Source: Cyanoderma ruficeps (taxonomy: Eukaryota > Chordata > Aves > Passeriformes > Timaliidae). From it: a stretch of 64,000 bases of DNA. Location of the stretch: positions 47,919,148 through 47,983,147 of the forward strand of contig VZDJ01007754.1 of assembly GCA_008694505.1 (NCBI GenBank), read 5' to 3'. Within the stretch, counting starts at the first letter, position 1. Each line of letters opens with the position of its first letter. Shown here piece after piece: positions 1-64,000 of the stretch. Under the pieces are notes generated by a model. It worked only from the letters and a program-made list of their open reading frames with translations, did not search any database and was not told the origin of the DNA. Position numbers and translations under genes: made by a program.

Positions 1-783
<783 letters not shown>

Positions 784-2290
784 TGAAACGCTTCTCTGTG
801 ATCCAGATGTTGCCATTGAGTGAAAAAAAAAGGCTTTACTGCAGCCTTAGTTTGGAGGGAAGGGGGTTGGGAAGGGGAGAGGTTGGATTTGTTGGTTTTT
901 GATTTAATTTTGGCTTTCAGCTGTGTGTGGTAGCAGCTGGAAATTAGGCTGGTTGAGAAAAAACCTTTGTTTGGTAGAGGAAGAAAAGCAAACTTGTACC
1001 AGGTCTGAAAGCTATCCCTGAGTCATGAAGGGAAAATAAGAAAGTTGGCAAGGAGTAAAAAACCCCAAAAAACAAAGGAGAAATATCCACAGCAATTGCC
1101 ATAAATCTCAGAAGCTGAAGGAAACATGGATTAAAAAGATACTTTATCAATTCTCAACATATCATAGATGGAAACTATTGGTACAATTGGTACAGGTAGA
1201 TACCACAAGATATTACAACATACTCTACGATTTTATAGATACAGCCACAGTAGTTATTTTGACTTGGCCAGGTAATTTTCAGAAAATCCATCTAATTGCA
1301 CAAGCTCAACCAACCTTTACTTTGCAGGCCCAAGAGACAAAAGCAGTCCAGTTTTCAAGTGCATGTTGGCTATAATTTCTTGAAACATCAACACAGTTTA
1401 GGAAATGGAGGAAATACCATGGAAAAAAATGGTGTAGAGATAATATAATTTCTCTCACTAGAGGTAAAAACCAGACTATTGACACATCAGCATGCCAAGT
1501 GTTCCTGCATGACCTGTCAGACCATCAGACCAGTATTGAAGGATGTTACCACACTATGTACTTTCATGTAGGGTTTTTGAAGATATACAGAATGCTTTGA
1601 AGTTCTGGGATGCCAATTAGCTTGAAAAAGTTTTGCCCTTGAAAGTAATTTTTTTTTTTCCAGAAAGGAAGAAAAATCCAATTTATTCTCTATTGGAGAG
1701 TGCACTTTGGACCCTTAATGTTTAGGTTGAGGGGTGTTTGTTGTTGAGAATTAATAACTAAGCTACTTTAAGAGTGTCAAAAATTTGCAAACTCCAATAT
1801 CTCAGATGTCCCCTCTGCTATAATTTACCATAGTGACTTCATCTTCTAAAAAACAACATGATGACCCCTCCAGCAAATACATTAATTGGACAATTTTTTC
1901 TGTGGGCTGGTGGAAGTTCCATCTTCTGTGTTTTGCAGAACTGGCCATTTTTGGGCCAATCTTCAATAGCAGGAGCAAGGCACTGCTGTAATATTCTACC
2001 AAGAGCCAGCTTCCCTCTGCTTGGCAGCCGTGCACACTGCCTGTCTGATCAGTGCATGCAGTTTCATGTGTGATAAAAGAGCATCCCTTATCAAATAAGA
2101 GCAGGAGCTTCCCTGGGGAGCCAGCTGCTGTTTGAATCTAATGAAAACCCCTCTGGCTCTGAGACAGCAGGGAGCAGCCTGTGCCCCTCACACACCCACA
2201 CTGACACCAGTCCAGCTCCAGCGCAGCAGCTGGAGAGAGCACTGGGAGGGTGTTGGTGTGTGTGTGTGGAAGGGGCAGAGCTTTTGTGTC

Positions 2291-3015
2291 TGTCTTGGTT
2301 TGGAAGGACAGGTGTCTGCCAGGGAAAAGCCAGAGCTCTCCTTGGAATAGAGAATGTAAACCCCCTCCCTCCGAATTATAATTTTGAAATTAAGGGGCTC
2401 TCAGGCAAAGATATGGCAATAGGAAAACCAGTTCTTAATAGGAATATTAAAAATAAAAATGTAGTAATACAAAAAAAGTCAAACAAACAAAAAAACCCCA
2501 CTGCCAGAGTCAGAATAAAACCTGACACCCTGTTGGTCAGGGTTTTGGCAGCATCCAATCAAGTCCTCCTGGAGTGACAGATGTGGTTCTGTTGGAGAAG
2601 AGATGATCCTGTAGAAGGGTCCAGTGGTGAAATGGGTCTTGTCTTCCTCTGGGAATCCAGTGCAAACAGGCTGTCCTGGTGTTCTGAATCTCAGGTTTTA
2701 TCCAGGTAGAAATGCTGGGCTCCTCCCCCTGGGTGGAGCATCTCCCCATGGGATGATGTAATTGTATCAGCCATGCAGTGAGCCTCGATGGCCCATGAAC
2801 AGCAGATATCCCCTGGAGGGAGGATGGGTCCTGGAAGAGATAAAGAACACTGCCCCAGCTGGGTTTAACAGCTGACCCATTAACAGAAGACGCCCACCCC
2901 TCCTCCCCAGAGTTATGAGGAATGGGTTAAAGAAAAAAACTCCTCCCCAGCTGGCCTCAAAAGATGGTGATAGAATACATACTTTTGGCTACATTTTCCA
3001 TTGCAACCCAAGACA
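2291..3015 (-). mobile_element. Solo LTR of an endogenous retrovirus, passerine TguLTR5-like
   Basis: A 725-bp block has perfect 8-bp inverted ends, TGTCTTGG at 2291 and CCAAGACA ending at 3015, which is the TG...CA structure of an LTR. The text resembles the abundant songbird family TguLTR5 as I remember it. On the minus strand a TATA-like GGATAAAACC lies at about 2695-2704, which suggests minus orientation, but this is uncertain. No internal gag or pol sequence is attached on either side, so it is a solo LTR. The flanking 5-mers (GTGTC left, GCTTC right) do not match, so the target-site duplication is eroded or the ends are slightly off. Confidence 0.75.
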
Positions 3016-4231
3016 GCTTCCATCAAACACTCCTTAAGGACAAGATGCTCTGGGGAAATAGGCTGCAGTTATGGCTGGATCCTTTGTTCTGGTGGTGTGG
3101 TTGTGGCTCATAATGTTTACAACTGCTCAGGTGGACTGACTCCAAAGTGAGGACCTGGATTTGCCTTTAATCTTTCTTGTCATTCACTGTTTCCTTTTCC
3201 TGTGTGGTTATTCGGGATCCTTTATTCTCCCCACAAGCCTGTTCCTGGACCCTGGTTCTCAAGTTTAGTCCTCTAAATAAGAACCTTGGTCTTCCTTCAC
3301 GAAAGTCATGATATTCTGAATTAGTTGATCCTTCTCCACAAGGTCACCCTAAATGCCTTCTTTAGGCAGAGGTAGAGGGTGAGACCTGGCCCAGGCAGTT
3401 TCTTCTGGGTGAGTTAGTAAGAAACAGCTTCCAAAACATTTTAAAGGATTAGCATTGAGGTATATTTTTGTGGCTTCCTTGTGACAAATTGCCTTCTCAC
3501 CTTCCTTCAGTCTGTATGTGGGTTATCCATAAGCATTAGCTCAAATCTGATAGAAAAAACAGAGTGGCTTAGATGGATTTGGTCACTGATCATGAAATTA
3601 GACTGGTCCTCAGAAAGAAAAATATTGTAGCAGTCCTTTTACACCTAATTCCTTCACTTCTTGTTCCTTGTGCCACAGATTGCTGGTGCATGCAGGTGCT
3701 CACCACTGATAGCATCACTGAACTTGGAAATAAACTTGCTTGTGCAGAGGAGATTCTTCTCTTCCATGTCTGGTAGAAGTTTTTACCTACTCTGTTCGTA
3801 ACACTGCTGGATAAAATTTTACCTTTCATAGATCTTATTAAAACATCTCTTAAACGAGCTGATGCTTTACTCCTCCAGAATTTCCATTGCCATCTGGACC
3901 TAAACAAGAAAGGTGCCAACCTTTGTTGGTAAAAGAGAGAAGGAAAATTTTGTTTCAGTAGTTCAGGAGTGGGCCGGATGAAAATTGATTTAATCTGTTC
4001 CCCTGACTTGCTTCCTCTAAAATGGATGGACTTTTCTTAGTAAAAACCCATGTCAAGCTATAAAACAACTTGGCTTGCTTAACAAACTCTTAGTGCTAAG
4101 GGGGAAGTTGTAATAATTCCAAATATACATTTATTTAGTGCTTCAGTGTTTGTTGAGTCATACCTTCAGAGGAACTGATCCAAATTCTTGGTTGAAGGGA
4201 GATTGCATGAGAAGGGAGTGCAAAGAAAGAG

Positions 4232-4330
4232 GAAAAGAGAAACTAAACAAAAGAAACAAAAACAAAAACAACAACAAAAAAACCCCCACCAAAAACAAAA
4301 CAAAAAAAAAAAGAAGAAAGAAAGAAGCTT
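4232..4330. repeat. A-rich low-complexity tract
   Basis: This is about 100 bp of almost pure A and C on the + strand, made of irregular AAAC and AAAAAC runs. It produces artificial Lys/Asn-rich open frames in several phases. It may be the tail of an old retroelement, but no body is recognisable. Confidence 0.7.
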
Positions 4331-5194
4331 CAGGAATACCATCAGAAATGTGAAAAGAGCAAGATACCAGCATCAATGCTGAATCAGGAACCACAGGGCA
4401 GAAAATTTTCATTTAGCAGATATTACCTTTCTTTTCAAGGAATGGACATAAAAATCAAGACCAGTGAATTTTTCTCTTCTTGTGATTCAAGGATAAGTAG
4501 CTCCCAAATTCCGTATTCACTAAGACACACAATATTAGAAAGTTATGAGAGATCTGGAACGAGGAATCTAGTGCTGTCTTGAGAAATAACTCCTGGTGCT
4601 TGGGATGAGAAGACTTCTGAAGAATTTCTATCAAGGATAATGAGCCTTTAACATGAAGGGAAGAACTAAAATTATTTAAAGGTTGCCTGGGAGTCACAGG
4701 GGAAGAGATGAGTGCTTAAAACGGACTGCCTGCCTGCCTTCATCTGAATAAATGTCACACTTTCTAATTCCTCTTTAGGGGCTATATATAATGTGATAGA
4801 ATGGTATCCTTAAAAAATTACCTCCTGAAAAGAAAGCTTCCATTAAGGCATGCATGTTCCCGTGTAAATAATCTGTTGGAGGCAACCACGTTAGCCCTGC
4901 CCCTTCTTAAATCTATCACTTCTTTTTGTGACAGTGTGGAGCCTTACAAGTTTTAATCTGATCATCAAAACATTTCCAACAGATCATGTCTGCCAAGAAA
5001 ACAGAATTGCTTCATTCACTTTCCCCTCAAATATGCTTCTTAGCTATTGGCATTATATGTGTTTAATACATAAACCTAAAGCTGTCAGTCAGATCTACAG
5101 CTCCTTCCAGCAGGAACATGCTAATCCCAACTAATTCTTTTAATGCCAAGTTTCACCACTCAGACTTTAAAAAAAAAAAGAAAAACCTTTAAAA

Positions 5195-5790
5195 ATTGTT
5201 GCCTATGACAAGAGCTGATGGAATAACAGGAGAAGAGGCTGGTGGGGAAAGGGAGCCTGGTAGAACTGGTAAAATATGGAAGCTGTTCCTGCACCACGTG
5301 GTGCTTCTCCTGCCCCTGCCTCTCTTACAGTTCTGCTTACCTGATGCCTTGGGAAGGCTGCCCTGAAACAGAGATTGGACAGAGCTGGAGAAAAAAGTAA
5401 ATATTTATTGAAAGGCTTTTTAGGGTACACCTTGGGCAGGAGAAGAGCCTGGCCATGGCTACACCCAAGGTAGACTAAGAATGGTCACAAAAATGGATGA
5501 CCAGTCATGAGGTCTTACACTTTTTAAAGTTTTGGTCTATTCACATGTTGGGGTTTAATTGTCCAATTACAGCTCCAGGTTATGAAGTCCCATCCTTCTT
5601 GTTCCTCCCTTCAGTCCACTGTTGTTTGTGCTTTTGGGACTGAAAACTGTCCTTGGTCTTCAGCAGGAAAAGGATTTGTTTTGTCCCCCTACTCTGTGAA
5701 GAGAGCTGACTGACACTGAATGTGAGACTCAGAACTACACACCTAGGCAGCACAGAATCTGAAAAACATGAAACCTAAAACTTAAGGCAT
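5195..5790 (-). mobile_element. Suspected LTR fragment, minus orientation
   Basis: On the minus strand the segment carries an AATAAA signal (complement of TTTATT near 5403) and text that resembles passerine retroviral LTRs from memory, around 5520-5680. I could not define TG/CA ends or a target duplication, so limits are approximate. It could instead be ordinary intron. Confidence 0.4.
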
Positions 5791-7034
5791 CATACTCATG
5801 TTGACCATGACCTCTTCCAGTCCAGATTTGTCTCTCACCATCTTCAGACAACTCATGTTGCAAAGAGACCTCAATCACACGTGCTACTGCAAAAGAAATA
5901 AAACACAACATTGATTACAAACACAAATAAACTCAGAAGATGCTTATGGATGGAGACTGAATGGTGCTGAGCTCTGTTCTCCACTGCAAGATAACAGTTG
6001 TGCCACCATATGGTTGAAGCATTTGTTTATTGAGATGGATGGAAAGCTCTGCCTGTGAAGCTTTATCCAGGCAGGATAAAGGGACAATTTCCATGTGACC
6101 AGGCAAATGAGTTTGCTCTGCTGCGACACCAGCAGCAAAGCCAGCAAGCTGTGATGGAGAACGCACTGTGCTCTGCTCACCAGGGTGCCTCTAAATGCTC
6201 ATTTCAGTCTTTGGGAAAAAAATTCCTTGCTGAGAGCACAGGAATGTTGAGATCTCCTCGACTGCTACTTTTGTTTATGTATAAAAAGCCAATTTCTCAT
6301 TAAAATGCGTGTATCCCACAAGGTGTCAGTAAGGGTGGCATTGCCTGTTCTACATTTGCAAAGATAGATTATCCATGATATGTGGTAAAGGAAGCTTAAA
6401 ATCACTGTTTCTAATACCTCCAAAAAACACTTGTAAGAAGGAAAGCAATAATGCTATGTCAAATTCACCTGAGCCCAGTTATTTTGATATTTCTTAATCT
6501 TTCTTTGCTCCATTTTTCTCACAGTCCAGTGGTCTGCAAAGACTATTTTCTGTAGAAAAACAAAACAAAAGTTCCCTTTTCTTTTTGTGTGCCTTGATTT
6601 ACTGTTTTCTTCTTCTGATATTCTGCATCTTTTCTTTATTTTTAAAGCTTTTTCATTTATTTGATTCTTAATCCTTATTTTGCAGTTATCTCAAGTAGGA
6701 TACACTTTTGTGAAATGGGCAAATTTAGCCAAAATTGGTAAAAATCTCTACCTAGATGGCTTGTATGTGTCCTGAGAATGAAAGAGTGGGGCAAAGGCAA
6801 AGAAAACGAGAAATAATTTCCTTGAATTGCAACTACTCTCATGTCCCAATCAGTCTTTGCTGGGGAGTTGCCGTTTCCCTCGTGATGGGCAGCTCTCTCC
6901 CTCTTTTATCACCAATTTATTGGCAATCAAAGGCAAAAACTGTGTTAAATATGTGGTGGTGAATAAACTGTCCAACTCCAAGTCAGTGGTGAGGAACTTA
7001 ATGCCCTTTATGTTTTAATTTTGTGTCCTTGCCC

Positions 7035-7102
7035 AGAGCAGGGCGGTTGGAACTCGATCTTAAAGGTCCATTCCAACCCAAACTGTTCCATGATTCTATG
7101 AC
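7035..7102 (+). mobile_element. CR1 LINE 3'-end fragment
   Basis: This short piece shows the CR1 3' terminus: TTAAAGGTCCATTCCAACCC followed by the tail motif ATGATTCTATGA. The orientation is plus. It is strongly truncated at the 5' side, as is usual for CR1. Confidence 0.85.
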
Positions 7103-7149
7103 CCTAATTGTTTATTTTCAAAAAATGTTAATTTTTATGGAATGCACAG

Positions 7150-7640
7150 CCTAAAAGACGCCGTGAGTGAATCTTGGAACCACAAGAAATCTCCCTGGAT
7201 GCGAGCGCTCCCTCTTGTTAACAAAACAGCCAATTTTTTTCCTAATGAGGTCCTCCCACAACGAGAAAGGAGCAGGGCTCTAAATGCTGTTTTCTGCCTC
7301 TTCAAACTGCTGGCACAGCTTTGATTTAGGGACTTGCGCTTTAATCACCCATCATGTGTCATTACCCCGACAGGCGGCAGCAGCCGCCAGACACGAGCGC
7401 CGATAAATTGCGCCGAGAATCGCTGGAGCGATCCTTTGTTGATTTTCCTTTACAGCTATTCCATGGCAGATCAGCTGTCATAACAACACAGCGCCTCTGG
7501 CAACAGAGGGAAATTAAACATGAAGTATGTTCAAGGTAGCTGGTAGGAGGCTGGAATATCCCTTTTCTTCCGCGCCTTCAAAATGCTCCCCGCTCCTCTG
7601 GGTAACGCCGAGCCCGTGGCAATTCTCTTGTAAGATAATT
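7150..7640. promoter_or_regulatory. Candidate intronic regulatory element with unusual CpG content
   Basis: About 490 bp contain many CpG dinucleotides (GCCGATAAATTGCGCCGAG and others) inside an otherwise CpG-poor AT-rich intron. No repeat is recognisable and there is a SOX-like CCTTTGTTGA motif near 7432. Retained CpGs outside repeats suggest an unmethylated or conserved element, but conservation cannot be judged from one sequence. Confidence 0.3.
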
Positions 7641-8664
7641 GCCAGATGTGCTGCAGCACAAATACTCAAGTGGGTTTGTATGCAAATCTTTGCAATGCTC
7701 TCATTTAAGGAGAAGAGGAGAGGTAAGAACCTCCCTCTCTCTCTCTCTCCCGTTCATCTTCTTTTCTCTTTTTTTAATAAATATTTTTTGAGCAAGAATA
7801 TAGCAGCTGTTTTTCTTTTCTTCAAGGCTGGTTGCACAGCAATGTTTCCAGCAGAAAGGTGAAGCGGATTTTTCTCCCACAAAGTGCACACAGACTCTGC
7901 TGTATCAACAGTATCATATTTATTGCCTTTTTTTTTTTCCAAAAGAACTGTCTCTCTCAGCTTTTTGATGCCCAAATGGCAACATTCTACAGGGAGCATG
8001 GGTGAGGTTTATTTTCAGAAGTTTTCTTTCTGGGGAAATTTTAATAGTAGATGCAAACTATTGAGGCTTTCCTGGAAAATAATCAGTTTAAGAAAATTGT
8101 GACAAATTAGTCTTTCAAACGCCTTCACATCTTCATGGTTTTTAGAAAGGACTCATAAGGGATGGAATTCAGAAGCTGCTGTTTTATTTTCTCCCTTTCT
8201 TGAACAGATTAGTACTATAAAAACCACAGACATTTTAGCATGTTGTCTTTCCTCAACATTAATATTCCTTGTGTCCTGTTAAATTATCACTTTATTCAGA
8301 GGTGTTATGTGGCTCTCAGATTGCAAAGACCTCTGTGTCTAGATTTGGCCAACTGTGGTCAGGAAACTGTGCCACTGAGATCATTTCAGATCAAGGGCTG
8401 CAGCTCTTCTGTCTCTGAACACTGCTGAAACAAGACTTGAATATAATATCTGATCTACTCCTTCAGCTGAGATTGTGTGGCAGGGATTGATACCAACTAG
8501 ACAGATAATCCATCCATAATACCCATCATTGAGAAAGTACAAATGTCAGTATATTATATTTGGCACGATTCCTCAAACCCTACTGTGCTCAAATGCAATA
8601 AGGGTTATCCCAAAATGTTCTTAGCTGGGAGGAAATATTCTGGAAATTATTCTTACTGGTGGTT

Positions 8665-9283
8665 TAGAATCATAGAATCACAGAATATTCTGAGCTGGAA
8701 GGGACCCACAAGGGTCACCCAGTCCAACCTCTGTCACTGCACAGGACAGCCCAAGAGTCACACCATGTGCCTGAGAGTGTTGTCCAAATGCTTCTTGAGC
8801 TTCTTGGCACACATGGGGCCACGGCCACTGCCCTGGGGAGCCTGTTCAGTGCACAGCACCCTCTGAGGGAAGAACCTTTCCCTGAGCTCCAGCCTGAACC
8901 TCCCCTGGCTCAGCTTCAGGCCTTTTCCTCCACTCTTGTCACTGTTCACAATTCTTCTGCCCAGGGCACAAGTTGTGTCTCCTGTGCAGGGGAATTGCTG
9001 GGCTCAGGCCCTGCCCGGGGCTCTGGGGCCATTGCGGGGCCTGGAGCAGAGCCTGGGCCTGCTCTGCCCTCCCTGCACAGAGGGACAGACATGGGGACAG
9101 ATGGGGACACCCAGGGACATACAAGGACACCCAGGGACAGACAGGGACACCCAGGGCTGGAGGCCCCTCTCACTGGGGCTCCCCTCCAGGCTGAGCAGCC
9201 CCAGCTCCCTCAGCCTTTCCTGGGCACGGAGATGCTCCAGGCCCTTCTTCAGCTCCAGGAGCTCCTGGCCCTGCTGTACTGAG
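8665..9283 (-). mobile_element. CR1 LINE fragment, about 0.6 kb, minus orientation
   Basis: It starts with the reversed CR1 tail (AGAATCATAGAATCACAGAA) and continues through CR1 3' region text in reverse to about 9283. Open frames of up to about 170 codons inside it on both strands are by-products of this GC-rich repeat and not genes. A short tandem array is embedded at 9083-9160. Confidence 0.85.
9083..9160. repeat. Short minisatellite inside the CR1 copy
   Basis: The unit GGGACACCCAGGGACA recurs with variants about four to five times (GGGACAGATGGGGACACCC, AAGGACACCCAGGGACAGA). The locally expanded unit lies within CR1-derived sequence. Confidence 0.75.
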
Positions 9284-10021
9284 GAGAAGACAGTAACTAC
9301 ATTTGGACATTCATCTCAAAAATTCTTGTCAGGACACCACTTTAATAGAATAAACATTTTAAAAATATATTTATTTCTGATGTTTTCTTAAAATTACAAA
9401 GCAGCCCTATATCTCAAAGTCAGCCGCACACAATGGGTCCTAATACAAATAGTGTTAGGACAGTGTTCTCATAAGTTATCTCTTTATTTCCTTCAATTCT
9501 TGTGGTACAGGAGTAATGAATAATCACTAACTATACCAACAATCGAGTGTTGATGTTAACTGGTTTATCTGAATCAAATGGGTTTCAAATGCAGCATGGA
9601 TGTAGGTTTACCGTCTTGACTTTTCTTGAATATTTACCTTCAGGGGCATTTAATGCTTAGCTCTCTACATTTACCTGGATTTTCATGCTATTAAACCTGC
9701 TAATTTTTCTGAGTAATATTTCAAAACATAAGTGCTGCTGTGAACACATTAGTTTCATCTGTGAGGTGGGAGTTGTTTGTGGTGTGTTTGATGGGTTTAA
9801 TATTGGCTTCTGGGGGAGGAAGTGAATGCAGGATCCATTGCAGCTTATTTTTATATTTGCAATGTCATCAAAAGCTGGATCTATATCTTGCTAACAAAGA
9901 TTAAACAAACTTAAGTCAAGAGAGAATTGTAAAGAAATAGTGGGATGTAAACTAATTTAGTGGGTATGTGCAGTATACATGACTATTTCCACTTCAGAAA
10001 AGGTAGCTCTTACAGTACTGT

Positions 10022-10096
10022 CCTTTCCCTTTCCCTTTCCCTTTCCCTTTCCCTTTCCCTTTCCCTTTCCCTTTCCCTTTCCCTTTCCCTTTCCCC
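10022..10096. repeat. (CCTTTC)n hexamer microsatellite
   Basis: About 12.5 perfect copies of the hexamer form a 75-bp homopyrimidine run on the + strand. It resembles but is not the vertebrate telomere repeat. It explains a Ser-Leu repeat open frame seen here. Confidence 0.95.
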
Positions 10097-12809
10097 CTCA
10101 TCTTTTTTTGTCTGTGTCAGTCTTGCCAGCTTTAACATACATCTCATTTAGAAAGTAACCCTGTTCCAGCAGGACAAAGCCTCAGAACTCCCCATTATTA
10201 TTTTATATGAGTTTAGGACTTGCAGAATGCTCTCTGAATAGCCAAAATAGAGGCCAGAGACTTTAATTGTATTTTTTCTTATGTATCAGTTTCTTCTGCA
10301 CTTTGAATGACTTAGTCACTTTTCTTTTTTTACTTTTTCAGTAACAAGGTTTCGTTTCAAATGGTTATTCACTCTTCTTTAAATTATTGAATGCTGTCAT
10401 AGGACCTGCATCATAATTCTTTATAGTTTTTCTTTTTTTTGTTGTTTATTTATTAATATTGTTTATCCTTATCTTCAATTTGAAGAAAGAAAACCTGATC
10501 TGAGTTATAACAAAAATAGTAAAAATTATTTCACAATATCTGAAGAAATATGTAGGTGTAAACTGCATTTGAGTGTCAAGTGACACAGATACCAAGTCAG
10601 TTACATTTTTCTGTATGATTTTCATGCAGCAAAAGAAAATTGTAAAAAAGGGTAGTTTATATGCAAATATTTTATGCTTTGGATAAGAGTTTATTTCTTT
10701 AAAAAAATAATATCACATGTCACTATCAGCCAAAGATGATCTTTTACAGCTGCTTCCATCAGTGCAACTTAAGGCTTTTTTTAAATGAAAGCAATTTTGC
10801 CTTCAAACATAAATAGTCTTTTTTTTTTTTGTGGTACTTTCTTTTCATCTTGAAAATAAGTTTTTCAAAAATTGTTCGGTGGTTTTATTCGCATACCTCT
10901 GTGAAAATCCTACAGTGGTGCTCCGTGTCAGCCTGTGACAATCAACATAAACAAAAACTACATTTATATCTGGGGGGTGCTCACAAAAGGAACAGAAATG
11001 CAGTGCTTCCTGCATCTCTTCCTGCTGTGCATGTCAGGTACAATCAGAAGAAAGGATTTGCAAATGCAGATTTTTCTTTCAGCAATCTGTTTGCTTTGTG
11101 GGAAACAGGTTTTCCTTCACCCCATCACCCTCCCTGACCATTGGGATTCTCCAAGTGCATCAGCACGTGAACTCCCACCCCCAGTGCACATCCAAATATC
11201 TGTAGGGTATGTGATGCTTGAACAAATCTGAATATGTTGCTTTTATCTTCCTTGAGAAAAAAAAATAAATAAAAGGAAGTGTCCACTTGTGGCCACAGCA
11301 ATTGATTTCTGAGTGTCTTCACAGTACAGATAACTAAAGAAGCATGGCTCCATTTTTAGATAAATCTTATTAGAATCCTACAGGGCTGAGGAATGAATCG
11401 ATTTGGTCTGTCAAACCAGGAGATAATGAAAGAATGAGCTGTTACTCTTGGCCTAATTAGTTATGATTAATCTAACCCCATTCATTTTTTTTAACTGTCT
11501 CCATTAGGCCACAGAATAATTACTCTTACATCTAATTTTTGTTTTCTTTTTCAGTTCTGAATATTTGATCGTGTAGGAACTGTGTTGTCCAGGCAGCTTT
11601 GTGTCTTTGTGACAATAATTTTAGATTCTCTGTCATCAATTATTTGGTGTTTAGCTTCCACCTGGACGAACTCCTGCCCTGGGAAAGCAATGTTTTGCAA
11701 TTTTGTGGATGTAGGTGAGCACAACACCAAATTCAGAAAGGAGAAATCGTCCTATAAGGAGAGAATAAATTTTATAGCTCCAGCCAGCATTCTTTACTTG
11801 TGAAAGAGGTTTTTCCTTTAAAATTCCCTTGTACAAGGTGATAGTGGGAGCAGCCCAGTGTGTGCAGGGGTTGGCAATGGCATTTAAACTCCCTGCTTTT
11901 ACAAATGAGAATTCTGGTGAAATTTCCTATACATCACAATGCAAAAAAAATGCTATTAGGCTGTAAAAGATCTCTTGCTGTGCTTGATCCATGGAAATTA
12001 AAGGCCTCAATTACCAATATTTCTGTTTCCATGTGCATGAACACGTGGCCACTCGCAACGCAGAAATACAGAATCATTGAATACCTTGGGTTCTGTGGGT
12101 GATTCGGTGAAATTTAATCCCTAAAGTTAGATCAACCTAAAAAAAAATGCATCATAAATATTATGCTCCTACAGCCATTTTTTCATGAGAACCCTGATTT
12201 ATAGAAGTAGTGTATGCACAGTTGTTTTATATGTAATCAGTGATGTGCTGAAGGATGCTTAGCAAAGGGGATGGCTGTTTAGGAAATTAAACATAGGTTG
12301 CTTAGACTTGGTTAGGTTTGGGGGTTTTGTTGTTGTTGTTGTCTTCAAATTTGGCTTAAACTTTTAAGAAAAAGATGTTTTAATCCTTTGGTAATGAAGG
12401 GTGAAGCAGCAGGTGATGTCAGTGGCCTGGATTTCAGTCAGCACTGCAAGTTCTCTCAGTTCTGTTTCCCCATCCTGAACTTTTCTCATATTAGTTAAAA
12501 TAAACTCCAAAATCACATCATCAGTGACCTAACAAGAACATTTTTCTACTAACAGACTTGCCATATTGACAGATAAGTACCTGAGCAACAATCCTGTTCT
12601 CTTGCTTCTATTTCTTTCCTTGCAAAGGGCAAAGGACTCAAAGGATCTAATGTCATTTCTGAAAGTGAGATGGTATAAACTTGTGATCACAGAATCAGAG
12701 AGAGACAGAAAATAGAGCTATTGCATAAGTCCATTTTGCTGCAAATCACCAGAGCAGTAGAAAGAGCATCTGTTAGATGATTATTTTTCCTGGCTTTTAA
12801 TTACTAGCC

Positions 12810-13180
12810 ATTGATTTGGGTAATTGCCCACATGTACATACACAGTAGTGCAGCAGGATCTCAGTTCTGCGGTCTTATCTCAAAACTGGCTTTTAAAATA
12901 AGTGCCTATTACTGTAAGTGCTCTGCAAGAAAGCAGCGCTCTGCTGTATTTTTGTCTTCCTTCGCAATGCAACCTAAATGTTGGATTTACAACTGGAACA
13001 AGCTGGCTCTTTGCCACGCACTTACAGCCATAAACCCACACTCTGAGCAAGGCAAATCTCCTGCTATCAGATTTTTAAGTGGTGACTTGCCGAGCTGAAA
13101 TAAGGGAGAACAGACTTTCCATAAGTGGTTGCATATTGTTGTGGAAAATCCAATTACCACTTGCTAAATGCCCAGGTCTG
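12810..13180. promoter_or_regulatory. Possible conserved noncoding segment
   Basis: This is unique non-repeat sequence with homeodomain-type TTTTAATTACTAG near 12796-12808 and balanced composition. An open frame of about 95 codons has no recognisable domain. The call rests only on texture and is weak. Confidence 0.15.
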
Positions 13181-14684
13181 AGATTTAAATAAGAGCTAAA
13201 TGAAGTGCCTGACTTTTAAGGAAAATGGGAATGCACCTAAACGGTGAGGAAGAGCATTACAGGAGAGCACAGTAATCCCTGGGTGCCCTCAGGAGTTTTT
13301 GCTGATTCCCTGTAGCATCCATGGCTGTTCCCAGTCCTATTTCAGGGAAGTCCCCAGTGAGGAGACAGCTGTGAATGAGGACTTGTGAGTTTTATTTGCA
13401 TATATAATTAAAATAAGTCATTGCACAGGGGTGTTAACTCTCTCCCTTTGGGCTCTTAAACCTCTCAGTGTGGAAGATGTCCCAAAAATGCTTGAAGAGT
13501 TATTCAAAAACTGAGAAAGGAGAGAACAAGCTGGCCAGAAGGAAAAGGCTGGCACAAGCACTATTTAGCTTGGATAGAATGTTTTTTTTTCCTTGGCTGT
13601 GATCTGCTTTTACCCCCTGCTATCTGCTCATTTCACCTGTCAAGGCTCAGGAGCAGAATAAATCAGCCTCTCTTCTGAAGGAGGGGGCTCAAATGTACAG
13701 ACCAGTGCCTTGGCAGCTGCTGGGCTGTGCTGGGTGTCCCAGTGTCTGCTGAGCACGGGGGACAGGCAGAGTAATTACCTGACAATTAAAGAGGTTGAAA
13801 TTCCTCTCATTTGCTGTGGGGTAGGCTTGTAGACCTGGGCAGTTACCATGGCCTGGCTGACACCCAGCTTCAGATGTTACAAATGTGCTTTTTAATACAA
13901 ATATACACATTTAGTTTGCTACTTTTCCCAGGAAGTTCCTTAAATCTTGTCCATATTCAAGATTATTTTTTCCTTTGCCGATTATTCCGGCATATTCCAA
14001 TGGCACCATGGCTTAGCTGTATAACTACAAAGTTCTCACATGGACACTGCTTCTGGAGCAAGAGATGACTTTTTGCAGCTTAGTTACAATTACTTCCAAA
14101 AGCAGGAGACAAGAGAACAAACAGATGAAGCCCAAAACATAAACCTGAAGCAAATTTTGCTTCAGCTCTTGAGTTTGAGTGAGCTGAACCTGTGAAATGT
14201 AGGAGCTGGGAAGCATCCGGGATTTAACTTGGGGCCATGCAGGAATATTTTAGCTCAGAGTGCACAGGAGTTTGAGTACTTTTAAGGGATCTGTCACATG
14301 CTCCCAGCTTGCTTATAGCAAGGCAGCTCAGCTCAGCAGTGCATTAGCCTGTTTTTCATGCAGAGTGATGTAAAATAACCCAGGGGAGCGTTTCAAAGGT
14401 GCTGAAATGTGAGTGACCTTGAGGAGCTGCACTCTCACACGAGCCTAAATTGCTTACATACCCAGAAAAGGGGAAGTCAGAGGATATCAAGTGTTATCAA
14501 CCATCCAATGGTTTGAGTTGGGGTATCTGTACCCAAATTTTTTTGTCTCTTCCCATAAAACAAGTGGATTTTTTTTTCCCCATGTACCATTGGATACCTG
14601 AGCAGATGCATTTGTCATTATGGAAATAATGATCTGAAGGAGAAAATTGCCCGTTTGCTTTAAATCAAATTTTACTCATTCAAC

Positions 14685-14739
14685 TCCTTCCCTTCCCTTC
14701 CCTTCCCTTCCCTTCCCTTCCCTTCCCTTCCCTTCCCTT
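14685..14739. repeat. (CCTTC)n pentamer microsatellite
   Basis: Eleven copies of CCTTC form a 55-bp homopyrimidine tract on the + strand, ending at TTGAAGGAACC. Confidence 0.95.
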
Positions 14740-15417
14740 GAAGGAACCAATGGAATGCAGCAGAATCCTCCCCAAAAAACTATTTTGATGATTTTGTTTT
14801 GGAGGAAAAGCCCAGACAGAGCTTTGTGCATCTTTGAACCCCATTCAGAATTTAGGCTTTAGGAGGAGCAGCTCAGCTCACGGTTTTCTGGCTCCCTCCT
14901 TTCCTTTTTTTAATCTTTCTGCAGGATCCAGCATGATCCAGCTTTCATCAGTTGTAGCTTTTCTGCACACAGACAATTTTCAGACATCTTCCCTGGGATC
15001 CAGTCTCATCATCATTTCTCTACACACATCATAGGCAGTTTTCCTGAGGACTGTATCTGCGGCAGGTTGGAAATTTCATTCACCCCCAGCTATTTTTGTG
15101 TGGCTGCTCCTGCATGCAAACATCTCCGTGAAAATATTTTGCATGCCCGAAGAGAACCTTCTGAAAATCCGAATAACACAAAAAATATCTGCGTGCAATT
15201 TGTGTAGCCTCAAGGGAGAGGAGTGGATTATCAGGCTTGAAAGCAAATTTTGGCAGCCTGAATTTATCTTTTTTCCTTGGGAAGTTCTATGCAGTGAGAA
15301 GCAGAATTGAGTTTGTGGTGACATCACACCTAAACCATGGCAGGACTTATATCAAGACATCAAACCATCAAATATGTTGGCAAAAAATATGATGGCAAAA
15401 ATCTGTGAGGAAGGCAG

Positions 15418-15702
15418 AGAGGGACAATTCTTCAGGAATTGGAGTGACAGGACAAGGGGGAATGGCTTCAAACTGGAATAGGGGAAAAACAGGTTAGACT
15501 TAAGAAATTTTTTACTGTGAGGTTGGTGAGGCCCTGGCACAGGGTGCCCAGAGAAGCTGCCCCATCCCTGGAAGTGTCCAAGGCCATGTTGGATGGGACT
15601 TGGAGCAGCCTGGGACAGTGGAAGGTGTCCCTGCCCACTGCAGGAGGTGGCACTGGGTGATCTTTAAGGTCCTTCCAACAAAACCACTCTGATTCTGTGA
15701 TT
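15418..15702 (+). mobile_element. CR1 LINE 3'-end fragment
   Basis: This is plus-strand CR1 text: GGACAAGGGGGAATGGCTTC, then the GGTGTCCCTGCCCACTGCAG segment, ending with GATCTTTAAGGTCCTTCCAA and the tail GATTCTGTGATTC. It is more diverged than the copies at 17.5 kb and 57.7 kb. Confidence 0.9.
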
Positions 15703-16059
15703 CTTACATCAAAATGCTTCACGTGTCTGAAGTGCCTTTGTGACAGCCTCCTTTCCATGCAGACATGGCTGTGAGGAGAGTGTTTTCTGTCTTGGGGCTG
15801 CAGGAGCAGGAGGGGACAGCCTGAGCTGCAGTGGGTTTGCTCTCCACGTCTCCAGCTTCATTATTTCACTGTGCACACTGATGAACTGTAATTGTTTCCT
15901 GGCTCCCGTTGGTAGGAGATCGGGTGACAAAGGGGTTTGGAGCACTGCTAGGTTCCTGTTTCTCTCGCTGATTTCTATTAGAACAATCATTATGATAATG
16001 ATTCTAATCCAAGCTTCTGTAATATAACTGAGAAATAAATGCTTCTTGGTTAATATGCC

Positions 16060-16610
16060 TCAATTAACGGGTCACCCAGCGTAGCTGCAGCAGGTTGCAA
16101 GTAAGTAGCTTTCAGGATTTGAGCCCAAATGATTATAGGTTTTCTTTCCCTTTTTAGATGAAATGGATTCATGAGCCTTACTCAAATGAATCGCTCTTGT
16201 AGTCATTAATTATAGTATACACATGTTAATGACATCATTATCAGGAGATAACATAATGTCCCAAGGACCACGTGCTACAGTTGTTTCCTGTGCAAACAAT
16301 TGTGCTTGATAACACAGCCTGTCACAAAATGTCAAAAGAAACCACATGGTGTCTCGAAATGATTGTGAAATTATCATGTGTCACAGCTCTGTGTATCATA
16401 AAAAATACCATCACGACAGAATTTTTCATTAGCTCTTGAGGGATACTGAAGAGAACAAATAATTAAGATCTTGAACATCTCAAGTGCAGCACATAATGCA
16501 GCACTGAACTGTTTAAAGCATATCCTGTGACTGAATTAAAGTGCATTAGTCATGAATTCAGGATATGCACACTAATAGGCAATATTAGAGCACCTTGGGA
16601 GATTTTTATT
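16060..16610. promoter_or_regulatory. Possible conserved noncoding element (enhancer-like)
   Basis: This AT-rich, repeat-free stretch is dense in developmental factor-type words: ATTAATTA, CACGTG at 16269, ACAATTG, CACATG, TCATTAG and TAATTAAG. Such texture is common in deeply conserved enhancers of neural genes. Conservation is not tested, so this is a suggestion only. Confidence 0.25.
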
Positions 16611-17502
16611 TTCTCTTATTTATTAAAAATAGACAGAAAGGAAATAGTCCTTTTTAATATCCTACAGTTTAGTTCTCCTTTAGCACCTCCCTTTTAGCTT
16701 GTATGAGGATTGGGCGTTAAGACTGTAAGAAACTTGCCAGTGTAACTCTTACTTTAGCAAATTAAATCCTGCTCAAGTGAAAGTCAGTGTCAAAGTTCCT
16801 CAAGACCTCTATGAGAACACAATTTCAAGCATGGGGCCTCATTTGGGCAAACTCATTTTCATCCTTTCCATGATGCAGCAAAAATTTCAAGCCCCTGGCT
16901 AGCCTGTGGGCTTTGCTGCTGACAGAATAGCAAACTATTCACAAAGAAGGACTGAACTCCCCCTTTTTGCCATCCGTGGATTTTGGCAGCGTTACCATCT
17001 TCTGCACTTTTCCTCCTGAACTCTGTGAATTTTCCTCCTGAACTCAAGTGGCAACTTATTAGGCTCTAAAGCTTTGGTTTTCCTGGTGGTTTTTTTTTTT
17101 ACCACCGAACTGAAAAACATGATTATTCTCCTGCTGGAATGAAGCTGTGCAAAATCGTTGCCCAGAGCCACAGGGTTCTGCAGGCACAGAAAGGTGGAAC
17201 AGTTCTCCCCAGGACAGCAAAGGCTGCTGGTTACAGAGAGGCCACAAGTTTTCCTCCCCCAGGGCTGCCTCCTCTGTCGGGTTATGTGGGACCTGCTGGC
17301 AAAGAGCTCCCTCAGAGACCCATCAATAGCCTCATCTCCAGAGCTGTGCTGTTTCTAATCCACAAGACTCTTTTTCAGATGCTCTGATGATAACAGTAAT
17401 ACTACTTTAGTCATGCAGCAATTAGCAATTTAGTAATTAGCCGTCAGCAGCAAAGCAGACAAAGGGAGGTACCCAAACTTTTCTCCTCCATTAAGATTCT
17501 GT

Positions 17503-18038
17503 CCCCGTGCCCTGCTCAGGTGAGGCCCCACCTGCAGAGCTGCCCCAGCCCTGGGGCCCAGCACAGGGAGGACGTGGAGCTGCTGGAGAGAGCCCAGAGG
17601 AGGCTCCAGGATGAGCAGAGGGATGGAGCAGCTCTGCTGGGAGGAAAGGCTGGCACAGCTGGGATTGTTCAGCCTGGACAGGAGAAGCTTTGGGCTGAGC
17701 TCAGGGTGGCCTTGCAGGGCCTGAAGGAGCCCCAGGAAACCTGGAGAGAGACAATTCCCAAGGGCTGCAGGGACAGGACACAGGGAATGGCTTCCCACTG
17801 CCAGAGGGCAGAGTTACATTAGATATTACATAGAAATTCTTTGCTGTGATGGTGGTGAAACACTGGAATAGGTTGCCCAGAGATTTTGTGGCTGCCCCTG
17901 GATCCCTGGAAACGTTCAAGGCCAGGTCTGGACAGGACTTGGAGCGGCCTGGGACAGTGGAAGGTGTCCCTGTCTATGACAGGGGGTGGGAATTAGATGA
18001 AGTCCCTTCCAACCCAAACCATTCTACAATTCAATGAT
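17503..18038 (+). mobile_element. CR1 LINE 3' end, about 0.54 kb, young-looking
   Basis: A long plus-strand CR1 3' region starts in GTGCCCTGCTCAGGTGAGGC and ends at CCATTCTACAATTCAATGAT. Its segment 17607-17816 is almost base-for-base identical to 57664-57873, with only one difference found by eye. That implies a recently active subfamily. Open frames inside it are repeat-derived. Confidence 0.93.
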
Positions 18039-18849
18039 AATTTCAAAAGCTGTGTGCTCCTGATGCCAATGTTCCTTTACATGGGAGGCACATATGAGGC
18101 AATCAGCCTCCCTGCAGCAAGCCCAAGAGAGCTGGCATGCAAATATTTTAGAAGATTTAAAGGTGAAAGTCTCTGAAGTAATATGTTAGTTAGTAACATG
18201 TTAGTTTACATGTTTGGACTTTGTGGTTCTAAGTGATCCCACAGGAGAAGGAGAAAACCATCTCAGAGGCTGCTTTGGAATTGCATCTTTCCTTACCAGT
18301 AATAATGACATGGGAATTGTTGACAGATGACCTGGTTTTATACTTCCTGAGAGGATTCAGTAAGATTAAGATAAGGATTCAGATTCCTCTCTTTTTTTCA
18401 CCTGGAGTTCCAAACCTTCCTACACAACTCATTATTCAGGTTTACAGTGTTGCAGTTACCAGCTCGCTCAGCCCCGGTACACACAATAAATTACCAGCGA
18501 CCCTTTTTTCACCTCTTTGCCTCAAATTTCCATTCCTGCAAAGAACGCCATCTAATTAAACACCACAACAGGGGCCTTCTAAGGCAGGAGGGGGGGGATG
18601 CTTTGTGACATTACCAGAATTTATTCTGGCAAAATCTGAGGCAAGGAAAAGCCTGGAGACAGAGGTGGAAGAGACCAGTGAAATTTATGAGAGACTGGCA
18701 GAGCTGGCAATAGAAATTGGAAGAGTTACTGGAGCTGCCAGCAACTTTGCAATCTTCAGGATGGAAAATCAAAGGGTTATTATTTGTTAGCAGCAGTATT
18801 AAAAATGTATTTAACTGACAGAGGGCTGAGTAGGCTTTTCCTTTCTTCN

Positions 18850-18883
<34 letters not shown>

Positions 18884-18892
18884 TTTTTAACA
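18850..18892. repeat. (AT)n microsatellite beside an undetermined base
   Basis: An ATATAC/AT run follows a single N at 18849. The N marks an unresolved base at the repeat edge. Confidence 0.9.
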
Positions 18893-19656
18893 GTTCACCA
18901 GAGTTCAGCTTCTTAATGAGCTCTTTTTTTAAGACCAATTCTGGGCACACTGTTGATGCTGCTCATACAGAGCAACTGAGTCAAGTATACAGCATAAATA
19001 TGGGAGCATTTCAGGAACCACAGATTTCAGGATGCTTCCAGCTTATCCTTGAAAAACCTTTGTGAAGTATGAGCTTAAATATATGAAATTACCTCAAAAG
19101 ACAGCCAACATACCCCATATATTATCTGAGGAATAATTTACTGTGTAGACTATCAGGGCATTTTTTAAGGAAGATTTCAATTGCAGTCAGGGATGTTCAG
19201 CAATTCTGCAAAGCTGCTTGAACGCTTAAAAATAAGTGAAGGAACCCAACGTCTTTCAAAGGTGGCAGGTAGCAATCTAGAAATCCTTAAGTTTGCCACA
19301 GAAAAAGTGCAAAATCCAATGTGCACTCAGCAAGGACTAGACAAAGCACTTATTTTCATTTTGTTTACTATTTTCTAATCTAGTGCATGATTAAAAATAA
19401 GGCAAAAATAGAAGTAGCATCATTAACCAACCTCATAACCCTGAGCACCCCGTAGTCCCTCTGCTAAAGAACTTATCTTGTGGGGAAACAATGTTTGTGT
19501 AATTAAACAATGTATCATCAAACATGATCACAACACTCTCACTGGAGACTGCTTGGATGTCTCAGTTATTGAAATTTTGGATGCCTGAATTTGCCATTTA
19601 AGTTTTCTTTTTTTTTAAATCCATGTAAAACTAATCCAGAGGAGATATCTTATTGT

Positions 19657-19699
19657 TATATATATATATATATATATAAATTTAATGAAACATAGCAGN
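19657..19699. repeat. (TA)n microsatellite with an undetermined base
   Basis: A TA run spans 19657-19678, and a single N sits at 19699 just before a second short TA run. Confidence 0.85.
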
Positions 19700-19754
19700 T
19701 ATATATGTTTAAAGTTTTACATACTTTATAAGGCAACCAGTAGATTTTGAGATT

Positions 19755-19792
19755 TGATTGGAGGTCTTTTCCAACCTCAATGATTGTGATGC
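19755..19792 (+). mobile_element. CR1 3'-tail remnant
   Basis: The text GGAGGTCTTTTCCAACCTCA followed by ATGATTGTGATG matches the last bases of a CR1 in plus orientation. Only the extreme 3' end is left. Confidence 0.65.
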
Positions 19793-22700
19793 AGAAGAGT
19801 CTCAGTACTTACTCCTGAAAATAGACTTCTGTAATTCAAATTGCAGAATTCTATACTTGAGGAAGATGGAGCAAACCCTTTTAGACAATTGTTACACCTG
19901 GAAACTTGGACAAAGCATTCTGGTTTGAGAGGGCAAAACCTCACGTCCACAAGATGGCCTGAAGTTGCTCAATGTTATCAATGACCCATTTATTGGAGGG
20001 AAAAGAAGGAAAAGAAAATAAATTGGGCTGGAGAAATAATCTGCTTTTGTCACACTTTTCTTTGCACAAGTGGTTGTAAGGCTGGAAATCCACTGGGTTT
20101 GCCCCAGTTTGGAGTTGCTGTTGCAGCTGCTTTGACAGTGGCAGCATCTTCCTTTTTAGAACATTCATATCCAGTTATTAGTTTGGCATCCTGCTGATGC
20201 TGTTATTACTTCAATTTATCTTACTGGTAAGGAAAGTTTAGAAGTCACATCATTTTCCAGCGTTTTCCACTGTGAATTCCCAGTGAAGCACTGTGGGACA
20301 AAGGTGTAGCACTTCAACAACAAGGGATTTTTCATGCTAAATTCCAAAGAACAGACAGATTTTCCATCAGTTAGGAGAGAGCAGAAATACAAGAGCTTCT
20401 CAAAATTGAATCTCAGGATCATTTTTTTTTCTAGGGTCTTAGGTAATATGATAAATTTTTAATTCCAGCTCCAGAAAAGGGGCTGGTTAGAGCAGTTATT
20501 TACAAAGGAGAAGCAGTGTGGATCTACAACACGAGACCATCCTGCCCATCACTCCTGCAGTCTCTTTTTAGCAAAAACCAGAAGAATTCATCCATGGAGA
20601 AATTCATTAAATAAGAAGCTGAGTAGAAGACAAACTGGAAATTAGTGACAACTTTGCTTCAATTTCTACCTTTGATTCAATAACACCATAACCTTTTGGT
20701 TTATATTTCATTTGTCAAAATTATTCCTTCCATTCCTCACAGCATTAAAAAGCTGGGAATGTATTCCCAGGTGACCACCAGGAAATCCATGTCCCTTGGA
20801 GTGATTTTAGCTTGAACAAATTTGGGTGACTTTGACAGTATTATTTGCCTGGCGAAAAAAAAAAAAAAAAGACTCAGTTTTGAGAATTCTCATGAATTTG
20901 TGTAGCTTTTTATTTTTTTTCTTTTCTGCCAGAATTTGAATTTTGAAGATGTTGTGAGCATGTTGGCCTGATTTTTGCATGCTGAGCTAATAAAGCCTTC
21001 TCAGAAATGCCTTTTGTCAGAGACCACATTCTCATAAAAAGTTTGGAGTCAAAGAAATTATCTGTTCTCTAAAAAAAATAAAAATAATAACTTACAGTCC
21101 AAAGCCCCAACAGAAGTGGTACTAAAAACCTTTCTACCAACTTACAAGAAACTCTAAAATGTATCATAGAAAAAGCAATAAAACTTGAACATAAAATAAC
21201 CCTGGGGATGTGACTAACAAGGCTGTTGTACAGTGTATAAACTCACACTATAACTTTGTGATTATTCTTTTTATAATGAAATATAATTTAAAACCTTCTA
21301 AAAGCAAACCCCAGAATGACCAAATCAGCCCTTAAACCTCCTGGATTTCCTAAGGCTAAATGAAGATAATTTAATAATTTAGGTACAAAGCTTAGATCTA
21401 AGCACAGCTTCTGTGCCTGTGTGTTTCAAGGATCTGATTAATAAAGAAACATTGAACAATCTGATTTAAAAATAAAAATAAAAAAAAAAAACAAAGAAGC
21501 ATTTTCATATTGCCCTTGTAACCAGCTGCTTCATTTATCACACTCAGCATTTGTCATCTCCAATATGTCAAACCTTGCTGGGAAACACGACTTTCTTCTT
21601 CCTTTTCTGCTGGTTTACATTATCAGCAGTGCCATTTTGGCCTCTGCTTTTGGGCACGTGGAGGAGGTAATGGGAGTTTCTATTCCCTTGAAACACAATT
21701 TAAAGGGGGGAAAAAAAAAAAAAATTATAAACCAAGTCCTTTGAACTCCTTGTAACATGGGAAGGGACCGTGGAGGAAAGTGACCCCCAGCCCTGTGCCA
21801 CACTCTGTCCAGGAGATGGATGGCTATAATTTACTCCTGCCTCAAACACGAGTATTTATGGTGCCTCCCCTTGGCTGAGGGGTAAAAATGGTCTCCAGAG
21901 AAACAGAAACATTTCTTTTTAAGAGCACATTGAAAAGAGGGATGCGTGGGGCAGCTGAAAGTCAAAGGAAGGAGACGATGTGGGTTGCTTTGTCCTTTTT
22001 TCTTTTTTTTATCTCCAGGTAATAAAATAATTCTCCTTGTTTGCCTTTGTGGAAATATTTACTGTTTTTTCCTATTTTTTTAACTCACTCACACACACGT
22101 GCCTGTGCACGTGCAAGTGAAAAAAAACACCTTGACCTAAGTTATAGAGGTGATAAATCTCCTGTACAGCAAAGTACTGTCAACATCAGCACTGTAAAAT
22201 TTAGCTTTAAAACTTCTTTTCAGCTGTTCTCTGGCTCACAGCTGGGCGAGCACATTGGCAGCTCTGAATGAGCCAAAATAACTATAATCCAGGTTCAAAT
22301 TAGGGTCCTCTTCCTCTGGCCTCAGACGTTTGGGCACTGGAGCCAAATTATCAGCCCCTGCTTTTGTCTGGAAGTATTCACTGAAACAGTCCCAAAACGC
22401 TCAGCACATAAGGCCTAGAATTCAGATTTGGTAAAACACTGCAAAGACACGAGAACAAGGAATGTAAAAATCCCAACAAATTCCCAAGGAAGGTTCCTAA
22501 TTTTAGATTTCATAAAAGTGAGAGTTTCCCCTTTTGATTTTTTTAGCTGCTTCTAATTTGTGTGATTGTATCTCAAAAAGTATTACATTTAATATCTTCA
22601 ATTTATAAATATTGTGCTTATTTAAGCCCTCTTTGTTTCTCTTTGCTAGTAATTCTCTCTTTCCATGAGACAGGTATTCAAAAATTGTTAAACACACCAG

Positions 22701-25700
22701 GTACCCATCAGCTTTTCCTAGGCTGTGCAGCCTAGTGGGTTCCCCCCTCTCTTCTGGAAATTTTCTGCTTTTATTGAGGTTTTCTTTCCCTCTAGAAACT
22801 CATGGAGTGCTGAGCAATAAAAGTAGAAACCAGAACATATAGGGGAGAAGATAAAATAGATCAAGAATTAAGGTTTTGGTTTTGCAGAAACAAGCAGACC
22901 AAAATGGTCAGACCATTCCCAAAGTATTCTCAGATGGTCTCTCTAAAAAGGGGCAGAATTTTTACTGGATAAACCACATAAAATTAAAATAAATATTTTC
23001 AGAGGTTTTTATTAGGATCTTATTCTCCCTCATTGAATCTCCTTTCCTGTCTTTCCTGGGATTGTAGCATTTATTAACATTCTGAATCTCCTTAGTTAAG
23101 AGAATGTGGAGTTTGAGATCAGATCTTGAGCACTTGATTTCCCTGACTTTAGGCTGGACTTCTGAAGGTTGGTTGCAAAAGTCTGATCAGCTCACCCTGA
23201 GGTCCTTTTATCATCAATAATAAGGTGTTTGTTTTCTTTAAGACAAGACCAATGACCCTCTGGAAGGCTTTTTTTGGTCCCCTCAATGTCCACTAGAGAA
23301 AAAGTCCTTAATTTTCAGCCACCTGAAGACCAGTTGTGGTGAGCCACCAATGGGTTTTATGACCATACTTGACCCCTGTGCCCAAGTAAAGGCTTTGGAA
23401 TATTTATCCAATGGAACACCAATTCACTATCATTGTTTATATGCAGCAAATATATATATTTCTATTGGTTATGCTAATAAACTCATATAGAGAGTGGCTG
23501 CTAAAGAGAGAGTTGTGTCTTGCTGATTTAAATACCTTTGAGTCTGTTCCAGATGATATTGGTCTACCTGCAACTATGTCGAAAATAAAATTCTAATTCT
23601 CTCCGAACAGCTAGAAGAGACTGGTTCTACCAGAGCCCTCTTTCTTATACATCAGCAGATAGTATTTCATGGCTTTTTAGCTCAGAACTGAGCTGTTATA
23701 GACCCAGGTCACCGTGCTTAAAAGTATATTTACTTGCATGAGTGAGCAGTGAATGAAAACCATTAATGTCCCGGCATGCCCCGCTCCCCAATACTCATTT
23801 TTGTTGGAGCCAGAGTTTCTTCTTCGTGTGTTTCTGCTTCATTTAAACCTGTCAATACCCCAATTAGTGTTTGCTTCTCTTCCCCAGGGAGGGACATTTA
23901 CACATGTCACTTCACAGCCTCCAAAATCTAAAAGACTTAAGGGAGCTGCTGGGTCATAAAATACAGCCTGATTAAAGCTTTTGCTTTCCAGTGACTTGCT
24001 GCATTTTTTTTTTTTCATTTAAACTTGTAAACTGTTTAGGTGATTTTAATGAAAGGACACAAATAGGGAGTTGAAAGCATAAAAACATGTTTAAAAAAAA
24101 AAAAGAAGCGCTATCCCATGGGATTTCAGAATCTCTCTCAGTTTTTAACTGATTTGCATTTAGTAAGTCACCAGAAATTAGAGGGCTGTGCTTTACAATT
24201 ATGATAGCAGTAACCCTCTCATTTCACATTAAAACTTGATGCCATCTTGATGGCAGAATGAATTCAATTTAAGATCAAAGCACTGGAGAAAGTTATCTAA
24301 AATTATGTGTAGCTAGTTTTAACTATTTAACATTCCTGCTCTTTCCAGCCTGGCTTTTATAACAGGCGGATGAAAGATCGTAATTGATTTGGAATAGAAA
24401 GTGGCCCAAGGAATTTGTAATTAATGGAGACATGTTTCTAGTGCTAATTTGTAGGCATCCACACTTCCCAACAATGTCAGTGATAGTAAAACTATTACCA
24501 TCCATAAATTTCTTCTGTGGGAAGATGGTCTTTGTCTAAGTCTTCATAAATCACAATTACCTACGTGGTAATATAGCACTTTTTTGATCACTAATTTTTG
24601 TTTTGACAATTAGCCAAGCTTTGATGAGACTGATTTCCCAGTGCCTCATGTGAGTTCCCACAGTTTATAACTAATTTCCACAGGCTTTTACTCCAGCTGA
24701 CTGCAGGGGACAAAGCTGGCAGCTTTTCATCCCCCATTCCCTTCCCCTTGGTTACTGGGAAGTGCAGTTGGACAAAATGGGAATTGAAGCAAGAGAAAGT
24801 CACATTCATTTCAGAACCATGTCAAAGTCAAAGGAAAGACCAAGAAATAGCAGCAGCTGCTGGTCTCCTGTGTATCATCTGAAGCCATCGGTTTGCACTG
24901 TACAAACACAGAACTAATGCAGGAAAAGACCTCAGGAAGAGGAAAGAATTGCCTTTGTGATTTGAGAGAAAAGCCCTTTTTTATTTTATTAATGTGTCTT
25001 TTGGTTAAAATTCATAGTTGTCATGCAAAATAAATCAACTTCTCTTCCTCTAATGTGACCTGAAACCACTTCTGAGTGAATAAGATATGAACCCTAAATG
25101 TTCACAGCCTTTGCCCTGACACATCCAATCAGATCAGGGGATGCTGGTGGAGCTGCCAAGGACTCAAGACATCATTGTCATTTTATTAAAGCACAGCATC
25201 AAACCAGGCCTGTTCAAGCTTGGAAACACATGCTGGAATAATATTTATAATCAAAGTAACTTCCTTTATACAAGGGGAATAGCTGGCTGAAATGGTATTT
25301 TTAAGATGTGCAGAATCCCTATTTGTTGCCACTCGGTATTTATTTATTTTTAGATTTTTTTTCCTCCAAAAGTTACCTTATATTGGTGTCCTAATAATGC
25401 AGTTGTTACAAATCACTGAGTCTCTCATTTTGAGATGGGATTTGTAATGCAAACTTATGAAGCTGGGACAGGACCTGCTATGTCTGTGTTTAATTTCTTT
25501 CTTTTTACACAGCAGAGCTGGTTTTTACACTTTTCTGTCAGAAAATTATTTTGCTAATAGAACTGCTAATAAATCTCTTGCCTTTTGTCCAGCAATTCAC
25601 TAATACAAAAACATACAAAAAGCTACTGGTCTTCCTTTTAGGGAAGATTAGAGGTAGAAGGTAATTTGTTTTGTTCAGTTTTATTTTAAAAATATTTTTA

Positions 25701-26560
25701 GGAATATGCTTATTAATAATTTTTTTGAATTTATTTCCTATACGCTACAGACTCCTGAAACTAAAGCTGAGTAAATAATTCATTCTGTCATATGAATTCA
25801 TCCAATCTTACTTCTCTCCTCGAATTCCTCAGGTTTACATGTTTGAAATTATTTTCTCTAATCTGAAGCATCGATGGCTATTAATTTCGAAAACACTGGC
25901 TTTTTAAATTTGAAATTCATGCCATACTGATTACTGGCACAATTCACCCAGAATGGTTTCTATCTAAGAGTTGCATCGGGCAGCAAACTCTTCACTGATT
26001 CCAAGCAATACAATAAAATATTCTATTCTAAAATCACCTTCATGAAATGATGAAATAGTTCAAATCGAATTTTTAAAATATTTCTTCTAAGAGAACATGT
26101 CTCTGAAGAAGTTCTCTAAACAAACAAACACGAGTAGGTCCTAAATGTGAAGTAAATTTTCAAAATCAGTGAATATTGGTAGAAAGAAACTGTCATTAAT
26201 TATATGCCCATTATGGATAAAATGGGATGCTTTTTTTTCATGCTCACATATTTCTTTGACCCTCTGAGACAAGAAATTTTTTTTCCTAATCTTGGATATC
26301 TTCTGAGGATGAGGATTAAGAGCACGATTTTCACCTGCTGAACAGGCTTGACTTTTACCAAGGAACTATGTGTTTAAATTGAAATGTTTGGGAAATCCTA
26401 TTGATTTAAAATTCTCTTTTCTTCACCATTTGAATTCCAGAGAGATGTTATTTAAGTAAACCCAAATGTTTTTTTTATCAGAAAGGGAAAACTGAAGTTA
26501 CAAACTTTAACAATGCTCTTGCTGACTCCTGGAAGTCAAGTGATTTGCGAATAAATTTAA

Positions 26561-26618
26561 ATATATATATGTATATATATNNNNNNNNNNNATATATATA
26601 TGTATATATATATATATA
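26561..26618. repeat. (AT)n microsatellite interrupted by an 11-base assembly gap
   Basis: AT runs with GTATAT interruptions lie on both sides of N bases at 26581-26591. The true length of the repeat is therefore unknown. Confidence 0.9.
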
Positions 26619-26964
26619 ATCAAATAAAAGTGTGATAGCTAGGCTCCCTTGAATATAAGTCATGTATTTGTATGGGCTTTCTCTGCCTGAGCAAAAGTGG
26701 ATGGAGGAAGAGGGAATTTTTGAGGTGGGAAAATCCCATTTGTCATGAAGAGAAGAGTGTTCTCACTTTGGCTGACCAAAATGAAAGAACAGCTGAATTT
26801 GGCTTAAATGTTAAACTCAAATTTCAATTAATTTTTTCAATATTTTTTCAACGTTTGCAATATGAATCTCTCATGGTTACATATATTTTCCCAAACTGGC
26901 CAGTTCAAGCACGACCCTGTGATGGAACCAAAATATGAGAACACTCTGCCAGGACAGAAATCTT

Positions 26965-27020
26965 CAGATCTGGAGAATCCCACAACCCCAGAATGGTTTT
27001 GGGTTAGAAAGGACTATAAT
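26965..27020 (-). mobile_element. CR1 3'-end remnant, minus orientation
   Basis: GAGAATCCCACAACCCCAGA followed by ATGGTTTTGGGTTAGAAAGG is a diverged form of the reversed CR1 terminus. It is very short. Confidence 0.6.
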
Positions 27021-29412
27021 TCTTAAAAATGCTGAGAACTTTAGTCAGTCTTACAATCATTTTTGACTGATGCATGGATATTTAGTGTTTAATTACAAAC
27101 TGAAAGACAGGGAGATTTTTAATTTCCTTTTTCCAATGTGGCTATTCCAGTCTATGAGCTAAAAGAGAGAAAAAATATATCCCTCCATCCCAGCTCTCTA
27201 TCTAATTTTTAAAATTGATGTGAATTTTTTTGTTTTCTATTAATTCATAAAGATTTATTCTAAAAGGATTCAAAAGTTTCTGATACCCTTTGCAAGCTTT
27301 ACTCAACTTCCTGCAGTCATGTTATTCTGGATAATGAGACTGATCTTTATCAAGGTAATTAAATATTTCCATTTTTATTTGTACTCAATTCCTGATGAAA
27401 CACTCAGCAGTAGCAGAGAAAAATAAGGCAGATTAAGTAATTTTTACTGAATCTTAGGAAAGGCCCAGGTTCAGTTTTCTTCAAGAGTAGGACAAAAAGT
27501 TCTTGTTTAGTCTGAAGCACTTGCACAATTCTTAAGCATAACCCTGACTACTGAATTTTGCACTTTGATTTTAATGATGAAGTTCTTAATACTATAAAGC
27601 AATCATTATATAAACAAGCAATATAATTGCTTATTAATATGATTTTGTAATCTAATGTTTTGATATGCATTAGTATAGCAGTAATATTTAGTGCTATAAT
27701 AAGTAATGGTTTAATAATAATACAATTAAATATTTTTTAATTATTTCTTGCTGAGTTGCCATGAAGAAAGGGGAAAGCAATGTGTTGACCTATGAAAAGC
27801 AGCAAATAAATCAAGTTTCCAAAAGAAAGCCCAACCTTAAACAGAGAAAATTCCTGGCTTAATGCTGCTGGAAGAGATATGCACACCTTGAAAATGGAAA
27901 TTGCCATGATTTATCAACTGTAGCTTCTACTTTGTCCAGTTTTGACCAACTGATCTCTGACTGTGCCCAGCACCAGTCACGGCTTCAGACACAGACACGG
28001 AGAAGCCCAGAGGAAACAGAACTGGATTAATTTGTCCCATGGTGAAACTATTCCAAAATGGTGGAACATGACAACATCCATTCCTTGAACCTGCACAGCA
28101 ACATGCTCTTCCCTTCCAAAATTATCTTATATAAATGTATATATATAGATGTAATTATGTGTTTGTATACAATGCACATTTGAAGAGATATAAGGCACAG
28201 ACGCACTTAATATGGCATCTGAATCATCTTGATACATTTCTAAATGCCTTCACTTATTTTTAAGACATCCTAAGAGAATATCTCATACATATGTAGTGCA
28301 GATTTAACTTGCTTATTTACAGTTTTCTAGATTATTTTGTCAGTAAAGAACCAGCATATTTATCTCAGTTATTTGCATCAGAAATTTGATTAAAGATAGT
28401 TGGAGGATGAAGAAATACGTTGCCTAAAATCTCCTTGGGAATGTGGCTTTGTTACCAGAAATCTTTTGACATAGAGGAAGATAAAAAGAAGAGCTTACAG
28501 TCTAGGATCATTGGAGATAAATTGTGAAGAGTAAAAAATCAGCTTTGGAGGAAGGGGAAATATTTAGCTGTGAGGCATTGCTATGGCAATAAGGAATCCG
28601 TGTGGAAGATTATGCGAGGAGAAGGGAAGGATAAGCAGGGATAAAGCTGTATCTGAGGAATAAAGTCATCTTTCTTTACATGTTCTTATTCTGCTCTTAT
28701 TAAGTAAGTTTTTTTTTTTGGGGGGGGGGGTGTGGAAATGAGCTTTGCAAGGTAGCCTCTGGTTTTTAAAAGCCAGACAGGGATTCACAGGGTTTGGTTT
28801 GGCACTGTCACCCAGTGCAGGGCCTGAAAGTGAGGCAGGAGTGTGTGGGACAGGCTCCTGCATGTCTGTGGGATTTCAACCAAGTCCAGATATCCCATTT
28901 TCTGTGTGCTCCTGGAGGCTGGACCTGCCAGGGCAAGGCTCACCTGCACAGGAGCTCTGCTACCTCGTGGGGAGGCACAAATCCCTCACCCCTCCCGTGT
29001 GGGCTCAGAACATTTTCACCATCACCAGGGAAACTCCAAGGAGGAGATATTGATGGGAAGGAGGACTACAGCTGTAGGAAAAACCTTTTATGTGGCTTGG
29101 GAGGTTGACTGATTTAATTAGGGCCAGGAAATGAGGCTGGAGGAGGAAAATATAAAGGTATAGGGATGAGGGGACATGTGAGAACCTGAGGAGGTTGAAG
29201 CAGGAATAAAGAGGGACAGGTGAAGGTGACTGGAGCCTGTTGTGCTGAAGGAAGGAGATGTGCAGAGCAAGGGACATGCGGGAGGCTGGGGACATTCAGG
29301 AAGGAAGAAAGGACGTGGCACAAGCTAAGGATGGCAATGTGGACTCCTTAACAGCCTGGCACTCTTTTGAGTTGGTCTCCTATTGAACAAAATGCATAAA
29401 AGGATGCATGGG

Positions 29413-29615
29413 ACTATTTCGGGAAAAAATTCAGCAGGAATTTCTTCACTGAAAGGGTTTTCAGACATGGGCAGAGGCTGCCCAGGGAGGTGTCCAAGGA
29501 AAGCCTGGATGTGGCACACAGTGCTCTTGGCTGAGGACAAGGAGGGCATCAAACACATCTTGGTCTCCATGGTCTTGGAGGTCTTTTCCAATCTAAATGA
29601 TTCTGTGATCTTGCA
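29413..29615 (+). mobile_element. CR1 LINE 3'-end fragment
   Basis: GGAATTTCTTCACTGAAAGG, GCTGCCCAGGGAGGTGTCCA, and the terminal GGTCTTTTCC with AATGATTCTGTGAT are diverged CR1 text in plus orientation. Confidence 0.85.
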
Positions 29616-31418
29616 TAGCCCTGGTTATTCTGGGTTTGGAGGAACAAGCAGATGGCCACAAAAACAAAACTTTCTGAAAGTGACCTCCTTGTGGGTACGT
29701 GGGCACACACCAGATGAAAGTGAGGCTATTTTCATTCTCTGGAATATGGAATCCTAATTTACTCATCCTAATTTTCTCTTTTGATTATTCATTTCTTCTG
29801 TTCAAATGCTCCTCTTGGAAAAACTTTGATGAATACCTAATACCTAAACAGCTAAACAAGATCTACTTCATCACTAGTGCATGTGGAGCCTCCTGCCTCA
29901 CACAAGACCTTTCTCAGAGTTCCTCCTGAAATAAGATCCAATTGGTAACACAAACCCAGGGCTCCACGGGCCCTGTTAATCTCCAGGTCGGTTTGGTTTG
30001 GTTCAGGAAGCCTTTGAACAGAAAGGGCTGCATCCTGACATATTGTCATATCCAAGCATTAACAGCTCTGGCATGTGAAAAGGTCATGCCACCAAGCATT
30101 AATATTACGGGCTGGCAATTAAAGTAATTCATTTAAATAAGGGTTTTTATTCTGCTGTGCGGCAACAAGCACAACCTATGCAAGGGGAAAGCCTGGGAAG
30201 GCCTCAAATCAGATCCTCTGCCAGCGTCATCTGACTAAAACAGGGACCCAGAGAAGCTCAGATGGAAGGAGTGAGTTGTTCTGATAAGAAGAGGCAACAG
30301 TTCATGCATAAAAACAAGGGACTGGGGCTATTGCAGGAGGCAAGAGCTTAGGGAGGGGGTTCATTGCTGATGCCTCACATGCTTTAGAGGAGTGGACAGA
30401 TTCATTCAGAAAGAACAGCTCTATGTGCTGTCCAGGGATTTCCAGCTTCTCCTGGGCCTGAACAGAAAGACTCATGGGTTTCAATTCTTTCTAGACAGAA
30501 ATCCAGGTGCCATTTATTGGTGGACAAACCATGTGGAGAGGAAAGGACAGCAAGGGACATCAAAGAAATCATCCTGTTTCAAAGATGCCATGTTTGGGGT
30601 TCGCAATAAAACATTCCAAGGATTATTTTTTTTCTTCCTGTTTGTAGGAAATTTTAATTCCAAAACATGAAAATACTTAAGGTTTAAGACTATTCTTGCT
30701 AAGAAGAGCGTACTTTTTTCAACATTAAAATTTAAGTCCTTTTTTAAAGAATGGTTAATAAAGTTGACAGGTATGTCCAAACTGTTCTGCAAATGCCTTC
30801 TGAGTACAATAAAAACTTGAATCTAGCTGGGTTTATTGTCAGTTTAATTATACTTTCAGTTCAGCACAGTTCAGCTATGCACTCAACACATCCATGGTCT
30901 GTAAGCTCCTTGGTGCAAAGCCTTTCTTTTAATTTTTTGCAGCTCCTGGTTTAATTGAGCCCTCATTTTGATAGATCATTACTGTCACACACATTGGTAA
31001 AACATGTAACAGTCAGCAAGTAGAACAGCAGCTCATCAGAAGGAAGCAGACATTTTTATCAGTTCCTTATTGTCCACATATCTGAATGCTTATTAAAGTC
31101 CCTTTATGTGCCGTGAATATTGAATATTGAATTACGTAGCAAGTTGCCCTGTGTGCAGCAAAACAAATGAAGACAGGCGTCCTTTGGATTCACACCTTCT
31201 ATTGTCCACTTCCAACTCCTTTCTGCTAAGTTGCCTTTGAGGCCCACCAGTTCTCTTGACAAAGGAATGAAGATAAAATACTTTTTTCGCATTTATTTCG
31301 ACCTGATTGAATATGGACAAGCCGAGTGAGACACAGATTGAAGAGTCAACCTTGTATCATCAGACCCTTCAGCTCCCTGACGAACAATCTCATTTTGTTT
31401 TGTTTTGTCTGTTTCTAG

Positions 31419-31615
31419 TTCCAGCTATGATAACCTCCTACCCAAACACCACCCTGGCAACTCAAGGCCAAAAGAAGGAGATGAGCTGCACGGCACATGG
31501 AGAGAAACCCATCATAGTCCGCTGGGAGAAGGAAGACCGGATCATTAACCCCGAAATGTCCCGTTACCTGGTTTCCACCAAGGAAGTCGGGGATGAAGTG
31601 ATTTCTACCCTGCAG
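31419..31615 (+). CDS. DSCAM: DSCAM exon: N-terminal part of Ig-like domain 9
   Basis: The exon encodes 65 codons after completing the split isoleucine, from [17 protein letters not shown] to GDEVISTLQ. It shows an NTT sequon, the B-strand cysteine in [10 protein letters not shown] and the C-strand tryptophan in VRWEKED. The acceptor is TTTCTAG at 31412-31418 and the donor is CAG|GTAGG at 31616. It ends on a codon boundary. The open frame runs on into the intron past the donor, but the match to DSCAM stops exactly at the donor and resumes in the next exon (ILPTVRED). Together with the following exon it makes Ig9, the last Ig domain before the FN3 block. Confidence 0.97.
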
Positions 31616-34147
31616 GTAGGAAAACAAAGTGGCCCCCAAATCATGCAGATATGTCAAGGTGTGCTTGGTTTGGTTTCGATTCAGGTGCAGGGGCAGCCTG
31701 ACAACACTGGAGTGCCAGCACTCGCTCTGAGCATGGTGTGGAGAGCTGGCAGCAAGAGGGGGATTCTGCAATCCACCCCTAATGAAAAATTCCCTCTTCC
31801 CACACTCCAGAGGCAGAAAGAGAGTGAGCCAGGCTCAACCCTCCATCCTTCCTGTCTCAGGAGCAGTATGGCTCATGCTTTAGCCTGTCCTTCCCCAGGT
31901 TGGTCTGACCAAAATGCTGATAAACTCCAGAAAACATCTGACCCCAAGTTCTGATGTGTGTCACACTTACCCTCACCAAAATCACTAAATTGATTTGAGA
32001 AAAAACGCTGCCTTTTTAAAGTGCTCTTCTCCCTCCTTTCACTTGGTGGGGCTTCTGAGGCCACTTTATAAAGTCAGGATTCAAAGTAGTGTTTTACACC
32101 TGCTTTTATGAAACCAGAAGAATATTTCTTCTTTTTTCTCACTCCAAAATCTTCATTATCCATTTCAGTCACATTTAAAAAGTGTATTTATCGGGCCCAA
32201 TTACCTAATTCTCTGTCTGAATATTGTCTAAATTTTAGTGTAGCTCTTATGAAAAATTTCCTTCTTTACCAGCCAAAAACTGTGTTGTATGATATCCAGA
32301 AAAATTCTGGGTTTTCTCTCTGTAAGGGACCTTTGTCATCGATTTCTATGAGGAAGAATAAAACCTATGTGTGACTTTGTTCCTGTTAGTATTTTTGTGA
32401 TACAAATAATATTTAGTTATAGGATTGACCCCTAGGCCTCTCTGCTATCATTCTTCTTGTTGATTTTAGTAAGATAACCCCTGGATACACAACAGTATTT
32501 TTATTTGGAAGGTTGGAGCCCTGCTTGGAGAGTTTTCTGAAGCAGATGTGTACAGCAATGGTGTTTTACATCCATGTGTGCTACATGCAAAACCTTTCAC
32601 TTCTGATAGATAAAACACCCCAAAAAAGAAGAAAATGCCAGATTAAGACTGTCTCCAAAGCTCTGAGCTCAGTGCTTTTGCATGATGATGTGATCTTTAG
32701 TTGTGCTTTATTTTTTTCTCAGCTTTTATTTTTTTCTGCAGGACCCCTGCCTCAGTGAGACAGGACTTGGATTTTCACTGGGGCAGAATTAGGGTTGAGT
32801 AATGAACAGCACTATGTGATGCCAAGCTGATCTTTGAGACCAAACTTCTCACAGGCGGCCAATAATTGTGTGTTCTTTGTTTCCTGGGCACTCAGCCTTG
32901 AGCCCTTGGGGTCTGATTTGCAGAAGTACTAAGCCCTCCTGGCTGCAGCTGAACTCAGTGGAAGCTTTTATGACCACATGAAAGGCTACTCAGGACTCTG
33001 AGGGGGGGGGAGGAAGGCCCTACATGTCTCAAACTGGGCTCTGGAAATTTTTGTTTCCCTGTCTCCAAGCTCAGCCACACGTGCAAGTGAATGCAGCTTG
33101 ACAAGTTGCCACACATCAGATGATAACTCTCCAATTTCCTTGCAGCAAGTGGGAAATTAATCCATTTATCTTAACCAGTGGTGACTGGGCGTTGTGCTCA
33201 CATCACCTGGGTTTTGCTGAGGAATAAAGAGCACGTGGAGTTTCCATGGCTCAGCTAATATGTGGCAACTTGTCAAGCAGCCACAAACGTTATCATACAT
33301 CTGCTTCCTTAATTCCCTACATGAAACGGTGGCAATGCTCTTCATGGTGGCAGGGCTGATGAAAATAAATTCACTCGTGTTTCTGCAATGGGTGAATTCA
33401 CAGGAAAATGCTGTGAGAAAATGAATGCCTGTTTTCAGGGCACAGTTTGAACTATGTGCAGTAAATAAATTACAGAGCAGCACACTGAACAATGAGAAGG
33501 AAATGGTATTTCAAATATCTGCTCATTTAAAAAAAAATCTTTCTTTCTTGTACCTTGATTGAAGCAGTGGTCCTGCAAAAAAATATCATTATGATCATGT
33601 TTGTAAATATTACATATACATTTCCTTGCTGTTAAGCAACAAATTGGAAAGAAAGACCACACAAAACTTTATTATGAGGCACCATGCTGACTGCTACAGG
33701 GTTCACCACCAGTGTTTGAACCTTTACTTCCTCCACACGGATTTCAGCCACTTGAGTTATTTTCAGAAATAGCCGGAAAAATTTAGAGGCAGCGGGAGCC
33801 ATCATTTCGTATGGCAAATTTCAGCCAGCAGTTAAATGCTTGGCAAACTTGTGAGGAACTGGAAACAAGGCTCCTAAGGAGAAGCTGCAGGAATAGGTGG
33901 AGCTCCAGCTCCTGACTACACATGTCGAGCTGCTAGCCTGTGTCCTCAGCCCAGGTGCTGCTGGCTTTGATAATCTCAGTATTTTGGAAACTTTCCTATG
34001 CAAATGTATGTGTGTAACCTGCAACATCTATTTATTTCTGTCAAAGAGAACAGTCTGCGCGGTTTTTCTTGCGCCACACAGACAAGCTGCTGGTTTATTT
34101 TCTCTGGGTGCTGTTCAATCCATCACCTCTTTTCCAACCTCCTATAG
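31616..34147 (+). other. DSCAM: DSCAM intron within Ig9
   Basis: This 2.5 kb intron runs from GTAGG to CCTATAG. I found no repeat family or gene within it. There is a poly-G run at 33002-33010. Confidence 0.85.
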
Positions 34148-35606
<1,459 letters not shown>

Positions 35607-35735
35607 AACCCCCTGACCCCCCTGAGATAGAGATCCGGGAGGTGAGAGCTCGGAGCATCGCCCTGAGGTGGACCATGGGCTTCGACGGCAACAGCCCCAT
35701 CACCGGCTACGACATCGAGTGCAAGAACAAGTCAG
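35607..35735 (+). CDS. DSCAM: DSCAM exon: N-terminal half of fibronectin type III domain 1
   Basis: The exon encodes [38 protein letters not shown] and CKNKS. It has the FN3 hallmarks of a proline-rich start, the B-strand tryptophan in LRWT and the C-strand tyrosine in ITGYDIE. The acceptor is GCCCAG at 35601-35606 and the donor is TCAG|GTAAGG at 35736. It begins and ends in phase 1, so the next exon completes an aspartate (DSWDS). The 15 kb intron that follows holds the nested repeat-protein locus. Confidence 0.96.
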
Positions 35736-37205
35736 GTAAGGAACAACCTCAGTAATCCCCATTGCTGCTCATCCCCCACTGCTTTGTGTTGTAAGAGGTA
35801 ATTCATAAATTGAAACTGCCCAATGGAATTTTTTTTATCGTGGTTTGTTTAATCTTCCACAGGAAGATTTATCTTCATTTGTCGTCCTTTTTTGTTTGTT
35901 TGTTTTGTGGTAAAGACACTAGATGTAGCAATTGCTGCTTTTCCTTTTTACTGCTTCATGCTGTATTTACTGAGGCAAAAATTTTATGTTTTCATTAGTA
36001 GATAAAATATTTTCGAGGGTGTTGAATCATCAGTCATCATTTTAGGGCTGGCTTTGTAAATGAAATCAATAATGCACAGGAGAGATTGGTAATATACCTG
36101 AAAGATGAGGAGTGGAAATTCTCCATAGAGGCTGAAGTCAGGAATCACAGGTTTGGAGATATAGATTGGGCAAGGATGCCTTCAAAGGATATGCACACCT
36201 AAAAGTTTCTGGGATATGTTTTCTTTTTGATTGATTTCCTTTCTTTCCAACCACCCACCTGCTCCAGAAAAGTTTTTGAAGGTCATTCTTGCCAGATTGA
36301 CTCTTTTCTCACACTAAAACACCTCTCGCATTTCTCAAATACAACAATAAATATTTAAGAATGATGTAACTCAGCACAACCCCATTTAGGATGACTGAGG
36401 TGCTTCCCTTCTACTGAAGTAGTGACAAGAAGGGATTTCAGAGCTCTAAAACATCTTTTTTAGGCTCAGTTTGATGTTTTCAAGTGAAAATGCAGAATAC
36501 AGGCAAAGATTAAGTTCACCATGAACTTGCATAGAAAAATGATTTCTCTCCAATATGGAATGATAAATCAAGAGCAAAACAGCAAAAGAAGCATCATCAG
36601 GTTGCATGGAAATATTAATATATTGATGAAGGTAAAAAAAATTAAAGAAAGGAAAAGAAGTGGGCGACAGAATTGGTGTCAAATAAAATATTTCTTTGTC
36701 TGTAGGACAAACCCTGGAGGTCATGTACTAAAAAGAACAGATTATTTTCTTACTGCAAACAACAGAAATGTCATTTTTTAGAGCCTGAGGCTGAATGTTT
36801 GGAAAAACTCAGATTGGGTCTTTGAGTCCTTGTCATGAATTAAATCACCAAGAAGAAGAAATACCGAAGATGGTTAATGGAAAACTTGCATGGGTAGTTG
36901 GGAGAATTTGGAACAAAGAGGACGAATTAAGAAAACTTCTCAGTTTCCAGGTATTAAAGGGCTGAAACAAGATTTAGATTCTATATTCAAGGAACACCCT
37001 GCCAAGACCAAAGTCAAGCTGTAAACTGCACAGCTGTGTTTTGTGAGAATTTTCCACCTCTGTTGCCTTTCCTGAGGACTCAGGAGTGAGTTTAGATCAG
37101 ATGCCCCATCCAGGCTTCTCAAGCAGGAAAACTTTTCTGTTTCAGAGAAGGTGCAGGTGACCACAAAGAATGCATGGAGTGTATTTAGCAACTCTCACAT
37201 ATCCC

Positions 37206-37330
37206 ATCATAAAATCATAGAAATTAGATTGGAAAAGACCTTTAAGATCATCGAGTCCAAAGTTATCTCAGCACTGCTGGTATCTACCCCATCAGACACC
37301 AAAGATACCTTAATTACCCCAAGGGAATTA
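37206..37330 (-). mobile_element. CR1 LINE 3'-end fragment, minus orientation
   Basis: The reversed CR1 tail and adjoining text are visible: AAAATCATAGAAATTAGATT, GACCTTTAAGATCATCGAGT. It lies just left of the GC-rich nested block. Confidence 0.8.
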
Positions 37331-37852
37331 GTTACTGCATGGAAGGAGCATGGAGTTGTCATCCTGTAGGGTCCAGTAGCCACGGCAGAGCACTACAGAG
37401 AGCAGGAACTTGGTGTTTCAGAATGTTTTGGTACTTAGAGACACCAAAACAGTCTGAAGAAATGTACCTGTGGCACTCAGATCTGGTCCTTCATGGAGAC
37501 CAGTCCTTTGCAGCCTCCAGACCTTTCTACTGGGGGTGTGCAAAGAGCTCCGGAGACAGGAACGGGACTGTGGGTCCTCCTTGGTGCATCTCTCCCCAAC
37601 CTTTTCCAATTTTTTATGTCATTATGGCAATCTTAGAGGCAAACTTCCAACAGTTCTGTTTGATTGCGCCTTCTTGTGCTGTGGTGTGAGCGGGGCATCC
37701 CCCGGGTCCGTGATGCTTTCGCAGAGTTGGGGGTTCCCAAAATCTTCCCCGGGAGCCGCGGCGGTCCGGCCGGGCGCGGGGCCGGTGCAGCCCCAGCAAT
37801 GGCCACCGGGGGGCAGCGCCGGACCACCTGAAACCTGGCGGTTGTGGTGAAG

Positions 37853-38036
37853 GATGAGAAACTCGAGTCTTTTTCGAACCCTCATCATTCCCCAACTGGA
37901 TGAGAAACACGAATCTTTCCCGTGCCCTCCTCATTCCTTGGCTGAATGAGAAACACGAGTCTTTCCCGTGCCCTCCTCACTCCCCGCCTGAATGAGAAAT
38001 ACGAGTCTTTCCCGTACTCTCCTCGTTTCCCAGCTG
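37853..38036. repeat. 46-bp tandem repeat, four copies, within the CpG island
   Basis: Copies start at 37853, 37899, 37945 and 37991. Each begins with a (G/A)ATGAGAAA motif followed by an ACGAGTCTTTCCCGT-like core and a CTCCTCATTCCC-like end. The spacing is exactly 46 bp each time. Copies 2-4 are more alike than copy 1. Confidence 0.93.
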
Positions 38037-38078
38037 GGGAAAAGCCGGGGAGGACCCCAGTTCACCGGGACGGCAGCA

Positions 38079-38462
38079 ATGGCGGCGCCGCTCCCTCAGC
38101 GCCCGGCCCCGACTGCGGCGGACGGGGAGCCCTCGGCAGCGCCCTGGTGGCAGCAGGGACCGAGCCCCGGCCCCGGGCTCTGTGCCCGCGGCGCCGCAGA
38201 GGCGAGGGGAGAGCTGCAGAAGTCGGTGCCTCGGGCACTGCCCCGAGCCGGGAGCAGCAGCCGAGCCCTTGGAAGCGCACGAGGCTCTGGTGGTGCCGCT
38301 TGTGCAGCTTGTGCAGGTGCCTGTGGGTGGCCCCGTCTTTGCGTGGTGGCCCTGCCCCGCTCAGCATCCCGTCCCCGGCAAAGGCGACCAGGCTGCGCTC
38401 GGTGGCCCTGGGTGTCATTGCTAAAGGTGGTGAGAAGCCGCGGTGGCCGGGCAGAGCCCTGA
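38079..38462 (+). CDS. Possible upstream open frame, 127 aa, in the CpG island
   Basis: An ATG in a strong initiation context (GCAGCAATGG) opens a 127-codon frame rich in Ala, Arg, Pro and Gly, beginning MAAPLPQRPAPTAADG. The composition is what any frame in a CpG island gives, and no domain is recognised. It could be a first coding exon: a GTGAGA donor-like site lies at 38430. It could also be a chance upstream frame in a 5' leader. I lean to the latter. Confidence 0.2.
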   Translation: MAAPLPQRPAPTAADGEPSAAPWWQQGPSPGPGLCARGAAEARGELQKSVPRALPRAGSSSRALGSARGSGGAACAACAGACGWPRLCVVALPRSASRPRQRRPGCARWPWVSLLKVVRSRGGRAEP

Positions 38463-38918
38463 GGGACAGCCCTGGTCCCCGGCCTCCCGCGGCTCATGGA
38501 GCCACTGCCCACACATCCCTGGCATGTCTGTGCGGCCAATTCCTCGTGGCCTGGGCAGCGACAGCCTGCAAACCAGGGCTGTGCCCCGTGGGGCTGGGGC
38601 TGCCGTGTGGGAGCGTGACCAAAGCCCCTCAGCGCTCTGGGCACAGCAGGGGCCACAAGTGTGGGGGCTGCTCCGTGCCAGTTCCTGCCTGCTCCGCTGG
38701 TGTTGGGGTGCCGGGGGTGGCCCTTTGTGACACTGACGCTTTGTGTCAGGGCCCTATGTGATGTGGGACATGGTGGTGGCCAGAGAGCCTTGTGACATCA
38801 GGGAGCCCCGCCCTGGCTCTGAGGGTGTCTAAGGGGCGCAGAGCCCTGGGGTGCCCAGTGCCAGGAGAGCCACTCTGAGGGGGAAGCAGCTCGCTGCATC
38901 TGTCTGCGCTAAACACCC

Positions 38919-38998
38919 ATAGCGACAGACACCAATAGCATCAGACACCAATAGCAACAGACAGCGATGGCAACAAGGTAACTCCAACAAAGGTAACT
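38919..38998. repeat. Small degenerate repeat and duplicated donor-like sites
   Basis: ACACCAATAGCA-type units recur three times, from about 38929 to 38957. Two copies of AAGGTAACTCCAA follow at 38975 and 38991. The latter resemble splice donors (AAG|GTAACT). An in-frame TAA at 38994 closes the upstream end of the long reading frame. Confidence 0.55.
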
Positions 38999-39131
38999 CC
39001 AATCCCCGGTCCCCCAGCCCCTTGCCCAGCTGGCAGTGGGCAGTGCCACCAGCGGGCAGTGGTCAGGGGCAGTGGGCAGATCAGCCCTGCCACTGACAGA
39101 AACTGAGAAGGAGGAGCAGCCCTTCACCAAC

Positions 39132-42100
39132 ATGCACCAAGACCTTTCCCAGTGGGAAGATGATAGTGATGAGGAGCTTTCCCAGTGGGAAGAGGTAACA
39201 GTGAGAGAGAGGCAAGTAGTGACAGTCCAAGAAATTTCCCATCTGGGAGTCAGGAGGAGCAGAGAGCTGTACCAACACCAGGTACGTGTACATGTTCGAG
39301 AGGTTTCAGATTACAGCGATGAGACACACGAAGACATCTATGACTGGGAAGAAACCATCAAAGTCCGGGAGCTGTATGAGTGGGAAGAACACGGTGAGAT
39401 ATACCAAGAGGTGCATGAGTGGGAAGGATGTGTCACAACCCAAGGAATATTCCAATGGGAAATAGATGTGAGTGGGCAGCAGGAGCTGGAATGGAGAGAA
39501 GCTGAGAGATCCCATGAGCTGTCCTTACAAAGAGATGTAAGTGTCCCAGAGGATTCCCAATGGGATGATATCCGAGAGCTGGACCAGACACAAGGTGAGA
39601 GCTACCGAAACCTCTCACCATGGGAGCAAGGTGTGCACTCTCACATCTGTCAATGGGACAGTGATGAACAGGTGGCCCAGAGAGAAGGTGATAGATATGA
39701 AGCACTCTCACCATGGGAAGATGTCCACTCTCACATCTCTGAATGGGATGAGGTCCAAGAGCTGTCCCAGAGGGAAGATGAGAGGGATGAAGAACTCTCA
39801 CCATGCGAAGATGTGCACTCCCACATCTCTCAGTGGGACAATATCCAAGAGCCGTCCCAGAGGGAAGGTGAGAGATACGAAGAACTCTCACCATGGGAAC
39901 AAAGCATGACCTCCCACATCTCCCTATGGAAAGACAGAAGAGAAGCAGAAATGTCCCGGGTGGCAGACAGCAGTGAAAAGGATCGGTCACAAGCACCAGA
40001 CACCAGAGCCCAGGAGCTTCCCCTATGGGCAGATAGGAATGAACAAAGACTGGCCACATGGCAGGAGCATATGAGAAGAAAGGAGGTGTCCCAACGGAAA
40101 ACTGACATCAGCTCCATGACCTGGGGCACATCCTTGCAACAAGTGAGGGACAAGGAGGCCGAGCCTTGTCCAACAATGAGGCTCAGATTTCCCAGCCATA
40201 AGGAACAGAAGGAGGCAGCAGAGGCAGTGCCTGCCCTGCCCAGCCCCTCTCCTGCCCCAGGCAGACTCAGAGAGGCCGAGCCAGCAGCTGCTGCACTGGC
40301 CAGAGCTGATGAGGAGGAAGAGCTGCTCAAGCCTCTCACTCCAGAGGAGGTAAAGACAGCAGCTCCTTCTGTCTCCAGTGAGGAGCTACCATCAACAGAG
40401 AGCCCACCCATTGTCTCCTTAGACACCCCAACCAGAACCCAGGCTTCACCATGCCAGGAAGAGAATATCACTGAGGAGCTGCTGATCGAGGGAGAGATGG
40501 AGGCCTACAATGTGAGGCAGAAGCTGGAGGAAGAGTATGATGTCCAAGAACAGATGGCTGTAGAAGAAACACAGCCCAGATCTCCCAGCCCTGTGGGTGT
40601 GGAGGAGGCATCAGAGGCAGCACCTGCCCTGCCCAGCCCCTCTCCTGCCCCAGGCAGACTCAGAGAGGCTGAGCTGGCAGCTGCTGCCTCATGCAGAGCT
40701 GATGAAGAAGAGGTCCCTGAGCCTGTCACTCTGGAGGAGGTAAAGGCAGCAGTTCCTTCTATCTCCAGTGAGGAGCTGCCATCACCAAGGACACAGAGCC
40801 CACCCTGTGTCTCCTCTGACACCCCAATCTCCAGGCAGGCTTCACCATATCAGGATCAGAACATCACTGAGGAGTTCCCCATCGAGGGAGAGATGGAGGT
40901 CTACAAACCGAGGCAGAAGATGAAGGAAGAGTATGACGTCCAAGAACAGATGGCTGTAGACGAAACACAGCCCAGCTCTCCCAGCCCCATTGGCACAGAG
41001 GTGGCAGAAGAGGCAGTGCCTGCCCTGCCCAGCCCCTCTCCTGCCCCAGGCAGTCCCACAGAGGCCGAGCTGGCAGCTGCTGTCCCATCCAGAGCTGACA
41101 AGGTAGAAGAACTGCTTGAGCCATTCTCTCTGGCGGAGGTAAAGGCAGCAGCTCCTTCTCTCTCCAGTGAGGAGCTGCCATCACCAGGGACACAGAGCCC
41201 AACCAGTGTTTCCATCGACACTCTGACCAGCTCCCAGGCTTCACCATTCCAGGATCAGAACATCACTAAGGAATTCTTGATCGAGGGACTGCTGGAGGTC
41301 TGCAAACCGGGTCAGAAGCTGGAGGAAGAGGATGACATGCAAGAACAGATGGCTGTAGAAAAAACACAGTCCAGGTCTCCCAGCCCAGTTGGCACAGAGG
41401 TGGCAGAAGAGGCAGCACCTGCCCTGCCCATCCCATCACCTGCCCCATACAGTCCCACAGAGGCTGAGCTGGCAGCTGCTGTCTCATGCAGAGCTGTTGA
41501 GGAGGAAGAGCTGCCTGAGCCTCTCGCTCTGGAGGAGGTAAAGGAAGCAGCTCCTTCTGTCTCCAGCGAGGAGCTGCCATCACCAGGGACACAGACCCCA
41601 CCCAGTGTCTCCTTCGACACCCCAATCTCCAGGCAGGCTTCACCATTCCAGGATTCAAACATCAGTGAGGAGTTCCTGACTGAGAGAGAGATGGAGGTCT
41701 ACAAACTGAGGCAGAAGCTGGAGGAAGAGTATGACATCCAAGAACAGATGGCTGAAGAAGAAACACAGCCCAGATCTCCCAGCCCCATTGGCACAGAGGT
41801 GGCAGAAGAGGCAGTGCCTACCCTGCCCAGCCCCTCTCCTGCCCCAGGCAGTCCCACAGAGGCCGAGCTGGCAGCTGCTGCCCCATCCAGAGCTGACAAG
41901 ACGGAAGAACTGCTTGAGCCATTCTCTCTGGCGGAGGTAAAGGCAGCAGCTCCTACTCTCTCCAGTGAGGAGCTGCCATCACCAGGGACACAGAGCCCAA
42001 CCAGTGTTTCCATCGACACTCTGACCAGCTCCCAGGCTTCACCATTCCAGGATCAGAACATCACCGAGGAGTTCCTGATCGAGGGAGAGATGGAGGTCTA

Positions 42101-45100
42101 CAAACCGAGGCAGAAGCTAGAGGAAAAGTATGGCGTCCAAGAAGAAACACAGTCCAGGTCTCCCAGCCCTGTGGGCATGGAGGAGGCAGCAGAGGCAGCA
42201 CTTGCTGTTCCCAGCCCCTCTTTGGCCCCAGGCAGTCCCACAGAGGCCGAGCTGTCAGCTGCTCTCCCGACCAGAGTTTATGAGGAGGAGGAGGAGCTGC
42301 CTGAGCCTCTCGCTCCGGAGGAGGTAAAGGAAGCAGCTCCTTCTCTCTCCAGTGAGGAACTGCCATCACCAGGGACACAGAGCCCAACCAGTGTCTCCTT
42401 TGACACCCTAATCTTCAGGCAGGCTTCATCATTCCAGGATTCAAACATCAGTGAGGAGTTCCTGACTGAGGGAGAGATGGAGGTCTACAAACTGAGGCAG
42501 AAGCTGGAGGAAGAGTATGACGTCCAAGAACAGATGGCTGTAGAAGAAGCACAGCCCAGATCTCCCAGCCCCATTGGTGCAGAGGTGGCAGCGGAGGCAG
42601 AGCCTGCCCTGCCCAGCCCCTCTCCTGCCCCAGGCAGTCCCACAGAGGCCGAGGTGGCAGCTGCTGCCCCGGACAGAGCTGGTGAGGAGGAGGAGGAAGA
42701 GCTGCCTGAGCCTCTTGCTCCAGAGAAGGTAAAGGCAGGAGGTCCTTCTGTCTCCAGTGAGGAGCTGCCATCACTGGGGACACAGAACCCACCCAGTGTC
42801 TCCTTGAAGACCTCGACCAGCAGCCAGGCTTCACTGTACTGCGACCCAAACATCACCAGGGAGATTCTCTTCCTGATCCTGGGAATGGGAGCGTTCTACA
42901 AACTGAGGCAGAAGGCAGGAGAAGAGTATGACTTCCAACAATGGATGCCTATAGATAAAACACAGCTCACATTTCCCAGCCCTGTGGGCTTGGAGGAGAC
43001 AGCAGAGGCAGAGCCTGCCCTGCCCAGCACCTCTCCTTCCCCAAGCAGTCTCACAGAGGCTGAGCCATCAGCTGCTTCCCCGGCCAGATCTTATGAGGAG
43101 GAAGAGCTGCCTGAGCCTCTCGCTCCAGAGGAGGTAAAGGCAGCAGCTCCTACTCTCTCCAGTGAGGAGCTGCCATCACCAGGGTCACAGAGCCCACCCT
43201 GTGTCCCCCCCGACACCTCAACCAGCAGCCAGGCTTTACCATGCCAGGTCATGGACATCATCGATGAGATCCTGATCGAGGGACTGCTGGAGGTCTGCAA
43301 ACTGACACAGAGGCAGGAGGAGGATTATCATGTCCAAGAACAGATGGCTGCAGAAGAAACACAGCCCAGATCTCCCATCCCTGTGGATGTGGAGGACGCA
43401 GCAGAAGTAGTGTCTGCCCTGCCCAGCCCCTCTGTGGCCCCAGGCAGTCTCACAGAGGCCGAGCTGGCATCTGCTGCGTTGGCCAGAGCTGAGGAGGAGG
43501 AAGAGATGCTCAAGCCTCTCACTCCATATGAGACAAAGGCAGCAGCTCCTTTTGTCTCCAGTGAGGAGCTGCCATCACCAGGGACACAAAGTCCACCCAG
43601 TGTCCCCTTTGACACCCCGATCTCCAGTATCCAGGCTTTACCATATGATGATCAGAACATCACCGAGGAGACCCTGGTCCTGGCACTGATGGAGTTGTAC
43701 AGACTGAGAGAGAAGCTGGAGGAAGAGTACGACCTCCAACAATGGATGGCTGCAGAAGAAACACACCCCAGATCTCCCAGCCCTTTGGGCACAGAGGTGG
43801 CAGCAGAGGCAGCACCTGCCCTGCCCAGCCCCTCTCCTGCCCCAGGCAGTCTCACAGAGGCTGAGCTGGCAGCTGCTGCCCCATCCAGATCTGGTGAGCA
43901 GGAAGAGCTGCCTGAGCCACTCACTCCAGAGGAGATAAAGGCAGCAGGTCCTTCTCTCTCCAGTGAGGAGCTGCCATCACCAGGGACACAGAGCTTGCCC
44001 ATTGTCCCATCCGACATTCCAATCTCTAGGCAGGCATCACCCTGCCAGGATGTGGACATCATGGAGGAGTTCCTGTTTGTGACCATGGGACTCATGGGCC
44101 TGTCCAGATCTAGGCAGACACCAGAGGAAGAATATGATGTCCAACAATGGATGCAATGGATGGCTGCAGAAGAAACGCAGCCCAGATCTCCCAGCCCTTT
44201 GGGTGTTGAGGAGGCAGCAGAAGCAGCACCTGCCCTGCCCAGCCCCTCTCCTGCCCCAGGCAGTCTCACAGGGGCCGAGCCAGCAGCTGCCACCTGGGCC
44301 AGAGCTGATGAGGAGGAGGAAGAGCTGCCTGAGCTTGCTCTGGAGGAGGTAAAGGCAGCAGCTTCTTTTGTCTCCAGTGAGGAGCTGCCATCACCAGGGA
44401 CACAGAGCCCAACCAGTGTCTCCTTTTACACTGCAACCAGCTCCATGGCTTCACCATTCCAGGATCAGAACATCACCGAGGAGTTCCTGATCGAGGAAGA
44501 GATGGAGGTCTACAAAGTGAGGCAGAAGCTGGAGGAAGAGGATGATGTCCAAGAACAGATGGCTGTAGAAGAAACACAGCCCAGACCTCCCAGCCCTGTG
44601 GGCATGGAGGAGGCAGCAGAGGCAGCACCTGCCGTGCCCAGCCCCTCTCCTGCCCCAGGCAGCCTCAGAGAGGCTGAACTGGCAGCTGCTGCCCTGTCCA
44701 GAGCTGGTGAGGAGGAGGAGGAGCTGCCTGAGCCTCTCACTCCAGAGGAGATAAAGGCAGCAGGTCCTCCTGTCTCCAATGAGGAGCTGCCATCACCAGG
44801 GACACAGAGCTTGCCCATTGTCCCGTCCGACATCCCAATCTCCAGGCAGTCATCACCATGTCAGGATGTGGACATCATGGAGGAGTTCCTCTATGTGACC
44901 CTGGGACTGGTGGGCCTGTCCAGATCTAGGCAGACACCAGAGGAAGAATACGATGTCCAACAATGGATGGCTGCAGAAGAAACACAGCCCAGATCTCCCA
45001 GCCCTTTGGGTGTTGAGGAGGCAGCAGAAGCATCATCTGCCCTGCCCAGCCCTTCTCCTACCCCAGGCAGTCTCACAGGGGCCGAGCCAGCAGCTGCTAC

Positions 45101-45992
45101 CCGGGCCAGAGCTGATGAGGAGGAGGAAGAGCTGCCTGAGCTTGCTCTGGATGAGGTAAAGACAGCAACTTCTTTTGTCTCCAGTGAGGAGCTGCCATCA
45201 CCAGGGACACAGAGCCCAACCAGTGTCTCCTTCTACACCGCAACCAGCTCCATGGCTTCACCATTCCAGGATCAGAACATCACCGAGGAGTTCCTGATCG
45301 AGAGAGAGATGGAGGCCTACAAAGTGAGGCAGAACCTGGAGGAGGAGCATGGCGTCCAAGAACAGATGGCTGAAGAAGAAACACAGCCCAGCTCTCCCAG
45401 CCATGTGGGCGTGGAGAAGGCAGGAGAGGCAGAGCCTGCCGTGCCCAGCCCCTCTCCTGCCCCAGGCAGCCTCAGAGAGGCTGAGCTGGCAGTGGCTGCC
45501 TCCTGGGCCAGATCTTATGAGGAGGAAGAGCTGCCTGAGCCTCTCGCTCCAGAGGAGATAAAGGCAGCAGGTCCTCCTGTCTCCAGTGAGGAGCTGCCAT
45601 CACCAGGGACACAGAGCTTGCCCATTGTTCCCTCCAACATCCCAATCTCCAGCCAGGCTTCACCATGCCAGGATGCGGACATCGTCGAGGAGTTCCTGTT
45701 TGTGACCTTGGGACTGGTGGGGCTGTCCAGGCCTAGGCAGACACCAGAGGAAGAATATGATGTCCAACAATGGATGGCTGCAGAAGAAATGCAGCCCAGC
45801 TCTACCAACCCTGTGGGCTTGGAGGAGGCAGAAGAGGCAGTGCCTGCCCTGCTCAGCCCCTCTCCTGCCCCAGGCAGTCTCACAGAGGCTGAGCTGTCAG
45901 CTGCTGCCCTGTTCAGAGCTGACAAGGGGGAAGAGATGCCTGAGCCTCCTCTTTCCAGAGGAGGTACAGCCAGCAGCTCCTCTCGTCAGTGA
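39132..45992 (+). CDS. Unrecognised 2,286-aa acidic repeat protein nested in a DSCAM intron
   Basis: An uninterrupted frame starts at the first in-frame ATG (MHQDLSQWEDD, A at -3). The in-frame stop upstream is at 38994. Residues 1-145 are rich in Trp-Glu motifs (SQWEE, YDWEE, YEWEE). Residues 155-270 hold four SPWE..VHSHIS.WD repeats. From about residue 360, 14 copies of a 129-138 residue unit follow. Each unit has a Ser/Pro part (LPSPSPAPGS), an Ala/Glu part, the marker SSEELPSPGTQSP, and a helix-like part (YKLRQKLEEEYDVQEQM). There are no cysteine-rich or catalytic signatures and no signal peptide. All unit lengths differ by multiples of three bases while the units have diverged, which argues for a translated frame. 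The frame ends in a +1 shift near 45950. I do not recognise the family; the sequence looks intrinsically disordered and scaffold-like. A chance open minisatellite is the alternative. Confidence 0.65.
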   Translation: MHQDLSQWEDDSDEELSQWEEVTVRERQVVTVQEISHLGVRRSRELYQHQVRVHVREVSDYSDETHEDIYDWEETIKVRELYEWEEHGEIYQEVHEWEGCVTTQGIFQWEIDVSGQQELEWREAERSHELSLQRDVSVPEDSQWDDIRELDQTQGESYRNLSPWEQGVHSHICQWDSDEQVAQREGDRYEALSPWEDVHSHISEWDEVQELSQREDERDEELSPCEDVHSHISQWDNIQEPSQREGERYEELSPWEQSMTSHISLWKDRREAEMSRVADSSEKDRSQAPDTRAQELPLWADRNEQRLATWQEHMRRKEVSQRKTDISSMTWGTSLQQVRDKEAEPCPTMRLRFPSHKEQKEAAEAVPALPSPSPAPGRLREAEPAAAALARADEEEELLKPLTPEEVKTAAPSVSSEELPSTESPPIVSLDTPTRTQASPCQEENITEELLIEGEMEAYNVRQKLEEEYDVQEQMAVEETQPRSPSPVGVEEASEAAPALPSPSPAPGRLREAELAAAASCRADEEEVPEPVTLEEVKAAVPSISSEELPSPRTQSPPCVSSDTPISRQASPYQDQNITEEFPIEGEMEVYKPRQKMKEEYDVQEQMAVDETQPSSPSPIGTEVAEEAVPALPSPSPAPGSPTEAELAAAVPSRADKVEELLEPFSLAEVKAAAPSLSSEELPSPGTQSPTSVSIDTLTSSQASPFQDQNITKEFLIEGLLEVCKPGQKLEEEDDMQEQMAVEKTQSRSPSPVGTEVAEEAAPALPIPSPAPYSPTEAELAAAVSCRAVEEEELPEPLALEEVKEAAPSVSSEELPSPGTQTPPSVSFDTPISRQASPFQDSNISEEFLTEREMEVYKLRQKLEEEYDIQEQMAEEETQPRSPSPIGTEVAEEAVPTLPSPSPAPGSPTEAELAAAAPSRADKTEELLEPFSLAEVKAAAPTLSSEELPSPGTQSPTSVSIDTLTSSQASPFQDQNITEEFLIEGEMEVYKPRQKLEEKYGVQEETQSRSPSPVGMEEAAEAALAVPSPSLAPGSPTEAELSAALPTRVYEEEEELPEPLAPEEVKEAAPSLSSEELPSPGTQSPTSVSFDTLIFRQASSFQDSNISEEFLTEGEMEVYKLRQKLEEEYDVQEQMAVEEAQPRSPSPIGAEVAAEAEPALPSPSPAPGSPTEAEVAAAAPDRAGEEEEEELPEPLAPEKVKAGGPSVSSEELPSLGTQNPPSVSLKTSTSSQASLYCDPNITREILFLILGMGAFYKLRQKAGEEYDFQQWMPIDKTQLTFPSPVGLEETAEAEPALPSTSPSPSSLTEAEPSAASPARSYEEEELPEPLAPEEVKAAAPTLSSEELPSPGSQSPPCVPPDTSTSSQALPCQVMDIIDEILIEGLLEVCKLTQRQEEDYHVQEQMAAEETQPRSPIPVDVEDAAEVVSALPSPSVAPGSLTEAELASAALARAEEEEEMLKPLTPYETKAAAPFVSSEELPSPGTQSPPSVPFDTPISSIQALPYDDQNITEETLVLALMELYRLREKLEEEYDLQQWMAAEETHPRSPSPLGTEVAAEAAPALPSPSPAPGSLTEAELAAAAPSRSGEQEELPEPLTPEEIKAAGPSLSSEELPSPGTQSLPIVPSDIPISRQASPCQDVDIMEEFLFVTMGLMGLSRSRQTPEEEYDVQQWMQWMAAEETQPRSPSPLGVEEAAEAAPALPSPSPAPGSLTGAEPAAATWARADEEEEELPELALEEVKAAASFVSSEELPSPGTQSPTSVSFYTATSSMASPFQDQNITEEFLIEEEMEVYKVRQKLEEEDDVQEQMAVEETQPRPPSPVGMEEAAEAAPAVPSPSPAPGSLREAELAAAALSRAGEEEEELPEPLTPEEIKAAGPPVSNEELPSPGTQSLPIVPSDIPISRQSSPCQDVDIMEEFLYVTLGLVGLSRSRQTPEEEYDVQQWMAAEETQPRSPSPLGVEEAAEASSALPSPSPTPGSLTGAEPAAATRARADEEEEELPELALDEVKTATSFVSSEELPSPGTQSPTSVSFYTATSSMASPFQDQNITEEFLIEREMEAYKVRQNLEEEHGVQEQMAEEETQPSSPSHVGVEKAGEAEPAVPSPSPAPGSLREAELAVAASWARSYEEEELPEPLAPEEIKAAGPPVSSEELPSPGTQSLPIVPSNIPISSQASPCQDADIVEEFLFVTLGLVGLSRPRQTPEEEYDVQQWMAAEEMQPSSTNPVGLEEAEEAVPALLSPSPAPGSLTEAELSAAALFRADKGEEMPEPPLSRGGTASSSSRQ
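39606..39935 (+). repeat. Four coding repeats of 30-31 codons (SPWE/VHSHIS/QWD)
   Basis: Units are anchored at the SPW(C)E codons at 39615, 39708, 39798 and 39888, spaced 93, 90 and 90 bp. The consensus is LSPWEDVHSHISQWD followed by a QEPSQREGER-type linker. The last copy is altered (SMTSHISLWKD). It sits inside the long frame before the main array. Confidence 0.9.
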
Positions 45993-46800
45993 GAAGCTGC
46001 CATCACCAGGGACACAGAGCCCACCCAGTGTCCCTTTCAACACCTTGACCAACAGCCAGGCTTCACCATGCCAGGACACAAACATCCCCAAGGAGATTCT
46101 GATCCTGATCCTGATTTTGTACAACATCTGGCGAAACTGGAAGCACCGTAGGACCTCTAACAATTAATGGCTGTAGAAGAAACTTTGCCCTGCTTTTCCA
46201 GCCCTGTGGGTGTGGAGGTGGCAGCAGAGGCAGCACCTGCCCTGCCCCTGGCAGTTCCACGGAGGCCGAGCTGGCAGCTGCTGCCCCAGCCAGAGCTGGT
46301 GAGAAGGAAGAGCTGCCTTAGCCTCTCCTTCCAGGGGAGGGAAAGGCAGCAGCTCCTTCTCTCTCCACTGTGGAGCTGCCATCACCAGGGACACAGAGCT
46401 CCCCCACTGTCCCCTCTGACACCCCAATCTGCAGCTAGTCTTCACTGTGCCAGATGTTCTGTGATCAGAACATCACTGAGGAGTTCCTGATTGAGGGATT
46501 GATGGACTTCCTTGTCATGAGGCAGAAGCTGGATGAGTATGCCCTTCAACAACAGATGGCTGTAGAATGAGCACAGCTTAACTCTCCCAGCCCCGTGGGC
46601 ACTGAGGTGGCAGCGGAGGCAGCCTGTCCCCTGCCCAGTGGCTCTCCTGCCCCGCTGAGTCCCATGTACCAGAACATCACCAGGGAGGTCCTGAGTCATG
46701 TGCTACAGAAAATCCAGGCACTGAAGCATCAGCTGAAAGACATCTATGGTCTTCAACAGATGTTGGTTGTAGAAGTAGAATCAGTAATCACAGCCAAAAG
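40205..46800 (+). repeat. About 400-bp tandem repeat array, 14 intact plus at least 2 decayed copies
   Basis: Anchoring on the (GTC)TCCAGTGAGGAG word, copies lie at 40371, 40761, 41160, 41559, 41958, 42345, 42750, 43155, 43554, 43956, 44370, 44772, 45177 and 45579. The spacings are 390, 399, 399, 399, 387, 405, 405, 399, 402, 414, 402, 405 and 402 bp, all multiples of three. Later anchors near 45985 and 46364 break this rule (about 403 and 379 bp). A final partial unit without the SSEELP segment runs to about 46800. Each unit encodes the acidic protein repeat of the long frame. Confidence 0.95.
45944..46800 (+). pseudogene. Decayed 3' copies of the coding repeat after a +1 frameshift
   Basis: Near 45944-45955 an extra base in CCTCCTCTTTCCAGAGGAGG throws the main frame out, and it stops at 45990-45992. 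The repeat protein continues in the next frame (VSEKLPSPGTQSPPS, then ILILILILYNIWRNWK) to a stop at 46165. It then resumes in other frames (MAVEETLPCFSSPVG from 46167; NITREVLSHVLQKI around 46670) with further shifts and stops. These are degenerate units no longer under frame constraint, or an assembly error splits a longer protein. Confidence 0.7.
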
Positions 46801-46964
46801 GGAAGAGGGCTCCGTGCCTGCCCTGCTCAGCACCCCCAGCCCCTGGTCTGCCCAGCTGGGAGCCCAGGTCCTCTGTGGGCAGCTGGCTGCCCCCAGGAAA
46901 TGTCTCTCCCTCTTCAGGCAGGTGCTGTGTGCACTGCAGGGGCCGTTCCAGTGTCCCTGCCTGA

Positions 46965-47216
46965 GGCCACAGCCAAAAGAGTAAAACAGATGAGGAAGAA
47001 GAGGAAAAAGAAGACAAAGACAAACAAGATGAAGGACATGACAAAGAAGATGAAGATGAAGATGACGAAGATGAAGAAGATCAAGAGGGAGATGAAGACA
47101 AAGAAGACAATGAAGATGAAGATGATGACGAAGACAAAGAATACAATGATGATAAAGAAGATGAAGATGGCTGCCTGAGTTTTGAAACAAATTTAAGAAA
47201 GGACTCTCCGCATTGA
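46965..47216 (+). CDS. Possible Asp/Glu-rich C-terminal exon, first acidic tail
   Basis: After a TGA at 46962 a frame without ATG opens: SQKSKTDEEEEKEDKDKQ and onwards, mostly D, E and K, closing with CLSFETNLRKDSPH and a stop at 47214. AG acceptor-like sites (GGCCACAG at 46965-46972, TTCCAG at 46946-46951) stand close to its start. The non-repetitive end and the strongly acidic reading suggest a C-terminal exon. It could equally be a (GAN)n simple repeat read in its most acidic phase. Confidence 0.35.
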   Translation, partial: GHSQKSKTDEEEEEKEDKDKQDEGHDKEDEDEDDEDEEDQEGDEDKEDNEDEDDDEDKEYNDDKEDEDGCLSFETNLRKDSPH

Positions 47217-47424
47217 AGAGTCTCCTCTGAAGGGTTTCAACAATCCCCCTCCACAAACAGAAAATGAATATCAATAGAGAGGAGTGAAAAAAACCCAAAA
47301 CCAACAGTTAATTAACAACAGAATACTCACAGAACTCTCCACCCTGCCCCATGAAGACACAAAAACAAAGACCTAAAAATTCCTGGACAATGGGGCAAAC
47401 GATGAAGAAATCCCCCTTCCTGAC

Positions 47425-48288
47425 ATGGGGTGTGAGATGGTACCAGCTTTCACACCGAGGGACATGGATCTTCCACAGAGGAGTTCCATCCATCAGGAGC
47501 CCTGGTGTCTCTCTAGCACTGACCTCCTCTCTAGGGCAGACGAAGCAGCTCGGCTGGAGTCTCTTGCTCTGCTTTCTGTGCCCGGCTCGGCTCCCCAAGG
47601 CTTGGGGCTGGAACGGGACAGCCCCGTTCCCGCTGGTGCCTCTCCCCTGGTGTGGGAGCAGCAGGTGCTCAGTTCAGCTGGAGGATCTGGAAGATTGCTG
47701 CTGCAGATCCTCCAAGCCAGGGAAGGGAAAAGCTTTTTGATGGGCAGCCAAAGCCAAGCAAGCCCAGCAAAACCAAACTGCACAACTCCACAGAACACCT
47801 GGGCAGTGAGGATTGGAAAATGCCCACCCAAAGAGCCCAAAGCTCCCCCCTTCCCCAGCCCCGCACACACCCAGCCCCAGGCCTGGAAGGTACAGCAGCC
47901 ATTCCTTGGGCATAAAGCAGAGGCTCCTGGAACAGGCTGTCACCATAAACCACTCCAAGACAATGACAAAGAAGACAAAGACGATGAAGACAAAGACAAC
48001 GAAGAAGAAGAAGAAGATGAAGACAAAGAAGAAGATGAAGATGAAGAAGAAGAAGAGGNAGAAGAAGCCAAAGATGACAAGAAGATGGAGACAAAGATGA
48101 TGAAGAAGATGATTACGACAATGATGAAGATGATGACAACAATGATGAGGATGGTGACGACAATGATGAAGCAGATGAAGATAAAGACTAAGAAGATGGA
48201 GGAGATGAAGAAGAATAATTTAAAAATACATACAAGAAGAATAGTAATAAAATTTAAAAACAGACGAGTAATAAGCATAAGAGTTTAA
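47425..48288 (+). CDS. Possible open frame of 287 codons with a second acidic tract
   Basis: An ATG at 47425 opens a frame beginning MGCEMVPAFTPRDMDLP, of unrecognised ordinary composition. At about residue 178 it becomes a Glu/Asp tract (NDKEDKDDEDKDNEEEEE). Past the undetermined base at 48059 the frame turns into Met/Lys-rich nonsense-like text. A different frame there reads QEDGDKDDEEDDYDNDED to a TAA at 48189. The N may therefore hide an indel and the true acidic tail may end at 48189. No domain was recognised. Confidence 0.3.
   Translation: MGCEMVPAFTPRDMDLPQRSSIHQEPWCLSSTDLLSRADEAARLESLALLSVPGSAPQGLGLERDSPVPAGASPLVWEQQVLSSAGGSGRLLLQILQAREGKSFLMGSQSQASPAKPNCTTPQNTWAVRIGKCPPKEPKAPPFPSPAHTQPQAWKVQQPFLGHKAEAPGTGCHHKPLQDNDKEDKDDEDKDNEEEEEDEDKEEDEDEEEEEXEEAKDDKKMETKMMKKMITTMMKMMTTMMRMVTTMMKQMKIKTKKMEEMKKNNLKIHTRRIVIKFKNRRVISIRV
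48059..48059. other. Undetermined base in an acidic-coding simple repeat
   Basis: A single N lies within GAAGAAGAGG-N-AGAAGAAGCC. Coding phase appears to change near here. Confidence 0.9.
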
Positions 48289-48618
48289 AAATACATAGAA
48301 AAAAGTAATAGGAATGAGAATAGGAATTAGAAACACAGAAGAAACAGAGAAGAAGAGCAGTTAGAATAACAAAGAAGGGTCACTAAAATAAGGAGAAGAA
48401 AAAAAAGAATAATTTAATAATACAAAAATTAAGGTAGAATTTAATGAATAAGTAAAATTATAAAATTTATTTATATTACATATTGTATATTTATATTACA
48501 GTCTGTGATATAAAAACAAATATACAATATGTTGTAATTATGATACATTATAATTTCCCAGAAAATAACCAAAGAAAGACAGGACTGTTCCAGTTACTGA
48601 ACAATTTGTGTATTTCCT

Positions 48619-48624
48619 AATAAA
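48619..48624 (+). terminator. Polyadenylation signal AATAAA, candidate end of the nested transcript
   Basis: CCTAATAAAGTTTATAAGG contains a canonical AATAAA after about 400 bp of very AT-rich sequence (48200-48620) that follows the acidic tails. It is the best placed plus-strand signal for the nested locus. Such hexamers also occur by chance in AT-rich sequence. Confidence 0.4.
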
Positions 48625-48689
48625 GTTTATAAGGCACAAGAAAAGAGTCTCCAGACTTCATTTCCTGTCTCTCAGAGTTACTGAAGTCT

Positions 48690-49020
48690 TTTCCCTCTCC
48701 GTGCCGGGGAGTGCCCCGTTAGTAGTGAGCGCTCAGCCCCCAGCGGCAGCGGGAGAGTTCCCGGCCGGGCAGGGCAGGGCTGGCGCTGCTTTTTCTCTCT
48801 CTCTCGGCAAACTCCAGGCGCACGTTGAGGCCGACGGAGAGAGAACTGTGCTGGGAAGGCCTTTGGCAGGGCTGTGCAGCCGGGACAGCGGAGCCAGCAC
48901 AGCCCCGCTCTGCCGCTGCCCGTGGCCGGGGAGCCGGGCTGGGTTAGAAAGGCAGCGCCAGTTCGGCGTGGGCCAGGAGCAAGGGCTGCTCCTTCCCAGC
49001 CTTGCTGTGGCTGTCAGGGT
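48690..49020. promoter_or_regulatory. Second CpG-rich patch, downstream of the nested locus
   Basis: About 330 bp of GC-rich sequence with many CpGs (AGTGAGCGCTCAGCCCCCAG, GAGTTCCCGGCCGGGCAGGG) follow directly after the AT-rich tail. It might be another promoter, on either strand, or part of the inserted GC-rich block. No long convincing frame starts here. Confidence 0.35.
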
Positions 49021-49107
49021 GCTGCCAAAGCTCTTCTCACCATTTGCACTTCCATTTTGCACACCAAAAATCCACTCCTGCTCTGTGTCGCCCTTTCTCT
49101 GACACGT

Positions 49108-49290
49108 GTTCTTTTTCTTTCTCTCTCTTTCTTTCTTTCTTTNNNNNNNNNNNNNNNNNNNNNNNNNNNNNNNNNNNNNNNNNNNNNNNNNNNNNNNNNN
49201 NNNNNNNNNNNNNNNNNNNNNNNNNNNNNNNNNNNNNNNNNNNNNNNNNNNNNNNNNNNNNNNNNNCCTCCCTCCCTTCCTTCCTATTCT
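49108..49290. repeat. (CTTT)/(CCTT) simple repeat spanning a 124-base gap
   Basis: CTTT-type repeats lead into N bases at 49143-49266 and CCTCCCTTCC-type repeats follow. Open frames drawn through the gap are meaningless. Confidence 0.95.
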
Positions 49291-49334
49291 TGTGCAATCA
49301 AATCCATGTTGTTGAATAAAATCCCTCTCCCTCA

Positions 49335-49575
49335 TCGGATCATGGCACATGGGCAGGGACACCTTCCACTATCCCGGGTGTCCCTAAGCCCCACTGTCCA
49401 ACCTGGCCTTGGACACTTCCAGGTATCCATCCAGAGGTGGCCACAGCTTCTCAGGGCAACCTGTGCCAGACCCTCCCTTCCCTCACAGGAAGAATTCTTT
49501 CTGAAAAGCCTCTCAAAGTTCTGTCCCTGGAGCCAGGCTGGCTGTGTTCCTCACCAGCCCTGCCTGCCTTGAGCA
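49335..49575 (-). mobile_element. CR1 LINE fragment, minus orientation
   Basis: GGGACACCTTCCACTATCCC, CCAACCTGGCCTTGGACACT and AAGAATTCTTTCTGAAAAGC are reversed CR1 3' region text. Confidence 0.85.
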
Positions 49576-49711
49576 GCCTTGTACAAGGCAGGAGGGGTTC
49601 CCCTGGTGCAGCCCCCGCTGAGGCAGCAGCAGCTCTGTGCTGGTCCTGACATATCCCTGTGGGAGCAGCTGCACAGGGCTGTGCAGCCAGAGCCCCCAAT
49701 CAACACACACG

Positions 49712-49765
49712 CAGCACTGGAGCAGCACTGGAGCAGCACTGGAGCAGCACTGGGGCTGCACTGGT
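49712..49765. repeat. 12-bp tandem repeat (GCACTGGAGCAG)n
   Basis: Four near-perfect copies and one degenerate copy are present. The array gives a repetitive frame rich in Ser, Thr and Gly that should not be taken as a gene. Confidence 0.9.
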
Positions 49766-49895
49766 GCTGCCAGGCAGCCCCATAGGGCTCAGGCTGAGCA
49801 GCCAAGGTGGATCCCGGTGTTGGCCCCTCCAGCCTTGGGGCTGCTCCAGCGCAGGAACTTTCTCTGGGATGAATTTTTCCTTCTGGGGTAACTTC

Positions 49896-50290
49896 CACAG
49901 AATTACAGAATCCCTGAGGTTGGAAAAGTCCTCCAAGACCATCAAGTCCCAGCTGTGCCTGATGCCCACCTTGTCATCCAGCCCAGAGCACTGAGTGCCA
50001 TGTCCATGCCTTCCTTGGACACCTCCAGGGAGAGGGACTCCACCACCTCCTTGGGCAGCCCCTTCCAATGTTTACCCACCCTTTCCATGAAGAAATTCCT
50101 GGTGATATGCAACCTGACCTTCCCCTGGCATAGGCTGATGCTGTGTCCTCTCATCCTGTCACTTGTTGCCCAGGAAAACAGGCCCAGTCCCCACCTGGCT
50201 GCGCTCTCCTGTCAGGGAGCTGTGGAGAGCAATGAGGTCTCCCCTGGGCCATTCGTGTTTATTAATTCCCTTCCCTACCTTTGTTTTGAG
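49896..50290 (-). mobile_element. CR1 LINE 3'-end fragment, minus orientation
   Basis: It starts with a reversed CR1 tail (CAGAATTACAGAATCCCTGA, GGTTGGAAAAGTCCTCCAAG) and continues with reversed CR1 text to about 50290. This is the right-hand neighbour of the nested GC-rich block. Confidence 0.88.
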
Positions 50291-50675
50291 CACAAGCAAA
50301 CTTCTCACTGAGTGAAGATCCCTTTGGGGCAGCAATTCCCATTTTTGTGCAGTTGTCCCAATGTCTCAATGATAAAAAATCACACTCACAAAACCGGGGA
50401 ATCTTTACTGCTCTCATCACCTCCTCAAAGAGCAGCTATTTCTGTGGATTTGCTGATGACCCCAGAGCTAAGATCCCAGTGTTCTCAGCAGCGCTCTTGG
50501 AGCAGTCAGGAGTGCTGTCAAGGAAGGAGAAGGATCACTGCATTTGCTTGGACCAAAATGTGTTCTCTGGATTAACACAGTGATGGCATGAAACAGTTTT
50601 AACTTCGTGCTTGTATTACCCACATTAACACCACCATTTATTTGTCTGTTTCTACTGATATTTCTTATCAAACAG

Positions 50676-50843
50676 ACTCTTGGGATTCTGTCCAGAGAAC
50701 CAGAGATGTTTCCCCTCAGCTAAACCAAGCCACCATCATCGACCTGCACCCGTCCTCCACCTACAACATCCGCATGTACGCCAAGAACCGCATCGGCAAG
50801 AGCGAGGCCAGCAACGAGCTCACCATCACCACTGATGAAGCAG
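50676..50843 (+). CDS. DSCAM: DSCAM exon: C-terminal half of fibronectin type III domain 1
   Basis: The exon encodes [38 protein letters not shown] and [18 protein letters not shown]. The F-strand tyrosine pattern [11 protein letters not shown] and the following small-residue turn are typical of FN3. The wording agrees with DSCAM and not DSCAML1, which I recall as having MYSFNKIGRSE here. The acceptor is AACAG at 50671-50675 and the donor is GCAG|GTATGC at 50844. Phase 1 at both ends. Confidence 0.97.
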
Positions 50844-61657
<10,814 letters not shown>

Positions 61658-61804
61658 TGCCCAGTTGCCCTCCAGGGAATGTGCAAGCCATTGCCACGTC
61701 CCCAGAAACCATCTCCATCTCCTGGTCAACGCTGGCAAAGGAAACCCTGAATGGGATCCTGCAGGGATTCAGGGTAATCTACTGGGCCAACCTCTTGGAT
61801 GGAG
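61658..61804 (+). CDS. DSCAM: DSCAM exon: N-terminal half of fibronectin type III domain 3
   Basis: The exon encodes (V)[32 protein letters not shown] and [16 protein letters not shown]. The B-strand tryptophan is in ISWS and the C-strand aromatic is in FRVIYW. The acceptor is CTTCCAG at 61651-61657 and the donor is GGAG|GTGAGA at 61805. The cysteine in PSCPP at the domain start differs from the tyrosine that I remember in mammalian DSCAM. The split glutamate is completed by the next exon. Confidence 0.96.

Positions 61805-64000
<2,196 letters not shown>

What the first reader, a model, noticed from the sequence alone, without database searches (positions are those of the whole stretch)
39132..45992. 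A 2,286-codon uninterrupted frame for an unrecognised repeat protein nested in a DSCAM intron
Seen: a 6.9 kb open frame on the DSCAM strand, with a CpG island upstream, Trp-Glu-rich repeats first, then 14 copies of a roughly 133-residue acidic Pro/Ser-rich unit. Every copy-to-copy spacing is a multiple of three although the units have diverged in both substitutions and length. Downstream, where the frame is broken, spacings stop being multiples of three. That contrast suggests selection for translation. I know of no DSCAM-nested gene of this kind in vertebrates, and the protein matches no family that I recognise. Inference: a lineage-specific, possibly retrocopied or de novo gene encoding a disordered scaffold-like protein.
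Basis: partly seen in the sequence, partly recalled or inferred. Interest (0 to 1): 0.88.

Follow-up and report, generated by a model that had tools for sequence, protein, structure and literature searches.

The report
Songbird family gene inside DSCAM intron
A 6.9-kb uninterrupted reading frame inside an intron of a bird's DSCAM gene belongs to a scattered, apparently undescribed gene family whose named relatives are all perching birds; one 133-residue module occurs fourteen times in it, and the frame likely encodes a huge, mostly floppy scaffold protein that selection has likely kept readable.

Summary
The frame (ATG 39132 to stop 45992, 2,286 codons) lies on the DSCAM strand, downstream of the last DSCAM exon found in the window. 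It has a Trp-Glu-rich first part and 14 full units of about 133 residues. In a nucleotide alignment not forced to codons, 9 of 9 gap patterns between units are multiples of three. Neutral simulations expect about 22-24 stops; none is seen. Just downstream the same repeat carries 3 frameshifts and 5 in-frame stops. Yet unit-to-unit dN/dS is about 0.8, no lower than in wrong frames: the frame looks protected, the residues hardly.

It is neither de novo nor family-less. The same genome holds at least 18 family places, the window included; 7 have gap-free frames of 856-2,331 codons. Fifty-one database relatives were found (one weak); the 48 named ones are all passerines, under misnomers such as 'trichohyalin-like'. 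Loci amplify different internal modules. The window gene has lost the family's start region and its basic C-terminal helix. Eight of nine paralogue comparisons give dN/dS 0.25-0.62, one gives 1.12. Most likely it encodes a soluble, acidic, multivalent disordered scaffold. Transcription, passerine restriction and function remain untested.

The parts
595..774 (+). DSCAM exon (host gene, upstream)
   Evidence: matches PDB 6zr7 residues 134-193, E 1.4e-34
34148..34246 (+). DSCAM exon; the frame lies in the intron after it
   Evidence: matches PDB 6zr7 residues 260-292, E 3.6e-19; no later DSCAM exon noticed in the window with simple motif scans
37501..38500 (.). CpG-rich stretch, candidate promoter region, with a 46-base tandem repeat at 37852-38037
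   Evidence: CpG observed/expected 0.66 and 0.72 in two 500-base windows; tandem repeat. Promoter role inferred
38315..38910 (+). family 5' element, shared with other family loci
   Evidence: 29 places in the genome, the window included; 91% (C30), 89% (C390), 87% (C479:26.3M) identity
38990..39131 (+). remnant of the family's original N-terminal codons, out of frame in part
   Evidence: DNA match to C264 and C21 starts here; translations show the family peptide in one frame, then in the frame of the ORF
39132..45992 (+). 2,286-codon open reading frame
39132..40232 (+). Trp-Glu-rich N-terminal part, 367 codons
   Evidence: relatives P0001-P0003 at E 1.1e-14 to 4.6e-24
40233..45845 (+). array of 14 full units of 128-138 codons
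   Evidence: only single partial units found elsewhere in the held assembly
45948..45948 (+). one-base insertion that ends the frame
   Evidence: alignment to unit 7
45949..46610 (+). decayed continuation of the array: further 4- and 16-base deletions and five stops in the unit frame
46571..46981 (+). family C-terminus in another frame, 137 codons, with the basic helix and Cys-Pro-Cys motif; lost from the big frame
   Evidence: alignment; 80% DNA identity to C479:26.3M over 46782-46986
48619..48624 (+). AATAAA, possible poly(A) signal
   Evidence: role inferred

Best explanation
The frame is a member of a dispersed gene family whose named relatives are all passerine birds, it holds fourteen in-phase copies of a 133-codon module, and it likely encodes a 249-kDa, mostly disordered, acidic scaffold protein that selection has likely kept readable. 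Shown: the family, the shared parts, the array at this locus, and the absence of stops and out-of-phase indels against neutral expectation. Inferred: the frame is transcribed and translated from ATG 39132, perhaps from the CpG-rich stretch and shared 5' element upstream. Inferred mechanism: each unit presents one roughly 30-residue helix on a Pro/Ser/Glu linker, so copy number would set the number of binding sites on a flexible string (multivalent tethering). Many family members end in a short basic helix, often with Cys, that would anchor them to a membrane or partner. The window frame has lost that tail by a frameshift, so its product would be soluble. The array appears to tolerate residue replacement but not loss of frame, as expected if length, charge and helix spacing matter more than exact residues.
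For: Six sets of 300 simulations along the units' own tree (1.41 substitutions per site), each started from a real unit, gave 21.7-24.4 stops on average and never zero in 1,800 runs; the frame has none. Gap patterns in phase: 9 of 9. All 8 disablements found lie in the 663 bases 45948-46610, none in the 6,816 before (about 4e-9 if uniform; about 9e-8 if the whole tail to 46981 is counted; the tail's bounds were chosen after seeing it). The array was found only here in the held genome (16 unit matches; 9 partial matches elsewhere), so its coding history was probably local. Paralogues are constrained: without masking, 8 of 9 comparisons give dN/dS 0.25-0.62; C30 vs C390 0.25 (13 replacement, 15 silent changes; p 3e-4). 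Relatives: 4 database proteins, one of them weak, and 47 more; at least 18 places in the genome, window included. Structure models: long helix in the Trp-Glu part, helix in the module, C-terminal helix, most of the rest disordered; pI 4.1, net charge -323.
Against: No transcript, peptide or ortholog DNA could be examined. Unit-to-unit dN/dS is 0.81 pooled, and one wrong frame scores lower (0.72), as does another (0.76); codon positions diverge alike: residue-level purifying selection is not visible in the array. One of nine paralogue comparisons gives 1.12 (C44-C21, 166 codons), and C30/C390 may be two haplotypes of one locus. Both family ends are damaged here, which is also what a dying gene looks like. 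The 137-codon C-terminal piece is itself free of stops, so a spliced product that skips the decayed stretch is possible. Models are of low confidence overall (mean pLDDT 56 and 51), and only one of the two units modelled has a confident helix. A search with the whole 2,286-residue protein scored 7,977 candidates and found no relative at E 0.001. The simulation ignores rate variation among sites and CpG effects.
Confidence: 0.66

Rival explanations
1. A recently silenced family member: the array was coding for most of its history, but the losses at both ends mark a pseudogene that has not yet picked up internal stops.
For: Original start region and C-terminus are broken; other family copies in the genome are broken, e.g. 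C479:7.92M with several stops and C462; residue constraint in the array is not visible.
Against: The stretch after the truncation has gathered 8 disablements in 663 bases while 6,816 bases upstream have none; a gene released at the time of the truncation should carry dozens. Some relatives are also annotated to start at the downstream Met (by eye, e.g. P0029, P0042).
Confidence: 0.2
2. The reading frame is a by-product: a GC-rich, stop-poor tandem repeat expanded recently and stays open by chance or by gene conversion, without being translated.
For: Flat codon-position divergence and a dN/dS near 0.8 between units, no lower than in wrong frames.
Against: Units are not recent: they differ by about 20% on average, the closest pairs by 6.5-11%. 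Simulations without selection broke the frame in 1,800 of 1,800 runs (297 of 300 on a tree a quarter as long). Other frames have 33-113 stops. Tail units, about as diverged as units 7-9, did break. Paralogues without this array have long open frames with dN/dS mostly below 0.65.
Confidence: 0.06
3. The frame is one exon of a longer spliced gene: splicing from inside the array to the intact C-terminal piece (46571-46981) would restore the family's basic Cys-containing tail.
For: The C-terminal piece is open for 137 codons beside a decayed stretch; units contain donor-like GAG|GTAAAG words by eye.
Against: Its comparison with C479:26.3M shows more replacement than silent change (dN/dS 2.7, p 0.04), not conservation; several paralogues carry the same parts in one uninterrupted frame.
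Confidence: 0.08

Closest known systems
Passerine database proteins annotated 'retinitis pigmentosa 1-like 1', 'trichohyalin-like', 'fibrous sheath CABYR-binding protein-like', 'MAP7 domain-containing protein 1-like', 'helicase SRCAP-like' (P0001-P0051)
   Same: Trp-Glu-rich N-terminus, acidic Pro/Ser/Ala module with a short helix, basic C-terminus, internal repeats, in varying combinations
   Different: I saw no 14-fold array of this unit in them; none of the 13 scanned has a Pfam domain above its cut-off (the database itself lists PF27662.1 for P0018, which my scan did not show); 32 of 51 keep, by eye, the C-terminal tail that the window frame lost
FSCB (fibrous sheath CABYR-binding protein), involucrin and trichohyalin (features recalled)
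   Same: Fast-evolving, low-complexity proteins whose internal repeats change number between species (recalled)
   Different: Not compared by sequence; the window frame has no Pfam domain above cut-off, so no S100 domain as in trichohyalin
Passerine GH2, the duplicated growth hormone gene (PMC10016047)
   Same: A gene present across passerines and said to be absent from other birds (part of the abstract seen)
   Different: A single duplicate of a known hormone gene, not a dispersed repeat-rich family

Membership tests
dispersed passerine Trp-Glu / module / basic-tail family (this work) | Trp-Glu-rich N-terminal repeats homologous to relatives | tested here: met
   P0001 37% identity over 61% of the query, E 4.6e-24; P0002 48% over 26%; P0003 55% over 25%
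dispersed passerine Trp-Glu / module / basic-tail family (this work) | acidic Pro/Ser/Ala module with the helix segment | tested here: met
   alignment with P0003; 9 partial DNA matches to the unit at 73-89% outside the locus
dispersed passerine Trp-Glu / module / basic-tail family (this work) | basic C-terminal helix in the same frame | tested here: not met
   encoded at 46571-46981 but out of frame with the 2,286-codon frame; present by eye in 32 of 51 database relatives, while my regular expression caught 19 of 56 rows
dispersed passerine Trp-Glu / module / basic-tail family (this work) | shared 5' element | tested here: met
   29 places including the window, others at 70-96% identity over parts of it
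trichohyalin / S100-fused proteins | N-terminal S100 EF-hand domain (recalled) | tested here: not met
   no Pfam match above cut-off in the window frame nor in P0007, which bears that name
RP1L1 | doublecortin domains (recalled) | tested here: not met
   no Pfam match in P0005 and P0006, which bear that name, nor above cut-off in the window frame
FSCB | homology to mammalian FSCB and binding of CABYR (recalled) | not tested
   no mammalian FSCB sequence was compared
processed retrocopy | lack of promoter sequence, poly(A) tail, target-site duplication | tested here: inconclusive
   5' and 3' flanks are shared with C479:26.3M; tail and target-site duplication not examined

The most novel reading that the evidence does not exclude
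Passerine birds carry their own multigene family, born before suboscines and oscines split, that copies itself around the genome with its promoter and in which each locus amplifies a different internal module in phase; the DSCAM-nested copy is its most extreme member and has turned from an anchored into a free, 14-helix scaffold serving a passerine-specific cell structure.
Probability: 0.3. Interest if true: 0.78.

Novelty: new variant of a known kind. Interest (0 to 1): 0.56.

Why it matters
Genes present across passerines but not other birds are said to be almost unknown (the abstract of PMC10016047 names one). A family with at least 18 places in one genome, found in suboscines and oscines and hidden under misleading names, would be a clear addition if its absence from other birds is confirmed. 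It also offers a natural experiment: one protein plan in which modules of about 11, 22, 66, 133 and 231 residues have been multiplied in different loci, with the frame kept while residues drift.

Tried and rejected
Chance frame: rejected by composition (4e-38 for independent bases) and by stops in the other five frames. De novo gene: rejected by paralogues. Known domains: none by Pfam above cut-off for the window frame (best 9.9 bits against 27), none in the solved-structure sequences at E up to 1, no Rfam family in the window at gathering scores. Whole-protein homology search: nothing; the N-terminal piece worked. Orthology of the crow protein P0003 to the window gene: first thought likely, then left open because different parts of it fit different loci. 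Third-position excess in the array: looked for, not found. Literature: seven searches (two returned no paper, the others I judged by listings) showed me no description of this family. Of PMC4377847 I saw passages: no DSCAM, trichohyalin or fibrous sheath, but it sets aside 28 intron-less candidate novel genes flanked by repeats, which could include members. Of PMC10016047 I saw part of the abstract and one passage of the introduction. Fold searches were not run because the models are of low confidence.

Full report
Observation. DSCAM exons on the same strand match the solved DSCAM chain 6zr7; the frame lies downstream of the second of them, and simple motif scans showed no later exon in the window. 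That these exons belong to Ig domains 8 and 9 is recalled. The frame has 367 Trp-Glu-rich codons, then 14 full units (128-138 codons) and a cut 15th.

Is it coding? A tree of the 14 units is 1.41 substitutions per site long. Neutral evolution along it, started from six different real units, gave 21.7-24.4 stops on average and never none in 1,800 runs; the array has none. On a tree shrunk to a quarter, 3 of 300 runs had none. In a nucleotide alignment not forced to codons, 9 of 9 gap patterns are multiples of three; of 13 pairwise alignments, 4 place 1- or 2-base gaps that cancel within the unit. Directly after a one-base insertion at 45948, the same repeat holds two more frameshifting deletions and five stops in the unit frame. 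All 8 fall in 663 of 7,479 bases; counting the tail to its end at 46981, 1,033 of 7,849, the chance is 9e-8. I set these bounds after seeing the decay, and the damaged start region 38990-39131 is left out of this count. Against this, unit-to-unit dN/dS is 0.81 pooled, within the 0.72-0.97 of the five wrong frames, and codon positions diverge equally. My reading: frame, length and charge have been protected, the residues hardly.

What is it? The N-terminal part finds four passerine proteins, one of them only at E 0.07, and a profile of four members finds 47 more. Of the 51, 48 carry an organism name; all are passerines (19 genera, suboscines and oscines; two species checked in the taxonomy, the others recalled). 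Many come from a few species (Pithys, Hirundo). Only the 7,991 candidates sharing most words, and of similar length, were scored, so absence elsewhere is not proven. Their names mislead: none of the 13 relatives and one genome locus scanned has a Pfam domain above its cut-off, though the database lists PF27662.1 for P0018.

In the window's own genome, three protein searches show at least 18 places, the window included (two more are weak), and a DNA search 29 places with the 5' element 38315-38910, the window included. Counts are lower bounds by the tool's own note. Seven places have gap-free stop-to-stop frames of 856 codons or more: window 2,331, C85 1,592, C479:26.3M 1,035, C30 1,012, C390 960, C44 899, C264 856. 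Others are broken, such as C479:7.92M, C17, C224 and C479:47.1M. C21 and C462 contain assembly gaps.

Family plan, by eye from alignments and translations. Trp-Glu repeats; an acidic Pro/Ser/Ala module with one helix; further Glu-rich repeats; a conserved stretch; a basic helix near the end, often with Cys. Loci amplify different parts: the commonest repeat periods are 22 residues in C264 and C44, 11 in C30 and C390, 231-233 in C85, 80 in C479:26.3M, 66 in zebra finch P0025, 132 in antbird P0007, about 133 in the window. The window's array was found nowhere else in the genome: 16 unit matches here, 9 partial ones elsewhere. Nine paralogue comparisons, no codons masked, give dN/dS 0.25 (C30-C390), 0.45, 0.46, 0.54, 0.58, 0.61, 0.61, 0.62 and 1.12 (the last a 166-codon stretch of C44-C21) (with the mask 0.25-0.64 and 1.12). 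C30 and C390 could be two haplotypes.

What is lost here. The family's first codons are recognisable upstream of ATG 39132 but partly out of frame; C85 shows the same kind of damage and would start at the equivalent internal Met. The C-terminus is encoded at 46571-46981 but is separated from the frame by the frameshifts. That piece compared with C479:26.3M has more replacement than silent change (dN/dS 2.7, p 0.04, 63 codons).

How it would work. A model of P0003 with 26 sequences has high-confidence helices in the Trp-Glu part and in the module, weaker ones at 288-305 and at the C-terminus, and little else (mean pLDDT 56). A model of units 11 and 12 has one confident helix, 83-115 in unit 11, and only weak ones in unit 12 (mean 51). 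Units 10, 12 and 14 carry a more hydrophobic segment there, units 11 and 13 a more acidic one, and several nearest relatives are two units apart, which suggests growth by pairs. The product would be a 249-kDa chain with pI 4.1 and net charge -323. I infer a multivalent tether; tissue and partner are unknown.

Verdict. Real, and likely functional now or until very recently: a member of an apparently undescribed passerine family rather than an isolated novelty.

Noticed in passing
window 38315-38910 and 28 other places in G000: The 5' element is more alike between some loci (87-91%) than their coding parts, suggesting promoter-carrying copies, mosaic recombination or gene conversion.
   Followed up: partly
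window 46782-46974 against L014: Third codon positions differ less (0.078) than first and second (0.219, 0.277) in the C-terminal piece.
   Followed up: partly
L013, L017, L018, L019, P0025, P0007: Several internal repeat periods are multiples of 11 residues (11, 22, 44, 66, 77, 88, 132, 231), as if built from an 11-residue block; others listed (12, 21, 40, 67, 80, 87, 120, 155, 233, 248) are not.
   Followed up: no
window 46995-47170 and 47957-48200: Two purine-rich (GAA/GAT/GAC) simple-repeat blocks on the same strand follow the array; similar blocks follow the C479:26.3M and C30 copies.
   Followed up: no
L018 and L019: C30 and C390 copies are nearly identical (dS 0.024), so they may be recent duplicates or two haplotypes assembled apart.
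   Followed up: no
L019:756-1970 (minus strand): A minisatellite gives a 405-codon frame with about ten near-identical copies of a 21-residue unit next to a family copy.
   Followed up: no
P0018 and P0001: Database models seem to fuse family sequence with other things: P0018 is named 'protein downstream neighbor of Son', and P0001 begins with reverse-transcriptase-like sequence (recognised by eye).
   Followed up: no
G000 C479 46.18-47.96 Mb: Six family-related places (46.19, 46.42, 46.51, 46.83, 47.13, 47.96 Mb) lie close to DSCAM; four of them were seen by part of the 5' element only.
   Followed up: no
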